Shown here one piece after another: positions 1-64,000 of a DNA stretch of 64,000 bases. Below the pieces are notes generated by a model. It saw nothing but the letters and a program-made list of their open reading frames with translations. It was not told the origin of the DNA and ran no database searches. The position numbers and the translations under genes are program-made. Position 1 is the stretch's first letter; each line of letters opens with the position of its first letter. Origin of the DNA: an uncultured Porphyromonadaceae bacterium (GTDB taxonomy: Bacteria; Bacteroidota; Bacteroidia; Bacteroidales; Muribaculaceae); contig CANEHE010000002.1 in NCBI GenBank assembly GCA_947427285.1, positions 62,001-126,000 on the forward strand, read 5' to 3'.

Positions 1-1
1 T

Positions 2-232
2 GAAGAATCTGTATCGCAGCAGCCCCTTCCGGACAATATAATAAGAGATTATACGACTCTCGGAGGTGCACCGCATCTTGACGATCAGTATACAGTATTC
101 GGAGAAGTCCTTGAAGGAATGGATGTGATCGAAAAAATTCAGAATGCTGCGACAGACAGCTCCGATCGCCCATTGGAGGACATTCGTATCCTCTCAACAA
201 AAATTCTATGCGGGAAACCCATGCATAAATAG
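2..232 (+). CDS. Peptidyl-prolyl cis-trans isomerase, cyclophilin type (3' end only)
   Basis: The 5' part lies outside the window; 76 codons remain before the TAG stop. The visible residues include GGAPHLDDQYTVFGEV, followed by a segment reading EGMDVIEKIQ. This is the typical C-terminal half of the cyclophilin fold (phenylalanine followed by G-x-V, then the last helix). Cyclophilins accelerate cis-trans isomerisation of X-Pro bonds; in Bacteroidetes they are often periplasmic or lipoproteins, but the N-terminus that would show this is missing. The next gene has its own promoter, so this is probably the last gene of its transcript. Confidence 0.85.
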   Translation, partial: EESVSQQPLPDNIIRDYTTLGGAPHLDDQYTVFGEVLEGMDVIEKIQNAATDSSDRPLEDIRILSTKILCGKPMHK

Positions 233-245
233 ATTCATCTATTAT

Positions 246-277
246 TTTGCAGTAGAAAAATTTGGTATTAAATTTGC
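246..277 (+). promoter_or_regulatory. Bacteroidetes-type promoter of the DUF349 gene
   Basis: TTTG at 246-249, a 19-nt spacer, then TAAATTTGC at 269-277, matching the TTTG / TAnnTTTG pattern. Transcription would start near 282, about 40 nt before the ATG at 325. Confidence 0.7.
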
Positions 278-324
278 AAATTATAACGGCTCTGAAATAT
301 GGAGCTGCAATATAACTAATAAAT

Positions 325-2325
325 ATGAATGAGCTTGACAAGACTTCCCCTTCAAAGGAGAATGTGACCCCTGAGACCGTCTCTACAGAGATCCAGACAA
401 CCACGGAAGAGACAGTTGCCGCCATCGAGAAAGACGAATCCGATTCTTGTGTTTCAGATGTCTGCATTGAAACAGAATCACCCGCCTTGACCCTATCAGA
501 AACAGTTGCCCGTATAAACGACAACGCATGTGCCGATCCATGCACCGAAACAGAATCGCCGGCAATGTCAATTGCTGAATTTGCAGAAGAAGAGGAACAA
601 CAAAACCCCTCCTTCAAACTGTTTCACGACATGACCAAGGAGGAACTTGTCAATACCTTGAAAGAAATACTTGAAACGTCGCGTCTTGATGCTTATCGTG
701 AAGTAAATGGAATCAGAAAGGCTTTCAATGACATTCGTGAAAAAGAAGCTGAACGTGAGTTGGCAGAATTTATTGATGCAGGAAATGCTCCGGAGGATTT
801 CTCTTCCACCCCTTCTGAACTTGACATTGAATTCCAACGCCTGTCATCGGATTTCCGTCAGCGTCGCACAGAATATGTGGCAGCTGAGGAGGCAAGACGC
901 CTTGCAAATCTGGATAAGAAAAAAGAGATCGTAAAACAGATATTGGATCTTACCGAAGATATTGACAATATCAATCTTCGTTTTCAGGAATTCCGTGAAC
1001 TTCAATCTGATTTCAAAGAGATAAGGGATATTCCACAAAGTGAGGAGAATGAGGTGTGGAAACATTTCCAATCCGCGGTAGAGCAATTTTACGACTGTCT
1101 GAAAGTCAACAAGGAACTCCGCGATCTTGATTTTAAGAAAAATCTTGAACTCAAGCGTCAGCTTGTGGAAGAAGTCAAGGCTCTGGAGACAGAAGAAGAT
1201 GTCGTTGGAGCACTGAGAAAACTTCAGGAACTGCGTGATCAATGGCGTGAGGTCGGACCTGTAGCAAAAGAGCTTCGTGATGAAATCTGGAAAGAATTCA
1301 ATGCGTCGGCATCCATTGTCTTCCGTCGTCATCAGGATTATTTTGAGACACGCAAAGCCATTGAACAGAAAGCAGAGGAGAAAAAGATCCGTCTTTGCGA
1401 AGAAGCAGAAAATGTCTTAACCCGTGAATTTGCCAAAGGATCTGATTGGGAGGCTGCTGCAGAAGAACTTAAAGCCCTCCAGGCAAAATGGAAAGAAGCT
1501 GGGGTCGCTTCCAGAAAAGTAAACAATCAGTTATTCACACGTTTCCGTAAGGCATGTGATGATTTCTTCAACCGTAGGAACGAACATTATCGTGAACTCC
1601 GGGAAAAATACGATTTAGCCATCAAAGCCAAAGAGGCGTTGATCGCAAAAACTATTAGACTGGCAGAAGAACCTGATACACAAAAAGCAGTATCTGAAGC
1701 ACTTAAAATCCAGGAAGAATGGAAACATGCCGGCATTGTACCCATAAAACATAAGGATGCCCTCTGGAAGCGTTTCCGTGAGGCCTGTGATGTGATTTTT
1801 GACCGTCGTAAAAAAGAAACCGGAGCACAACGTCAGGAGCAGAATGCAAATCTGGCGGCCAAAAAAGAAATAATCGCCCAGTTAAAGGAAATCCCCGTAG
1901 ATCTTGACCGTAAAGATGGAATTTCCCGTGTACGTGAATTGCAGAATAAATGGAACTCCATAGGTTTTGTGCCTTTCAAACACAAGAATGCTGTCAATGA
2001 TGAGTATCGGGCAATTGTTGATGCCCTGTATGATACTTTCAAAATGAAAGAACAGCGGGCACGAATGAAGAATTTCAGCGATCAGATCGAATCAATTTCA
2101 TCCGACGATTCAAAACTGGGACGAGAAAGAGACCGCCTCATGCGTGAACTTGACAGAAAACGTCAGGAACTTAAAACATACGAAAACAATCTGGGCTTCT
2201 TCAATGTCAAGTCATCTGCAGGCAGTTCCATGCTTAGAGAGATGGAACGCCGAACAAAGCAGATTGAAGAGGAAATAGTCACTATCCGGAAAAAAATAGA
2301 GATGGTCGATGACAAGATCAACTGA
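325..2325 (+). CDS. DUF349 domain-containing protein with five repeats
   Basis: A 666-residue, highly charged, mostly helical protein with no signal peptide or membrane segment. The acidic N-terminal ~110 residues look disordered and carry a duplicated short motif (C-x-ETESPA twice). After that come about five tandem DUF349 units, each recognisable by L-x-W-x-x-x-G followed by an aromatic/arginine-rich helix, e.g. LQELRDQWREVG, LKALQAKWKEAG, LKIQEEWKHAG and LQNKWNSIGF. The C-terminus (about 585-666) is a coiled coil. DUF349 proteins are widespread in Bacteroidetes and their biochemical function is unknown to me; cytoplasmic location is inferred. It has its own promoter, and a strong terminator follows, so it appears monocistronic. 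Confidence 0.85.
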   Translation: MNELDKTSPSKENVTPETVSTEIQTTTEETVAAIEKDESDSCVSDVCIETESPALTLSETVARINDNACADPCTETESPAMSIAEFAEEEEQQNPSFKLFHDMTKEELVNTLKEILETSRLDAYREVNGIRKAFNDIREKEAERELAEFIDAGNAPEDFSSTPSELDIEFQRLSSDFRQRRTEYVAAEEARRLANLDKKKEIVKQILDLTEDIDNINLRFQEFRELQSDFKEIRDIPQSEENEVWKHFQSAVEQFYDCLKVNKELRDLDFKKNLELKRQLVEEVKALETEEDVVGALRKLQELRDQWREVGPVAKELRDEIWKEFNASASIVFRRHQDYFETRKAIEQKAEEKKIRLCEEAENVLTREFAKGSDWEAAAEELKALQAKWKEAGVASRKVNNQLFTRFRKACDDFFNRRNEHYRELREKYDLAIKAKEALIAKTIRLAEEPDTQKAVSEALKIQEEWKHAGIVPIKHKDALWKRFREACDVIFDRRKKETGAQRQEQNANLAAKKEIIAQLKEIPVDLDRKDGISRVRELQNKWNSIGFVPFKHKNAVNDEYRAIVDALYDTFKMKEQRARMKNFSDQIESISSDDSKLGRERDRLMRELDRKRQELKTYENNLGFFNVKSSAGSSMLREMERRTKQIEEEIVTIRKKIEMVDDKIN

Positions 2326-2363
2326 TTCTGAAGGATCTGCATACTAAAAGCATTAAAAAACAT

Positions 2364-2415
2364 AAACAAGCCGGGCTGTGACGCCGTCACCGGCACACCA
2401 CAGCCCGGCTTGTTT
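2364..2415 (+). terminator. Rho-independent terminator after the DUF349 gene
   Basis: A perfect 17-nt inverted repeat (2364-2380 with 2399-2415) with A-rich left and T-rich right ends. Its 18-nt loop holds a further small hairpin, GCCG-TCAC-CGGC. Confidence 0.8.
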
Positions 2416-2444
2416 CAATTGCGCTCTACACTGACCCTTATCCG

Positions 2445-3830
2445 ATGAAAGACCGAGTGCGTTTTGGGAAATACATAAGAGTGGCTTTGACTGTTGGCGA
2501 TTTCATTGTCGTCAATCTCGCGTATTTTCTAATATGCTTCATTGTACCGGATACCAATCCTCTGGACAGCAAATGGGCATGGCTGATCGCCAATCTTGCT
2601 TTTATCCCCTCATCCGCATTTTTTTCAGGGATTCACAATGACCGTATTATCTATGCAGACAGGGTAGTAATCAATGCACTTCAAAGTTCTGTACTCTACA
2701 GCGGCACATTTCTTGCACTTCTATACATATTCGATCTCTACCATGTAGGAGCGACTGCATCGTTAAGTCTTGGAGTAGTCCTTTTCATATTACTGTCCTT
2801 ATGGTGGATCATTTCGCGGAAACTTCTCAAACGTTTCCGAAGAATGGGATTCAATTTCAAACGTGTCATTATCATAGGGACTGGCCCGACAGGCCGCCTT
2901 GTAGCCCGGGAACTTGCGAGTGACGCCGGATATGGATACCGTCTCATGGGGCTTTTCGATGATGACATAAATGCCAGGGCACAGATACAGGGTGAATTCA
3001 CCGCCTCTCTTGACGAAGTGGAAAATTTTGTACGACTCAACAACATTGACATAATATATTATACTGTCTCCGGGGAGAATGAGGAAACAATCCGACGAAT
3101 GATGCTCGTGGCAGATGAGGCAGGCGCAGAATTTGTATATGTGCCCAAATACCATCCTATACTTCAAGGACAATTTCAGCTTTCATCGGTTGGCATGATG
3201 CCTGCCATGACACACATTCTGTCTCCTCTCCATACGTTTCCAAACAAAATGGTCAAACGGACTCTGGATCTCGCAATGGCCATTCCTTTCTGTCTGCTGT
3301 CACCTATCATATTTGTTCCGATTGCGATCGCAATAAAAATTTCCTCTCCCGGACCAGTTTTCTTCAGACAAAAACGCACCGGGATATATGGGCGAGATTT
3401 TGTCTGTTATAAATTCCGGACTATGAGGGTCAATGATCAGGCAGACACACTTCAGGCGACAGCAAACGATCCCCGCAAAACAAAACTGGGAGATTTTCTC
3501 CGACGTACTTCAATCGACGAACTTCCACAATTTTTCAATGTACTGATCGGCAACATGTCTGTTGTCGGTCCTCGTCCACACATGATCAGTCACACCGAAG
3601 AATATAGTACTCTCATAGACAGATATATGGTCAGACACGCGGTAAAGCCGGGTATCACCGGATGGGCACAAGTCAACGGTTTCAGAGGGGCAACAAAACA
3701 ATTATGGCAAATGGAGAAGCGTGTTGAGCATGACGTATGGTATATCCGTAACTGGAATATTTTTCTTGATCTTAAAATAATATTCCTCACACTTTTCAAT
3801 AGTTTCCGAGGTGAAAAGAATGCCTATTGA
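2445..3830 (+). CDS. Undecaprenyl-phosphate sugar phosphotransferase (WcaJ-like, polyprenyl glycosylphosphotransferase)
   Basis: A 461-residue membrane protein. The N-terminal ~120 residues contain four to five hydrophobic segments. A Rossmann-like domain follows ([18 protein letters not shown], about 142-160). Then comes a transmembrane segment near 275-300 and the catalytic sugar-transferase domain, with [32 protein letters not shown] and [15 protein letters not shown]. This family transfers a hexose-1-phosphate (glucose or galactose in characterised members) from UDP-sugar to undecaprenyl phosphate, the first step of exopolysaccharide or capsule repeat-unit synthesis at the inner membrane. 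No glycosyltransferase, flippase or polymerase genes are next to it, so it is an orphan initiator here. The exact sugar cannot be told from sequence. Confidence 0.9.
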
Positions 3831-3874
3831 GAAAAGGGAAATTCCCAATATTTCGTGACAATAATCTTAACTAC

Positions 3875-3899
3875 AAAAAAGACTGCATTTCTGCAGTCT
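3875..3899 (-). terminator. Terminator of the tRNA-Glu transcript
   Basis: On the minus strand an 8-bp stem (AGACTGCA/TGCAGTCT) with a 4-nt loop is followed by six T residues, directly downstream of the tRNA. Confidence 0.65.
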
Positions 3900-3903
3900 A
3901 AAG

Positions 3904-3975
3904 TAGCCGATCCGGGACTCGAACCCGAGTCTCCACCGTGAGAGGGTGGCGTGCTAACCGCTACACTAATCGGCC
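3904..3975 (-). tRNA. tRNA-Glu (anticodon CTC)
   Basis: The reverse complement folds as a 72-nt cloverleaf. The acceptor is GGCCGAT/ATCGGCT with a G1-U72 wobble. The D-arm is GTG/CAC, the anticodon stem is CCACC/GGTGG around the loop CTCTCAC (anticodon CTC, reading GAG), and the T-arm is TCGGG/CCCGG around TTCGAGT. The discriminator base is A and the 3' CCA is not encoded. Confidence 0.93.
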
Positions 3976-4126
3976 ATCTATATCTTATATTTGTCTATTG
4001 GGATAAGCTGTATCCCTTTTGACGATGCAAAATTACAACATTACTCGGACATGACCAAATATTTCCGACTTTTTTTAGAAAAGAAATGCAAAACAGTTTC
4101 AACTGACATCGAGTATTTACATTAAT

Positions 4127-4159
4127 CTTGTTCATATCGGGAGTTTTTTTTAATTTTGC
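4127..4159 (+). promoter_or_regulatory. Promoter of the LysM/outer-membrane barrel pair
   Basis: TTG at 4128-4130, a 20-nt spacer, then TAATTTTGC at 4151-4159. The predicted leader is about 105 nt, up to the ATG at 4270. It would serve both 4270-6198 and 6247-6933. Confidence 0.6.
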
Positions 4160-4269
4160 ATATACAAATACCTGTCTCGGGTAATCCGTATCTGCTTCAT
4201 GGTAACTATGTGTTGGTACAATATATCTGAAACACTTGCTATGCAGCATCTATTATAATCAATGAGATT

Positions 4270-6198
4270 ATGTTTCGACTAAAAATATTGGCTTTATCGC
4301 TTTTTGTTTTTTCTGCAATGTCTGGGATAGCACAATCGTTACCAACTGTGACATTACAAGGGAAATCATTCTATTACTACGAAGTAAAAAAGGGAGATTC
4401 CCTTTATGGCATTGCAAAAGATAACGGTTGGGATATCGAGAAACTTAAATCGCTAAACCCGGTTGTCGCCCTTGAGCTAAAAAAGGGGGCACGTCTCTAT
4501 TATCCAGCTCAAGACAATGCGCCCTTTTCCAAAGACAATATAAAGCCCGATCAAACATCTACTACAAAAGGTGATATTATCCGACATACAGTAGCAAAAG
4601 GGGAGACCGTTTACTTCATTGCCAGAAAATATGGAGTCCCGGTCGATCTGATATATTATCAGAACCCCGACTCGCGCAGCAGTATAAAAGCAGGCGAGAT
4701 ACTGACAATTGACCGTTCCATCCCTATAGACGAAGCTGTAATCTATGTGATTCAATCGGGAGACACTCCCTTTGGCGTCGCTAAAAAATTCAATTGTGCC
4801 GTAGAGGATATATATAGAGATAATCCAGGTGTAAATGATAGAAATTTCAAAACTGGAAGCACAATCAAAGTAGCAGCCAACTCCAATCTCCACAGGATGA
4901 AAAGCGAAAAAGTAGTATCTGACAAACTGGACAGATTCAGCACTTACAAAGTTGGCAAAGATGAATCCTGGGAAGGTATCGCCCGAAAGACAGGAACCAG
5001 TGTGGAGGAGCTGCAACGTATCAATCCCGGAACAGAACTGAAACGGGGAGTAACAATATCGGTCCCTGAATACGAAGAGGTGGAGACTATCCATAGATAT
5101 GTGGCTCAGGATCCACGTGAAAAAACAGAGGAGGGCCGAATGGAGATTTTTCAGGATGTGACGGAAAGTATGATTCGTACACATGGTAAAGTGAAAGCCG
5201 TCATTATACTTGATTCTCCATCCTCTAAGAAAGACATGGAATTCTGCCGAGGATTTATCACTGCCGTTGACAAATACAAAAAGGCTGATTTTGAAATAGA
5301 TCTCGATATAATCCGTGGAGACCGCGCTCAAGAAGAGATAATTGAGGATATAAACAGAATTAAACCGAATCTTATCATCCCCACAACAGAAAAAGATCTT
5401 CCAACTTTCCTGTCTGATTACGCCCGTGACAATTATGCCTCATTGGTAAATGTATTCAATCTTAAAGACAATGCTTTTCGTACCAATGCTTCAGTGGTTC
5501 AACTTATGCCTCCGACTGCAGAATTTAACGAGACTATAACGAAATATATCGAAGATACTTTTCCTAACAGGAAAATCGTAATTGTGAGTGCCACCGATGA
5601 GGAAGATATGGTTGCCCGACTACTTGAGTCCCGGATAGACAATGCTCGGATCCTCACTCTTACTCTTGATGAATTACAGGATTATCCTTTTTACGAGACC
5701 GAGAGTTATCTTGTATATGCCACTCCAACGAAAAAGACAGACGTTACTACTTTGATTGATATACTTCAAAACGTAAAGGACGAGTCTCCATTGACCGAAA
5801 TATCTGTCGTAGGACGGCCAAACTGGATAACATTTTCAGATGGCATGAAAGAAAAACTATGTCAGAATGATGTATATATCCCTTCACGTTTTTATTTCGA
5901 TATGGGCAACCCCGACAGCAAGGCATTTCTCGCAGCCTACAGATATATTTTCAGACATCCACCGCTGAAATCATTCCCTGTCTATGCAGTAATGGGATAT
6001 GACGTGGGCAATTTCTTTCTGCCACTACAGGCTTATTCCCCGGAAGACTATTCCGTTATACCATCAACCTCGACTCCGCAGCTTCAGGTTGATATAGACT
6101 TGAAGAAACAGGGAGAAAACGGAGGATATCTCAATCCGACATGTTACCTCATACGATACACTCCGGCACAATACGTGGATAAAATCAAAATAGAATAA
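4270..6198 (+). CDS. LysM peptidoglycan-binding protein with a periplasmic-binding-like domain
   Basis: 642 residues. It starts with a Sec signal peptide (cleavage likely after SGIAQ). Four LysM repeats follow, at about 36-79, 105-150, 159-203 and 224-267, each with G-(D/E)-(S/T) near its start and I-x-x-x-NP in its second half (the fourth is the most divergent at its start, with KDES in place of the usual GD). From about 290 to the C-terminus the sequence resembles the type I periplasmic-binding (receptor family ligand-binding) fold: VKAVIILDSPSSKKDMEFC, IVIVSATDEEDMVARLL, and an E-x-Y-L-V-Y segment. LysM modules bind N-acetylglucosamine in peptidoglycan, so the protein is probably a periplasmic, wall-attached sensor or scaffold; the ligand is unknown. 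An outer-membrane barrel gene follows after 48 nt, suggesting the two act together at the wall/outer-membrane interface. Confidence 0.85.
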   Translation: MFRLKILALSLFVFSAMSGIAQSLPTVTLQGKSFYYYEVKKGDSLYGIAKDNGWDIEKLKSLNPVVALELKKGARLYYPAQDNAPFSKDNIKPDQTSTTKGDIIRHTVAKGETVYFIARKYGVPVDLIYYQNPDSRSSIKAGEILTIDRSIPIDEAVIYVIQSGDTPFGVAKKFNCAVEDIYRDNPGVNDRNFKTGSTIKVAANSNLHRMKSEKVVSDKLDRFSTYKVGKDESWEGIARKTGTSVEELQRINPGTELKRGVTISVPEYEEVETIHRYVAQDPREKTEEGRMEIFQDVTESMIRTHGKVKAVIILDSPSSKKDMEFCRGFITAVDKYKKADFEIDLDIIRGDRAQEEIIEDINRIKPNLIIPTTEKDLPTFLSDYARDNYASLVNVFNLKDNAFRTNASVVQLMPPTAEFNETITKYIEDTFPNRKIVIVSATDEEDMVARLLESRIDNARILTLTLDELQDYPFYETESYLVYATPTKKTDVTTLIDILQNVKDESPLTEISVVGRPNWITFSDGMKEKLCQNDVYIPSRFYFDMGNPDSKAFLAAYRYIFRHPPLKSFPVYAVMGYDVGNFFLPLQAYSPEDYSVIPSTSTPQLQVDIDLKKQGENGGYLNPTCYLIRYTPAQYVDKIKIE

Positions 6199-6246
6199 CT
6201 GCGACAAGTACATCGAGTCTACTCTTTTAGTCTAAACAAAAACAGA

Positions 6247-6933
6247 ATGTTGAGACGTATATATATTTTTCTGCTTTTAATCGTATCAGTTTCAGCAATA
6301 TCAATCTCTGCACAAACCCACTATAAGGCAAACATCGCCATAGGTGTGAAAGGCGGAGCGGATATGTCCCGGGTGTTTTTCAATCCAGGTGTGCCACAGA
6401 GCTTTCAGTTTGGAGGAATCGCCGGATTGTCTTTCCGATATATCGAAGAGAATCATTTCGGTCTTATCGCTGAAGTCAATTGGACACAAAGAGGGTGGAA
6501 AGAGAGTTTCAACAATGCTCCATACCGATATTCCCGAACTCTCAACTACATTCAGATCCCAGTGATGGCACACATCTATTTCGGGCGTCGAGGACGTTTC
6601 TTTTTTAATGCCGGTCCTGAAATTGGCTTCTTCCTAAGCGACTCCACTGATGCAAATTTCAATCCTTGGAACACGGGGTCATTACCGGATTTTCCTAATA
6701 CCAACCGAACCAATATCCAACAGACTATGCCGGTCAATCAGAAAATAGACTATGGCATATCGGCAGGCCTGGGAGGAGAATTCAGTGTAAACAGACGCCA
6801 TTCCCTTTATCTGGAAGCACGATTCTATTATGGATTGGGTAATGTATTGAAATCTGGACGTACCGATCCATTCAACGCATCCAACCAGATGTCAGTCAGT
6901 CTTTGTCTGGGATATTGGTTTCGTGTTAAATAA
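6247..6933 (+). CDS. Outer-membrane beta-barrel protein (PorT-family-like, OMP_b-brl_2)
   Basis: 228 residues with a signal peptide (SAISISAQ). The rest is alternating beta strands rich in glycine and aromatic residues: GVKGGADMSRVFF, GGIAGLSFRYI, LNYIQIPVMAHIYFG, FFFNAGPEIGFFL, LYLEARFYYGLGNVL. It ends with the strand VSLCLGYWFRV. This is the eight-stranded barrel family often annotated as PorT or porin family in Bacteroidetes. Despite the name, membership alone does not make it the T9SS component PorT. It shares an operon with the LysM protein just upstream. Substrate or partner unknown. Confidence 0.85.
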   Translation: MLRRIYIFLLLIVSVSAISISAQTHYKANIAIGVKGGADMSRVFFNPGVPQSFQFGGIAGLSFRYIEENHFGLIAEVNWTQRGWKESFNNAPYRYSRTLNYIQIPVMAHIYFGRRGRFFFNAGPEIGFFLSDSTDANFNPWNTGSLPDFPNTNRTNIQQTMPVNQKIDYGISAGLGGEFSVNRRHSLYLEARFYYGLGNVLKSGRTDPFNASNQMSVSLCLGYWFRVK

Positions 6934-6953
6934 TTCTGAACCACCTGAATCAA

Positions 6954-7436
6954 TCATATTCTCCCCGGGAAAACAATCCTCTGGTTGGTACTCCCCCGGA
7001 ATGGTAAATCAGGATCTCGGAGATTCATGATGAAACGTCCCTCTACCACAGCCTCAGCATGCGCCACGGCCTCCATTTTTGTAGGATCGGCCTGTATCTC
7101 ATCCCAGGTAAAGCCCGTATAAATCCATACTGTCAATCCTTCGGCTGTCACCGCATCAACAATTTTCTTTATTTTCTCCGGTTGGTAAAGGGGATCTCCT
7201 CCAGTAATGGTAACATTAAATTCCTCTTCCCGCACTACATCCATAATCTCTGCAAGAGTCATGGATACTCCACCATCGAATGGCCATGAATCCGGATTAT
7301 GGCACCCCGGACATCTATGATTACACCCGGACAGATAAATACTGGTGCGGAATCCAGGGCCATCAACTGTCGTACCCCTTCTGATGTCGAGAACATTCAA
7401 GGAAATATCTTCGTCTGCCATTCCTGAATCATTCAT
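6954..7436 (-). CDS. nrdG: Anaerobic ribonucleotide reductase activating protein
   Basis: A radical-SAM activase of about 160 residues that installs the glycyl radical on NrdD. The radical-SAM cluster motif is in GCNHRCPGCHNP (C-x3-C-x2-C). Further motifs are TITGGDPLYQPEKI (SAM-binding GGD/E) and VWIYTGFTWDEI. I take the ATG at 7436, which overlaps the nrdD stop codon by 8 nt (ATGAATGA); another ATG lies 15 nt further in. The longer reading from 7463 would use TTG and is unlikely. The overlap indicates translational coupling with nrdD. The 3' end faces the outer-membrane barrel gene with 20 nt between them. Confidence 0.93.
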   Translation of the reverse strand: MNDSGMADEDISLNVLDIRRGTTVDGPGFRTSIYLSGCNHRCPGCHNPDSWPFDGGVSMTLAEIMDVVREEEFNVTITGGDPLYQPEKIKKIVDAVTAEGLTVWIYTGFTWDEIQADPTKMEAVAHAEAVVEGRFIMNLRDPDLPFRGSTNQRIVFPGRI

Positions 7437-9633
7437 GCACGACACGATCGCGAAGTTCCGCAAGTTTACCGGAATTCCATCTGTCAGTCGTCCCCACCAG
7501 ATAACCGGTTATTCTCTGAATGGTCTCAAACGGCGTACCGCATTTAGGACAACATTTTTGCGTTTTGTCGGCATTTTCATATCCGCAAGCCGGACAATGA
7601 TTACGGTTATGATTGACAGAGCCATAACCCATATTATATTGGTCCATTAAATCGACAATCTGCATTATGGCCTCCTCATTATGGGTAGCATCCCCGTCAA
7701 TCTCTACATAAAATATATGTCCACCACGTGTCAGTTCATGATAAGGAGCCTCCACTCTGGCTTTATGTCGGGGAGAACAATGATAGCCAACTGGAATATG
7801 ATTGGAGTTTGTATAGTAATCCTTGTCTGTAACACCCGGAATTATTCCAAATGTCTTCTTATCACGGGCTGTAAATTTTCCGGCCAGGCCCTCTGCCGGA
7901 GTGGCGAGAACAGAGAAATTATGTTTGTATTTTTCACTGAAATCATTTGCCCGGCTTCTGATATGTCCCACTATTCTCAATCCAAGCATCTGAGATTCCT
8001 GCGACTCCCCGTGATGTCTTCCTGTCAACGCAGTCAGACATTCCGCCAGCCCGATAAATCCTATGCCAAGCGTTCCTTGATTGATGATATTCTCTATTGT
8101 GTCATCAGTAGATAGTTGATCGGCTCCATTCCAGAGATGACCCATTACCAACGGGAACTGTTTTGCGAGTGCGGTCTTCTGGAAATTAAATCGTTCCTCA
8201 AGCTGCAACGCACACAATTCAAGGATTTCGTCGAGTTTACGGAAGAATGTCTCTATGCGTTCATCCATATCATGTATCGGCATAGATTCAAGGGCCAAAC
8301 GCACAATATTTATAGTTGTGAACGAAATATTCCCTCGTCCTACGGATGTCTCCGGTCCATATCGGTTCTCAAACACCCGAGTTCTGCATCCCATAGTAGC
8401 AACCTCATGAACATAACGTTCAGGATCATCCGCTTTCCACTCATCGGAGTGATTGAAAGTAGCATCAAGATTCAGAAAATTAGGAAAGAAACGTCTGGCC
8501 GACACTTTGCATGCAAGCCGATACAAATCATAATTGGGATCTTCCGGCAGATAACTGACTCCTCGCTTCTTTTTCCATATCTGAATAGGGAAAATAGCTG
8601 TAGCACCATTACCTACGCCCTCATAAGTACTATTTAGCAACTCACGGATCACACAGCGGCCCTCAGCCGACGTATCGGTTCCGTAATTGATGGATGAGAA
8701 CACAACCTGATTACCTCCACGGGAATGAATGGTATTCATGTTATGTATGAAAGCCTCCATAGACTGGTGCACCCTTCCTACGGTACGGTTTACCGCGTGC
8801 TGAAGCATTCGTTCCTCTCCAGATAAATCGTCAAGGGATCGAAAAGTGAAGTCTTTTATTTTCAAATCATAAAGATGCGACAAGTCTATTCCTAATAATT
8901 TCTCTATGTCCTTTATCTCTTCGATGAAACTCAGTCTGACATAAGGGGCGAGATAGAAATCAAAGGCGGGGATTGCCTGTCCTCCATGCATTTCATTTTG
9001 TGCAGTTTCAAGCGAGATACATGCGATTACACTGGCAGTCTCAATCCTCTTGGCAGGTCGCGATTCTCCATGTCCCGCGATAAATCCATGTTTAAGGATT
9101 CTATTCAGAGGATGTTGCACGCATGTGAGACTTTTGGTGGGGTAGTAGTCCTTATCGTGAATATGTATATAATTATTGCGTACGGCCGATCGGACTTCTG
9201 GAGAAAGTAGATAATCATCTACAAACGGCTTGGTCGTTTCCGAAGCGAACTTCATCATCATTCCTGCCGGAGAGTCAGTATTCATATTGGCATTCTCCCG
9301 AGTAATATCATTATTTTTAGCCTCTATGATTTCAAGAAACATCTCCCGGGTCTTTGCCCGTCGGGCAATTGACCGCTGATCCCGATAGGCAATATATCGT
9401 TTAGCCACATCTTTTCGTGCCGATTTCATGAGTTCAATCTCTACACGATCCTGAATCTCCTCAACCGACATTCGTTCATTGCCTGATATTCCGATCCGAT
9501 CGGTTATTTTCTGAATCAACCCCTCATCCTCACCCATTTCTGTGGTGAGCATGGCTTTTCTGATTGCAGCTTTTATTTTTTCTTCGTTATATCCTACCAG
9601 ACGACCGTCGCGCTTTATGACTAACTGTATCAT
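7429..9633 (-). CDS. nrdD: Anaerobic ribonucleoside-triphosphate reductase
   Basis: A 734-residue class III reductase that makes dNTPs from NTPs under anoxia. An ATP-cone occupies the first ~90 residues (IKRDGRLVGYNEEKIKAAI). The barrel domain includes HIHDKDYYP and FSSINYGTDTSAEG. Near the C-terminus four cysteines (about 680, 683, 694/695 and 698) form the zinc site. The glycyl-radical loop is QRITGYLVG, with Gly about 710. The length is normal for the family. The ATG at 9633 is about 50 nt downstream of a canonical promoter. It is the first gene of a two-gene operon with nrdG and marks a strictly or facultatively anaerobic host. Confidence 0.97.
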   Translation of the reverse strand: MIQLVIKRDGRLVGYNEEKIKAAIRKAMLTTEMGEDEGLIQKITDRIGISGNERMSVEEIQDRVEIELMKSARKDVAKRYIAYRDQRSIARRAKTREMFLEIIEAKNNDITRENANMNTDSPAGMMMKFASETTKPFVDDYLLSPEVRSAVRNNYIHIHDKDYYPTKSLTCVQHPLNRILKHGFIAGHGESRPAKRIETASVIACISLETAQNEMHGGQAIPAFDFYLAPYVRLSFIEEIKDIEKLLGIDLSHLYDLKIKDFTFRSLDDLSGEERMLQHAVNRTVGRVHQSMEAFIHNMNTIHSRGGNQVVFSSINYGTDTSAEGRCVIRELLNSTYEGVGNGATAIFPIQIWKKKRGVSYLPEDPNYDLYRLACKVSARRFFPNFLNLDATFNHSDEWKADDPERYVHEVATMGCRTRVFENRYGPETSVGRGNISFTTINIVRLALESMPIHDMDERIETFFRKLDEILELCALQLEERFNFQKTALAKQFPLVMGHLWNGADQLSTDDTIENIINQGTLGIGFIGLAECLTALTGRHHGESQESQMLGLRIVGHIRSRANDFSEKYKHNFSVLATPAEGLAGKFTARDKKTFGIIPGVTDKDYYTNSNHIPVGYHCSPRHKARVEAPYHELTRGGHIFYVEIDGDATHNEEAIMQIVDLMDQYNMGYGSVNHNRNHCPACGYENADKTQKCCPKCGTPFETIQRITGYLVGTTDRWNSGKLAELRDRVVHE

Positions 9634-9684
9634 TTTATTTCTGTTTTATTGCTTAGCTTCCAGAGATTGAAACCTAAACGCGAC

Positions 9685-9716
9685 ACAAAGATAGGAAATT
9701 TAACCGGAACCTCCAA
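9685..9716 (-). promoter_or_regulatory. Promoter of nrdDG
   Basis: On the minus strand, TTG at 9716-9714, a 20-nt spacer, and TATCTTTGT at 9693-9685. The leader to the nrdD ATG is about 45 nt. I saw no convincing NrdR box in the 228-nt gap between the L,D-transpeptidase and nrdD. Confidence 0.75.
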
Positions 9717-9861
9717 GAATATGGCAATATAATTTATTTGTTATTTTCTGTTTTAGAAAACTTTCAATAACAACCTATATGCCTATACACCTAATAAACA
9801 CCCCATTAATAAATCATTTTGGATAACTTTATTGACAATGCAAGTTTCTGATATTTTTATT

Positions 9862-10812
9862 TTATTCCACTTTATATGATTCTGGCATTATATAATCCTG
9901 TTCTTTAATCGGGATTGTATCGATATGTGTATTGACAGAATTATCCATATTATCTTCTGCTTTGGTAGAAAGAGTATCCTGAGATACTTTTTTCTCAGGG
10001 AGTTTACCGGCTTTGACTCTACTACCTCCAGGAACTGTGGTGACAGACGGGATATAATATCCCTCACTCTCGTCGACTGCCATATCCCTTGATCCTGGAC
10101 TGACAATAACAGGCATCCCGATCTCAACAAGTTTGACAAGTTCAAGAATATTTTCATTAGTGAGTCGAATACAGCCATGACTCACCCGATGTCCGATGCT
10201 CCACGGAGCGACTGTTCCATGAATTCCAATCTGGGAAGTATTTGGGCATTTAAGTCGTATGAACCGAGGTCCGAATTGTCCTTTCTTCTGACTTGTCACA
10301 CCATTGTCATCTGTGAACAGCCAATCTGTACTGTCATATATTCCCTCGGCAGAAAAGAAACCTTCCGGAGTACGAGAGTCGGCTTTTTTATGCTTTGTTC
10401 CATAATTACGTGCACATGCCATACCATATTCCTTTTCCGTCACACCATACCTATCATATAGAATCACTTTCATTCTCGCCTTGTCAACAATAATAAAACG
10501 ATTATATTTATTATTGATAAGTCGTTCACAATATTCCAACTCTTCTTCTGCCATTATCGGAAGAATACCACGCTTATAGTCATTCCAATGTCCGGATTCA
10601 CGCATATATTCCACCGCTTCTGAAGAAGATAAAAACTTTATCGGGGCAATACGGTCTACTGAGTCAGCTACAGTGCTGGTATCGGAAACGGAAACGGCAC
10701 TATCATCTAAACTATTCTCATCGGAAGAGGACTGCTCTGACATTCTGGAACATGAAAACAAAAAGCATAAATTCACCAACAAAAGGACCGATTGTTTCAT
10801 CAACAGTTTCAT
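9862..10812 (-). CDS. L,D-transpeptidase (YkuD) lipoprotein
   Basis: 316 residues starting at the ATG at 10812 (the reading from 10815 uses TTG). The N-terminus is a lipoprotein signal with lipobox LFSC, followed by a Ser/Asp-rich linker. The YkuD domain spans about 85-240, with FIIVDKARMKVILYDRYG at its start. The catalytic stretch is IGIHGT, then HRVSHGCIRL, with Cys as nucleophile. The tail after 250 is low in complexity. L,D-transpeptidases make 3-3 peptidoglycan crosslinks or attach proteins to peptidoglycan; lipidation would tether this one to a membrane facing the periplasm. It is divergent from a putative wall-sugar recycling pair and is preceded by an unusual structured leader (10847-11035). 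Confidence 0.92.
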   Translation of the reverse strand: MKLLMKQSVLLLVNLCFLFSCSRMSEQSSSDENSLDDSAVSVSDTSTVADSVDRIAPIKFLSSSEAVEYMRESGHWNDYKRGILPIMAEEELEYCERLINNKYNRFIIVDKARMKVILYDRYGVTEKEYGMACARNYGTKHKKADSRTPEGFFSAEGIYDSTDWLFTDDNGVTSQKKGQFGPRFIRLKCPNTSQIGIHGTVAPWSIGHRVSHGCIRLTNENILELVKLVEIGMPVIVSPGSRDMAVDESEGYYIPSVTTVPGGSRVKAGKLPEKKVSQDTLSTKAEDNMDNSVNTHIDTIPIKEQDYIMPESYKVE

Positions 10813-10846
10813 CAATATCTGTAGAGTTATTATTCAGATTAATCGT

Positions 10847-11035
10847 TAAGTAAGTAATCAGATTAAAACGATAGTAAATGAATTTTTTAAATCTTGAATA
10901 TCCTCCACTTGCTCTTTCCGGTCAGTTTCCCGTTGTCAGTCGGTCACAATGCCCGCATTGCTCCCTCCTTCCGCCGGAAAACTGCCGCAGAAACAGCGGC
11001 GCGGATTATATTCATTTAATTTGATCACTTACTTA
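10847..11035 (-). promoter_or_regulatory. Putative structured 5' leader RNA / inverted-repeat element
   Basis: The ends are 21-nt complementary arms (11015-11035 with 10847-10867). In the minus-strand RNA 20 of 21 positions pair, one as G-U. Inside are a hairpin GCCGC-7nt-GCGGC (10984-11000), a 9-bp helix between 10976-10984 and 10923-10931, and, enclosed by it, a hairpin CAAUG-CGGG-CAUUG (10947-10960). The core looks much more GC-rich than its AT-rich flanks. A canonical minus-strand promoter places the transcription start at about 11038, right at the 5' arm. The element is then followed by 34 nt and the L,D-transpeptidase ATG. No convincing ORF lies inside. It could be a regulatory leader, a small RNA, or a copy of a dispersed intergenic repeat. 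Confidence 0.5.
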
Positions 11036-11043
11036 TATCAATT

Positions 11044-11076
11044 ACAAAATTACTAAAAACAATTCACGTATACAAA
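11044..11076 (-). promoter_or_regulatory. Promoter of the L,D-transpeptidase leader
   Basis: On the minus strand, TTTG at 11076-11073, a 20-nt spacer (counted from TTG), and TAATTTTGT at 11052-11044. The predicted start near 11038 coincides with the edge of the inverted-repeat element. Confidence 0.65.
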
Positions 11077-11143
11077 TTTTATTAGCAAGCTCAACAGCAT
11101 CTACTCTCAACAGGCAACAAGTTTCGGTTAAGATGAAGATAAG

Positions 11144-11176
11144 TTTGCACACCAGCCTATATATTATTAATTTTGT
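11144..11176 (+). promoter_or_regulatory. Promoter of the kinase-RapZ fusion gene
   Basis: TTTG at 11144-11147, a 20-nt spacer, and TAATTTTGT at 11168-11176. It lies inside the longest reading of the downstream ORF, which shows that the start codon must be downstream (ATG 11205). Confidence 0.72.
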
Positions 11177-11204
11177 ATCATATTTTTATAATTACATATA
11201 TACA

Positions 11205-12656
11205 ATGGCTTCCGAAAACATTATTAAAACAGAAACAATAGAAAGGGAAATGACCGGATTATTCCGAGATGCTTTCGGAATAGACAATACATCGATAACA
11301 CGTCTTCCACAAGCCGGAGGCGACCGTATATATTATAGACTGACAAACATCGATTACAATTTGTCTGCTATAGGAGTCATCGGTCCGGACATAAAGGAAA
11401 ATCTTACATTTCTGAATCTTTCAAAATGTCTCAAAGATGCCGGCATTTCGGTGCCAGATGTATTTGCAACGTCTAATAATGGCCGTTGTTATCTCCTGGA
11501 AGATCTCGGCGACACGAATCTACTTGATCTAATAAAAAAAGGTGAAAACACTGAAATAGAGGAAATCTGCATTAAAACTTTGGCACGACTTCAGACACTC
11601 CCTAAAGAAATCTGGAGTAAAAAAGTTCAGTTTCCACGCTTCGGATCACGACAGACCGCATGGGATCTTAACTATTTCAAATACGAATTTCTTAAACCTT
11701 CCAGTATCGTATTCGACGAAGAACTCTTGGAAAAAGATTTTGATTCAATCAAAAATACTGTCGAAGAATGGCCTGAAGAGCTTTCTGGATTCATGTATCG
11801 TGATTTCCAAAGCCGGAATATAATGATAAAGGATGGCAAACCACGATTCATAGACTATCAAGGCGCACGTGAGGGCCCTGCCATCTATGATGCCATCTCT
11901 TTCTTATGGCAGGCGAAAGCTAATTTCACTCCAGATAGAAAAGAAACTCTGATGCGCATATATGCGCGGGAATTCTCCAGAATACGAGGAGTATCGGAAG
12001 ATAAAATTCTTCTGGGTGTACCTTTTATGACGCTTTTGCGGCTCCTACAGGTACTCGGCGCGTATGGATTCCGTGGACTTGTGGAGAAACGGTCACATTT
12101 CATTGAAAGTATTCCTGTGGCTTTGTCCAATCTCAGACAGATTGTTGAAGAGGGAGCTGCAGATGGACTTCCGGAATTGAAACGGATATCCCTGATATTG
12201 GCTTCTGACCGTAGATTTCGACAAGAACAAGCCAATACCGGCCTTACGGTTAAAGTTTATAGTTTTTCGTATAAAAAGGGCTATCCGGATGATTTCACGG
12301 GCAATGGGGGCGGGTTTATGTTCGATTGCCGCTCAATGCATAATCCTGGAAGATATCCTCAATATATTCATCTGACTGGTCGTGATCAACCGGTTGTCGA
12401 TTTTCTGGAAGATCATGGGGAGGTATTCACGTTTCTCAAAGGAGCATGGATAATGACAGACGCTGCCATAGATAGATATATCTCCAGAGGGTTTTCCTCT
12501 CTCCAGATTGGCTTTGGATGTACTGGCGGTCAACACCGGTCGGTCTATTGTGCGGAAACCACAGCTCGGCATATCGCACAAAAATTCCCCAAAGCGAATG
12601 TCCGACTAATACACCGCGAACAAGGAATCGAGGAAAATTTATCAGGTCATATATGA
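11205..12656 (+). CDS. Sugar kinase (aminoglycoside phosphotransferase fold, AmgK-like) fused to a RapZ C-terminal domain
   Basis: 483 residues from ATG 11205 (MASENIIK), chosen because the promoter lies upstream of it and inside the longer reading. Residues ~1-325 are an APH-fold kinase with the catalytic loop YRDFQSRNIM (Asp about 200) and the metal-binding FIDYQGAREGP (Asp about 217). The rest (~348-483) matches the C-terminal domain of RapZ: VKVYSFSYKKG, FMFDCRSMHNPGRY, TGRDQPVVDFL, GFGCTGGQHRSVY. In E. coli that domain binds glucosamine-6-phosphate. AmgK kinases phosphorylate MurNAc/GlcNAc at the anomeric position in peptidoglycan recycling. A MurU-like gene follows after 7 nt, which supports that role, but the substrate is inferred. 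There is no RapZ N-terminal P-loop domain. Confidence 0.85.
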   Translation: MASENIIKTETIEREMTGLFRDAFGIDNTSITRLPQAGGDRIYYRLTNIDYNLSAIGVIGPDIKENLTFLNLSKCLKDAGISVPDVFATSNNGRCYLLEDLGDTNLLDLIKKGENTEIEEICIKTLARLQTLPKEIWSKKVQFPRFGSRQTAWDLNYFKYEFLKPSSIVFDEELLEKDFDSIKNTVEEWPEELSGFMYRDFQSRNIMIKDGKPRFIDYQGAREGPAIYDAISFLWQAKANFTPDRKETLMRIYAREFSRIRGVSEDKILLGVPFMTLLRLLQVLGAYGFRGLVEKRSHFIESIPVALSNLRQIVEEGAADGLPELKRISLILASDRRFRQEQANTGLTVKVYSFSYKKGYPDDFTGNGGGFMFDCRSMHNPGRYPQYIHLTGRDQPVVDFLEDHGEVFTFLKGAWIMTDAAIDRYISRGFSSLQIGFGCTGGQHRSVYCAETTARHIAQKFPKANVRLIHREQGIEENLSGHI

Positions 12657-12663
12657 TATCGGT

Positions 12664-13395
12664 ATGAAAGCGATGATTTTAGCTGCCGGATTAGGCACAA
12701 GACTTAAACCATGGACTCTTACACATCCTAAAGCACTTGTTCCTGTAGGAGGAATTCCAATGCTTGAAAGAGTCATACGTCAGCTTATAACTCAGGGATT
12801 CGACAGAATCATAATCAATATCCACCATTTTGCAGACCAGATAATAGAATTTTTACATCAAAAAAATTTCGATGCGATAATACATGTCAGTGATGAGCGG
12901 TCACAGCTGCTTGACACCGGAGGTGGAATTGTGAATGCCCGTAAATATCTATGTGATGACAACGAACCGTTTCTGGTCCATAACGTTGATATTTTGTCTA
13001 CAGCAAATCTACAAGAACTCTTGTCTGCTCATAGGGAAAGTCATGCCGACGCGACTCTATTGGTAAGTCATAGAGATTCGTCCCGTAAATTAATTATAGG
13101 AGGTGACAATTTATTGAGAGGATGGATTGATACAGCCTCTGGAAGGACACGTCCCGACACCTTTACTTCTAAAGCGAACGACAGATTTTTATCTTTTAGT
13201 GGGATTCATGTTATCTCCCCACATACCGTCGAACTCATGCTATCATATTTCGGATGTAAACCTTTTCCGATTATGGATTTCTATCTTGACTATTATTCAG
13301 ACTTGAGACTGCTGTGCCATGAACAGTCATTTGACCATATTGACATAGGGAAACCCGACACGCTTGAAAAAGCGAACCGTATTTTCAAACTGTAA
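12664..13395 (+). CDS. Sugar-1-phosphate nucleotidyltransferase (MurU-like)
   Basis: 243 residues, the usual length of a compact nucleotidyltransferase without an acyltransferase tail. The N-terminus has the nucleotide-binding signature MILAAGLGTRLKPWT, then HPKALVPVGGIPMLE. NVDILS (about 107) is the metal-binding Asp region, and FSGIHVISP is a later family motif. MurU converts MurNAc-1-phosphate to UDP-MurNAc in cell-wall recycling; other members make NDP-glucose or NDP-mannose. The tight coupling to the AmgK-like kinase (7 nt) favours the MurU assignment. It is convergent with the DUF3108 gene, leaving only 3 nt between the stop codons. Confidence 0.85.
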   Translation: MKAMILAAGLGTRLKPWTLTHPKALVPVGGIPMLERVIRQLITQGFDRIIINIHHFADQIIEFLHQKNFDAIIHVSDERSQLLDTGGGIVNARKYLCDDNEPFLVHNVDILSTANLQELLSAHRESHADATLLVSHRDSSRKLIIGGDNLLRGWIDTASGRTRPDTFTSKANDRFLSFSGIHVISPHTVELMLSYFGCKPFPIMDFYLDYYSDLRLLCHEQSFDHIDIGKPDTLEKANRIFKL

Positions 13396-13398
13396 CTC

Positions 13399-14169
13399 TC
13401 ACATAAGATAACATTTGACCTGTCCCACGGGCAACTGTCCGACAAGCATAAGCGGAATATGGGATGAATCCGTTGAAATCCACGTGTCCATATCAGCACT
13501 GGATTTCTTTTTTCCTCCGGTTGTGAAATTAAAACGTATATGATAAGCTTCACGGGTTCCACCTTTCCTCATCTTCAGCGTAGTCTTTCCTAAACATCTG
13601 ACGGTTACGGTCTCCGATTTCGAACCGGAGAAGACAGTGGTTTTAAGCATCTGGCCTTTTGTCAGCTTTGAGTAATCAATCAGACGCAGATAGTAGAAAA
13701 TGGTCAGCATATCGTATACTGGTCCCTGTGCCGACAAAGTTTTCGAAGAAGAAGAAACCTTGCCTTTCTTTTCACGATATCGTCGACAATGACCTGTCAC
13801 GTTACGTCCGGAATACGAATACGAAATCTCATCTTTTCCATATTTACCTCCTTCATGGGAGATCTTATGATAGGAGAGAGGCTTAAAACCATCAGTCCGA
13901 ACAGTTGCCAGAAGTGTATCCCTAACCATAAATATTCTGTCTGCCCAAGGTTTTGTTTTTGCAGCCAGACTTATTGAATAATTATCCCCTTTTCTGACAA
14001 GACGTAGTGTGGCCTCTCCGGCATCCTTATGTATGAGCCCCCATTTATATGAAATCACATAATGAAGAGTTTCATTTGAGAAACCGGAAGACATGCCACT
14101 GCATTGGAATACGGATAAAGCCCATGATCCAATCAACAGTACAATGTATCTGAGGAGATTGCATTTCAT
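13399..14169 (-). CDS. DUF3108 domain-containing exported protein
   Basis: 256 residues from ATG 14169 (the reading from 14172 uses GTG). An N-terminal hydrophobic segment acts as signal peptide or anchor. The body is beta-rich with the DUF3108 pattern: LHYVISYKWGLIHKDAGEA at the start, SYHKISHEGGKYGKDE in the middle, and WISTDSSHIPLMLVGQL near the end. The function of DUF3108 is not established; envelope location is inferred from the signal sequence. It is the last gene of the leftward ruvA-sprA-protease cluster, 33 nt after the protease gene, so it may be cotranscribed with the T9SS translocon gene. Confidence 0.85.
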   Translation of the reverse strand: MKCNLLRYIVLLIGSWALSVFQCSGMSSGFSNETLHYVISYKWGLIHKDAGEATLRLVRKGDNYSISLAAKTKPWADRIFMVRDTLLATVRTDGFKPLSYHKISHEGGKYGKDEISYSYSGRNVTGHCRRYREKKGKVSSSSKTLSAQGPVYDMLTIFYYLRLIDYSKLTKGQMLKTTVFSGSKSETVTVRCLGKTTLKMRKGGTREAYHIRFNFTTGGKKKSSADMDTWISTDSSHIPLMLVGQLPVGQVKCYLM

Positions 14170-14202
14170 CACTTTTATTTATATAATTACAACCTTCAGA
14201 AA

Positions 14203-15288
14203 TCAATTATGTTTATCGAGAAGAGCCTTGAGATGTTTGACTCTTACTCCGTAATTAAAATTCTGCGTACCGTCAAGGCCTGCAAAATTGATAGCCACAA
14301 GTTCTCCGTTACGGTTCACTACTGGCGAACCACTGCTACCGCGCAAAGCCGGAATCGTATACATCAATCTGTCTGATGTCTGCTGACTTACAGTGCCATT
14401 GGTGAATTGAGCCTTCAGACCTTCTTCCGTAAGTGCAAGAGCCGGCCCAAGATTGAATCCATGCATATAAAGCCTGTTATTCTTATCCTCCCTGACACGC
14501 GACATTATTTTGTCTGAAAAAGAATATGTCTCAAAAGGATCTGATTCCTTAACCTGAAAAATAAATTTTCCTTCTGGTGTACGTTTATCTTTTAGCTGTA
14601 TCAGAGCGAGATCATGATCTGTATCAGAATCAAGAATGACACAATCCGTAAAATCTGTGGTTTTCGTGACGTGTGTGTCATTATAGGCAATGCTTACCTG
14701 ATTATGATAGATTATTTCAGAATCAGATGGACGTATATTGTTGAGTTCTCTATAAGTGGATTCCATCTCCCTGATCTCATTCTGGGCCGCATCCCGGGCA
14801 TCGCGTATGGTATAGAAATCCGTGTAACTGATCTCGGGACTATAGTTGGCCACCTGATAGGCATATTCAAGCTGTTGAAGTTCGTCAAGTTTCTCATTGT
14901 AAGAATACCTGACCATCATTTTCAGACTTTCAATCACTTTGCCTATCGATCTGTTGATATCTTTTTCCTTTGACATGGAATTCACTACATGGGCGTTCGT
15001 AGCCAGGACACCTTTATCATTAACAAAGAAGGCGGTTCCGAAGGAGGTGGCCACATCTACCGAATCCCGCGAAAAAGACAATCCTTTAATCTCGCCATCA
15101 TCATCAAGATGAGAGAAAAACAAAGATTCTCCATTAGACAGTCTGACCTCGTAGTAACTCTGATTCTGAACCAAAGCCACACCAGATGACTGCTCCGTCT
15201 CAATCTCCTTTTCAGACTTGGAGGAACAGCTTGTACCCAGACAGACCACAACAATTGTAAGAATAAAATAAAGGTATGATTTCTTCAT
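14203..15288 (-). CDS. Trypsin-like serine protease lipoprotein
   Basis: 361 residues with a lipoprotein signal peptide (lipobox LGTSC). It is a chymotrypsin-fold (S1-type) protease with a complete triad: His in GVLATNAHVV, Asp in DHDLALIQLKD, Ser in ALRGSSGSPVV. An insertion of about 110 residues, helical and rich in Glu/Tyr, separates the His and Asp motifs. No PDZ domain follows, unlike DegP/HtrA. It probably acts in the periplasm or at the outer membrane. It lies 50 nt after sprA, in the same direction. A role in processing or quality control of T9SS substrates is possible, but only the neighbourhood suggests it. Confidence 0.88.
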   Translation of the reverse strand: MKKSYLYFILTIVVVCLGTSCSSKSEKEIETEQSSGVALVQNQSYYEVRLSNGESLFFSHLDDDGEIKGLSFSRDSVDVATSFGTAFFVNDKGVLATNAHVVNSMSKEKDINRSIGKVIESLKMMVRYSYNEKLDELQQLEYAYQVANYSPEISYTDFYTIRDARDAAQNEIREMESTYRELNNIRPSDSEIIYHNQVSIAYNDTHVTKTTDFTDCVILDSDTDHDLALIQLKDKRTPEGKFIFQVKESDPFETYSFSDKIMSRVREDKNNRLYMHGFNLGPALALTEEGLKAQFTNGTVSQQTSDRLMYTIPALRGSSGSPVVNRNGELVAINFAGLDGTQNFNYGVRVKHLKALLDKHN

Positions 15289-15338
15289 GATAATATGACA
15301 GGTATTGATTTTTTATTTTCTAAGATATTTTCTAATAA

Positions 15339-18300
15339 CTATCGGGCAAGAGAGATATTGCACGATATACCGTAGTTGGAATTTGATGTCGGATAGGAAG
15401 AGTTGCTTACAAGGGGCGTATTGACCTGATGATCGAAAAATGCGGAAAGGGTCACGCGCTTGCTCACCACATAACTTGCAGTAAAATTGATGGAAAGGGT
15501 CTGAGTTCCTGATGTCGCCTGTGTATACGCACTCTCTATACGACGGATAAGAGCCTGATTGGTTGCCCAGGAAAGATCAAAGTTGAGAGAAAGATCATTG
15601 TTTACACCCCCCTGTTTTCCTCCGAATTTAAGAACTTTGTTGAAGTTGGCTATTTTATATCCGGCCCCGACGGTAAGTTGCCTGCTGTTGGCCTCCACTA
15701 TCTGTCCTGCGGATGTATTAAGCGTGAGAGTCCGGGAGTCCCGATACTCGCAATTGAGCGAAAGATCGTTCTGAAGAGTAAGATTCACACCGATAAGAGG
15801 AGCAAACTTCTCTGTTATAGCCACAGATGTGATATTGTAAGGAGAAGAAGGAATGGGCATCTGTGTCTGCTCGTCAAGAATAAAACCACATTCTCCATTC
15901 ACTCCTATCCAATTAAGATAGCTACCGTAAGATCCTACGGAATATGTACACTGGTAGGCATGACTTACAGTGAACGTCTTGAACCATTTCTTCATATTGC
16001 CCATTTCCCGGAAGCCGTCATAAGTGATACGCCAGTTCGGACGCATTGAACCAAGACCTGGGAAGTGTTCAAGTTTGATAGTATTGATGTTCTGTCCGGA
16101 GTATGCCGCGATAAAAGCCGGAATGAGTACATCCGAACTTGTCGCAGAAGGAGAACCATTTTCCGGATTGTAAAAAGTCCCTGCGAGAGGATTCCCTTCC
16201 ATAAATCCTGTAGAAGGATAGGCCGTTCCGCGATATTGTGCCTCCACCCGTGCTGTTGCCACAGGAATATTCTCCAAGAATTTTGAGAATGCGGCCGAAG
16301 CATAGCCGTCATCTGCTTTACTATTTTTCAACGCAGTAGTAAATGCCCAATGTGTGCGGGTATATGATCCTGTGCGTGTAGTAGGCATATCCGAATACAT
16401 AAACTGCACCTGACGTGTACGATTATCTGTAAGATTCGAAGTAAGCAAAATCTTAAGACCCCGTATGGGTTCAAGAGTGAGTTCGAAATTAAACTCCGAA
16501 GTCTTGTTCCAGATGGCCGGAGACGTAAGGTCGTTTCCAGTCAGAAGCCAACCACGGTCCAAAGCTCTATCGACATAATTCTCATTGAAGAATCCGAAAG
16601 CAAAATCAAGACCTGGTGCCATCGGGCCGTAAGAACGTGTCTGGCCGAATGCATTACCGACATTAGGAGCAAACTGAGGAAGAGTCATCGAATGGGTGGA
16701 ACGCCAACGGAACGAGGCACTGCGAGGCATCATAAGGAAACGGACAGCATGATCCGCCACCTCCTTCCATATATTTTTTTTGTCAGCTTTCTTATCTTCG
16801 CGTACAGTCACTTTTATCTGTTGGGAGCCACGGGTAAGGATTTCCACGGTGTTGTCATCAACTACTTTCGTCTCAACCTTGAAAGGCTTGCTGCCTACCA
16901 TGGCGACAAGTTTTACCTTCTTTGTTTTCAAGTTATGCTTCACAAGTGTCGATGTATCTGGCGACAGAGTTATAGCCCGTTCAAACTTTCGGTCTTTGTT
17001 GTTCTTTTTGTCGTTGGTATTGTTCCGCAACCGGGAAGAAGCGGAAAAACGTCGGTTGACAGTCTGAAGATACTTTGATTTATTGAACAAAGTCTCAAAG
17101 TTGAGTCTGGCATCCGCATTCCAACTCGATTGATTCTGGATAGTATTACCCATATACAGGTCATCTACTGTAGCACCTTTATCCCAACGATACGTAGAAT
17201 TATATGTTACATTTCCGCTAAGATAATCCAGAAACGGGATGCGCGAGAAGGGAGCGCGATATGAAGCTGTAAATGTCTGATTATAATTCCATGGGGTTCC
17301 GAGATGACGGATAGAATTAAGCACCGTATCTTTCCAGTCACGATATTTGTCGGGGAAAAGACGTTTGTTGACAGCACCGATACTCTCTTCAATTCTGGCC
17401 ACAGTATTGGATGCAAAAGACAGATTTAGTGATTGTGTCAGGTTCCAGGTCAGATTAAGCTGACGATCCCACAGGAAATTCTTGCTTACCTGAACCGGCA
17501 GCTGGAAATCCACATCTACCTCACTACGTGTCTGCTGCTCATAATAGTAACGAGATATGTTGGTATAGAACGTCAGAGAATTGAACATCCAGCGCAGTCC
17601 CCAATCCTTCAAAAACTTCACCCCTTTGCCTTTCCCTTTAAGTTTTGAGAATGGCTTCCATTCCTTTATAAAGGGAGAATAGGAATACTGAAACGATCCG
17701 CGGTAATCGTTGGTATTTTCATATTCTGTAGTAGGGTCAACATTCTTCTGTCTGTTGAAAGAGAATGAGAGCTGGAAATTCGCCGGATCCCAAGGCATAG
17801 GATTTTTGCTTTTCACATCAAAGCGGAAATTACTGAGTGAGAAACTTTCCACACTGCGTGTAGTCACAGCATAATTTCTAATCGAATCTTTCTCATGCTT
17901 TGTTGTAGCCGCATCAAGAGCGTCTTTCAGAAGCATATCCTGATCAAGAGGATTGTATTTAGGGGTAATAGTCTCAGTAGATTTTGAATAATATACCGGT
18001 GCTGAAAGTTTAAGTTTCTCAGGAACGATTCGCCCGACATCTCCCTGCACTGCTACATTAAACTGTTTATAATCGTCAAGTCTTCTGGCTGACAGGCCCT
18101 GATCCACTCCTCCGAAACCAGCAGTTTCCAAATGACCGGAGAAATTGACGGTTGCGATATCCGAAAGAGCGAGATTCACATTTGCTTTGGCAGCCCAACC
18201 ACCACTTTCATTAAAATCTGTAACTTTAAGTTCATTGACCCATACACAGCCGTCCTTGACAGAGTTTGACTTGTTGCGTATGCCGATCAACATCACACGT

Positions 18301-21300
18301 ACGTCTGAAAGGGACGGATTTCCAAGAATGGATATTGTATTGTTTTCGTCGGAAGGATCACGACGCGAAAATACCTGTGCGAAACCCACCCCGGCAGTTC
18401 CGGTGCTCTTTTCCCGATTTCGTTCTGCCTTGAGATCTGTGAATGCCTCAAGCGAAAGATCAAGGAAATTAGAATAAGGCCATACAATCTGCCTGTCAGC
18501 AGAAGACAGATTGTAGTACCTGCCTGCAGGTGTCAACTCCAATGGTATCTCATATTCATAATAGTTGCTTTTAACATCCGACCCAAGTCGAATGAATAGA
18601 GCCAAATCTCCATTCTTAAGATTTGTTTTGTCATCAATAAGAGCTTCAGCATGATTCCACATCTGCAACCGACGATATACACGAAGATCAAGCTGTGTAT
18701 TCTTATATATGCCACGGGCATCACCCGGCTGAAGCCCCGATACAGTCATGGAAAGCGATTGCTCGTTAAGTTGTGTGGCCTGCGATTGTCCCGGATCTTG
18801 AATCCTGTTTACACCAGGGGGCAATACATAGTTGACAGGCGTCCGTCCGGAATTCTCCTCAATATTTACAATTGACATGTCAAGTTCTCCTTCGGCCGGA
18901 GAATCATTACGGTTGTTGAGATTGAATTTATAGTCGCGCCATTCACCGCGCACCAATTCAAGGGTAGCAAAACGCAGATGTGTTGTCTCCCGGAATCCGG
19001 TCATGAACATACGGGCAAAACGTATGGATGAGAAGTCGCTGATTCCCCCTATGACTTTATCAGGTTGGGAGAGGGGTATTTTAAACTGATACCACACGAC
19101 TGTTTTCGGACCAGCCGGAGTCGTTACCCGGCTTTCCTGTCTGTCCGATATGTAATTCTTTCCAACCTGAAGATCCTCGGGACGTATGGAAACCTTATAC
19201 TGATAGTATCTCTCATATTCGTTGAGAGTATTGTCCTGGTTTATATCCTCGACATCCGGCACAGAGCGTGCAGACTGATAATATGGATTATCACTCTGAT
19301 CGGGAGAAAGAGAGTTACCCTCCACTCCATTATAATGCTTGTAACGGTCGATAACCCCAGTCTGATGTTCGTCGTAATAGGGAGAACGGAAGAAATGATA
19401 ATTATCACCGGCGGGATCATTGAACGGCGAAAACGGATTGTCTTGCATCTCGGAAATAGTAGCTGCCGAAAGTTTAAGACGCAATTGGTCCAGATATGTC
19501 TGGTAGGACGGGAAATTGAATTCATCGGAGTTAGGAAGGCCGTCCAATCCCACATCCTGCATAGGACGTGCATTCTCCGAATTTTCAAAAGCGTATGTCA
19601 GAGAATTCTGACGACTTACGCGGCCCCATACGGTCTCGGATATGAAACGGGTGTCTCCATCAATGGGAATACCGTTTTCATAACTTTTCATTCCATCCTT
19701 GAGAATATCCTCAGAAATGTCACCAAAATTGAAATATAGATCACCACCCTCGGTGTTCGGATTTTTTTCATCCAGAAACGGATCAAGCATCCAGAACTGG
19801 AGATACTCCACATTTGAATTCTCAAAATTGGTATTGTCAATCTTACGCATTATACCTCCCCAGCGTTTTTCCGGAAAGAGAAGCGAACCATCCGGTCCGA
19901 TATTTTCAGCGTCCAGATTATATGGACCTCGCTCCTTGGGGAAAAATGACAGATTGAGTGTCTGGATATAATCTGCCTCACCGTAAGACAGATCGCGGTT
20001 AGGAAATATCTCGTTTATGGTGACTTCCCGGACATAAGGATTCGAAAGTTGTTCTGCATCATTTTTCAGATATCCGGGAATCATCGATGAATTCTTCTGG
20101 GTAAACATGCGGTCGATGTAATACCAGGCAAGAAGTGCTCGATTCTTTCCATAATCCACATTGTCAGAAAGTTGAGCTTCGGGGAATAATGCCGTATTAC
20201 TTTTTTCTGCAGGAGTGGAGGCAAGAAACCACGAGTATGGCGACCTGAGGTCAACACCGGTCTGTGTAGTCTCAAAATCGTCGATATAACTTGAACCTTT
20301 GTTTGACCCGCTTTTCTGTTTATGAGGAACAAGCTGAGCAAATTCCGCCGTAACATTGATTGAAGAGGGGGCAGTAGCGTTGATAGTAGGCACTTTGTTG
20401 AGAAGATTGGTGAGCCACATAAACTGTTTGTTCCAGCTCAGGTTCAATCCCCACATAGTATTATTAATCACCTCATCGCCTATATTTACCTTTTCAGTCA
20501 ACGCCTTCTCGGAAAAATGGAGCAAGGTTCCTCCTATGGTAAGGTCTTTATTGAAACGGTATTGCGCATCAAGTCCAAGGAGTGTCTTTCTCTGCATTGA
20601 GAACAGAGACTGATTTTCCAGAGTGACACTTACGTTAGTACCAGCATCAATTATACTTTGATTGGTGATAGTAACTATACCCATTGAGTAATCCACCGTA
20701 TAGTCGCTGTTCTCCACCAGAGTGACACCACCGGCTGTCACTACAACCGACCCTCGGGGCACATTCATGGCATTGAGTCTGATCGTAGCCCCCGAGGAAG
20801 CCTGATACTCACCCGAGAGGGTGAATTTATTCTTATCAGCGAATTGTCGTGCCACAACCAGTGTGGAGTCGTACAATTCTTTATATACATACGGGGCGGC
20901 TATGGCCGGATCTCCTATCTTACGTTCAAGATTGGATCCGAATGGTTCCACTACAGGAAAGATAATCTTGCCGGAAGATGACTGAACAGTATAACCTTCC
21001 ACATAGTCAAACAGACCGTCGGAATGAGATTCCTGGTTGGAATCAAGTCTGTCGAGATTCATCACTTGCAGAAGAGGCTGATTGGTAATCGCTCCTACAG
21101 GAAGATAATTTATCTCCGTTCCGGTCGTATCGCTTAAGAACTTTATATTGAGTTTGAAATTCTTGCTCTGAAGTTGATATGCCCCTAAAGAATATACATT
21201 CTTCATCATCAGTCTCCACATCGGAAGCCGTGTGGCGATAGTAGTGCCACGAAGCATCTTCAGATAAAGAGACTGATCCGTGCTGGTCACATCTGATGAA

Positions 21301-22796
21301 AATTCACCTACCTGATACACTTTCCCCTGATAAGTGTATTCGTATGCCACGGCAAGCACCTCGTCTGTATTCAATGCCGCTTTAAGAGAGATATATCCGA
21401 GAGTGGAGTTCAATGTGTACTCCGAAGAATTGAGAAGGCGTGCACTCTCCACTTTCTCAAAATCCTGACCTCCTCGTATTCCATAAGCCTGCAGCGGTTC
21501 CAGAGCCTGTGTGACCTGGTTTATATTCCGGGCACCAGGATATTGTTCTTTTACAACAGAAAGCAAATTGTTTGACAGGTTGGAGGGAACAGGCACACCG
21601 GCATTAGGTTGCCAATAATTGTTGGCAAGACGTGTGTTTTCGCCCAGATCCATGAAACCGACAAAATTCCGGCTCTCATTGAAATTGCTCTGTTTGTTTG
21701 TCACCCAGACTTCAATACGGGTTATATTTATTCCGGATGAGACATGCGGTAGTTTCGATGCGAATTCATCATAATTCTCATAAAAATATTGAGCCAGAAA
21801 GAAATGTCGGTTCGCATCATAATTATCTGCCTTTATGGAATATTTTGTAGTCTGGACCCCTCCCTGGGTAGTGATTGTCTGCGATTCACTGTTTTGCTGC
21901 GATATCAAACCGGTAAGAGTCAGCTTGCCGAACTGAAGTTTGGCTTTGGCACCAAACAATGCTGTCCCTCCGCGAATCAAAGAAGAACCTGTGGTCATCG
22001 ACACATTGCCGGCCTCAATATTCTTAATGATCTCGTCTTCCTTCCCTTCATAACTTAACTTCATGTTCTTGGAATCGAAATCAAACGTCGCGTCAGTGTT
22101 ATAGCTCATGTTGAACTTGAGCTTATCTCCGACAGAAGCATTGATGTTGGCTTGGATTTTCTGGTCGAAATCAAAAAAGGTCTTACGGCGTGATTTCAAG
22201 GAAAGAGCCGGATTGTCTGTCTTGTTGCTCTTTATCCCCATCGACAATTGAATGGAGCCTGACGTTGTCAGACGCACACCTCCCGGTCCGAAAACTTTCT
22301 CCAATGGACCAAGAGCGAAATTCATATCAAAGATATTGAACGCCTCCTTCTCTTTCTTTTCGAAAATCTCAGAGTTCTTGGACTGAAAATAGTCAAACAT
22401 CTCCTGACGGTTGACCATTTCATGATATTTGGAAGCCGACATGAGATATGGAGTCACAATTTCTCTGTCCCCAAGTCTGGTACGTATCCAATACATTCCA
22501 GTGGCCGGATCATATTCAGCCTGTGTGGTTATGTTCTGTGGATCCCGGAGGTCGGCAACAAATTCACGGCCAACATAGTCATCATAGCCTTGCGGCACAG
22601 TGGTCTGTACCGGCGATGGCATGAGAATGCTGTCAGGAATATGGGTCCCGTCAAGATACGGAGTAGGAGGGGGTGGAGGGGGAGATGGTTGCGTCACGAC
22701 AGATTGAGCCGGACTGAGAAGCGCACCTCCCACGGTCCCGCCTACGGCTGCAGCCGCAATTGCGGCCATACGGCAAATCTTTCCTTTTAGCTTCAT
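15339..22796 (-). CDS. sprA: T9SS outer-membrane translocon protein SprA (Sov)
   Basis: About 2485 residues, the size expected for SprA/Sov, the giant barrel that forms the protein-conducting pore of the type IX secretion system. I start at ATG 22796, which gives a signal peptide ending near LLSPAQS; the longer reading from 22838 uses TTG and overlaps the ruvA stop. After a proline-rich stretch come the SprA N-terminal features (FNIFDMNFALGPLEKVFGP, GVRLTTSGSIQLSMG, KLKFNMSYNTDATFDFD) repeated in the middle of the protein. A long series of amphipathic strands runs to a C-terminal aromatic-rich end (YGISCNISLAR). The frame is intact. It is downstream of ruvA and upstream of a protease lipoprotein. 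The two adhesin-like genes at 41.9-48.5 kb are plausible cargo. Confidence 0.95.
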   Translation of the reverse strand: MKLKGKICRMAAIAAAAVGGTVGGALLSPAQSVVTQPSPPPPPPTPYLDGTHIPDSILMPSPVQTTVPQGYDDYVGREFVADLRDPQNITTQAEYDPATGMYWIRTRLGDREIVTPYLMSASKYHEMVNRQEMFDYFQSKNSEIFEKKEKEAFNIFDMNFALGPLEKVFGPGGVRLTTSGSIQLSMGIKSNKTDNPALSLKSRRKTFFDFDQKIQANINASVGDKLKFNMSYNTDATFDFDSKNMKLSYEGKEDEIIKNIEAGNVSMTTGSSLIRGGTALFGAKAKLQFGKLTLTGLISQQNSESQTITTQGGVQTTKYSIKADNYDANRHFFLAQYFYENYDEFASKLPHVSSGINITRIEVWVTNKQSNFNESRNFVGFMDLGENTRLANNYWQPNAGVPVPSNLSNNLLSVVKEQYPGARNINQVTQALEPLQAYGIRGGQDFEKVESARLLNSSEYTLNSTLGYISLKAALNTDEVLAVAYEYTYQGKVYQVGEFSSDVTSTDQSLYLKMLRGTTIATRLPMWRLMMKNVYSLGAYQLQSKNFKLNIKFLSDTTGTEINYLPVGAITNQPLLQVMNLDRLDSNQESHSDGLFDYVEGYTVQSSSGKIIFPVVEPFGSNLERKIGDPAIAAPYVYKELYDSTLVVARQFADKNKFTLSGEYQASSGATIRLNAMNVPRGSVVVTAGGVTLVENSDYTVDYSMGIVTITNQSIIDAGTNVSVTLENQSLFSMQRKTLLGLDAQYRFNKDLTIGGTLLHFSEKALTEKVNIGDEVINNTMWGLNLSWNKQFMWLTNLLNKVPTINATAPSSINVTAEFAQLVPHKQKSGSNKGSSYIDDFETTQTGVDLRSPYSWFLASTPAEKSNTALFPEAQLSDNVDYGKNRALLAWYYIDRMFTQKNSSMIPGYLKNDAEQLSNPYVREVTINEIFPNRDLSYGEADYIQTLNLSFFPKERGPYNLDAENIGPDGSLLFPEKRWGGIMRKIDNTNFENSNVEYLQFWMLDPFLDEKNPNTEGGDLYFNFGDISEDILKDGMKSYENGIPIDGDTRFISETVWGRVSRQNSLTYAFENSENARPMQDVGLDGLPNSDEFNFPSYQTYLDQLRLKLSAATISEMQDNPFSPFNDPAGDNYHFFRSPYYDEHQTGVIDRYKHYNGVEGNSLSPDQSDNPYYQSARSVPDVEDINQDNTLNEYERYYQYKVSIRPEDLQVGKNYISDRQESRVTTPAGPKTVVWYQFKIPLSQPDKVIGGISDFSSIRFARMFMTGFRETTHLRFATLELVRGEWRDYKFNLNNRNDSPAEGELDMSIVNIEENSGRTPVNYVLPPGVNRIQDPGQSQATQLNEQSLSMTVSGLQPGDARGIYKNTQLDLRVYRRLQMWNHAEALIDDKTNLKNGDLALFIRLGSDVKSNYYEYEIPLELTPAGRYYNLSSADRQIVWPYSNFLDLSLEAFTDLKAERNREKSTGTAGVGFAQVFSRRDPSDENNTISILGNPSLSDVRVMLIGIRNKSNSVKDGCVWVNELKVTDFNESGGWAAKANVNLALSDIATVNFSGHLETAGFGGVDQGLSARRLDDYKQFNVAVQGDVGRIVPEKLKLSAPVYYSKSTETITPKYNPLDQDMLLKDALDAATTKHEKDSIRNYAVTTRSVESFSLSNFRFDVKSKNPMPWDPANFQLSFSFNRQKNVDPTTEYENTNDYRGSFQYSYSPFIKEWKPFSKLKGKGKGVKFLKDWGLRWMFNSLTFYTNISRYYYEQQTRSEVDVDFQLPVQVSKNFLWDRQLNLTWNLTQSLNLSFASNTVARIEESIGAVNKRLFPDKYRDWKDTVLNSIRHLGTPWNYNQTFTASYRAPFSRIPFLDYLSGNVTYNSTYRWDKGATVDDLYMGNTIQNQSSWNADARLNFETLFNKSKYLQTVNRRFSASSRLRNNTNDKKNNKDRKFERAITLSPDTSTLVKHNLKTKKVKLVAMVGSKPFKVETKVVDDNTVEILTRGSQQIKVTVREDKKADKKNIWKEVADHAVRFLMMPRSASFRWRSTHSMTLPQFAPNVGNAFGQTRSYGPMAPGLDFAFGFFNENYVDRALDRGWLLTGNDLTSPAIWNKTSEFNFELTLEPIRGLKILLTSNLTDNRTRQVQFMYSDMPTTRTGSYTRTHWAFTTALKNSKADDGYASAAFSKFLENIPVATARVEAQYRGTAYPSTGFMEGNPLAGTFYNPENGSPSATSSDVLIPAFIAAYSGQNINTIKLEHFPGLGSMRPNWRITYDGFREMGNMKKWFKTFTVSHAYQCTYSVGSYGSYLNWIGVNGECGFILDEQTQMPIPSSPYNITSVAITEKFAPLIGVNLTLQNDLSLNCEYRDSRTLTLNTSAGQIVEANSRQLTVGAGYKIANFNKVLKFGGKQGGVNNDLSLNFDLSWATNQALIRRIESAYTQATSGTQTLSINFTASYVVSKRVTLSAFFDHQVNTPLVSNSSYPTSNSNYGISCNISLAR

Positions 22797-22834
22797 GGAC
22801 GATAAACCTGTCGGCTTAAACCATAATACATCGG

Positions 22835-23416
22835 TCAAAGCACTTTAAGAGCTTGTTTAATAGCCTCTTCTACAGTCATTGACGAATCTTGAACAAACAA
22901 TTTATCAAGAGCCTTTCTACTCTGCGGAGCACTAAAACCAAGCATCAGAAGAGCAGACAGCGAGTCATTGTAAGCCTGTGAGGAAACCGATATACTTGAA
23001 AGTAACGGCTGTTTACCACTGTTTATTTTATCTCTAAGATCCACTATTATTCTTTGGGCGGTCTTACCTCCGATCCCCTTTACAGCCTTAAGTGCCAAAT
23101 CCGATCCTGTGGCAATGGCATCGGTAAGCTGAGATAAAGTCATTGCTGAAAGAATGAGACGCGCAGTATTTGGTCCGACACCGCTCACTCCTATCAAAAG
23201 ACAAAACATCTCTCGACATTCCTTCTCAAGAAATCCATAGAGAAGATGTGAGTCATCTCGTATCGCTTCATGTATATATAACTTTGTCGACTCTTGCCCT
23301 TGAAGAGAAGAATAATCCAACAATGTGATATTAATCTCATAACCAACACCATGGCAATCAACCACTGCTGTGGTAGGATTAAGGTCCGCCACACGACCCG
23401 ATATATAGTCAATCAT
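22835..23416 (-). CDS. ruvA: Holliday junction ATP-dependent helicase subunit RuvA
   Basis: 193 residues, full length. Domain I is an OB fold (MIDYISGRVADLNPTTAVVD). Domain II has two helix-hairpin-helix motifs, LIGVSGVGPNTARLIL and LKAVKGIGGKTAQRIIVDL. Domain III is a C-terminal UBA-like domain (ALLMLGFSAPQSRKAL) that contacts RuvB. The RuvA tetramer holds the four-way junction while RuvB drives branch migration. The neighbouring ruvB is not in the window. sprA begins 38 nt after the stop codon. Confidence 0.96.
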   Translation of the reverse strand: MIDYISGRVADLNPTTAVVDCHGVGYEINITLLDYSSLQGQESTKLYIHEAIRDDSHLLYGFLEKECREMFCLLIGVSGVGPNTARLILSAMTLSQLTDAIATGSDLALKAVKGIGGKTAQRIIVDLRDKINSGKQPLLSSISVSSQAYNDSLSALLMLGFSAPQSRKALDKLFVQDSSMTVEEAIKQALKVL

Positions 23417-23514
23417 TATGAACCGTTTTTATGGAATGTCAGGCATCCATTAACCAGAACGTATTTAAGGACGGTTTATTGAGTCAGCCTCAAGTTGCAT
23501 GCCCCGAGGAAATA

Positions 23515-23547
23515 TTTGAATACCTCCATGAATTTTATTAATTTCGC
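23515..23547 (+). promoter_or_regulatory. Promoter of recR, predicting a leaderless mRNA
   Basis: TTTG at 23515-23518, a 20-nt spacer, and TAATTTCGC at 23539-23547 (one mismatch to TAnnTTTG). The recR ATG begins only 4 nt later, so transcription would begin at or next to the start codon. Confidence 0.5.
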
Positions 23548-23550
23548 ATC

Positions 23551-24168
23551 ATGATTGGAAACCTAAATTCCATATTGCTGGAAAATGCTGTTGACGAGCT
23601 TGCAAAACTCCCGGGCATAGGACGTAAAACCGCACTACGCCTCGCATTACATCTATTGCGCAAAGAGGAAACCGCTGTTTTCGATCTTGGAGAGGCTCTT
23701 ATACGGATGAGACGCGACGTCAGATATTGCCCTCGCTGCCACAATATCACAGAGGAACCTTTGTGTCCGATATGTTCAAGTTCAAGACGAGATCCCAAGA
23801 TTGTGTGTGTGGTTGAGAACGTCAAAGACGTAATCACAATTGAATCGACACATGAACATTCCGGTCTTTATCATGTGCTTGGAGGCCTGATATCTCCTCT
23901 TGATGGGGTAGGACCGAGTGATCTGGAGATCGAATCTTTGATAAACCGGGTTGAAGAAGAAAAAATTCAGGAAATCATACTCGCATTAAGCCCGACTATG
24001 GAAGGTGATACAACCAACTACTACATATACAGACGTCTTGAAGACAAACCTGTTCAAGTTACGGTTCTTGCCAGAGGACTCAGTATAGGGAATGAACTTG
24101 AATTTACAGACGAGCTGACACTCGGAAGATCGATAATAAACCGAATCCCGTTCCTAAACAAATCCTAA
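23551..24168 (+). CDS. recR: Recombination mediator protein RecR
   Basis: 205 residues. It has the N-terminal helix-hairpin-helix ([20 protein letters not shown]), the C4 zinc finger ([16 protein letters not shown]), the Toprim domain ([15 protein letters not shown] and [15 protein letters not shown]) and the C-terminal Walker-B-like tail ([19 protein letters not shown]). RecR with RecO/RecF loads RecA at gaps. The start at 23551 matches the family N-terminus, so the very short or absent leader predicted from the promoter is credible. A GNAT gene starts 2 nt after the stop codon. Confidence 0.96.
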
Positions 24169-24170
24169 GT

Positions 24171-24713
24171 ATGGATTGGCTTTCATCTGAACATCTGATT
24201 CTTCGGGCCGTAGAGCCGGAAGACGCACATTTCATGAATCATGCCGAATGTGATCCGCTTAATATCGCGTTTAACGGCTACACCGCACCACTATCCCTGC
24301 AACAACTGATTGATTATTCTCTTACATACGATGCAGACCCCTTCAGATCCCGGCAGATCAGGCTCATTGCCTGTAATATTGATTCAAGGATTCCTGTCGG
24401 AATATTTGATCTTACAGAAATCGACCAACGGGCTGCCCATGCGTTTGTAGGAATATACGTGTCACCGGACTTCCGTGAATCCGGATTAGGAAAAGAAATG
24501 CTGTTTCTCGGGGAACGTTACGCTGATCAAGTGCTGCGTTTATCAACTCTGGCTGCCAAAATAGCATCAGACAACCAAATCAGCATCAAACTATTCGAAA
24601 AAGCCGGATATATACTTAACGGAGTATTGCAAAATTGGATATATTCTCCATTAAGCATTTCTCAAATTGACATGTATCTGTTTCAGAAACTACTGTCCCG
24701 AGACCTCCCCTGA
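24171..24713 (+). CDS. GNAT family N-acetyltransferase
   Basis: 180 residues. The RimJ/RimL-like pattern is visible: HLILRAVEPEDAHFM at the N-terminus, FVGIYVSPDFRESGLGKEML (acetyl-CoA loop with the shortened R-x-x-G-x-G form), and SIKLFEKAGYILNGVL near the end. It transfers acetyl from acetyl-CoA to an unknown amine, perhaps a protein N-terminus or small molecule. It is probably translated with recR (2-nt gap). Its last 24 nt overlap, tail to tail, the 3' end of the helicase gene on the other strand. Confidence 0.88.
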   Translation: MDWLSSEHLILRAVEPEDAHFMNHAECDPLNIAFNGYTAPLSLQQLIDYSLTYDADPFRSRQIRLIACNIDSRIPVGIFDLTEIDQRAAHAFVGIYVSPDFRESGLGKEMLFLGERYADQVLRLSTLAAKIASDNQISIKLFEKAGYILNGVLQNWIYSPLSISQIDMYLFQKLLSRDLP

Positions 24714-26717
24714 CCTGTTTTTACCCCGTGTCCGCAGTTTTCTGGCTTTATTTCGATGGATCTCTGCCATATCATCCATACCAAGCTGGGAATATACCCG
24801 TTCCAGCCGATCATAAATGTCCGGATTCTTTTTTGAGATCCGAAGGGCAGCACTATACGACAATAATGCTTCATCCGGCATATCCTCAAGTTCTGCCAAT
24901 TCCCCTTTCAACAAACTGATGTCAAGTAGAGACAAGCTCTTATTTTTACTGACACGATCCAACTCACTTTTGGCCTCAACAGTACGGTTAAGCCTTATCA
25001 AAGCCTCAATCCGCCCACACAGAGCATCCGGGAGCGTCGCATCCAGACGAAGAGCTTTGTCAAAATTAGACAACGCGGCATCCGTGGCATCTTTCACCAT
25101 AAGACATTCCTGACCCATCTCAACATATTCTATCGCCAAAGAACGCATGGAGTCATGGGCTTGCCGCAGTTCATCCTCAAGACGGTTTATTACTTTTAAT
25201 TTTCTGGTAATAAAACGAATGACTTCTGGTCTGACAATATTCCCACTAATAGCAAATGCTTCGGCCATTTTCGCTACAGCTTCCTCAACATCAAAATTAT
25301 CAAAAGCATCCAATGCCTCGGCATAAAGTATCCTTGTCTTTGCCTCGTCAAGAGCATCCGTTACCTGTTTCTTGTCATTAAAACACTCTGCAAACCGCAC
25401 AGCCCCCTGGCTTACTATGACATCGCGGGATGAGATGGGGGAGTGAAATGACAATCCCTCAAGCGATCGGCAACGGCTCAGCGCGACATAAGTCTGTCCG
25501 GCAGAAAACGCGCCTTGGCCCAACTCAATATTGACTCGATTGAATGTCAATCCCTGGCTTTTATGTACCGTAAGAGCCCATGCAGCCTTTATCGGAAACT
25601 GTATGAACCGCCCGATGATCTCTTCCGTGACCTTGTTTTCTTTCTCATCGAAAGTATATCTGATATTCTCCCATATCTCACGTTCAAGCGCATGGACAGA
25701 ACCATTCTCAAGCCGGATGCGGATATTATTGTCTTCTATGGCATCTACACGGGCAAGCGTACCATTTACCCACCGTTTCTCTTTGTCATTCTTAAGAAGG
25801 ATAATCTGCTCATCTTTCTTAACTGCCAGATTAAGATCCGTCGGTAACGATCGTTCCGGAAAATCACCTTCGATTGTACCATTGAATATCTTTTCCGGAT
25901 TTGGATTCAACTCCATCTGGCGCGCGTTGATAGCATCGGCAAGGTCTCGGCGTGAAGCCAGAGTCATAACCATTTCTCCGTCGGAAGTCCGGTATGTCAT
26001 ACGATCGGAAAGTCCATTATCCAGACGTTCATTAAGACGCTTGAGATCATCTGGAGTAGCACGATTTACGCGAATACGGTCGAGTAACCGGATAAAGTCA
26101 GAATCTGACTGCCGATAAACCTTCTTAAGTTCAATTGAGACAAGTGGAACTTTCTGATATGCAATCGCATTAAAAAAGAAAAAATCCGGATAAAATCTTG
26201 ACAGAATCGTCCGCGTATCAGGAGTAACTACTGGCTCAAGCTGGAATATATCCCCGACAAGAAGCAACTGCTTACCTCCGAATGGTTCTTTCCTACGTCT
26301 TGTCACAGCACGTAGCACTCTGTCAATAAAGTCTATCATATCAGGGCGTACCATCGAAACCTCATCAATAATCAAAAGGTCGATACCCTGCATGAGTTTA
26401 AGCTTTTCTTTCTTTATTTTCAATTTTTTCAATACATGCGACACCGAATAATCGGGATCATCAGGAGGTACAGGCCGCAAAGGCATTTGAAAAAAAGAAT
26501 GAATCGTGACACCACCGACATTGACCGCCGCGATTCCCGTGGGAGCCAATACCACAAACTTCTTTTTTGTACGTTCGCAAATATATCTTAGAAAAGTAGA
26601 TTTACCGGTGCCTGCCTTTCCTGTAAGAAAAATGCTTTTATTCGTATGACGTACCAGATTCCAGGCCTGAAGAAACTCAGGGTTGGCAAGGTCAAGATTA
26701 TCGGGCAACTGCACCAT
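24690..26717 (-). CDS. PIF1-like ATP-dependent DNA helicase with C-terminal TPR region
   Basis: 675 residues. Residues 1-440 are an SF1B helicase of the PIF1/RecD2 type: Walker A LTGKAGTGKSTFLRYI (about 31-46), Walker B DLLIIDEVSMVRPDMIDFID, LLLVGDIFQLEPV, and the UvrD_C_2-like AWALTVHKSQGLTFNRVNI. From ~450 to the end are helix pairs resembling tetratricopeptide repeats (ALSNFDKALRLDATLPDAL, LLSYSAALRISKKNPDIYD), which usually bind proteins. This architecture occurs in Bacteroidetes. Its in-cell role (replication fork, G-quadruplex or mobile-element maintenance) cannot be told from sequence. It is the last gene of the leftward cluster, 12 nt after pyrC. Confidence 0.9.
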   Translation of the reverse strand: MVQLPDNLDLANPEFLQAWNLVRHTNKSIFLTGKAGTGKSTFLRYICERTKKKFVVLAPTGIAAVNVGGVTIHSFFQMPLRPVPPDDPDYSVSHVLKKLKIKKEKLKLMQGIDLLIIDEVSMVRPDMIDFIDRVLRAVTRRRKEPFGGKQLLLVGDIFQLEPVVTPDTRTILSRFYPDFFFFNAIAYQKVPLVSIELKKVYRQSDSDFIRLLDRIRVNRATPDDLKRLNERLDNGLSDRMTYRTSDGEMVMTLASRRDLADAINARQMELNPNPEKIFNGTIEGDFPERSLPTDLNLAVKKDEQIILLKNDKEKRWVNGTLARVDAIEDNNIRIRLENGSVHALEREIWENIRYTFDEKENKVTEEIIGRFIQFPIKAAWALTVHKSQGLTFNRVNIELGQGAFSAGQTYVALSRCRSLEGLSFHSPISSRDVIVSQGAVRFAECFNDKKQVTDALDEAKTRILYAEALDAFDNFDVEEAVAKMAEAFAISGNIVRPEVIRFITRKLKVINRLEDELRQAHDSMRSLAIEYVEMGQECLMVKDATDAALSNFDKALRLDATLPDALCGRIEALIRLNRTVEAKSELDRVSKNKSLSLLDISLLKGELAELEDMPDEALLSYSAALRISKKNPDIYDRLERVYSQLGMDDMAEIHRNKARKLRTRGKNRSGEVSGQ

Positions 26718-26729
26718 GACAAAAGCAAG

Positions 26730-28082
26730 TCATATAAATCGAAGAGGATAAACCTGATGTGGATGGAAAACATATCCGTCAGGAGTCTGCTCATACGCCA
26801 GAGCTCCATTGACAAATACCTGTTCTATCCTATGCGAAAAAACAGTTCCCTCCAGAGGAGACCATCCACATTTATAAAGAAGACTCTCTTTAGTCACCTC
26901 TGTCTCTGCATCAGGATTGACAACAATCATATCAGCATAATATCCAGAACGAATAAATCCCCGATCCTTCACTCCGAAAAGACGTGCAGGTCGATGGGCC
27001 ATCATATCCACAACTTTCGATATATCCCAATATCCCTCTCTGGCAAGCTGGAGCATCATTAGAAGAGAATGTTGAACCAATGGTCCGCCGGAAGCGGCAT
27101 GTAAAGCATCGCCCTCTTTTTCCTCGGGAAGATGCGGAGCATGATCAGTGGCTATTATATCTACCCGGCCATCCGCCACCGCACGGCGAAGTTCATCACG
27201 GTCATCACGGCTTTTGACAGCAGGATTCCATTTTATCTTCGCTCCCAATAGGGAATAGTCCTCGTCAGTAAACCAAAGATGATGGACACATACCTCTGAA
27301 TTTATTTTTTTCCCAATCGGATCACCGGACTCCAGAAGTTTCGCTTCATCTTTAGTGGATATATGAAGAACCAACAGACGTGTACCAAATCTATGTGCCC
27401 TCCCGATGGCTTTATCAGTGGATTCCACACATGCCTCACGAGTCCTTATCAAAGGATGACATTCCATCGGAACCGGCTGCGGAAAATATTTCATACGATA
27501 ATACTCCGCATTTTTTTTGATAACAGATTCTTCTTCACTATGTACAGCAACAATACTCGGGCCTCTGAATATTACTTCCAGCACCTCTTCTGAATTTACC
27601 AGCATATTACCGGTCGAAGCCCCGAGAAAAACTTTTATTCCCGGCACATACGAAAAATCAGTCTTCTTGATCTCATCAATATTATCATTGGAAGCACCTA
27701 TCCAGAAACTATAATTGACTGCAGACGTCATTTCCGCACGGTGCATCTTCTCCTTCAAGCGGTCTACTGTCACAGTTGGTGGGTTGACATTCGGCATGTC
27801 CATAAATGAAGTTACACCTCCTGCCAAAGCAGCCCGGCTTTCAGTAGCGATGTCGCCCTTTCGGGTAAGACCTGGTTCCCGGAAATGCACCTGATCATCT
27901 ATACAGCCAGGCAAAAGATATTTTCCGCCTATATCAAAAATTCTTGTAGCAGACGCCAACATCTCGTCCGAAGGCATCCCGTGTCCGACAGAGCTTATAA
28001 ATTCCCCATCAACGGCTACATAACCTTTATATTGACTTCCTTCATTTATAATCTGGGCGTTAATGACAATCAAATCCGGCAT
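26730..28082 (-). CDS. pyrC: Dihydroorotase
   Basis: 450 residues from ATG 28082 (MPDLIVINAQIINEG); the longer reading would add 18 hydrophobic residues not typical of this cytosolic enzyme. Family motifs are LLPGCIDDQVHFREPGLT, SFMDMPNVNPPTVT, GIKVFLGASTGNM, VAVHSEEE and IIATDHAPHLPEEK. It closes carbamoyl-aspartate to dihydroorotate in pyrimidine synthesis. The first histidine of the canonical D-x-H-x-H metal motif is Gln here (Gln64); the other His and the ATDHAPH aspartate are kept. It lies between a sugar-lipid synthase and the helicase in one leftward run. Confidence 0.93.
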   Translation of the reverse strand: MPDLIVINAQIINEGSQYKGYVAVDGEFISSVGHGMPSDEMLASATRIFDIGGKYLLPGCIDDQVHFREPGLTRKGDIATESRAALAGGVTSFMDMPNVNPPTVTVDRLKEKMHRAEMTSAVNYSFWIGASNDNIDEIKKTDFSYVPGIKVFLGASTGNMLVNSEEVLEVIFRGPSIVAVHSEEESVIKKNAEYYRMKYFPQPVPMECHPLIRTREACVESTDKAIGRAHRFGTRLLVLHISTKDEAKLLESGDPIGKKINSEVCVHHLWFTDEDYSLLGAKIKWNPAVKSRDDRDELRRAVADGRVDIIATDHAPHLPEEKEGDALHAASGGPLVQHSLLMMLQLAREGYWDISKVVDMMAHRPARLFGVKDRGFIRSGYYADMIVVNPDAETEVTKESLLYKCGWSPLEGTVFSHRIEQVFVNGALAYEQTPDGYVFHPHQVYPLRFI

Positions 28083-28153
28083 ATACCTAAACAAAAAGAA
28101 AGAGATTACACAAAATACGGTAACAATCCGTAACAAAAAACAGGTCTTCAGAG

Positions 28154-28879
28154 TCAGAGCATTTTGAAAAGGCTTTTCAACCGAAGTTTGATCACTCCGA
28201 AAATTGCCTCACTGAAAATACCACCGCTCATTTTTGAAGTTCCGAGCACCCGATTTACAAAGACTATGGGAACCTCTACAATCTTGAATCCTTTACGGAA
28301 TGCCTTAAATTTCATTTCAATCTGGAAAGCATAGCCTTTAAATTCTATAGATTCCAGATCTATTGATTCCAATGTCTCCCTTCTATAACAGACAAAACCG
28401 GCAGTAGTGTCTCGGAGTCTCATTCCAGTAACAAGTCTTACATAAGCCGAAGCATAGTATGACATGAGAACACGACCCATAGGCCAGTTCACCACATTTA
28501 CTCCAGTTATATAACGTGAACCCACGGCCATATCTGCACCTTCATCCTTGCATGCCCGATATAACTTTACCAAATCTTTGGGATTATGGGAAAAATCGGC
28601 ATCCATCTCTATGATGAAATTATATCCCTTGGCGAGTGCCCATTTGAATCCGTGTATATAAGCCGTACCAAGACCGAGTTTACCTTTTCGTTCTTCAAGA
28701 TGGATGCGTTCTGGATGACGTCTCATATACTCACGTACAGCGGCAGCCGTACCGTCGGGAGAATTATCGTCCACAACCAGCACGTCAAATCGTACAGGAA
28801 GCGACATTACAGTGTCAAGCATCCTGCCTATATTCTCTATCTCATTGAAAGTAGGTATTATAACTACAGCGTCCTGCAT
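28154..28879 (-). CDS. Polyprenol monophosphomannose (dolichol-phosphate mannose) synthase-like glycosyltransferase
   Basis: 241 residues from ATG 28879. GT2 family motifs: AVVIIPTFNEIENIGRML, DVLVVDDNSPDGTA, IIEMDADFSHNPKDL (metal-binding DAD), MAVGSRYITG and DTTAGFVCYRR. It lacks C-terminal transmembrane segments, as in the short DPM1 type. Such enzymes transfer mannose or another hexose from a nucleotide sugar to polyprenyl phosphate at the inner leaflet, giving a donor for periplasmic glycosylation. In Bacteroidetes this may feed protein O-glycosylation or lipid modification; the sugar is not predictable. A -7 element precedes it, and pyrC follows after 71 nt. Confidence 0.9.
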   Translation of the reverse strand: MQDAVVIIPTFNEIENIGRMLDTVMSLPVRFDVLVVDDNSPDGTAAAVREYMRRHPERIHLEERKGKLGLGTAYIHGFKWALAKGYNFIIEMDADFSHNPKDLVKLYRACKDEGADMAVGSRYITGVNVVNWPMGRVLMSYYASAYVRLVTGMRLRDTTAGFVCYRRETLESIDLESIEFKGYAFQIEMKFKAFRKGFKIVEVPIVFVNRVLGTSKMSGGIFSEAIFGVIKLRLKSLFKML

Positions 28880-28910
28880 CGTCAATCGAGTTTGGGAGGC
28901 ACATTCCGCT

Positions 28911-28919
28911 GCAAAGATA
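28911..28919 (-). promoter_or_regulatory. -7 element upstream of the polyprenol sugar transferase / pyrC
   Basis: On the minus strand TATCTTTGC, a full match to TAnnTTTG, about 32 nt before the ATG at 28879. No TTG is found at the expected -33 position. Confidence 0.5.
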
Positions 28920-28953
28920 CAAAAAATAGCTTGATACCATGCTATATGCCTGA

Positions 28954-29943
28954 CTAAAAAATTATATTGTATTTTTCAAGTATATCCACCGGGTGATATG
29001 ACAGTTTCGACTTTCGAAGTCCGGGATCACCGCCATCGTCTTCCCGATTTATATATTTAAGGTTCGGATGTTTTTCAAGCATCCTCTTGGCAAATTCATT
29101 ACATACTGTCTCATAGCTGCCGGGGATACTGCGGGTTGCTTTCTCTATGTGTACAAACAATGTATCCCCCTTGGTATCTCCTAATGAGAAACCAACAATT
29201 TTCCCATCTGCCCGAATAATAATTCCTTCAAAGAAAGTGTTGCCGTCAGCCACAAGCCTAAGCATTTTTCTGGTAAGTGCACTTTCCGCAAGTTCCATAG
29301 GAGCACCATCAGCCTCGCCATCATATACATCCATAAATGATAAAGCCTCATTGGCGTTGGTAGAATCAAGATCTACCACAGACATTGAAGGATTTGATGC
29401 AATAAACCGGTTGACATGATTTCTCTTTTTACTCATCTTTTTCCCTTTCAAAGATGCCATCGATTCTATATCATATAAATAATCGCTCCAATCCGGCATG
29501 GGCAAAACCTTTTTCGCACCACATATCTTCATGGTATCAACGTAAGATAGCGGCACAGCTGAAAATTCAAGTAATATAGAATGTTCACGACAATAGGCTG
29601 CCAGTATATCTATCGCCCTCGACAAAGACAACTCACCAAGTGGTAAAGAAAATGCCGGTACCGACAAATTATCCTCTACTAGGCCTTTGATAAACAGTGT
29701 ATTTTCAAATATACAATATTCATATCTGAAAAAATCCACCCACATCAAGATCCCCCCGTATGAGAAGTCTGTAGTCCGACTATGTTCAAGTTTGAGGTAG
29801 GGAAGGATCTCTACCATAGATTGAACTGTAACGGGCCGGAATCGCAAAGGAGATGCCAATGTATCACAAGAAGACACCCTTCCATGCCGTACAGAAGATG
29901 AAACATTATATATCGGAGAAACCGGACAACAAGTGGAATCCAT
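28954..29943 (-). CDS. DUF2156 (phosphatidylglycerol lysyltransferase C-terminal-like, GNAT fold) protein
   Basis: 329 residues, no signal peptide or membrane segment. From about residue 35 it matches the DUF2156 / LPG-synthase C-terminal family, a double GNAT fold: LEHSRTTDFSYGGILMWVDFF, EFSAVPLSYVDTMKI, KGKKMSKKRNHVNRF, KIVGFSLGDTKGDTLFVHIEKA, and the terminal KYINREDDGGDPGLRKSKLSY. In membrane-anchored relatives this domain moves aminoacyl groups from tRNA to phosphatidylglycerol; soluble stand-alone forms have unknown substrates. The first ~30 residues (Cys/Ser-rich) do not fit the family, so the real start may be internal, though no better ATG is present. Confidence 0.82.
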   Translation of the reverse strand: MDSTCCPVSPIYNVSSSVRHGRVSSCDTLASPLRFRPVTVQSMVEILPYLKLEHSRTTDFSYGGILMWVDFFRYEYCIFENTLFIKGLVEDNLSVPAFSLPLGELSLSRAIDILAAYCREHSILLEFSAVPLSYVDTMKICGAKKVLPMPDWSDYLYDIESMASLKGKKMSKKRNHVNRFIASNPSMSVVDLDSTNANEALSFMDVYDGEADGAPMELAESALTRKMLRLVADGNTFFEGIIIRADGKIVGFSLGDTKGDTLFVHIEKATRSIPGSYETVCNEFAKRMLEKHPNLKYINREDDGGDPGLRKSKLSYHPVDILEKYNIIF

Positions 29944-30170
29944 ATTCTAACTATTATAAACACCCTATAAAATCTTCTTTGACCATACAAGATTTAGGTG
30001 TCTGTTTTCTATATTACAACCATCCGGCAACCTCGGTTCACAATACTATGGCTTGTCATATACTCCCAATCACCTTATCGCGAGCAGTCCAAAATATAAG
30101 AATTCCAAAATACATTTAGTTTTTTTAACGTGGAACATACAATATAATTGTATTTCTTTTGAAGAAAAGA
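29944..30170. other. Intergenic region between divergent genes, no gene seen
   Basis: This is the AT-rich gap between the DUF2156 gene (leftward) and the promoter of the sigma factor gene (rightward). A short plus-strand reading (29853-30119) overlaps the DUF2156 5' end, has no start signal and resembles no family. No clear minus-strand -33/-7 promoter and no stable hairpin were found. Confidence 0.5.
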
Positions 30171-30203
30171 TTTGCATTTCCGATACTTTTGTTGTATCTT
30201 TGC
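30171..30203 (+). promoter_or_regulatory. Promoter of the sigma-70 family factor gene
   Basis: TTTG at 30171-30174, a 20-nt spacer, and TATCTTTGC at 30195-30203, a full consensus match. The predicted leader to ATG 30297 is about 90 nt. Confidence 0.8.
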
Positions 30204-30296
30204 ACTTGTAAAAACGAAAACATATAATCAAACCTATTTCAAACCCAACTGCCTATAGGCCGAAATCTACTCTAACATCAATACAGAATAGAACAA

Positions 30297-30887
30297 ATGG
30301 TAAACTATCCCGGTATGGCCGACGACACGCTTGTCAAGGCATTTACGGAAGGCAGCAATGAGGCGTTCGACACTTTGTTGAAACGGCATCAGGAGCGCAT
30401 TTTCACCTATATATATCGCATTGTCAAAAACGAGGATGTGGCTAACGATATTTTTCAGGAAACTTTCGTCAAAGCCATAATGACAATAAAGCAGGGTCGT
30501 TACACTCAAAACGGGAAATTCCCGGCTTGGGTGTCGAGAATTGCTCATAACCTTATAATTGATTACTACCGTCAGGAAAAGTCTGAAAATCTGCAGTCAG
30601 CTGACATTCAGGAAATCGACATTCTGAATCGCAAGGAACTCTGCGAAGCTACCATTGAAGACACCATCATTGCCGAACAGATTCAATCGGATGTCAAACA
30701 TTTAGTCGAGCAACTTCCCCCTCTTCAGAAGGAAGTTCTCAAGATGCGCTATTACCAGAACCTCTCTTTCAAAGAAATAGCCAATCTGACAGGAGTGAGC
30801 ATCAATACAGCTCTCGGGAGAATGCGTTATGCAATAATCAACCTACGCCGTATTGCTGCGGAAAAAGAGATTGTACTCACTGTATAG
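30297..30887 (+). CDS. RNA polymerase sigma factor, sigma-70 family (ECF-like)
   Basis: 196 residues with region 2 (HQERIFTYIYRIVKNEDVANDIFQE...AWVSRIAHNLIIDYYR) and region 4 (LPPLQKEVLKMRYYQNLSFKEIANLTGVSINTALGRMRYAI, a complete helix-turn-helix). There is no region 1.1 or 3, so it is of the ECF type. No anti-sigma factor or TonB-receptor gene is adjacent, unlike most Bacteroidetes ECF factors. Its own promoter matches the housekeeping consensus rather than an autoregulated one. It is bounded by a terminator at 30959-30995. Target genes are unknown. Confidence 0.92.
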   Translation: MVNYPGMADDTLVKAFTEGSNEAFDTLLKRHQERIFTYIYRIVKNEDVANDIFQETFVKAIMTIKQGRYTQNGKFPAWVSRIAHNLIIDYYRQEKSENLQSADIQEIDILNRKELCEATIEDTIIAEQIQSDVKHLVEQLPPLQKEVLKMRYYQNLSFKEIANLTGVSINTALGRMRYAIINLRRIAAEKEIVLTV

Positions 30888-30958
30888 AGTATATTTTTAC
30901 TCCACCATCCAGATTGTTTCTATTCATAATTGACAAATAAACAGATCTGATCAATCAT

Positions 30959-30995
30959 AAATCTCCAGAGTCTCATTCCGTCTCTGGAGATTTTT
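30959..30995 (+). terminator. Terminator after the sigma factor gene
   Basis: A 12-bp stem (AAATCTCCAGAG with CTCTGGAGATTT), an 11-nt loop, and a T-run completing the structure. Confidence 0.85.
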
Positions 30996-31067
30996 CCATC
31001 AATCAAAGACTATATCGCACATATCACAAGGTGTAATTTTCACTACAAGTTATATTTCTGTCTCATT

Positions 31068-31099
31068 TTTGTCGGGACAGAATTATTTGCTAATTTTGC
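31068..31099 (+). promoter_or_regulatory. Promoter of mdh
   Basis: TTTG at 31068-31071, a 19-nt spacer, and TAATTTTGC at 31091-31099. The leader to ATG 31172 is about 68 nt. Confidence 0.75.
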
Positions 31100-31171
31100 A
31101 GTGCGATTGCGAATATGCACTCGCCACATTCCAATAAACAGTAACAACTACACATAAACACTAAACAGACT

Positions 31172-32101
31172 ATGTCGAAAGTAACAGTCGTAGGTGCCGG
31201 CAACGTAGGCGCCACAGCGGCCAATGTTATCGCACTGCGCGAAGTGGCCGACGAGGTTGTAATGATTGATATCAAGGAAGGTGTGTCCGAGGGTAAAGCC
31301 ATGGATATGATGCAGACAGCCAATCTCCTTGACATGAACACACGCATCAAAGGTGTGACAAACGACTATGAGGCTACACGCGACAGCGATGTTGTTGTCA
31401 TCACTTCCGGTATACCCCGCAAACCTGGCATGACACGTGAGGAACTTATAGGCGTAAATGCCGGCATCGTAAAACAGGTGACTGAAAGCGTTTTAAAATA
31501 CAGCCCCAACGCCATCATCGTCTGTGTATCCAACCCGATGGATACGATGACATATCTTATCCACAAGATTTCCGGTCTGCCCAAGAACCGCATCATAGGT
31601 ATGGGCGGTGCTCTTGACAGCTCCCGTTTCAAATACTATCTCTCGCAGGCCCTCAATGCAAATCCCAATGAAGTAGAAGGATTTGTAATCGGTGGTCATG
31701 GCGACACCACGATGATTCCCATGAAGCGTTTCGCTGCTCTTCGTGGTATTCCCGCTACAACGCTTCTTGATGCCGAAACTCTCGACAAAGTTGTTGCTGA
31801 CACTATGGTAGGTGGAGCTACACTCACAAAACTTCTTGGTACATCCGCCTGGTATGCACCCGGCGCAGCTACAGCTGAAGTAGTGGAAGCAATCATCCAT
31901 GACCAGAAAGCCATTATTCCTTGTTCTGCATTGGTAGAGGGTGAATATGGCGAAAGCGGTCTCTGCATCGGCGTACCGTGTCTTCTTGGAAAGGGCGGTA
32001 TTGAGAAAATCATTGAGATAGAACTCAATGAAGAAGAAAAAGCCCTCTTCGCAAAGAGTGCGGCAGCTGTCCGCAAGACCAACGAAGCCCTTCCTTGCTA
32101 A
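31172..32101 (+). CDS. mdh: Malate dehydrogenase
   Basis: 309 residues, LDH-like MDH type. The Rossmann start is KVTVVGAGNVGATAANVI. The adenine-ribose acidic residue is in VMIDIKEG, so NAD is preferred. Other motifs are TSGIPRKPGMTREELIGVN (mobile loop with the malate/oxaloacetate-binding arginines), CVSNPMDTMTYL, GMGGALDSSRFKYYL and FVIGGHGDTTMIP (catalytic His). It interconverts malate and oxaloacetate; in anaerobic Bacteroidales it sits on the reductive branch to fumarate and succinate. It is monocistronic between its own promoter and a strong bidirectional terminator. Confidence 0.97.
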   Translation: MSKVTVVGAGNVGATAANVIALREVADEVVMIDIKEGVSEGKAMDMMQTANLLDMNTRIKGVTNDYEATRDSDVVVITSGIPRKPGMTREELIGVNAGIVKQVTESVLKYSPNAIIVCVSNPMDTMTYLIHKISGLPKNRIIGMGGALDSSRFKYYLSQALNANPNEVEGFVIGGHGDTTMIPMKRFAALRGIPATTLLDAETLDKVVADTMVGGATLTKLLGTSAWYAPGAATAEVVEAIIHDQKAIIPCSALVEGEYGESGLCIGVPCLLGKGGIEKIIEIELNEEEKALFAKSAAAVRKTNEALPC

Positions 32102-32113
32102 ATTAGATATATC

Positions 32114-32166
32114 CGTATATAAAGAATCCGCTTCCTTTTATTGTGGGAGCGGATTCTTTATATACG
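32114..32166. terminator. Bidirectional terminator between mdh and nitroreductase
   Basis: A 22-nt inverted repeat (32114-32135 with 32145-32166, one G-U) around a short T-rich loop. It serves both convergent genes. Confidence 0.85.
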
Positions 32167-32172
32167 TTAAAA

Positions 32173-32922
32173 TCAGAGGAAACGTTTTTGTTTCAGAAGT
32201 TCAAGAAATCGCATGGAAAATTCCTCATTCATCGCTTTAGGATAACGAATATCCGTAAAAACCTGAGCAAGAGATTCTTTGTGATTTTCCTTTACATATT
32301 TTGCATTCGCCGGATAATCATCCTTAGCAACATATAATCTTTTTACTTCATCATCAGAAAATTTCGGATATTTCTCAAAGCATCTGACTGCCTCCAGAGA
32401 AAGACGTTCCGTAGCTTCTCCTTCATCCTCTGGCCATCCCAAAGCGATACATGCGACCGGCACTACCATGTCGGGAAGTTCAAGTATGTCTGATATCTGG
32501 TCAGCATTATAGGTGACAGTGCCGAGATAGCAAGTTCCCAAACCCTCTGTTTCCGCGATAGTCACAATCTGCTGGGCAAAAATTGTCGCATCCAGCATCG
32601 CTGAAATAAACGAAAGGAAATTATCATATCCAGGAACCGCTCCGCTAACCTCACACCACCGGGAAAACCGGTTGAAATCAGCACATACAGTCAGAAGGGC
32701 TTTTGCTCCCATCGAAGCAGGCTGATTAAAATGTAATGGTCTCAATTTTTCAAGAGCCTCTTCCTCTCTTGATATCACTACCGTATAAAGTTGCATATTT
32801 CCGGTGGTGGGAGCCTTCATGGCTCTCTCTATAATAGAATCTATCATAGAGTCCGGAACTTCGCGGTCCATGAATTTCCGGACACTTCTCCTTTCTTTAA
32901 AATAATTATCAATATGATCCAT
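32173..32922 (-). CDS. Nitroreductase family FMN-dependent oxidoreductase
   Basis: 249 residues, resembling the NfsA/FRP branch of flavin reductases: YFKERRSVRKFMDREV (FMN phosphate-binding arginines), MKAPTTGNMQLYTVVIS, SAMLDATIFAQQIVTIAE, GLGTCYLGTV and PVACIALGWPEDEG. It would reduce nitro or quinone substrates with NAD(P)H; the natural substrate is unknown. It is the last gene of a leftward run with the MscS channel (26-nt gap) and the clostripain-like lipoprotein. Confidence 0.9.
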   Translation of the reverse strand: MDHIDNYFKERRSVRKFMDREVPDSMIDSIIERAMKAPTTGNMQLYTVVISREEEALEKLRPLHFNQPASMGAKALLTVCADFNRFSRWCEVSGAVPGYDNFLSFISAMLDATIFAQQIVTIAETEGLGTCYLGTVTYNADQISDILELPDMVVPVACIALGWPEDEGEATERLSLEAVRCFEKYPKFSDDEVKRLYVAKDDYPANAKYVKENHKESLAQVFTDIRYPKAMNEEFSMRFLELLKQKRFL

Positions 32923-32948
32923 TATCTAGATTTTACAAAATTTGATAT

Positions 32949-34094
32949 TTATCGATCTGCATCCGTAGCCAATGTATCTCCGACACAATGAACATCCAAC
33001 TGCGGGAAAGGGAAATCAAATCCAGCCTCAGGCAATTCTCTATAAAACCGTTCATTCATATCAAAATACAACGCCCAATAATTTGAAGCATGCGTCCAAA
33101 CTCGGACAACAACATTCACACTGCTGTCTGCCAATTCATTTAGTCCTACGAAAGGCGCACGCTCTACTTTCACTGGAATTCCAGCATTCATGTTCACCTT
33201 TTCACGTAATGCTTGTTGGATTGCCTCCTGATGACGGCGACGACGAATGCGGAAACGCCTCCACCACGACATATTGTATGAATGGCTGTTGTTATCCCGA
33301 CATGCCGGATCATCCGGATGTTCCAGACAATCAATTTCAGGATTTGAAGCTACCTCTGCACGACGGGCCATATCATCCTCTACATAACGTATGACAATTC
33401 TGTCATCTTCTGACAACATTGACAGAATTTTTTCACGAGCTGCCTGAAAATCACAACCGTATGACAGTCCGATTGTCCAATCCACTCTACGATATTGTTC
33501 TAAAGAGTAATTATTGATCGATCCTGTGGAAAGTCCACCGTTGGGAATTATGATAGCTTTGTTATCCACCGTATTTATGACGGTATGAAAAATCTGTATT
33601 GCCTTTACAGTACCGGCGAAACCCTGTGCCTCTATATAATCGCCGACCTTATACGGCTTCAACAGCAGAATCAATACACCACCTGCAAAATTCTGCAACG
33701 TACCACTCAAAGCCATGCCTATAGCTACACCTGCAGATGCGAACAGAGCCAGGAAAGAACTTGTCTCAAGTCCAAGAATACCGATAACAGTTACTATCAG
33801 TATAAAGTAAAGGACAATCCGTATAAGCGACAAGACAAAAGTAGTCAATGACGGATCCACCTTACGGTTCACCATCAAAGAATAAGTCATCTTATAAATC
33901 TTCTTGATCACAAACTTGCCCACATAAAAAACCAACAGGGCAATGAGCAACTTGAAACCAAAACTTACCAATCCATTTGCAATCTTTGTCAACGCCTCAT
34001 CAAGGGAAAGGCCCTCCAAAGCCTTGAAAGCCGAAACGCCATCCGTAGGGACATCCGGCAACGGGACCACGGGCACATCAGTTGTTTGAATCAT
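32949..34094 (-). CDS. Small-conductance mechanosensitive channel (MscS family) with an unusual cytoplasmic insert
   Basis: 381 residues. Three membrane segments (about 45-65, 85-108, 113-146) end in the conserved pore helix ASAGVAIGMALSGTLQNFAGG followed by LLKPYKVGDYIEAQGFAGTV. The beta domain (NKAIIIPNGGLSTGSINNYS) is normal. Within the alpha-beta cage domain, residues ~231-308 are extra compared with typical MscS. This insert has acidic stretches, two cysteines and a very basic patch (WWRRFRIRRRRHQE). The family signature then resumes with VGLNELADSSVNVVVRVW. MscS proteins open under membrane tension during hypo-osmotic shock. The insert may bind a ligand or the membrane surface, or change gating. 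Confidence 0.93.
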   Translation of the reverse strand: MIQTTDVPVVPLPDVPTDGVSAFKALEGLSLDEALTKIANGLVSFGFKLLIALLVFYVGKFVIKKIYKMTYSLMVNRKVDPSLTTFVLSLIRIVLYFILIVTVIGILGLETSSFLALFASAGVAIGMALSGTLQNFAGGVLILLLKPYKVGDYIEAQGFAGTVKAIQIFHTVINTVDNKAIIIPNGGLSTGSINNYSLEQYRRVDWTIGLSYGCDFQAAREKILSMLSEDDRIVIRYVEDDMARRAEVASNPEIDCLEHPDDPACRDNNSHSYNMSWWRRFRIRRRRHQEAIQQALREKVNMNAGIPVKVERAPFVGLNELADSSVNVVVRVWTHASNYWALYFDMNERFYRELPEAGFDFPFPQLDVHCVGDTLATDADR

Positions 34095-34113
34095 ATCGTA
34101 ATGTCAATGTTTA

Positions 34114-34129
34114 AGGCTAATATTAGCCT
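34114..34129. repeat. 16-bp perfect palindrome between the clostripain-like and MscS genes
   Basis: AGGCTAATATTAGCCT in the 47-nt gap. It could be a weak attenuator or an operator for the downstream MscS gene; no T-run follows. Confidence 0.35.
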
Positions 34130-34141
34130 GATCAATATAGT

Positions 34142-35374
34142 CTATTTCTTTGGGAAAACAGCATCAAACCAATCCAGACGTCGGTAAAAATTCTCGGAAG
34201 GAGTCTCCTCTTCTGGAGAATATATATGAGTCGACAGTCCGCTGTAATCCCCGGGAGGGATGATATGTCCGGAAAAATTTCGTTCAGATGCATATTTGCA
34301 GACTGTAAAAGCGTCAAAAGCCGCATTGATTTCCGATGGCGAAAGCGAGACCCCGGTCTCCTCTACTATCCTTGAAAGTGTCTGTCTGAAATCATAAAGA
34401 CGACTCACTCCACCGCGGGAATACATTACCAGCCCCTGTACAGAAGGTATTTCGTATGCGGCATATCCCTGTCTGACGACATCTACTACCTTATCAATTT
34501 TTGTAAGGTCAAACACACCTACAGTCACAGCCGCTCCCTGGCTCCATTCAAATGTATAATAGTTATAAAGCGATCTGGCAGCACCCGCCAGATCCGGATC
34601 GGGACTAAGAAGGAAAGGAATAGCGGAAGTATAATCAAGTCCTGGGGAATATACTTCCGTAGGATAACCTACAAAATAACGGGCCTTACGACGGAGCTGA
34701 TATGCCACTTCAATCGAACCCATATAGCAGCAATCAAACCAGATGAATTCAAATGAATCATCCGGAATTGCATCCGCAAGCTCGTCAATATCCATCTTAT
34801 CGCTTTTCCCGTCATTATTATCCACTCCCCACCAGCCGGACATTCCCGGATCCGGAGCAACTGTCGGGGGAGGCGTTTTTACAGCAGGCATCTTTGTCTG
34901 ATGATCGGAAAAAGCCGGATCCCATCCTCCTCCATGACTCCATAACACCAGACCATAACGTTTGGCATTCCTGATATTCTTCACATCATAAATCACCTCG
35001 GACAGTCTTGATGGATCCGTAGTAAATACATCTGTCGGATAATTTTTCACCAATTTGAATTCATAAGTTCCGGTTGAATAGTTCTTGATTGCCTCATATA
35101 GGGCAGCAGTCCTACCCGAGGCCGAATTCACGGGAGAAGATTCGTAAAGAAACAGTCGTGATTTCAACGGATCCGTTCCCTCAAGCCCTTTCAGCATTTC
35201 AGATCTGTCTGACACGAGATTGGGATAAAGATCATTGGAAGCAGAGGCATATACCAGAACTATATTTTCAAATACATCCGGATTGGGGGGAGGTTCATTA
35301 ATCGGATTGTCTTCTTTACAAGATATCAAGACAGACGATACAATAAAAACCGTTAAGAATGAAGCAAATCTCAT
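34142..35374 (-). CDS. Clostripain-family (C11) cysteine peptidase lipoprotein
   Basis: 410 residues from ATG 35374, which gives a lipoprotein signal peptide with lipobox VLISC. The longer reading (from 35467) would start at or upstream of the predicted transcription start. The catalytic His is in LVLWSHGGGWDPAF and the nucleophilic Cys is in FIWFDCCYMGSIEVAYQLR, as in clostripain and the Bacteroides C11 peptidases. A short proline-rich linker follows the lipid anchor. C11 enzymes cleave after Arg/Lys; the known relative fragipain activates an enterotoxin, but nothing here indicates a toxin substrate. It probably faces the periplasm or cell surface. It heads the leftward run with mscS and nitroreductase. 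Confidence 0.9.
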   Translation of the reverse strand: MRFASFLTVFIVSSVLISCKEDNPINEPPPNPDVFENIVLVYASASNDLYPNLVSDRSEMLKGLEGTDPLKSRLFLYESSPVNSASGRTAALYEAIKNYSTGTYEFKLVKNYPTDVFTTDPSRLSEVIYDVKNIRNAKRYGLVLWSHGGGWDPAFSDHQTKMPAVKTPPPTVAPDPGMSGWWGVDNNDGKSDKMDIDELADAIPDDSFEFIWFDCCYMGSIEVAYQLRRKARYFVGYPTEVYSPGLDYTSAIPFLLSPDPDLAGAARSLYNYYTFEWSQGAAVTVGVFDLTKIDKVVDVVRQGYAAYEIPSVQGLVMYSRGGVSRLYDFRQTLSRIVEETGVSLSPSEINAAFDAFTVCKYASERNFSGHIIPPGDYSGLSTHIYSPEEETPSENFYRRLDWFDAVFPKK

Positions 35375-35469
35375 GAGGAAAGCTCCTGAACACAAATGTT
35401 TCAGAACAGATAAAATGGAAGATGTGATGGATATAAATGTAGTCATAATAATATACTCTATTATCAACT

Positions 35470-35502
35470 ACAAAGTTACAACAGAAAAAGCCGACAATCA
35501 AA
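35470..35502 (-). promoter_or_regulatory. Promoter of the clostripain-like lipoprotein gene
   Basis: On the minus strand TTTG at 35502-35499, a 20-nt spacer, and TAACTTTGT at 35478-35470. The leader to ATG 35374 is about 90 nt. Confidence 0.7.
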
Positions 35503-35538
35503 TTTATTACGATATATTTTGTTTTTTTACACGGACTC

Positions 35539-35570
35539 TTTGATATTTAAGAATTAATTGTTAATTTTGC
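35539..35570 (+). promoter_or_regulatory. Promoter of the rprX-rprY-type operon
   Basis: TTTG at 35539-35542, a 19-nt spacer, and TAATTTTGC at 35562-35570. It is divergent from and only about 37 bp away from the promoter of the clostripain-like gene. The leader to ATG 35742 is long (about 165 nt). Confidence 0.7.
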
Positions 35571-35641
35571 ATTTAAGTGTTAAATTTTCGTCTTCAACGA
35601 GGTCTTGCACATTAAACTTACCTGTTAATTAATTGTTAATT
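35552..35641 (+). repeat. Duplicated 15-mer in the rprX promoter/leader
   Basis: AATTAATTGTTAATT occurs exactly twice, at 35552-35566 (overlapping the -7 element) and 35627-35641 (in the leader), 75 nt apart. A partial copy (AATTAATTAA) lies near 35719. It is a candidate operator pair, e.g. for the response regulator itself, but simple AT-rich composition is an alternative. Confidence 0.45.
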
Positions 35642-35741
35642 GAGTAAAGAAATGTAGAAACAAACCACGTTTCTATCTTTTGTCGTAAGACGTAACATCC
35701 GCAAGAAGAGAACAATCAAATTAATTAACATTCGATTACGA

Positions 35742-37301
35742 ATGAAGAAGTCTACCATTTGGCTGCTCACTATTGTGATGGCCATCACATTCGGAGCATT
35801 ACTGTATTTCCAGATAATGTATCTTGAAAATATGGTAAAGATGCGGGAAGGACAATTTTCAGAAAATGTCATGCGCTCGCTCTATGCAACTGCCGGCTAT
35901 CTTGAACGGCAGGAGACCCTTCATTTCCTTGAAGAGGATGTGAAAGTAATCGAGTCAGCCGTATATAACAACTATGCGGGACAAGAGGAATCAAGTCATC
36001 TGGTACAAAACCATGATGGCTCAGTTTCCAGTTATCGCATATACACTCCAAAAGCCAACAACGGTACAAAAGTCTCATCAAAAGTATCCTATCCTTCTCC
36101 TACGCAACATCTTTCAGCACGCTACCAAAGTCTGCAGGAAGTCATCAGAAGTCAGTATCTCTATCAGCAAGGGCTATTGAATGAAGTCATACTCAGCATT
36201 CTACGCGATGCAGGCAACCGTCCGGTTATGGAACGTGCAGATTCAGCCATGATAAGACGATATCTGACTCTTGAACTCGCCAACAATGGTCTGAATGTTC
36301 CGTTCGTCTTTGCTGTAACCGACGAACGAAACAATATACTTTATCAGACAGACGGTTTCGATCCTGATCTGGAAAAAGATGTCTATACTCAGTCTCTATT
36401 CCCCAATTCCGACAGAAAATATTATCTTAAGATAGAGTTTCCGACAAAGGACTCATATATTTTCTCGTCAGTTAGATTTCTGATTCCAACATTGTCACTG
36501 ACACTCATACTTTTAGTAATTTTTCTGTACACCATCATCATTGCATTCCGTCAGAAAAAACTTACCGAGATGAAAAGTGACTTCATCAACAACATGACCC
36601 ATGAACTGAAAACCCCTATATCCACCATAAGTCTGGCAGGTCAGATGCTAAGCGACGATAGTATCCGTAAATCACCGACTTCACTCAAACATCTGTCCTC
36701 TGTCATCACGGAGGAATCCAAACGATTGCGTTTTCAGGTAGACAAAGTGCTTCAATTGTCAGTATTCGACAACACCGGCAGCGCACTTAAACTCACCGAG
36801 GTGAATGCAGATTCAATTATATCTAATGTAGTGAATACCTTCAAAATCAAAGTTGAGAAATACGGAGGAACACTCTCTTGCATTCTTGATGCTGAAAATC
36901 CTTATGTACGTGTCGACAAGATGCAATTCACCAACGTGATTTTCAATCTTCTTGACAATGCAGTCAAATACATGAAGGAAGATGCGGAACCGGAACTTGA
37001 AATATCGACCCGGAATCTCGACAATTGTTCCAGACTTGAAATTAGGGTAAAAGATAACGGCATCGGTATCAAAAAAGATGATCTGAAACATATATTCGAT
37101 AAATTCTACCGGGTACCTACCGGAAACCGTCATGATGTGAAGGGATTCGGATTAGGACTGGCATACGTAAAAAAAATGGTCAGCATATTCAAAGGCACTA
37201 TTGCGGTAGACAGCGAATTTGGAACCGGCACCACTTTCATCATCACACTTCCGACGGCTGTCGCGCCGGAAGACTCTGAAATCGGATTTGAATCAAAATA
37301 A
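35742..37301 (+). CDS. rprX: Two-component sensor histidine kinase, RprX-like
   Basis: 519 residues. TM1 is at about 5-27, then a periplasmic sensor region (about 30-243) with no recognised domain, then TM2 at about 244-268. HisKA follows with the phosphorylated His287 in FINNMTHELKTPISTISLAG. The HATPase domain has the N box (NVIFNLLDNAVKYM), G1 (VKDNGIGIKKDDLKHIFDKFYR) and G2 (KGFGLGLAYVKKM). Order, length and partner match RprX of Bacteroides. The stimulus is unknown; RprXY in relatives has been linked to stress responses. It is followed after 19 nt by its response regulator. Confidence 0.93.
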   Translation: MKKSTIWLLTIVMAITFGALLYFQIMYLENMVKMREGQFSENVMRSLYATAGYLERQETLHFLEEDVKVIESAVYNNYAGQEESSHLVQNHDGSVSSYRIYTPKANNGTKVSSKVSYPSPTQHLSARYQSLQEVIRSQYLYQQGLLNEVILSILRDAGNRPVMERADSAMIRRYLTLELANNGLNVPFVFAVTDERNNILYQTDGFDPDLEKDVYTQSLFPNSDRKYYLKIEFPTKDSYIFSSVRFLIPTLSLTLILLVIFLYTIIIAFRQKKLTEMKSDFINNMTHELKTPISTISLAGQMLSDDSIRKSPTSLKHLSSVITEESKRLRFQVDKVLQLSVFDNTGSALKLTEVNADSIISNVVNTFKIKVEKYGGTLSCILDAENPYVRVDKMQFTNVIFNLLDNAVKYMKEDAEPELEISTRNLDNCSRLEIRVKDNGIGIKKDDLKHIFDKFYRVPTGNRHDVKGFGLGLAYVKKMVSIFKGTIAVDSEFGTGTTFIITLPTAVAPEDSEIGFESK

Positions 37302-37320
37302 TAATAAAACAATATATGTC

Positions 37321-38040
37321 ATGAATGAAAAAACAAGGATCCTCCTATGCGAGGATGATGAGAATCTGGGAATGCTTCTTAGAGAATTTCTACAGGCGAA
37401 AGGATTCTACGCAGACCTTTATCCGGATGGAGACAAAGGTTATAAAGCCTTTTTGAAAGGCCAGTACGATCTTTGCGTGCTTGATGTGATGATGCCAAAG
37501 AAAGACGGATTCACATTAGCCCAGGAGATTCGCAATGTCAACGCAGATGTCCCGATTGTATTCCTTACAGCAAAAGCGTTGAAAGACGACGTGCTTGAGG
37601 GATTCAAGATCGGTGCGGACGACTATCTCACCAAGCCATTCTCCATGGAAGAACTGGTCAGTCGTATCGGGGCTATTCTCCGGAGAGTACGCGGCAAGAA
37701 AAACCGTGAAATCACAATGTACCGGATAGGGCGTTACACTTTCGACACTCAGAAACAGACTCTGAATTTCGAAGGTAGTATCACCAAATTGACTACCAAA
37801 GAGTCTGAATTGCTGTCACTCTTATGCGCCCATGCCAATGAAGTGCTTGAAAGAAATTTCGCACTGAAATCCATCTGGGTAGATGACAACTACTTCAACG
37901 CCAGAAGCATGGATGTGTACATAACAAAACTCCGCAAACACCTGAAGAATGATCCGGCGGTAGAGATCATAAACATCCACGGCAAGGGTTATAAGTTGAT
38001 AAACCCGGAACCTCCGGAGGATTCCGATAGCAAAGCCTGA
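37321..38040 (+). CDS. rprY: Response regulator, OmpR/PhoB type, RprY-like
   Basis: 239 residues from ATG 37321 (MNEKTRILLCEDDENLG), the standard receiver start; a longer reading from 37219 overlaps the kinase and does not fit. The phospho-acceptor is Asp55 in LCVLDVMMPKKDGF; the conserved Thr/Lys are in FLTAKAL and DDYLTKPFSMEEL. The C-terminal winged helix (LTTKESELLSLLCAHANEV, ARSMDVYITKLRKHLK, IHGKGYKL) is complete. It is cotranscribed with the kinase. The duplicated 15-mer upstream of the kinase gene could be its own binding site. Confidence 0.95.
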   Translation: MNEKTRILLCEDDENLGMLLREFLQAKGFYADLYPDGDKGYKAFLKGQYDLCVLDVMMPKKDGFTLAQEIRNVNADVPIVFLTAKALKDDVLEGFKIGADDYLTKPFSMEELVSRIGAILRRVRGKKNREITMYRIGRYTFDTQKQTLNFEGSITKLTTKESELLSLLCAHANEVLERNFALKSIWVDDNYFNARSMDVYITKLRKHLKNDPAVEIINIHGKGYKLINPEPPEDSDSKA

Positions 38041-38081
38041 CAAAAAGCATAAGAACAAAGTCGAGCTTCGTAATACCTGAC

Positions 38082-38134
38082 TGCGGTCTGAGTCTTTCAA
38101 CGGTCCAAGATTTTCCGTAGAGATTCAGACCGCA
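38082..38134 (+). terminator. Probable terminator after rprY
   Basis: TGCGGTCTGA at 38082-38091 pairs perfectly with TCAGACCGCA at 38125-38134. The long loop and absence of a T-run make it weaker than the others. Confidence 0.5.
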
Positions 38135-38189
38135 ATCATATCCAAATCACAACTGATTCCAAAAACACAGAGAGATCGTTACAACCTGA

Positions 38190-38222
38190 TTTGGATTTTT
38201 GACAGGTAATCATTACCTTTGC
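38190..38222 (+). promoter_or_regulatory. Promoter of cdsA
   Basis: TTTG at 38190-38193, a 20-nt spacer, and TACCTTTGC at 38214-38222. It overlaps the longest reading of the downstream ORF, fixing the start at ATG 38258. Confidence 0.75.
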
Positions 38223-38257
38223 ATTCCGTAGACAAATCCAATCAACGGACCATAAAA

Positions 38258-39073
38258 ATGAATTTAAGAAAGATACTTCTGCGTTCCATTTCTGGACTTA
38301 TATATATAGGCATAATCGTAGGGGCCATTATGTGCGGAACAGAGGGCATCTCTGTACTTGCCGTCGTATTTGGTGCGTTGGCTACAATAGAATTTACAAA
38401 AATAACCAAAGGTATTTCCTATACCTCCCTTCCCACACTTATCGCCGATGTGGCATCGACAGGTTTCTTAGCACTCTCTTTTTTCATCTTTCCCTTGATA
38501 TTATGGATTCTATGTCTGATTGTCAGACTTATTATTCAACTTTATATTGAGACAGACAAACCTCTCAAAGATCTAGCATACTCTCTGATGACCCAGCTAT
38601 ATATAGGAATTCCCATGGCGCTGATGGTAGGAATAGCTGTTTTTTACGGTGTCCCCCATCTAATGCTTGCGATTTTCATTTTCATCTGGCTAAATGACAC
38701 TGGAGCATTCCTGATAGGTTGTAGTATCGGTCGGCATAGGCTATTCCCGTCTGTATCACCCAAAAAATCATGGGAAGGTTTTTTCGGAGGATTGATATTT
38801 TCAATCGGGGCATCAATTCTTATAGGACAATTATGGCCTGGATTTTTCGGCATGGGAAATGACATCTGGAAATGGGGTGGATTGGCCGTTGTGGTATCTG
38901 TATTCGGCACTTGGGGAGATCTCATTGAATCAATGATAAAACGCAGCCTCTCCATCAAAGACTCCGGAACCATGATTCCGGGACATGGTGGCATTCTTGA
39001 CCGCATAGATTCTTTGCTTCTCGTCACGCCTGCGGCCTTTATCTATATATATTTCATCGAAATACTTTTTTAA
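38258..39073 (+). CDS. cdsA: Phosphatidate cytidylyltransferase
   Basis: 271 residues, an integral membrane protein with about eight hydrophobic segments. The family signature lies near the C-terminus: SIKDSGTMIPGHGGILDRID. Earlier is FIWLNDTGAFLIGCSIGRHRLFPSVSPKKSWEG, also typical. It makes CDP-diacylglycerol from phosphatidic acid and CTP at the inner membrane, the branch point for phospholipids. ATG 38258 is chosen because transcription should start around 38227; the longer reading uses TTG inside the -7 element. A strong terminator follows immediately. Confidence 0.95.
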   Translation: MNLRKILLRSISGLIYIGIIVGAIMCGTEGISVLAVVFGALATIEFTKITKGISYTSLPTLIADVASTGFLALSFFIFPLILWILCLIVRLIIQLYIETDKPLKDLAYSLMTQLYIGIPMALMVGIAVFYGVPHLMLAIFIFIWLNDTGAFLIGCSIGRHRLFPSVSPKKSWEGFFGGLIFSIGASILIGQLWPGFFGMGNDIWKWGGLAVVVSVFGTWGDLIESMIKRSLSIKDSGTMIPGHGGILDRIDSLLLVTPAAFIYIYFIEILF

Positions 39074-39095
39074 AGCATTCCAATATCTGATATAT

Positions 39096-39151
39096 AATCA
39101 AGGCGGAAGATACTACCTACAAATAGGTATTTTGTATCTTCCGCCTTGATT
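39096..39151. terminator. Strong symmetric terminator after cdsA
   Basis: A perfect 18-bp stem (39096-39113 with 39134-39151). The 20-nt loop contains a second perfect 6-bp hairpin (TACCTA-CAAA-TAGGTA). Confidence 0.85.
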
Positions 39152-39190
39152 TCATATCAATAAGATACCGGCACCAAAGGGATAAATAGC

Positions 39191-39199
39191 TAAATTTGT
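39191..39199 (+). promoter_or_regulatory. -7 element of the feoAB gene
   Basis: TAAATTTGT, 34 nt before ATG 39234. No matching -33 TTG is present. I saw no clear Fur box. Confidence 0.45.
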
Positions 39200-39233
39200 A
39201 TCAAAATTTAAGGAAATATCTCTACCGCATATA

Positions 39234-41678
39234 ATGAGACTATCTGAACTAAAGCCGGGACAGACCGGCGTAATAACCAAAATCCTCGGACACGGGGCAT
39301 TCCGGAAAAGAGTTATGGAGATGGGGTTTGTGAAGGGGCGACCCGTCACTGCCGTATTGAATGCCCCTCTTCAGGATCCTGTGAAATACTCCATAATGGA
39401 CTATGAGGTTTCTTTACGCCGTGCCGAAAGTGCACTGATAGAAATCGTAGACGTAAAGGAATGGGAAGAACGTCAGAATACTTCCGAACATGCCGATACC
39501 GCCTCTCACGATCCCGACAATCTTACGCCCATAAGAAAAGACCGTGTGATCAACGTTGCACTTATCGGGAATCCTAATTGCGGAAAGACTTCACTTTTCA
39601 ACATCGTTTCCGGAGCCCATGAGCATGTGGGCAATTATGCAGGTGTCACTGTGGGGGCCAAAGAAGGAACTCTCAGCTACAAGGGATACAAATTCCATAT
39701 CGTAGACCTTCCTGGCACTTATTCTCTCTCTGCCTACTCTCCGGAAGAATTGTATGTGATGCGTTATCTGCGCGAAGAGACTCCGGACGTGATAGTCAAC
39801 GTTGTGGTAGCTTCCAATCTGGAGCGAAATCTGTATCTCACATCAGAACTGATCGACATGAACAGAAGCATGGTAATCGATCTCAATATGTTCGATGAAC
39901 TGAAACGATCGAATACCCAATTGGACTATTCCACGCTCGGGAAAATGCTCGGTGTGCCGATCGTGCCGACAACCGCCTCAACCGGTGAAGGGGTAAAAAA
40001 ACTACTGGATACAGTAATAGAGGTCTATGAACTTAAGAATTCGGATGTACGGCACATACACGTCAAAATGCGTCCGGAGATCGAATGCGCTGTCAATCGT
40101 CTCAAAGACGCCATCAAAAGTGACCACACTGTCGGACATCATTTCTCTCCACGCTATCTGGCCATAAAGTTTCTTGAAGGAGACCCCGAAGTTGAACGTA
40201 TGCTGTCCGGATGTGCGGATTTTCAGAAATGGAAAAGTATGCGTGATTCAGAAGCCAGTCACGTCAAGAATGAGCTTGGGGAAGACATCTCATCCGCAAT
40301 CGCCGGAGAGAAATATGGTTTTATCCGGGGAGCACTGGCCGAGACGATGGAAAACAACGAAAAACAGGAGGAAAAATACACAAGAATCATTGATTCCTTT
40401 GTCACCAACAAACTCTTTGGATTCCCCATTTTCATTCTGGTGATGTGGTTTATATTCTGGGCTACATTTCAAGTAGGTTCATATCCCATGGAATGGATAG
40501 AATCTGGCGTATCATGGTTGTCTGAACTCATAGGAGGAAACATGCATGACGGTCCCTTCAAGGATCTGCTTCTCGACGGCATACTCGGAGGGGTGGGAGG
40601 TGTCATTGTCTTCTTGCCGAACATCCTGATTTTATATTTCTTCATCTCCTTCATGGAAGATTCAGGTTATATGGCCCGGGTTGCTTTCATCATGGACAAG
40701 CTGATGCACAGAATGGGGTTGCATGGAAAATCATTCATTCCCCTTGTGATGGGATTCGGTTGCAATGTACCGGCAATAATGTCAACCCGTATCATCGAAA
40801 GTAAATCATCTCGGCTTATTACCATCTTGATCAATCCGTTTATGAGCTGTTCGGCAAGAATCCCGATTTACGTTCTTCTGGTGGGAGCATTCTTTCCCAA
40901 ACACGGCTCACTCATATTCACCGGACTTTATATACTTGGAATAGCGATTGCCGTGCTTACGGCATGGATGCTGCGCAAATTCTGGTTCAAGAAAGATGAG
41001 ACTCCTTTTGTGATGGAACTTCCTCCATATCGGATTCCTACAGCAAAAGCCACCATACGCAACATGTGGGCCAAAGCCAAACAGTATCTCCGCAAAATGG
41101 GAGGTCTGATTCTTGTGGCTTCTATTATCATCTGGGCTCTCTCTTATTTCCCGCAACGCACACCTGAAGAAGTACCAGCCACATACATGACTACTGCTCT
41201 GGCAGATATTGAAACAGTCGGTTACGGAGACAATACTCCCGAAGAACAGATGGAACTGGTCACAAAAGAATACCAACAGGAACACTCCATTCTCGGAAAT
41301 ATCGGCCAATTCTGCGAGCCTGTAGTGCGACCCTTGGGATTCGACTGGAAAGTAAGCGTATCACTATTGGCTGGAGCCGCTGCAAAAGAGGTTGTGGTAT
41401 CCACTCTCGGTGTCCTGTATGTGGGTGATGATGATGCCGACATGCTTGCGGAAAAACTCAAAACACCGTCACACGTCACAGGAGAAGTTCCGTTCACACC
41501 ATTGAAAGCCCTGGTATTCATGATCTTCGTGCTTATATATTTCCCATGTATAGCCACTATCGCAGCCATAGTGAAAGAGACTGGATCATGGAAATACGGA
41601 CTCTTCTCTATCCTATACAACACAGGACTCGCCTGGATTATCTCATTCATAGTATATCGTATCGGACTTTTGTTCTGA
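39234..41678 (+). CDS. feoB: Ferrous iron transporter FeoB with fused N-terminal FeoA domain
   Basis: 814 residues. Residues 1-75 are a FeoA (SH3-like) domain (MRLSELKPGQTGVITKI...RKRVMEMGFVKGRPV). A linker follows, then the FeoB G domain from about 105: G1 ALIGNPNCGKTSLFN, switch GNYAGVTVG, G3 DLPGTYSLSAYSPEE. The membrane part contains the Gate motifs (MVMGFGCNVPAIMSTR, NPFMSCSARIPIYVLL) and about eight to ten helices, ending in IVYRIGLLF. FeoB imports Fe(II) under anoxic conditions. The FeoA-FeoB fusion is common in Bacteroidetes. Two tandem terminators separate it from the adhesin-like genes. Confidence 0.96.
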   Translation: MRLSELKPGQTGVITKILGHGAFRKRVMEMGFVKGRPVTAVLNAPLQDPVKYSIMDYEVSLRRAESALIEIVDVKEWEERQNTSEHADTASHDPDNLTPIRKDRVINVALIGNPNCGKTSLFNIVSGAHEHVGNYAGVTVGAKEGTLSYKGYKFHIVDLPGTYSLSAYSPEELYVMRYLREETPDVIVNVVVASNLERNLYLTSELIDMNRSMVIDLNMFDELKRSNTQLDYSTLGKMLGVPIVPTTASTGEGVKKLLDTVIEVYELKNSDVRHIHVKMRPEIECAVNRLKDAIKSDHTVGHHFSPRYLAIKFLEGDPEVERMLSGCADFQKWKSMRDSEASHVKNELGEDISSAIAGEKYGFIRGALAETMENNEKQEEKYTRIIDSFVTNKLFGFPIFILVMWFIFWATFQVGSYPMEWIESGVSWLSELIGGNMHDGPFKDLLLDGILGGVGGVIVFLPNILILYFFISFMEDSGYMARVAFIMDKLMHRMGLHGKSFIPLVMGFGCNVPAIMSTRIIESKSSRLITILINPFMSCSARIPIYVLLVGAFFPKHGSLIFTGLYILGIAIAVLTAWMLRKFWFKKDETPFVMELPPYRIPTAKATIRNMWAKAKQYLRKMGGLILVASIIIWALSYFPQRTPEEVPATYMTTALADIETVGYGDNTPEEQMELVTKEYQQEHSILGNIGQFCEPVVRPLGFDWKVSVSLLAGAAAKEVVVSTLGVLYVGDDDADMLAEKLKTPSHVTGEVPFTPLKALVFMIFVLIYFPCIATIAAIVKETGSWKYGLFSILYNTGLAWIISFIVYRIGLLF

Positions 41679-41682
41679 CATT

Positions 41683-41730
41683 AGAGGCTGTTTAAAAATG
41701 ACTGTTAAATTTGATTTTTAAACAGCCTCT
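41683..41730 (+). terminator. Terminator after feoAB (first of two)
   Basis: A perfect 17-bp inverted repeat (41683-41699 with 41714-41730), starting 5 nt after the stop codon. Confidence 0.8.
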
Positions 41731-41773
41731 TAATCGTTTGACAGCAAACTCATACATTATTGCCCTGAAATCC

Positions 41774-41813
41774 AATTTGCCGCAGGCTTAAAAAAGCCCG
41801 CGGCAAATTTTAT
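41774..41813 (+). terminator. Second hairpin terminator after feoAB
   Basis: A 16-nt inverted repeat with one mismatch (41774-41789 with 41794-41809), GC-rich in its upper half and followed by TTTT-like sequence. Confidence 0.7.
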
Positions 41814-41821
41814 ATAATATA

Positions 41822-41853
41822 TTTGGTCATTCACAAATTTTTGCTAAATTTGC
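41822..41853 (+). promoter_or_regulatory. Promoter of the adhesin-like gene
   Basis: TTTG at 41822-41825, a 19-nt spacer, and TAAATTTGC at 41845-41853. The start near 41858 is about 37 nt before ATG 41895 but about 230 nt before the large ORF, supporting 41895 as the true gene start. Confidence 0.75.
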
Positions 41854-41894
41854 AAAATATTCGCTTACTCACTCATTAACCAAATATAAAATTT

Positions 41895-42074
41895 ATGAAT
41901 CTATTATCTACTGCGTTAATAACGGCGAGCGTTGTCTTTTCGACAGTCGTACCAGTTTACGCACAAAACACCTATCCGGTAAGAAATGCCGATGTAGGGG
42001 GGGGTAAAATCCTCATCTACAACAATAAGACTATCCCCCAGACAGGCTTCGGAAGAATACAACAACTTCTTTAG
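41895..42074 (+). CDS. Signal-peptide leader ORF, out of frame with the adhesin body
   Basis: 59 codons. The first ~24 residues are a clear Sec signal peptide (MNLLSTALITASVVFS, then a cleavage region VYAQ). The frame continues through the 8-G tract (codons GGG GGG GGT) and stops at TAG 42072-42074. If the tract had 7 G (or 10) the frame would run on through the downstream 1430-residue ORF, giving a 1493-residue exported protein for 7 G. The downstream ORF has no signal peptide of its own. I read this as the true N-terminus of the adhesin gene, separated by a one-base slip. Confidence 0.75.
   Translation: MNLLSTALITASVVFSTVVPVYAQNTYPVRNADVGGGKILIYNNKTIPQTGFGRIQQLL
41997..42004 (+). repeat. 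Poly-G tract (8 G), candidate phase-variation switch
   Basis: Eight consecutive G, the longest G/C homopolymer I noticed in the window. It lies just after the signal peptide, and its length decides whether the signal peptide is joined to the adhesin body (7 G = ON, 8 G = OFF). A homopolymer miscount in the assembly would look the same. Confidence 0.7.
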
Positions 42075-42084
42075 CCGACGAAAG

Positions 42085-45000
42085 ATGACTCCATCCGGAT
42101 TAATGCGTGCACCAGAACGACTACATGTACCGTCGATAGCGGAAGCAAGACTCGCTCAACGGGTGGCAGCATCAAAAGTCAAACTCAGAGGTGCCATGAC
42201 CGACAACTCCCTCTGGTATGACTTGTCGGGAGAAAAACCTTATGGAATATACGAACTATCGACTACTCCGGGGACAGCGGAATATAAGATAGTGAAAGCC
42301 GACCAACGTTTCTACGTGATGGATGCGGTCTATACAGGCGATAAACTGTGGATATCACATGCGATCGAAGATCCGAGTACATTACAGGTAAAATCCATGA
42401 CATACTACACTTTCAATCCTGTCACATGGGAGGTATTGAAAGAACAGGTCGGTGACAAAGAACTCTCGCTCATGACATCCACCTGGAGTCCGCAAGACGA
42501 AGTGGCATATTGTTCATGGTACGGATCCTCAGGTTTCACTTTCGGATGTCTGGCAATAGAAGATGGTCAGTTGATGAGCATCGGCAAACTTGACAAGCGT
42601 CTGGTAGCGATGGCCGCACACAATGACGGCACTCTCTACGGCATAGATGAATCAGGAGCCCTTGTGACCCTGAACAAACAGACCGGCAAAGTTCTGAAAA
42701 CAATCGGCAATACCGGTATCGTGTCCTACTGGCGCACATCGGCAGCGATTGATTCTCAAAACAACATAATGTATTACATAGACTGCGGCTCATCCAAAAG
42801 CATACTTTACGCCGTAGATCTTGAAACAGCAGTTGCCACCAAAGTTTATGATTTTGCCAATTCGGAACAACTCATCGGTCTATATGTAGTAGTCGACGAT
42901 ACCCCCGCAACCGTTCCGGCAGTTCCTACTGACCTCACACTGTCATTTGAGGGTGCCTCTCTTTTCGGGTCAATAAGTTTTGCAGTCCCGTCCACATTCT
43001 ACGACGGTTCAACCGCTTCGGGTGATGTCACCTATTCAGTCGTAGTTGACGAAGAAAGCCCATTGACAGGCAGTGCCACTTGGGGACAGCGATGCACTGT
43101 GCCGGTAACAGTAAGTTCTGCAGGTTCGCATCAATTTACAGTCAAACTCGTCAATACTACGGGAAACAGCCCCGAAGCACGGATCTCCAGCTGGATCGGA
43201 CCGGACGCACCGGCTGCTGTAACAGGGGCTTCGGCTACATACGCCAACGGCAAATTCACAATCAAATGGGATGCTCCTACCGGAGGTGCCAATGGCGGAA
43301 ACATCGACCTTTCACAGCTTCGTTACAAAGTGGTCCGCACACCAGGTGACGTTACAGTAGAATCCGCGACATCACTTACCCAGATCACCGATGAAGTATC
43401 TGAGCCTGTCAATGAAATCATAGGTTATACCTATACTATCACTCCGGTATGTGGAGAAAGTATAGGGGAATCAGTGACTACTGCCAAAAAGTCTATCGGA
43501 TATTTTATCCCTCCCTACAGCAACGACTTCGCCACTTCTTCAAAGACCGCCGGTTACAGTGTGGTCGACGGGAATAAAGACGGTAAGAAATGGGGTTATA
43601 ATTCAGCATCCAAAGCGATGAGAATCCAGTATAATTCTTCCAAGGATATGGATGACTGGGTATTCACGCCTGCACTGCAACTTGAGGCCGGACGCAACTA
43701 TACATTCTCTTTCAAGGCCCGGGCACACAATAATAGCGATGCCGAACGCGTCGAGGCTGCCATAACTACTGGCACATCCGCATCATCTGTTGTAGAGAAG
43801 ATTATCTCAGCCACAGATATCACCTCCAAAGAATGGGTCACTCTCTCCGGCTCTTTCATACCTACTGTTTCGGGACGGTACCGTTTTGCTCTCCACGCGA
43901 TCAGCCCTAAGAATAGTTACTATCTGTACGCCACCGATATTGAGGTAAGTGCGGGTGCAGGGACTGGTGCTCCGGCAGCTGTAAGCGATTTCACCGTGAC
44001 ACCTGCGGAAGACGGATCACTCAAGACTTCAATATCCATGCGCACTCCATCGACCGATGTAAGCGGCGCACCTATATCATCAATAGAAAAAATAGAACTT
44101 CTGCGCAACGGCGTATTGTTGGAGACATTCCCCGCTCCTGCGGTGAACACTGTGATCACCCACACTGACAATGAAGCTCCGGCAGGCAGTGTAGTCTACA
44201 GTGCGATCGCATACAATGCGGCCGGTGCCGGTGCATCCGCCCAGGCAAGTGTATTCGTAGGTTTCGCCGCTCCAACCGCCCCGACCGAAATATCGGCCCG
44301 CATAGGAGACAATACAGGTAAAGCGGTCATCAGATGGAAGGCTCCGGAAACAGACATCAACGGACGGAAACTTACCTCGGAAAATGTAACCTACAGCATC
44401 CTCCGCAAAATCGGTGACAAGACCACAACTATAAAGACCGGTCTGACAGAATGCACATTCTCGGATCAGGCCGTAGCCGCAGATGCTGATCAGGATTTTA
44501 TCATCTACGGTGTATCCGCTCAGACCACAGGCGGTTCAAGCGATGCGGTATCGACACAGCTCATACCGCTCGGCAAACCTTATGCAACACCTTTCCGCGA
44601 GTCATTCGCCAACGGTACCATATCAAGCATCTGGGGTCTGGACAGCAGTGTTCCGACAGCTGGATGGCTTCTTGGTCAGGATTCTTCAATAGACAAAATC
44701 AATTCCGAAGACAATGACAATGGACTTGCCATAATGGAAGCCATGACCAAAGGCTCCTCGGCAACTCTATATTCCGGTTCAATAGCGATCCCGACAGAAG
44801 GAAACCCGATATTATGTTTCTCATATTTCAACCATGACTCACACAACACACTTGACGTGCTTGTAGTCGAGACTGGTGAAACTACCGGCCAAAAACTCAC
44901 CACTGTCACACTCAATCCGAATACACCGGAAGGATGGGTGAACGTACCCCTTGATCTGAGTGCATATAAAGGCAAGAACATTCAGCTGTACTTTACAGCC

Positions 45001-46377
45001 ACAGTGGTCAACACCACGATATTCGTACTTGACAATATCCGTGTGGAATGCCGCCTGGACAATGACCTGGCAATACGCGGAATCTCCATGCCGGCACGGG
45101 TAGCCGTGGGAAGTGACTACGAAATAAACGTGGCATTTGAAAACAAGGGTCTCAAAACCGCTTCCGGTTATATTGTGGATCTCATTCTCAACGGTGAGAC
45201 AGTCGACTCTAAATCCGGTCAGGAAATCGCTCCGGCCGTTGCCTCCTCAATGGCTTTCAGCCGCCGTATGCTTCCGGTGGACGCAGAAACATTCAAATAT
45301 GAAGTTGAGATCAAATATGCCGCCGATATGAATCCAGCCGACAACCATTCGGAAGCATACACCATTCGTCGTGTGACACCCGACTTCCCAGTACCGGCAA
45401 CACCGACAGCTACCGAGACAGACAATGGGGTAGAGCTGACCTGGACAGAACCGGATCTTACCTTGACAGAGATGCAGCCTGTATGCGACGATGCAGAGGA
45501 CTACACCGCATTCTCAACCGGTCTGGCAGGTTCAGTAGTTTTTGACGATCACATCGGAGACTGGACAATGATCGACTACGACGGAGTAGTACCTTTCGCC
45601 ATAACAAATGAAGGTAAGAAAGTGGAGTTCCCGAATTCAGGACGTCCCATAGGCTTCATGGTATTTGATTCGTCAATAATGAATCTTCAGGAATGGAATG
45701 CACATAGTGGCAAACAGATGTTCGTGAGCTTCGCTTCTGGATATGCTCCGAATGATGATTGGATGATATCGCCTATGCTTCCTGGCACTGCCCAGACAGT
45801 CAAATTCTGGGCACGCTCCCTTACGACACAATATGGCGCGGATTCATTCCAGTTCCTGTATTCCACTACCGACACGAAACTCAGCTCGTTTACACGTGTA
45901 GAGACCGTAGCTGAAGTTCCTGCGGAATGGAAAGAATATAGTTTCCAGATTCCGGAAGGTGCACGCTGGTTTGCCATCCGTTGTACATCCGACCAGACGT
46001 TCGCATTCTTCGTGGACGACATCACCTATACTCCTGCCCATCCCGCAGATGGACTTAATCTGACCGGGTATAATCTCTATCGCAATGGTAAGCCTTTGAA
46101 CGAAAGCGTACTTGCAGTAAAATCGTTTGTTGACCATTTACTTGAAGATGGAGATTACAAATATCAGGTCACAGCCGTATACAATAAAGGTGAATCGGCA
46201 CTTTCCGCACCTGCCTCTGTAAAATTCTCCGGTATAGAAAGTATCCTTGTCGAAGGTAAAATCGCAGATGTATATGGTGTCGACGGAATCCTGATTATCC
46301 GTAATGCATCTGCCAATGACATCAAGAGACTCCCACGCGGCATATACATAATTGACGGGAAGAAAATACGGATATAA
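42085..46377 (+). CDS. Large adhesin-like T9SS cargo protein (body, frame open from 41998)
   Basis: 1430 residues from the first ATG; no signal peptide in this frame, although the frame is open back to 41998. The N-terminal ~40-290 is propeller-like (repeated Y-x-I-D, LYAVDLETAVATKVYDF). Then come fibronectin-III-like modules (AAVTGASATYANGKFTIKWDAP) and three choice-of-anchor-J / cleaved-adhesin-like domains (about 475-625, 850-990, 1140-1315; each has D-D-W or similar and ends in FVLDNIRVE or FFVDDITYT). A CARDB-like module sits near 1000-1090. The C-terminus (VYGVDGILII...LPRGIYIIDGKKIRI) resembles a T9SS type A sorting domain. A surface or secreted adhesin is inferred. The domain style recalls the Porphyromonas HagA/gingipain adhesins. 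Confidence 0.82.
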   Translation: MTPSGLMRAPERLHVPSIAEARLAQRVAASKVKLRGAMTDNSLWYDLSGEKPYGIYELSTTPGTAEYKIVKADQRFYVMDAVYTGDKLWISHAIEDPSTLQVKSMTYYTFNPVTWEVLKEQVGDKELSLMTSTWSPQDEVAYCSWYGSSGFTFGCLAIEDGQLMSIGKLDKRLVAMAAHNDGTLYGIDESGALVTLNKQTGKVLKTIGNTGIVSYWRTSAAIDSQNNIMYYIDCGSSKSILYAVDLETAVATKVYDFANSEQLIGLYVVVDDTPATVPAVPTDLTLSFEGASLFGSISFAVPSTFYDGSTASGDVTYSVVVDEESPLTGSATWGQRCTVPVTVSSAGSHQFTVKLVNTTGNSPEARISSWIGPDAPAAVTGASATYANGKFTIKWDAPTGGANGGNIDLSQLRYKVVRTPGDVTVESATSLTQITDEVSEPVNEIIGYTYTITPVCGESIGESVTTAKKSIGYFIPPYSNDFATSSKTAGYSVVDGNKDGKKWGYNSASKAMRIQYNSSKDMDDWVFTPALQLEAGRNYTFSFKARAHNNSDAERVEAAITTGTSASSVVEKIISATDITSKEWVTLSGSFIPTVSGRYRFALHAISPKNSYYLYATDIEVSAGAGTGAPAAVSDFTVTPAEDGSLKTSISMRTPSTDVSGAPISSIEKIELLRNGVLLETFPAPAVNTVITHTDNEAPAGSVVYSAIAYNAAGAGASAQASVFVGFAAPTAPTEISARIGDNTGKAVIRWKAPETDINGRKLTSENVTYSILRKIGDKTTTIKTGLTECTFSDQAVAADADQDFIIYGVSAQTTGGSSDAVSTQLIPLGKPYATPFRESFANGTISSIWGLDSSVPTAGWLLGQDSSIDKINSEDNDNGLAIMEAMTKGSSATLYSGSIAIPTEGNPILCFSYFNHDSHNTLDVLVVETGETTGQKLTTVTLNPNTPEGWVNVPLDLSAYKGKNIQLYFTATVVNTTIFVLDNIRVECRLDNDLAIRGISMPARVAVGSDYEINVAFENKGLKTASGYIVDLILNGETVDSKSGQEIAPAVASSMAFSRRMLPVDAETFKYEVEIKYAADMNPADNHSEAYTIRRVTPDFPVPATPTATETDNGVELTWTEPDLTLTEMQPVCDDAEDYTAFSTGLAGSVVFDDHIGDWTMIDYDGVVPFAITNEGKKVEFPNSGRPIGFMVFDSSIMNLQEWNAHSGKQMFVSFASGYAPNDDWMISPMLPGTAQTVKFWARSLTTQYGADSFQFLYSTTDTKLSSFTRVETVAEVPAEWKEYSFQIPEGARWFAIRCTSDQTFAFFVDDITYTPAHPADGLNLTGYNLYRNGKPLNESVLAVKSFVDHLLEDGDYKYQVTAVYNKGESALSAPASVKFSGIESILVEGKIADVYGVDGILIIRNASANDIKRLPRGIYIIDGKKIRI

Positions 46378-46386
46378 TTCTTTGCT

Positions 46387-46429
46387 TTCACGGCTTCGGT
46401 TCTGGCAATGTCAGTGACGAAGCCGTGAA
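46387..46429 (+). terminator. Terminator between the two adhesin-like genes
   Basis: TTCACGGCTTCG pairs perfectly with CGAAGCCGTGAA (12 bp) around a 19-nt loop. No consensus promoter was found before the next ATG (46474), so some read-through is likely. Confidence 0.7.
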
Positions 46430-46473
46430 TTTCATTAACTCCATACAGCCCAAACATTATAACTTCAATAGAT

Positions 46474-48468
46474 ATGAAAAGATTTCTATTTTCCGGCATT
46501 GCAGCGGCAATACTCGTGTCATCTGCATTTGCCGCCGGACCTACCGGAATTGCAAATGTGATCGGAGCCAAATCATGGGAAAGTCAGCAGACCCCTCCAT
46601 ACGGTATGTATTCCTTTTCCATGGATGTCAACCCGGACGTAAAACTCGTTTCAGACAAAGTCGTCCCCGGCAATTTCGGCGCAGTATATGTCGATGGCCG
46701 CTACTTTGTGATAGAAGGAATCGCGACATCCGCATCCTCTTTTATCACCAACTACATCTATGATGCAGAAACCTGGTCAAAAATCACCGATTTCCGGGGA
46801 GAAAACATTACGGCATTTGACATGGCATGGGACGAGACAACAGGAAATGTCTACGGATACTTCCATAACTTCGACACCAATGCTGAATTTTTCGGTACAA
46901 TCGACATCAATACAGGAAAGACAACCCGTATCTCATCACTTCCTTTTGTCGCATACGGCCTCGCCTGCGATGTTGACGGCAGACTCTATGCAATTGACAA
47001 AGAGGGCAAACTATATTCAATAAATAAAACAACCGGTTCTTCAACTCCAATCGGATCCTCAGGCTGTTCAAGCAAGTGGACCACATCCGGTGCCATAGAT
47101 TCATCCACACGCACATTCTATTATGCCTGTTGCAATGACTCCGAGACCATCCTTTACGGTATAAACCTTGATACTGCCGTTGCTACACGTATAGCAGAAA
47201 TACCGGACAACATGGAAATGATAGGCCTTTATTTCCCAGAGCCGTCGGCACTTCCCAAAGCACCTAAAATAGCAGAAAACCTATCGTTCGACTTCACAGG
47301 TGCAGCTCTTTCAGGCAACTTCCTGTTTACAATCCCATCCACTCTCAACGATGGATCCGCTGCTTCAGGAGAAGTTGATTATACAGCGATTATCAACGGC
47401 GAGACCCTCAAGACCGGAAAGGCACAATACGGCACTACCGTTTCATTACCTCTGACACGACAGGAAGCTGGAGAATGCGAGGCTACAGTACTTCTGAAAA
47501 ATACTGTAGGATCAGCACCCACAGCACGTTTCAAAGCATGGATAGGACAGGATGTCCCAGCTCCGGTAGGCAAGATTGAAATTGTATACGACGGCAACGG
47601 ATCATTCTCTATCAGTTGGCCAGAAGCCAGAGCCTTGCATGGCGGATGGTTCGATCCATCTACAGTGACTTACAATGTGGTGCGCTACAGCAGTGAAAGC
47701 ACTACACCGACACGTTTTGACGGACAAACCACAAATTCCTTTACCGACAAGGTTTCACTCCCATACGAGGATGAATATGCCACCTACCATTATGATGTGG
47801 CAGCTGTATTCGGAACAGAAGTATCATCATATACATCTTCTGAATTCTATACCATAGGGAGTAGAACTCCTCCTTTCACAGAACAGTTCAACGCACGTTA
47901 CGAACTCGGCAAATTCACAATCCTTGAAGGCGAGAAAAAAGACTATGAGCGTTGGAACTACAGCAGTACCGACAAGGCCGCCACAGTATCGACCAATACT
48001 TCCATCGGTGCGGATGACTATCTACTCCTTCCTCCATTGACACTTGAGAACGGAATGGAATACGAAATCTCTTTTGACGTCAAAGGGAAATATTCTTCCG
48101 ACACAGAACGTTTCGAAGTACTTGCCGGTCAATCACCGACTGTTGATGCACTTACTGAAAAGATTCTTACCCCGACAGAGTTTAAAGGGACTGCTTACAG
48201 CAACTACAAAATGCAATTCGCACCCAATGCTTCTGGCACGTATTTCATTGCAATACATGCCATGAGCGATCCAAACAAGGGAGCCATAACTGTAGACAAC
48301 ATCAAAGTAGGTGGAGGTGTCCAGACAGGTGTGGATCAGATTGAAACAGAAGCCGAAGGCAATCCTGTATACTTCACTCTGCAAGGCATACGTATCGACC
48401 GTCCAGCTTCAGGCTCCATCTGCATAGAACGCCGTGGCAGCAAAGTCCGCAAGGTCATTATACATTGA
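46474..48468 (+). CDS. Secreted T9SS cargo protein, shorter paralogue of the adhesin
   Basis: 664 residues with an intact signal peptide (ending SSAFAAG). It mirrors the first half of the preceding protein: a propeller-like N-terminal domain (about 40-260, LYSINKTTGSSTPIG, LYGINLDTAVATRIAEI), an Ig/FN3-like pair (SFDFTGAALSGNFLFTIPST, PVGKIEIVYDGNGSFSISWPE), and one choice-of-anchor-J-like domain (about 465-620, DDYLLLPPLTL, ITVDNIKVGGG). The last ~35 residues (YFTLQGIRIDRP...SKVRKVIIH) resemble the T9SS C-terminal tails common in Prevotella-type genomes. It is intact, with no homopolymer slip at its start. Function is unknown; surface adhesion or glycan binding is an inference. Confidence 0.85.
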   Translation: MKRFLFSGIAAAILVSSAFAAGPTGIANVIGAKSWESQQTPPYGMYSFSMDVNPDVKLVSDKVVPGNFGAVYVDGRYFVIEGIATSASSFITNYIYDAETWSKITDFRGENITAFDMAWDETTGNVYGYFHNFDTNAEFFGTIDINTGKTTRISSLPFVAYGLACDVDGRLYAIDKEGKLYSINKTTGSSTPIGSSGCSSKWTTSGAIDSSTRTFYYACCNDSETILYGINLDTAVATRIAEIPDNMEMIGLYFPEPSALPKAPKIAENLSFDFTGAALSGNFLFTIPSTLNDGSAASGEVDYTAIINGETLKTGKAQYGTTVSLPLTRQEAGECEATVLLKNTVGSAPTARFKAWIGQDVPAPVGKIEIVYDGNGSFSISWPEARALHGGWFDPSTVTYNVVRYSSESTTPTRFDGQTTNSFTDKVSLPYEDEYATYHYDVAAVFGTEVSSYTSSEFYTIGSRTPPFTEQFNARYELGKFTILEGEKKDYERWNYSSTDKAATVSTNTSIGADDYLLLPPLTLENGMEYEISFDVKGKYSSDTERFEVLAGQSPTVDALTEKILTPTEFKGTAYSNYKMQFAPNASGTYFIAIHAMSDPNKGAITVDNIKVGGGVQTGVDQIETEAEGNPVYFTLQGIRIDRPASGSICIERRGSKVRKVIIH

Positions 48469-48517
48469 TCTCTCCCGGTCCAATATATCGGATAACAAGA
48501 ATATACATTCAGCAGAC

Positions 48518-48549
48518 AGCCGCGACGGGAATTAATTCCTGTCGCGGCT
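48518..48549. terminator. Bidirectional terminator between the adhesin paralogue and the MFS gene
   Basis: A near-perfect palindrome AGCCGCGACGGGAATT/AATTCCTGTCGCGGCT with one G-U pair, between convergent genes. Confidence 0.8.
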
Positions 48550-48579
48550 AATCATTCTTATATTTCCAATTCAGTACGG

Positions 48580-50223
48580 CTAAGCCTTACCCTCCTTTAT
48601 GAAATAGACACAACATGCCCCGGCGACAAGCGAAAAGCCGGCTACGACCATCATCAGATATTGGGGAGCAAGCTCTCCCGGCACACTGAATGCGGCAAGA
48701 ATCCAGCCACCTGTCACAGCAGCAATAATCTGGGGGATGCATATCGAACAGTTGAAAAGTCCGAGATATGCTCCGATATTTCCTCCTCTAATGGAATTGG
48801 TAAGAATAGTGAATGGCCATGCCAACATAGCTGCCCAGGCACATCCGATCATCAGAAACGGAATGAACAACAGATAAGGATTCGTAAATATACCTGCCAT
48901 CACAAATCCTGCAGCTCCGATCAACAGGCTTAATGAATATGAAAACTTACGGGAACGGAAGCGGGGGAGTACGACAGCCCACAACACCGATCCCACAGCC
49001 TGAACAGCAAAAAGGATACCGACCCAATCACCGGCATTGGAATACTCACTGGAAGCCGTGTCAAGAGCCTTTACAGTGGTTATATGTGCCTTTTGTCCAT
49101 CAATACGATACGTATTGGCTTCCATCACATCTGTCTTACCTGTATGAGAGTCTCTGACCACGCTTGTGCCTGTGGTGAAGACAATATCCCCTTCATGCGA
49201 CTGCATGTAATCCGACAGACGCTCTTGAGGAGTCATCAGGGAATCGCCGGAAGAAGCCAGCAACGGAGTATCGGTCACACATCCGTCTGCGATTACAGTG
49301 ACTGTGTCGTTGACAAGAATATATTTCCCCGCCACAGTATTGTCTCCGTCCGTAATGGAAGTGATCTTATCAATCTCCGGAGTGTCAAACGCATTAGAGG
49401 CAACCGTGCCAGTCGTATAAGTCCACATGAAGAGAAATGAAAACCAACAGAAAAACTGGACCACACTGACAGTCCAGAAAGCGGAAGGTGCGTCACGCAA
49501 AAGTTTTATCAGATTTGTCTTCTCTTTTTTACCCCCAGCTTCAGCATCTGGAGTGCCGTTATATTCCTCATAAAGTTTCGGCGGCCATTCCTTGATCTTA
49601 ATCAAAGAATAGACCACGCAAAGTAAAAGAATGGCTGCGCCTGCATAAAACGACAGAATCACGGACTGAGGAACCTCTCCCTCCGGAGCGGTGTTACGTA
49701 TTCCGATCCATGCAAGAAAGAAAGGGAAAACAAATCCAACTATACTTCCGGCATTACACAGAAAACTCTGAATGGAATATGCCAGGCCCTTCTGCTTCTC
49801 ATTGACCATGTCCCCGACAAGCATCTTGAACGGTTGCATCGCCATATTGATAGAAGTGTCAAGCAACATCAACGCCACAAGTCCGAGAATGATGGCACTG
49901 GAGATTGTCAATCCAAAACTCCCTGCGTTAGGCAGCAAACACATGACCAATGCGGCAACAAGTGCTCCGACAATCAGATAGGGAAGGCGTCGTCCGAAAC
50001 GATTCCAAGTGTTGTCGCTCATAGTACCTACCACAGGCTGCACGATAAGCCCCATGAGAGGAGGAAGAATCCAGAAATAACTGAGATCGTGCGGATCTGC
50101 CCCTATTGTGGCAAAAATCCGTGAAACATTGGCACTTTGGAGAGCGTATGCAATCTGTACTCCGAAAAATCCGAAACTCAGATTCCATAATTTCCAGAAT
50201 CCCAAATCGGGTTTAGTTTTCAT
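48580..50223 (-). CDS. MFS transporter, SLC45/glycoside-like, with a large extracytoplasmic insert
   Basis: 547 residues, longer than the ~430-450 usual for the family. The N-terminal half has the family pattern: LWNLSFGFFGVQIAYALQ, PPLMGLIVQPVVGTMSD, RFGRRLPYLIVGAL. Twelve membrane segments can be placed. Between TM7 (ending MWTYTT, about 271) and TM8 (starting about 398), where relatives have a short loop, there are about 115 extra polar residues (about 280-392). They are rich in Asp/Thr and beta-prone, with repeated valine-isoleucine runs. The loop should face the periplasm. SLC45-like bacterial transporters move di- or oligosaccharides with protons; the substrate is unknown. No glycosidase gene is adjacent. 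Confidence 0.88.
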   Translation of the reverse strand: MKTKPDLGFWKLWNLSFGFFGVQIAYALQSANVSRIFATIGADPHDLSYFWILPPLMGLIVQPVVGTMSDNTWNRFGRRLPYLIVGALVAALVMCLLPNAGSFGLTISSAIILGLVALMLLDTSINMAMQPFKMLVGDMVNEKQKGLAYSIQSFLCNAGSIVGFVFPFFLAWIGIRNTAPEGEVPQSVILSFYAGAAILLLCVVYSLIKIKEWPPKLYEEYNGTPDAEAGGKKEKTNLIKLLRDAPSAFWTVSVVQFFCWFSFLFMWTYTTGTVASNAFDTPEIDKITSITDGDNTVAGKYILVNDTVTVIADGCVTDTPLLASSGDSLMTPQERLSDYMQSHEGDIVFTTGTSVVRDSHTGKTDVMEANTYRIDGQKAHITTVKALDTASSEYSNAGDWVGILFAVQAVGSVLWAVVLPRFRSRKFSYSLSLLIGAAGFVMAGIFTNPYLLFIPFLMIGCAWAAMLAWPFTILTNSIRGGNIGAYLGLFNCSICIPQIIAAVTGGWILAAFSVPGELAPQYLMMVVAGFSLVAGACCVYFIKEGKA

Positions 50224-50322
50224 GTAAGAATATTTTATTATTAAGCTATATTATAAGGCATTGTATCTAAGCATGTAAGAAGGACAAGGAGAGAAATCGG
50301 TCGAAAATTGGCCCAATATGCT

Positions 50323-51165
50323 TCATTCTATAAGGGAGTAAAGCCAACTGATCTCCTCAGCCCAAAGCGAGTCGTCGGGAGTTTCCAAGATAATCGGAAT
50401 GTCGTCAAATCGGGAATCATTCATGAACCTTCGAAAAAAATCTTCTCCCAGAGTACCCGCACGTAGACTGGCATGACGGTCAATTCTGGATCCGAGTGTC
50501 CGTTTGTCATCATTAAGATGTATACCGCGAAGGTATCGGGCACCTATGGTCTCGTCAAACTCCCTCCATGTGGCGTCATATCCTTCGGGAGTAGCAAGAT
50601 CATATCCGGCAGAATAAGCATGACATGTGTCGATACATACGCCTATGCGAGATTTATCCTCCACGCGACTTATAATGTGGGCTATCTGAGGAAAGGCATA
50701 CCCGAGATTAGAACCTTGTCCCGCAGTGTTCTCTATCACAGCCGTCACACCTTCGGTCTGACTTAAAATTATATTAAGCGATTCGGCTATCCGATCAAGA
50801 CATTCTTCTTCTGTAAGCTCGTTGACATGGCTACCCGGATGGAAATTGAGCATTGTCAGTCCAAGAAAACGGCATCGTCTCATCTCATCAAGAAACGATT
50901 TACGAGACATCTCAAGTTTCTTTACATCTGGAGAACCGAGATTGATAAGAAAATTATCATGAGGAAGAATGACAGAAGGGGAGTAGCCGTATTCCTTACA
51001 GCGACTAACAAAAATATTTGCCTGTTCTTCTGTAGGCATCCGTGAACTCCATCGTGAACTGCTTCCGGTGAAAAGTGCAAATGCCCGGGCATTTATATCT
51101 CTGGCATTTGTAGGAGCATTCTCTACACCACCCTGCACGCTTACATGCGCGCCGACATACTTCAT
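50323..51165 (-). CDS. nfo: Endonuclease IV (AP endonuclease)
   Basis: 280 residues, full length TIM barrel. It starts MKYVGAHVSVQGGVENAP. Zinc and signature motifs are MLNFHPGSHV, VIENTAGQGSNLGY, IGVCIDTCHAYSAGYD, GIHLNDDKRTLGSRIDRH and PIILETPDD. It cuts 5' of abasic sites and removes 3' blocks during base-excision repair. It has its own strong promoter, divergent from the TamB gene. The MFS gene follows after 99 nt. Confidence 0.96.
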   Translation of the reverse strand: MKYVGAHVSVQGGVENAPTNARDINARAFALFTGSSSRWSSRMPTEEQANIFVSRCKEYGYSPSVILPHDNFLINLGSPDVKKLEMSRKSFLDEMRRCRFLGLTMLNFHPGSHVNELTEEECLDRIAESLNIILSQTEGVTAVIENTAGQGSNLGYAFPQIAHIISRVEDKSRIGVCIDTCHAYSAGYDLATPEGYDATWREFDETIGARYLRGIHLNDDKRTLGSRIDRHASLRAGTLGEDFFRRFMNDSRFDDIPIILETPDDSLWAEEISWLYSLIE

Positions 51166-51186
51166 ATTATATGATATTAATTTGAT

Positions 51187-51219
51187 GCAAAGTTAAGAGA
51201 AATAGACCGAAAAAACAAA
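51187..51219 (-). promoter_or_regulatory. Promoter of nfo
   Basis: On the minus strand TTTG at 51219-51216, a 20-nt spacer, and TAACTTTGC at 51195-51187. The leader to ATG 51165 is only about 15-20 nt. Confidence 0.75.
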
Positions 51220-51278
51220 TTTATGATGCTGACAGCCGATTTAGATGTCAATGTAAAGCCTGAACGCATATTTTTGAC

Positions 51279-51287
51279 TAATTTTGT
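51279..51287 (+). promoter_or_regulatory. -7 element of the TamB-like gene
   Basis: TAATTTTGT. The longest reading of the ORF starts with a TTG inside this element, so translation should begin further down (probably TTG 51317). No -33 TTG at the right distance. Confidence 0.5.
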
Positions 51288-51316
51288 ATTTCAATATTCA
51301 ATACATTACAAACAGA

Positions 51317-54300
51317 TTGAGGAGTATCAGACATATTTATAGGGTCGTCAGAAGTATAATATTTTCGCTTATCCTCTCAGTGGCAGGAATTTTTCTGCTG
51401 CTATATGTCATTTTATCATTACCTTATGTTCAGAAGCAGATCTGTTCGAAAGCTGAAAAAGAGTTGTCAAATCTGTTTGAGACAAGAGTCTCTATAGAGA
51501 GAATGGATTTCACACCATTCAACCAGATTGAACTTTATGGTGTCCATGTACCGTCTCCAGACGGGAAAAAATGCATTGATGCAGATAAAATTGGTGCAGG
51601 CATCAGCATCTGGAAACTGATCTCAACGGGAGACATTGTAATAACATACGCAGAATTGATAGGACTTGATTGCAGACTGACCAAAAAATCCCCCACAAGT
51701 AAACTCAACATCCAGTTCCTCATTGATGCATTCAAACCGAAAGAAAAAAACAAACCACCTACCAGATTCGACCTTAAGATACATAGTATTGTTATCCGTA
51801 AAAGTATTTTGACTTTCGACAAGACTTGGATACCTACTGACTCAAATCCAGACAAAATGGATTTCAATCATATCGCACTGTCGAATATTAGGGCCGACAT
51901 CAATATTCCTCGACTCAGAAATGACGATTACATTGTAGACTTGCGATCTCTGTCTCTACAGGAAAAATCCGGATTTATCATTGAGAATCTTTCTTCAAAA
52001 ATAGAACTGACAAACCATAAACTATGTGTAACGGATCTTTCCATCGAAATGCCGGGAACCATCTTACGTCCGTCAGACATTTCTCTGCAATTCAATGGAT
52101 ATTCCGATATAGTCTCCGCACTTAAACGTGAGTCACATAAACTAAGTCTTTCTGGCGACAAAGTGACGCTCAATGATTTTTCATCAATAATTCCCGCTTT
52201 AAAAACTTTCTCCAATCCAATGACTCTCTCATTGGATGCACAAGGCAATCGGGACAGAATCGACCTGACTCACTTTCTGATATCCACACCTGATGGTCGT
52301 CTTTCTATTTCTGCCAATGGGTATGCGCTGAATCCTACTATAAAAGAAAGTTTTTTAGCCGAGGCAGAAAACCTAAAAATCGATGTGACGGCAGAGGAAG
52401 CGGAAAAGATAATAACCCGTCTTACAAACCTGCCATCTTCCGTCCGCGGCATGCTGCTTCGTCTGGGAGCAATAAATCTGGAAGCATCGGCAAAAATTTC
52501 TTCTAAATCTCTTGACGCCCGAACCATACTTGCCTCATCACTTGGACAAATAGAGACCATTGGCAAAATATACTATCCCGCAAAAAACATTCTCAACGGC
52601 TCTATCCAGACCTCAACATCCGGATTCAATCTGGGTACTCTTCTTGCAGACAAACAGATCGGAGAACTTGCGTTAAGAGCCGAAACAGAACTCGACATAG
52701 CCGGAAAGAATATTGACGGGACTCTTTCCGCTGTGGTTGATAAAGTAGAATACGGGGGAATGAAGCTTAGCGAAATAATCATAAATGCATCAAAAAACGA
52801 ATCAGATGCGGAGGTCTCTGTGGAAGCCCATGATCACAATCTAAATCTTTCATCAGATGCCATTCTACATCTGGATGGCCAGAATACCACCATTCATACC
52901 GACATAGACGTAAGAAGATTCAACCCATCCGCTTTCAAGATACATCCCGATTCCAAACACAATGAATACCATATAAGCGGCAAATTGTCAGCAGATATTA
53001 AAGGCAATTCTCCCGACAATGCCATCGGAGAAATAAATGTTGAAAATCTTCATATTACCTCTAACTTAAAACCTGACTTACGATTGAATCATCTGGGAAT
53101 CTCAGCTCAAAACGAGGAAGGGAAACGAACAGTAAAACTTAAATCAGACTGGCTCGATGCGGCAATAGAAGGAGACTTTATACCAACAAAGTTGCCATCA
53201 GCATTCATATCAATACTTTCGCAGACAATCCCGGCACTCAGAACTGCACTCCCGGAGACAAATAGTATAGAGCAGAACTTCTCTTTCAACATTGACATAC
53301 ATAATAATAATTCTCTTACCGAATTCTTTAATCTTCCGTTCAGACTTCTGACTCCGATCCCGATACAAGGCAATCTTCTCGACTCCGTGGGAACCGCATC
53401 AGTATATATAGATATTCCTTACATCCAGCAAGGTAAGAATAAATTGGTACGCGACACAAAGTTAGGGGCTGTACTTGACGCTTCCACCGGAGGTTCCCGA
53501 CTCGATTTCGCCACTAAGATGCCAGGTAAAAAGGGGGACATCTTCCTTTCTCTCAATGTCAATGGACTTCACGACAACATAAATACAGATCTCGGTTGGA
53601 AAATACATAGAGAGGGACAATATGACGGAAATATATCTCTGTCAACAACTCTTCGCCAGGCCATCAAAGGCAATCTTATGCCAGGAATCGACATCAAAAT
53701 AAATCCCTCCAAAGTGCATGTAGCCGGCAAATCATGGGACATCAGCCCGGCAACTTTATCATGGCACGACAATAAGATAATCGCAGACAACATACACGTA
53801 TCAAACGGTCCCCAATATGTTGTAATAAATGGAATTGCCTCTCGGCTTCCAACAGACAGCCTGAGTGTGCAATTTTCTGACTTCAGCCTTGACTATCTTT
53901 TTGAAACACTCAATATCAACTATGTCACATTCGGAGGAAACGCCACCGGAAAAGCATTGGCTACCTCTGTCTTATCATCTAATCCCATAGCTGAAACCGA
54001 AGGTCTGACTGTAAAAAATCTCACCTACAACGGTGCTTTGTTAGGAGACAGTGCTGAAATTAAAGGGACATGGGACAACAATCGTAAATGTGTCGGAATT
54101 TATGCCGATATATATGAACGAAAGCAACGCAGAGCCACGGTAGATGGTGGAGTATGGGTGGTGGGCGATTCTTTAAGTTTCGACTTCGACGCAGATAAAG
54201 TGAACATTCAGTTTCTAAAACCGTTTATGTCGGCTTTCACCTCTGATGTGAAAGGACGGGCTTCCGGAAAAGCGAAACTCTATGGTACTTTCAAAGATAT

Positions 54301-55876
54301 AGATATGTCCGGACGTCTGTTTGCCGACACCATTAGAATGAAAGTAGACTATACCAACACCTGGTATTCGGGTTCCGACAGTGTGATAATCAATCCAGGA
54401 GAAATCAATATTCCATCTTTCCGTCTCTATGACAGACAAGGCAATTCAGCAAGATTCTCAGGAGTTGTCACCCACAAATATTTTCATGAACCCTCATTTG
54501 AATTCAGAATGACGGATGCCCGGGGATTACTGGCGTATGACACAAATTCCAACATCAATCCAGATTGGTACGGCACTGTTTTCATCAATGGTTCAGCATC
54601 TGTAAAGGGACGTCCCGGAATCGTGACTATTGATGTCGATGTATCTACATCAGCAAAATCACAATTCACATACGTATTATCTGATACCGAGGCTGCCGAA
54701 GAATACTCCTTTCTTACTTTTACAGACAGAAGAAAAGAAGCATCTGAAAAGAATGTCATTGACACTGTACCCGAATTTGTCAGATCGTTCCGTAAAAAAG
54801 TCGCAGAAGAATCCGGAAGGCCATCGATATTTGCAATTGATCTCCGTGTCTCAGTTACTCCGGACGCTCAGATATTCATAATAATGGATCCTCGTGCCGG
54901 TGACAAAATTTCGGCCAGAGGAAAAGGGGCCATGAAAATTGCATACGATTCTGAGTCCGACGATATGACCATGTACGGGAAATACACAATTGATGAAGGT
55001 AATTATCTTTTTACCCTTCAAGACCTGATCATCCGTGATTTCAAAATTAATCCAGGCAGTTCTATCGCATTCAATGGCAATCCGCTGAACGCATCGTTGA
55101 ATATTGATGCCACATACCGAGTCAACACCAATCTGACAGATCTTGACAAGAGTTTCTCGACCGACAGAGACCTTAACCGGACAAATGTACCTGTCGATGC
55201 AGTCCTTAAAGTAGGAGGAGGACTACAGGACCCTGAAATATCATACGACATCAAACTCCCAACTCTCACCTCCGATGTGGAACGGAAAGTGAAAAGCATC
55301 ATTTCTACAGATGACATGCTAAGCCGTCAGGTTTTATATCTGTTGGCACTCAACAAGTTCTATACTCCTGAATATATGTCGCAATCTGGTAGCGGAGGAG
55401 AATTGGCTTCTGTGGCTTCATCCACAATCTCTTCCCAGATAACAAACATTCTCGGACAAATTTCCGATAAATGGGCTATCGCACCGTCATTCCGAAGCGA
55501 TAAAGGGGATTTTTCCGATACAGAAGTGGATCTTGCACTGACATCGCGTCTGCTCAATAACCGGCTTCTTATAAATGGTAATTTCGGGTATAGAGACCGA
55601 TCCACATCACAGACTACTTTCGTCGGTGATTTCGACATTGAATATCTTCTGAACCGAAGTGGGAATCTCCGGCTCAAGGCCTATAACCATTTCAACGACC
55701 AGAATTATTATCTTCGTTCATCCCTAACCACACAAGGGCTCGGCATTATTTACCGTCGCGACTTCGACAACCCTTTCACATTTCTAAGACGAAGAAAAAA
55801 AGTTCCCATTAAAATTCAAAACATAGAAGCGGTTGGCGACTCGCTGCCCACCGAGGATACGACCCATATAAAATAA
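51317..55876 (+). CDS. TamB/DUF490-type envelope assembly (lipid transport) protein
   Basis: About 1519 residues from TTG 51317. No ATG occurs before residue ~70, and the reading from 51284 would begin inside the -7 element. A single N-terminal membrane anchor (IIFSLILSVAGIFLLLYVIL) is followed by a very long series of amphipathic beta strands typical of AsmA/TamB-like proteins. The C-terminal ~300 residues match the TamB domain: GKYTIDEGNYLFTLQDLII, FKINPGSSIAFNGNPLNA, DLDKSFSTD, VLKVGGGLQDPEISYDIKLP, QVLYLLALNKFYTPEYM, GDFDIEYLLNRSGNLRLKAY. TamB-like proteins span the periplasm and are implicated in phospholipid transport and outer-membrane protein assembly. No TamA gene is adjacent. Confidence 0.88.
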   Translation: MRSIRHIYRVVRSIIFSLILSVAGIFLLLYVILSLPYVQKQICSKAEKELSNLFETRVSIERMDFTPFNQIELYGVHVPSPDGKKCIDADKIGAGISIWKLISTGDIVITYAELIGLDCRLTKKSPTSKLNIQFLIDAFKPKEKNKPPTRFDLKIHSIVIRKSILTFDKTWIPTDSNPDKMDFNHIALSNIRADINIPRLRNDDYIVDLRSLSLQEKSGFIIENLSSKIELTNHKLCVTDLSIEMPGTILRPSDISLQFNGYSDIVSALKRESHKLSLSGDKVTLNDFSSIIPALKTFSNPMTLSLDAQGNRDRIDLTHFLISTPDGRLSISANGYALNPTIKESFLAEAENLKIDVTAEEAEKIITRLTNLPSSVRGMLLRLGAINLEASAKISSKSLDARTILASSLGQIETIGKIYYPAKNILNGSIQTSTSGFNLGTLLADKQIGELALRAETELDIAGKNIDGTLSAVVDKVEYGGMKLSEIIINASKNESDAEVSVEAHDHNLNLSSDAILHLDGQNTTIHTDIDVRRFNPSAFKIHPDSKHNEYHISGKLSADIKGNSPDNAIGEINVENLHITSNLKPDLRLNHLGISAQNEEGKRTVKLKSDWLDAAIEGDFIPTKLPSAFISILSQTIPALRTALPETNSIEQNFSFNIDIHNNNSLTEFFNLPFRLLTPIPIQGNLLDSVGTASVYIDIPYIQQGKNKLVRDTKLGAVLDASTGGSRLDFATKMPGKKGDIFLSLNVNGLHDNINTDLGWKIHREGQYDGNISLSTTLRQAIKGNLMPGIDIKINPSKVHVAGKSWDISPATLSWHDNKIIADNIHVSNGPQYVVINGIASRLPTDSLSVQFSDFSLDYLFETLNINYVTFGGNATGKALATSVLSSNPIAETEGLTVKNLTYNGALLGDSAEIKGTWDNNRKCVGIYADIYERKQRRATVDGGVWVVGDSLSFDFDADKVNIQFLKPFMSAFTSDVKGRASGKAKLYGTFKDIDMSGRLFADTIRMKVDYTNTWYSGSDSVIINPGEINIPSFRLYDRQGNSARFSGVVTHKYFHEPSFEFRMTDARGLLAYDTNSNINPDWYGTVFINGSASVKGRPGIVTIDVDVSTSAKSQFTYVLSDTEAAEEYSFLTFTDRRKEASEKNVIDTVPEFVRSFRKKVAEESGRPSIFAIDLRVSVTPDAQIFIIMDPRAGDKISARGKGAMKIAYDSESDDMTMYGKYTIDEGNYLFTLQDLIIRDFKINPGSSIAFNGNPLNASLNIDATYRVNTNLTDLDKSFSTDRDLNRTNVPVDAVLKVGGGLQDPEISYDIKLPTLTSDVERKVKSIISTDDMLSRQVLYLLALNKFYTPEYMSQSGSGGELASVASSTISSQITNILGQISDKWAIAPSFRSDKGDFSDTEVDLALTSRLLNNRLLINGNFGYRDRSTSQTTFVGDFDIEYLLNRSGNLRLKAYNHFNDQNYYLRSSLTTQGLGIIYRRDFDNPFTFLRRRKKVPIKIQNIEAVGDSLPTEDTTHIK

Positions 55877-55965
55877 GAGAAGTCCCGTCAATTTTTCCGC
55901 TTCAACATGTATGGTCTGAACTTTTTATTTCGGCTATTGTATGACTTATATAAACACAAGAAGTC

Positions 55966-58245
55966 ATGCCTAAAATAACCGAACGAATGGCCCTCGACTA
56001 CCATGAAGAAGGCCGCCCTGGAAAAATAGAGATCACGCCTACCAAACCTTATCGATCCCAACTCGATCTCTCTCTGGCATACTCCCCTGGAGTAGCTTTC
56101 CCATGCAAGGAGATCGAACATAACCCTTCTGATGCCTACCGGTATACCAATAAAGGCAATCTTGTCGCTGTGATATCAAACGGTACTGCGGTTCTGGGTC
56201 TCGGCGATATCGGTGCGTTGGCAGGCAAGCCTGTAATGGAGGGCAAAGCCCTCCTTTTCAAAATATTCTCCGGTCTAGATTCGTTTGATATTGAAATCAA
56301 TGAAAAAGATCCGGATAAGTTTGTTGAGATCGTCAAAAGCATATCTCCGACTTTCGGTGGTATAAATCTTGAGGATATAAAATCTCCGGAATGCTTTGAT
56401 ATAGAACGGAGGCTCAAAGAGGAATGCGATATTCCGGTAATGCATGATGACCAGCATGGCACTGCGATAATTTCCGGATCTGCACTTCTGAACGCATTGG
56501 ATATACAAAATAAGCAAATATCGGAAATCAAACTCGTGGTGAACGGAGCTGGCGCAGCCGCTGTAAGTTGTACACGTCTATATGTCGCATTAGGAGTTGA
56601 TCCCAAGAATATTGTGATGTGTGATTCACATGGAGTCATCCGTGCCGACCGGCCAGATCTTAAATCTCCCAAATCAGAATTTGCAACCACACGCGATCTT
56701 CACACTCTTGAGGAAGCCCTCTGTGGAGCGGATGTCTTTCTCGGCCTCAGTGTGGCAAACGTCGTAACACAGAAAATGGTACAATCCATGGCCCCGGATC
56801 CTATTGTATTTGCACTGGCAAATCCTGATCCTGAAATAAGTTATGAGGACGCCATCTCTTCTCGGCAGGATATAATAATGGCTACCGGGCGAAGCGACTA
56901 TCCAAACCAGATAAACAATGTGATCGGATTTCCATACATATTCCGTGGAGCACTTGACTGTCAGGCATCCGGCATCAATGAGAACATGAAAATCGCAGCC
57001 GTGCATGCCATTGCATCTCTTGCGAAAGAGCCGGTTCCATCCCTTGTTGACGATGCATACGACACCGCATCCATAAGTTTCGGACGTGATTACATTCTTC
57101 CCAAGGCTCTTGATCCTCGACTCCTCACATGGGTGGCCCCGGCTGTTGCAAAAGCGGCTGCGGAATCAGGTATCGCACGAAAACCTATTACAGATTTCGA
57201 CAGTTATCGTGAACACTTGCAGAAGTTAATGGGAGACAAGGGACAGCTCATACGCCATATCACCGATCAAGCCGCACGAAATCCCCAAAAAGTAGTATTT
57301 ACAAACGGTGCTGATGACAATGTCATAAAGGCTGCTGTACGTCTGGCTCATGATAAAATCTGCATACCCGTTCTGCTTGGAGAGATAAACAAAATCCAAA
57401 AACGTGCCGCAGAGATACACCTGACTCTTGACGATATCGTTCTTCTGGACATCAGGAGTCAACAAAATGATGATACCCGTGAAAGATACGCCCGTTTGTT
57501 GTCCGAAATGAAAGCACGCGACGGGATGACGCTTCAGAAAGCCAGGGACCTGATGTGGAGCCGTTTCTGGTACGGACTCATGATGTTGGTGACAGGTGAC
57601 ACTGATGCCCTGATAGAAAGTACATATTCCGCTGCCAACAAATCAGCTCAAGCTGCCGCGGATATAATCGGTCTGAGAGAGGGTTACACCCATTTTGCGA
57701 CAATGCACATTGTTAATACCAGCAAGGGGACATATTTTCTTGCTGATACAGCAATCAATCCGGAGTCAGATACATCTACAATAGTCGATATCGCAAGGCT
57801 TTCACACAATGCAGTAAGCTTTTTCGGTTTCAAACCAGTGATGGCTGTACTCTCTTACAGCAACTTCGGATCCAACACCGATGAATCGGAACCACGTATA
57901 TGTGCAGATGCAGTGAAACGTCTCCACACAGAATATCCGGAAATCTCCATTGACGGTGAGATGCAGGTGAATTTTGCAATCGACACTCCTTTACGCGACA
58001 AGATATATCCTTTCAATACGATCAAAGGAACAGATGTCAATACTCTTATATTTCCATCGCTGTCAGCCGCCAATACAGCATTCCGTTTTTTACTCGCCAT
58101 GGGGGCTGGAGAAGTAATCGGCCCGATTCAGATGGGACTGAAGAAACCCGTACATTTCATCCATCGGGATTCAACAGTGACAGAGATATTCAATCTGGCT
58201 GCGATTGCATCGCTTGATGCGACATGTCTCGGGGAGAGATGTTGA
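55966..58245 (+). CDS. maeB: NADP-dependent malic enzyme with phosphotransacetylase-like domain
   Basis: 759 residues. Residues 1-~425 are the malic enzyme: SLAYSPGVAFPCKEIE, GNLVAVISNGTAVLGLGDIGALAGKPVMEGKA, CDIPVMHDDQHGTAII, LVVNGAGAAAVSCTRL (nucleotide-binding), FALANPDPEISYEDA. The remaining ~330 residues resemble phosphate acetyl/butyryltransferase (LREGYTHFATMHIVNTSKG, DTAINPESDTSTIVDIA, FPSLSAANTAFRFLLAMG), as in MaeB. It decarboxylates malate to pyruvate with NADPH formation; in MaeB the second domain is regulatory, binding acyl-CoA. Together with mdh in this window it links malate to pyruvate and oxaloacetate. It converges on miaA with 32 nt between. Confidence 0.95.
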   Translation: MPKITERMALDYHEEGRPGKIEITPTKPYRSQLDLSLAYSPGVAFPCKEIEHNPSDAYRYTNKGNLVAVISNGTAVLGLGDIGALAGKPVMEGKALLFKIFSGLDSFDIEINEKDPDKFVEIVKSISPTFGGINLEDIKSPECFDIERRLKEECDIPVMHDDQHGTAIISGSALLNALDIQNKQISEIKLVVNGAGAAAVSCTRLYVALGVDPKNIVMCDSHGVIRADRPDLKSPKSEFATTRDLHTLEEALCGADVFLGLSVANVVTQKMVQSMAPDPIVFALANPDPEISYEDAISSRQDIIMATGRSDYPNQINNVIGFPYIFRGALDCQASGINENMKIAAVHAIASLAKEPVPSLVDDAYDTASISFGRDYILPKALDPRLLTWVAPAVAKAAAESGIARKPITDFDSYREHLQKLMGDKGQLIRHITDQAARNPQKVVFTNGADDNVIKAAVRLAHDKICIPVLLGEINKIQKRAAEIHLTLDDIVLLDIRSQQNDDTRERYARLLSEMKARDGMTLQKARDLMWSRFWYGLMMLVTGDTDALIESTYSAANKSAQAAADIIGLREGYTHFATMHIVNTSKGTYFLADTAINPESDTSTIVDIARLSHNAVSFFGFKPVMAVLSYSNFGSNTDESEPRICADAVKRLHTEYPEISIDGEMQVNFAIDTPLRDKIYPFNTIKGTDVNTLIFPSLSAANTAFRFLLAMGAGEVIGPIQMGLKKPVHFIHRDSTVTEIFNLAAIASLDATCLGERC

Positions 58246-58277
58246 TATATCCGATCCTTCAACATTTCCTCTATGTA

Positions 58278-59207
58278 TTAATATGGAAAATGCTCAACAA
58301 AAAAATCAGATATAGGTTTATCGTATGGGTGCCAATGAATTCTAAATCCACGTCGTTCCATTCCACGCAACCAAGTCATCTGACGCTTTGCGAACTGATG
58401 TATTGCGGTTTCAAGGCCATGCACCATTTCGGTATATGTTATACCACCGACAATGTGCAGAGTAAGGAATTTATATTCCAAGCCGTAATACATCAGATTT
58501 TCCGCAGTTATACCTGCATCCAACAGGCCACGCACCTCATCCAGCATCCCCTCTTCAAGACGCTGGTAAAGACGGCGTGTGATTCTTTCCCGTCTGACAT
58601 TTCGAGGCACATCAATACCTATAATCAAAGTATCTATCGATTTTGATCGGGTTCTATCTGCCTGTATGGCTTCATCTGGATGTGTTTGATAGTAGCTTTG
58701 GATTTCAATGGCTCGGATAGCCCGTTTTATAGCGTCGACATCAGTTATATTATGAAGCGTCTTCATCCCACGCAAAATACCAGTCAACTCTTCCAGCGAG
58801 TAATCTTTAAGTCTATCACGCAATTCTTCATTGACAGGGACATCAGGCAAGGTAACACCAGCAATGGCAGTTTCCACATACATACCAGATCCTCCACACA
58901 GCACAGGAACCATACCACGATAACGGATATTTTCGAAAGCCGTTCGGAAATCCTTCAGATAACGATGCAGATTGTATTTTTCCCCTGCATCACATATATC
59001 AATAAGATGAACCGGAATATCTCCGTATTCACCAAGATCCTTCCCAGTCCCAATAGTCATCCCGCGGTATACCTGTCGACTGTCTCCACTAATTATCTCT
59101 GAATGAATTCCACGGGCAAGTTCTACGGCATGATGTGTTTTCCCGGAAGCCGTAGGACCGACAATGGCAATCATCTCGGGCGAAGGAGAGGGGAGTCTTA
59201 TTGCCAT
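58278..59207 (-). CDS. miaA: tRNA dimethylallyltransferase
   Basis: 309 residues from ATG 59207, which overlaps the upstream stop by 10 nt; the reading from 59252 would overlap by 55 nt. The P-loop is IAIVGPTASGKTHHAVELA. Catalytic and tRNA-binding motifs are EIISGDSRQVYRGMTIGTGK, IPVHLIDICD, VPVLCGGSGMYVE and EYKFLTLHI. The enzyme adds dimethylallyl to A37 of tRNAs reading UNN codons. Bacteroidales often carry two miaA paralogues; only this one is in the window. It is the last gene of the proS-DPP4-membrane protein-miaA run. Confidence 0.94.
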   Translation of the reverse strand: MAIRLPSPSPEMIAIVGPTASGKTHHAVELARGIHSEIISGDSRQVYRGMTIGTGKDLGEYGDIPVHLIDICDAGEKYNLHRYLKDFRTAFENIRYRGMVPVLCGGSGMYVETAIAGVTLPDVPVNEELRDRLKDYSLEELTGILRGMKTLHNITDVDAIKRAIRAIEIQSYYQTHPDEAIQADRTRSKSIDTLIIGIDVPRNVRRERITRRLYQRLEEGMLDEVRGLLDAGITAENLMYYGLEYKFLTLHIVGGITYTEMVHGLETAIHQFAKRQMTWLRGMERRGFRIHWHPYDKPISDFFVEHFPY

Positions 59208-60559
59208 TGATTCTGATTCTGTTTTAACTTTCCTCTGAATCTTCTCCACCAACGCTTTATTTTAAAAAAAGGCGTATCACTGTTGAAAAGAGACACTCTT
59301 ATCCATTTGTCATCCTGGAAATCAAGAGTGGAATTCCTCACATCATAAAGATTAAACGTCGGACAGTAAGATCGTAAACCATTCTTTCGAAAGCCATCCT
59401 CGTTAAAGATCTTTTCAGTAAGAATAATAGTTGCAAGTCTTGTGGTATCATGCACACTCAGCGATGCCAGCTTCTCAGGATGGGTGGAATAAAGTTGCTG
59501 CACATAATCATAGTCCATCCACTCCCCATCAGTGCGGAGTTTCGGACAAGATCCGTCAGGCAACGGCTCGATAAAATAGAAATAACGCAACAGACTCGTC
59601 CGAGGCAATGCCGGATTTTTTCGACCGAAAAAGAATCTTAATTCTCCATCTGCCACTCCGGTCATCTGTGATATTATACGTTTCACTTCGGGGGCAGTCA
59701 TACCGTTCACAGACCGTCTGGTCTGAAAAGGAGTATCAATAACGGCCTTTGCCGAATGGAAGTCCTCCACACCGTTTGGGTCCACATATATATGATTTCC
59801 GCAAACCACATAATATCTCACATACGTCTGTGCTCCCATATCGGCAATCTCCTCTTCACTTATAATCTCATTGTTTGCCTTTAAATCAAGATAGAGATTG
59901 AAATACCTGAACATGAAATACACCTCATCAAGAAGAAATGCAATCACATTAAGCCATGTGAAGACATACCAGTCACGGGCATTGGCGTTGATTTTTATAT
60001 AGAACAGAAGAAAATACATCCAGACTGCCACCGAGAGCAATCCGAAAAGCAATATGAGATTTCGAACCTGTAGATATGATTCATAACTTAACACCGAACC
60101 CAGACGGCCTTGAGATGCATTATTTGCTCCAGCGAGACGGCATTCGACACAGACACCTATTTTTTTTCGCCGGATATAAATCACACATACACAAACAAAG
60201 CATATCGGATTAAGCAACAACGACGGGATAAATGGTCTGGTAAAAAACACAAATTCCGCCGGCAAAGGGAAAACATGCCACAACTCCAACAAATTGAGCA
60301 CAATGGTGACAAATGAATACGCGATCAGACATATAAAAATCGTATAAGGCAAGAGTATACAAGAAGTTTTCTCTCCTTTACGAAAGTTATATATCTGAGT
60401 ATACACAAACGCCGCGCATGCCAATGCGGCCAAAGGGGTGCAGATAGGGGGCAGAAACTTCGAAAGAGTCATCATGACAATCAGCAACAGCAACGATATG
60501 GAAAGGGTTTTCCACATCATGTAGAGCTGTACTGTCGATATTTTACGAAGTGACTGCAT
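59198..60559 (-). CDS. Membrane protein of unknown function
   Basis: 453 residues; I do not recognise the family. About six hydrophobic segments fill the first ~225 residues (approx. 14-33, 38-56, 66-90, 102-127, 166-188, 195-217). A loop after TM4 has a Cys pair (VCVECRLA). The C-terminal ~230 residues are soluble, probably cytoplasmic, with distinctive stretches: YVRYYVVCGNHIYVDPNG, TAPEVKRIISQMTGV, FFFGRKNPALPR, LRSYCPTFNLYDVRNSTLDF. It ends in a basic tail (WWRRFRGKLKQNQ). The layout (multi-TM input plus soluble output) resembles a sensor, but no kinase, GGDEF or HTH motif is visible. It overlaps miaA by 10 nt and follows DPP4 by 19 nt, so it is in an operon. Confidence 0.75.
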   Translation of the reverse strand: MQSLRKISTVQLYMMWKTLSISLLLLIVMMTLSKFLPPICTPLAALACAAFVYTQIYNFRKGEKTSCILLPYTIFICLIAYSFVTIVLNLLELWHVFPLPAEFVFFTRPFIPSLLLNPICFVCVCVIYIRRKKIGVCVECRLAGANNASQGRLGSVLSYESYLQVRNLILLFGLLSVAVWMYFLLFYIKINANARDWYVFTWLNVIAFLLDEVYFMFRYFNLYLDLKANNEIISEEEIADMGAQTYVRYYVVCGNHIYVDPNGVEDFHSAKAVIDTPFQTRRSVNGMTAPEVKRIISQMTGVADGELRFFFGRKNPALPRTSLLRYFYFIEPLPDGSCPKLRTDGEWMDYDYVQQLYSTHPEKLASLSVHDTTRLATIILTEKIFNEDGFRKNGLRSYCPTFNLYDVRNSTLDFQDDKWIRVSLFNSDTPFFKIKRWWRRFRGKLKQNQNQWQ

Positions 60560-60578
60560 TTATTATAATGGTAAACTT

Positions 60579-62747
60579 TCAAAGATGTGTAGACAGGAAC
60601 TCCGCTATTTTTCTGAAAAGCATCGTCCTTGCATTACACATCGGAAGGCTATGCTCAAACCCGGTGTATGCCATCATGTCAAACAACTTACCTTCGGCAT
60701 TCAATTTGGAAGTATATTTAAGAGTATTGTAAAAATGGACGTTGTCATCACTGGTGCCAGACATAATCAGCAACTTTGCATTCATCCGATCTGTACGAAG
60801 CAGCGTGGATGCCTCATTGTAACCGGATTCATTCTGTTCCGGAGTAGACATATAACGCTCCGTGTAGATGGAATCGTAAAAACGCCAGTCTGTCACCGGA
60901 GCCATCGCTATGCCAGCTTTAAAAGGGCTGTCAGGAGAGGATAGTTCCATAAGTGTCATATATCCTCCATAACTCCATCCGAAACAAGCTATCCTCGTTG
61001 AATCAATATATGGCAATGAGGCGAAATAACGCGCACCGGCAATCTGATCTTCAGTCTCATAACGGCCCAGATGACGATACACACAATTTGCCCAAGCACG
61101 ACTACGATTCCCTGTGCCTCTTCCGTCCACACAGGCCACCAGATATCCTTGGGAAGCCAGATAAAAGACACCCTCCATCGACCACTTGTTAAGCACCTGC
61201 TGGGAATCAGGTCCGTTATACTGATATGTCAGAAGCGGATATTTCTTCGACGAGTTGAAATCAGACGGCAATATCATATATGCGTTCATCTCATCGCCCG
61301 AAGAATTCCTTACTGTCATTAGCTGCTTTTTGGGAGCATTGGCATATTTTTCAGCATACTCTCTGTTAAGCTCCAGATCCGCTATTTTTGTGCCTTTGGC
61401 ATTCCATAACGTATACTGGGTAGGAGTAGATATATCACTGAACGTCCGGACATAATATGAGAAATCCGAGCTGAACGACGCACTCTCAAATCCTTGACCC
61501 GGATGCAACATAGTCATTTTACCACCAGCATCTATGCGTGCCACATTCCGGTTTATCGCGCCATTCATGGTACCTTGTATAAAAGTATTGCCACGGGCAT
61601 CAATACCATAAAGATCCGTCACATTGAAATCACCCTGTGTTATCGGACCTAAAGGCGCACCTGAATATGTGTATTTATAAAGATGTCTGTATCCGCTCCG
61701 TTCGCTTCCTATCACAAAAAAATCCTTTTCATATCTGACCATCTGATATGCTGCAGGAGAAAGCCATGCCTCGGTTTTCTCATTGAGAATTGCCTTGGCT
61801 ACGGTAGAACCTGGATTTACAGAGTAAAGTGTCATATTATTCTGATCCCTGTTCAGCACCATTGCCATGACACGATCACCAGCGAACTCTACCGAAGGGA
61901 TATAATCTGATTCGGAAAGAGGCAGATCCATCTTCTTAATTACCCTTGTATTGAGATCGTATGCGTGCAACGACACTATCGAATTGGGATATCCGGCCAA
62001 AGGATATTTATATCTGTAACTTTCAGGATAAAGATCATTATCTGGATTATCCCCGCAATAACTGGTGTAGTTGTCAAAACTGTAAGTGGGAACTTTAGAC
62101 TCATCAAAACGGACGAAAACAAGAATATTGTCATCATTGCTCCAACGCATGGTGTTTTCAACGCCGAATTCCTCCTCATAACCCCAATCAGGAGTGCCAT
62201 ATATGATAGCGTTTACTGCTCCGTCGGAAGTGACCGCATTGTCGGTACCATAGTCAAGATTCGATATGAAAATATTGTTATCGCGTGTATAGGCTACCAT
62301 TCTCCCGTCGTGAGATAACGTAGCCCCCCTCTGAGGTCCTTTATGGGAAACTTGCTTTAATGTGCTCCGTATAACATCATACACATAATAATCCGCTGTA
62401 AAGGAATGACGATATATTTTCTTTACATTTGTCCATAGGAGAATCTTCTTTTCATTGCTTGACAGAGTATATCCGTCGAACGATTCTATTCGAACATCGC
62501 CTTTCACACCAGATATCGAAAAAAGTTCACCAGTCTTTCTACCAGTTTTGTAACTGTAGATCTCAATGGCATCTTTCGATTCGGATATGGCAGCGTACGA
62601 TACACCGTCAGAAAGCGGTGTCATCGCCTTTATGGATTTAGGAGCCGCCACTTTCGGATCACAGAAGTCCTCGGGAGAAAGGGCCTGCACAGACACTGTG
62701 GTACCACATATCACCATACCGGAAATAAACTTAGCAAGTCTACACAT
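60579..62747 (-). CDS. Dipeptidyl peptidase IV family serine peptidase (S9B)
   Basis: 722 residues with a signal peptide (ICGTTVSVQAL). The N-terminal propeller (about 40-480) includes EEFGVENTMRWSNDDNILVFVRFDES, where the EE pair is the dipeptide N-terminus anchor typical of DPP4. The catalytic alpha/beta-hydrolase domain has Ser592 in GWSYGGYMTLMELS, the acid in GTSDDNVHFYN and His699 in GFEHSLPM. It removes X-Pro or X-Ala dipeptides from peptide N-termini in the periplasm, as in Porphyromonas and Bacteroides DPP4, supporting peptide use as nutrient. It lies 26 nt after proS in the same direction. Confidence 0.94.
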   Translation of the reverse strand: MCRLAKFISGMVICGTTVSVQALSPEDFCDPKVAAPKSIKAMTPLSDGVSYAAISESKDAIEIYSYKTGRKTGELFSISGVKGDVRIESFDGYTLSSNEKKILLWTNVKKIYRHSFTADYYVYDVIRSTLKQVSHKGPQRGATLSHDGRMVAYTRDNNIFISNLDYGTDNAVTSDGAVNAIIYGTPDWGYEEEFGVENTMRWSNDDNILVFVRFDESKVPTYSFDNYTSYCGDNPDNDLYPESYRYKYPLAGYPNSIVSLHAYDLNTRVIKKMDLPLSESDYIPSVEFAGDRVMAMVLNRDQNNMTLYSVNPGSTVAKAILNEKTEAWLSPAAYQMVRYEKDFFVIGSERSGYRHLYKYTYSGAPLGPITQGDFNVTDLYGIDARGNTFIQGTMNGAINRNVARIDAGGKMTMLHPGQGFESASFSSDFSYYVRTFSDISTPTQYTLWNAKGTKIADLELNREYAEKYANAPKKQLMTVRNSSGDEMNAYMILPSDFNSSKKYPLLTYQYNGPDSQQVLNKWSMEGVFYLASQGYLVACVDGRGTGNRSRAWANCVYRHLGRYETEDQIAGARYFASLPYIDSTRIACFGWSYGGYMTLMELSSPDSPFKAGIAMAPVTDWRFYDSIYTERYMSTPEQNESGYNEASTLLRTDRMNAKLLIMSGTSDDNVHFYNTLKYTSKLNAEGKLFDMMAYTGFEHSLPMCNARTMLFRKIAEFLSTHL

Positions 62748-62773
62748 CTTCGCTGAACTTTATCTTAATTTCA

Positions 62774-64000
62774 TCAATATGCTCTGGCAAAAATAACTCT
62801 TCTGGCAGAAGGTTTCCCTGTCACCATGCATTTTCCCGGAGTCGGATCTCCTTCAAATGGTATGCACCGTATTGTGGCTTTTGTCTCCTCCTTGATTTTT
62901 TCTTCTGTCTCGGAGGTTCCGTCCCAATGGGCTAATATAAAGCCTCCTTCCTCTATCTTGGTCTTAAATTCATCGTATGTATCGACGGTGTATGTTTTGG
63001 CCTCACGCATGGCAAGAGCTTTTCTGAAAAGATTTGTCTGAATATCATCAAGCAAACGTACGATTTCATCCTCTATACCATCGAAAGCGACTGTTTCTTT
63101 CTCCAAGGTGTCACGACGCATTATTTCCACCGTCCCGTTCTCCAGATCTCGCGCACCGATAGCAAGACGCACAGGAACACCTTTTACCTCATAGTCAGCA
63201 AACTTGAAGCCAGGACGCTTATTGTCAGCATCGTCATACTTCACACTGATTCCTCGACGACGCAATTCAGTCAGAAGTGGTTCCACACGCTCGGATATTG
63301 TCTTCAACTGATCGTTATCCTTATATATGGGCACAATCACTACTTGTATCGGAGCCAGACGCGGAGGTAATACAAGTCCGTTGTCATCGCTATGAGTCAT
63401 GATCAAGGCACCCATAAGCCGGGTTGAGGCACCCCATGAGGTAGCCCATACGTATTCCGGTTTGTTGTCCTTATTCATAAAAGTCACATCGAACGCTTTC
63501 GCGAAATTCTGACCGAGAAAATGCGAAGTACCGCTCTGGAGAGCTTTCCCGTCCTGCATCATCGCCTCTATAGTAAATGTATCAATGGCACCGGCAAAAC
63601 GTTCGTTTGCCGATTTCACGCCTGTAATTACAGGAACCGCCATATAATCACGGGCAAATGTCGCGTATACATTCAACATACGGTGTGCCTCCTCCTGAGC
63701 CTCTTCCTTTGTGGCATGGGCCGTATGCCCCTCCTGCCATAAAAATTCAGCAGTCCTGAGGAACATCCGAGTACGCATCTCCCAACGCATCACATTAGCC
63801 CATTGATTGACCAATATCGGAAGATCCCGATAGGAATGAATCCAATTTTTATATGTATTCCAGATGATAGTCTCGGAAGTAGGACGGATAATCAATTCCT
63901 CCTCCAGACGGGCTGCAGGATCAACCACCACACCATTGCCATCAGGATCATTTTTAAGACGATAGTGGGTCACAACCGCACATTCTTTCGCAAAACCCTC
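62774..64000 (-). CDS. proS: Prolyl-tRNA synthetase (5' end outside the window)
   Basis: The C-terminal ~408 residues; the frame runs off the right edge ([10 protein letters not shown] precedes the visible THYRLK). Class II motif 2 is in [18 protein letters not shown] and [31 protein letters not shown]; motif 3 is in [29 protein letters not shown]. The anticodon-binding domain follows (VVIVPIYKD), then the C-terminal zinc-like domain ending [18 protein letters not shown]. This is the archaeal/eukaryotic-type (type 3) ProRS, common in Bacteroidetes. It heads the operon with DPP4, the unknown membrane protein and miaA, as far as visible. Confidence 0.95.

Follow-up and report, generated by a model that had tools for sequence, protein, structure and literature searches.

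The window—the whole 64-kb stretch of DNA analysed here—contains a putative surface-protein gene that is split at a homopolymeric G tract and lies downstream of a FeoA-FeoB gene. The features to which we refer are the following:

15339 to 22838, reverse strand: SprA/Sov, the T9SS outer-membrane translocon (2674 bits, model positions 3–2317 of 2319)
39234 to 41678, forward strand: FeoA-FeoB gene, upstream of the split gene (domain search, FeoB comparison)
41822 to 41852, forward strand: promoter-like element TTTG-N19-TAAATTTG, read directly in the sequence
41895 to 42074, forward strand: 59-codon ORF, a signal peptide plus about 22 codons past the tract, ending at TAG 42072–42074 (ORF reading)
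41997 to 42004, forward strand: G8 tract, the sole G or C run of at least 7 in the 64-kb window
41998 to 46377, forward strand: body frame, stop-free over 1459 codons, with its first ATG at 42085 and no signal peptide
42005 to 42084, forward strand: stretch from the tract to the first body ATG (body frame aligned with relatives)
44719 to 45048, forward strand: MAM-like domain PF00629 (domain search; 27.3 bits against a cut-off of 26.4)
45061 to 45270, forward strand: CARDB domain PF07705 (domain search)
45697 to 46029, forward strand: choice-of-anchor J, the best of three stretches matching NF038128 (E 7e-35 for the protein)
46474 to 48468, forward strand: shorter member of the same family adjoining the split gene, 32% identical over the matched part, start MKRFLFSGIAAAILVSSAFAA, frame open

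The G8 tract at 41997–42004, the ATG at 41895, the in-frame stop at 42072 and the body frame open from 41998, as given in the preliminary description, were all present. A promoter had been claimed upstream of ATG 41895, and we found a promoter-like element there, composed of TTTG (41822–41825), 19 nt and TAAATTTG (41845–41852), which we take to match the Bacteroidetes −33/−7 consensus. The signal peptide, delimited by eye as MNLLSTALITASVVFSTVVPVYA/Q, had been called good; this holds for its hydrophobic core but not for its n-region, which contains neither Lys nor Arg. A TAG (41995–41997) immediately precedes the opening of the body frame at 41998, and the joined reading of 1493 codons was reproduced, by arithmetic only, as 34 codons (41895–41996) plus the 1459 of the body. 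Because only nine distinct G/C tracts of at least 8 occur genome-wide in 2,376,681 bases (this one included), a 65-nt interval—set by us to run from the signal peptide's end as far as the conserved body segment—would hold one by chance with P ~2e-4.

Two near-perfect inverted repeats, at 41683–41730 and 41774–41809 (17 nt, 100%, and 16 nt, 94%), lie in the gap that separates feoB from the split gene; weaker repeats (82–100%, 11–17 nt) flank the promoter-like element. ON/OFF surface structures of gut Bacteroidales vary by DNA inversion, as described in passages of PMC12632263 and PMC11868660. The window gene differs from these systems in having a homopolymer in its coding sequence, and the inverted repeats that flank its promoter-like element are AT-rich and imperfect; inversion may occur at this element.

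The host was placed by its FeoB, whose best match, at 84% identity, comes from ‘Muribaculaceae bacterium isolate A17’ (an MGBC contig name, from the mouse-gut catalogue); the next match, at 75%, is labelled Bacteroides sp., and several of those after it are labelled Muribaculaceae. The host is thus probably an uncultured gut commensal of the Muribaculaceae, and it is on this comparison that the label Muribaculaceae for the same-family genomes rests. The host encodes a T9SS: in addition to SprA (match at C2:77351–84553, within the window ORF 15339–22838; 0 of 14 control genomes matching), its genome yielded 21 matches to the sorting-domain model TIGR04183, of which 17 exceeded the cut-off; among the controls, 2 of 14 genomes matched. 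The split protein had been described as a T9SS-type adhesin. To a status as T9SS cargo TIGR04183 lends no support, even though the host has SprA: its C terminus gave no match at E ≤ 1, and among ten family C termini tested (that of the split protein included) three matched, one above the cut-off. By eye only, the C-terminal end GIYIIDGKK resembles a T9SS sorting domain. The body itself falls into the choice-of-anchor J family (NF038128, 120.6 bits against a cut-off of 30, in three stretches), and we predict a secreted, multi-domain surface protein, exported by Sec and then possibly by the T9SS. Given that neither TIGR04183 nor any solved structure (at E ≤ 0.1) matched the split protein, an adhesin function is one that we infer. 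A search of genome contigs for named relatives of the body returned none.

To trace the gene's ancestry, we searched 297 family genomes at E ≤ 1e-200 and obtained matches in 18, the own genome included. The best foreign orthologues, in G228 (L168, 43% identity) and G182 (L169, 44%), carry signal peptide and body within one ORF. N termini were viewed at 58 family loci, five of which were left uncounted (the window's own, three gene pieces and one locus open at a contig end); in 51 of the remaining 53 relatives, all with a closed N terminus, the ORF that encodes the body itself starts like a signal peptide. The two misses are L017 in G023, itself a broken gene with an internal TAG, and L022, whose start resembles a signal peptide by eye. 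The one-ORF orthologues and these relatives thus argue that the two pieces are a single ancestral ORF of signal peptide and body, broken at or near the G8 tract.

Where exactly the frame breaks was approached by aligning the 42005–42084 stretch with 18 relatives, few of which gave significant alignments. In the body frame, it aligns with the orthologue L169 and the own paralogue L032 (P ~0.01 each) and with L033 (P 0.02), but with the orthologue L168 only at P 0.2; the other frame aligns with L009 (P < 0.01) and matches none of L169, L032, L033 and L168. Codon usage in frame 0 is coding-like to ~42070 and does not place the frame switch. With P values so mixed and codon usage uninformative, these alignments localise the break to the tract interval with modest rather than sharp precision, and it arose most simply by slippage. 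ATG 42085 is unlikely to be the true gene start, as alignment to one orthologue and one paralogue extends upstream of it in this frame and no signal peptide begins at 42085.

A check of the tract in related genomes had been proposed: signal peptide and body are joined in both orthologues, and the G tract is missing from both, the 5′ regions examined holding no G run of at least 5 (and one C5, in G228). Across the 57 other family loci, only two have a G/C tract of at least 7 in the ORF (L013, C8; L049, C7), each in an open frame; the C8 of L013 (G032:C6, a congener) lies ~35 codons past the likely start. Among the 30 named FeoB loci listed, out of 80 searched, none had an orthologue beside feoB, although several of these 30 end shortly after that gene; L081 has a partial match at 26%, on the opposite strand. 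Neither the locus nor the tract flanks matched viral contigs (0 matches).

Tentatively, and at somewhat less than an even chance, we read the locus as a reversible slippage switch placed between signal peptide and body. One ancestral surface-protein gene would lie out of frame at G8; replication slippage would alter tract length by single bases, with ON being a length that joins signal peptide to body and OFF the frames that stop soon past the tract. Cells would alternate between the two, and the assembled genome would represent an OFF length. Slippage would then have made the break and could also undo it, both lengths would be present in the population, and selection would favour switching of the putative adhesin. 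The body is stop-free with its domains kept, and the promoter-like element and signal peptide are retained, arguing that the break is recent or reversible. Genes on C42 (G9) and C58 (G7) also appear split at G tracts, and among five promoter tracts of the same genome whose 3′ flanks are almost identical, two measure G6 (C4, C19) and three G7 (C7, C18, C22), so that G-tract length changes in this lineage. Against a switch stand the two tract-free orthologues, the open frames around most coding G7 tracts and the fact that the locus is known from one genome only. Of the earlier proposal of a contingency locus, single-ORF ancestry and, on modest evidence, a break in the tract interval stood; the tract is not conserved in orthologues or relatives.

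Slippage in G/C tracts close to the 5′ end of surface-protein genes had been named as a classic ON/OFF mechanism; a G-tract switch of this kind between signal peptide and body has been measured in Bifidobacterium breve, according to passages of PMC9187656. There, the sortase-pilus genes bbr_0113a/b and bbr_1889a/b of strain UCC2003 have an intragenic G tract between ORFs, and length heterogeneity was determined by maximum depth sequencing, also in mice. These pilin genes are the closest known system: they share with the window gene the order of signal-peptide ORF, G tract and long body ORF, a body ORF without a usable start, and a gut commensal as host. In B. breve, however, the tracts recur in the genus, whereas the window gene is known from one genome, has no conserved tract and belongs to a different surface system.

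A plain recent pseudogene is quite possible too, if doubtful: a one-off slippage would have inactivated a gene that the cell can spare, its paralogue family being redundant and quick to turn over, and nothing would select for reversion. The body gives 28 tblastn matches in its own genome (itself and several part-gene matches included), so losing one copy would probably be cheap. The C34 paralogue (L036/L041; G000:C34:14682–18618) is frameshifted into two pieces, and where they meet there is no G/C tract, showing that ordinary decay also occurs; the internal TAG of L017 and the tract-free orthologues point the same way. Passages of PMC7168839 offer a parallel in Campylobacter autotransporters, with a poly-G tract in the ORF of capD and in the promoter of capC, and lineage-specific decay beside such tracts. 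As at our locus, surface-protein genes there carry poly-G in the ORF or upstream, and family members decay; in Campylobacter, many strains were compared, and promoter tract length did not explain inactivation. What a pseudogene accounts for less well is the lack of any other damage to the body frame, the signal peptide or the promoter-like element.

We classified all 38 distinct G tracts of at least 7 (G7–G9) in the genome as intergenic (20), coding (17) or ambiguous (one, L161); 20 of 38 are thus intergenic, against a window that is ~92% coding. Three of the 17 coding tracts lie in broken genes (1 of 14 G7, 1 of 2 G8 and the single G9), as expected from slippage and equally from sequencing error. 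At the genome's only G9 (L057; G000:C42:15673–15681), a gene for a SAM methyltransferase appears to be interrupted close to motif I: its downstream part is recognised by Methyltransf_11 only from model position 8 on, and motif I, located by eye, lies upstream in another frame. A GLUG-like surface gene with only weak domain matches (L164; G000:C58:6597–6603) seems to change frame at a G7 and looks further decayed. In a sugar-transferase-like gene, named by eye (L151; G000:C14:31291–31297), a G7 that leaves the frame open lies near codon 16 and is a candidate slippage site.

A homopolymer error in sequencing or assembly would leave the real gene intact. This draft genome of 69 contigs is probably a MAG, and its only G9 also breaks a gene, both of which speak for an error; on the other side, the frame is long and open around 13 of the 14 G7 tracts and one of the two G8 tracts in coding sequence. 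Four contigs end beside near-identical repeats, which suggests short reads, a kind of data presumably less prone to such errors. We consider an error unlikely. It is very improbable that the gene works as it stands through recoding, in which slippage at the G run, during transcription or translation, would yield some full-length protein. The G8 run can pair with a C5 run ~31–35 nt downstream (41999–42039), a fold equalled by 1 of 200 shuffles (z −3.1), but pairing between neighbouring G and C runs is trivial, the tract is not kept in the two orthologues and we know of no case of recoding on a G run in Bacteroidetes.

Many of the intergenic tracts share a layout, consisting of a G run, usually TAA or TAT, and then TAnnTTTG. 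In the own genome, a pattern of G6 or longer, 15–24 nt and TAnnTTTG returned 19 rows, corresponding to 14 distinct sites (3 G8, 7 G7, 4 G6), and its reverse returned none. Examples have the box at 15–21 nt (L051, L052, L054, L139, L144, L146, L155, L242, L243) or at 9–10 nt (L147, L148, L154, L159). The version with G7 or longer gave 55 matches against 5 for the control in 36 congeners, and 6 against 6 in 24 genomes from other families of the same order, overlapping windows in longer tracts being counted more than once. A stricter form, G7-TAA-N12–21-TAnnTTTG, was present in 139 of the 198 genomes of the family, counting the own, which span 25 of 30 genera; its reversed control was present in 3 of 198. 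Spacing among the first 51 matches listed was 17–19 nt in 39, including 18–19 nt in 36. Tracts with the layout measure G6–G9, and the G10–G11 tracts of congeners lack it.

The window's G8 is not a member, as no TAnnTTTG follows within 15–24 nt and, by eye, no TTAAC boxes precede it. At some own-genome promoters (L050, L052, L054, L144, L153, L156, L242, L243, L252), a strong inverted repeat with arms of 10–18 nt, of a sequence that differs per promoter, ends 2–11 nt upstream of the tract. In 9 of 25 own rows such repeats were stronger than in any of 60 shuffles, and in relatives 1 of 28 rows reached P ≤ 0.02; we therefore rejected them as a general feature. Relatives seem, by eye, to carry repeated TTAAC boxes instead.

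Genes behind the poly-G tracts were scored for signal-peptide-like starts by one crude rule. Such starts were found at 13 of 15 own loci and, among 23 congener loci (5 without a gene in range), at 14 of the 18 with one. Window genes gave 14 of 35, and with the two sets combined the difference has P 4e-4. When L050 and L158, which have no TAnnTTTG, were excluded, the own set stood at 11 of 13 (P 0.006). This set omits the contig-end sites L143, L153, L156 and L252, the sites with no same-strand gene in range or with divergent genes only (L053, L055, L140, L157 and L255), and the ambiguous L161. The control comprises the 35 window genes only, with four window genes serving as part, and the base rate is therefore rough. 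Named domains were recognised in 6 of 12 proteins scanned: BspA-like LRR_5 (four), an M6 peptidase and an outer-membrane barrel.

The layout could represent a class of promoters that vary in phase; alternatively, the G run could simply be the form taken by a fixed operator or sigma element. Its conserved position is predicted by both; that tract length varies between copies permits the former. Among the PMC literature matches listed, which cover few subscription papers and preprints and are weak evidence, there was no report of poly-G promoters or homopolymer phase variation in Muribaculaceae. A broader proposal, which we regard as somewhat unlikely, is that Muribaculaceae use poly-G slippage family-wide to diversify their secreted surface: promoter tracts of G6–G9, mostly 18–19 nt before the −7 box, would tune or switch many signal-peptide genes, and a few coding tracts, the window's included, would add full ON/OFF switches.

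The split gene at a slippage-prone tract is genuine, and it would join a known type of switch if it does switch. Provided that tract length varies within the population, the locus would turn a surface protein ON and OFF by slippage, in a gut family most of which is uncultured. A stronger lead comes from the promoter-type tracts, which are family-wide and, where tested, positioned before secreted-protein genes. Should the family-wide reading be true, simple-sequence phase variation would operate in an order for which review passages describe DNA inversion.
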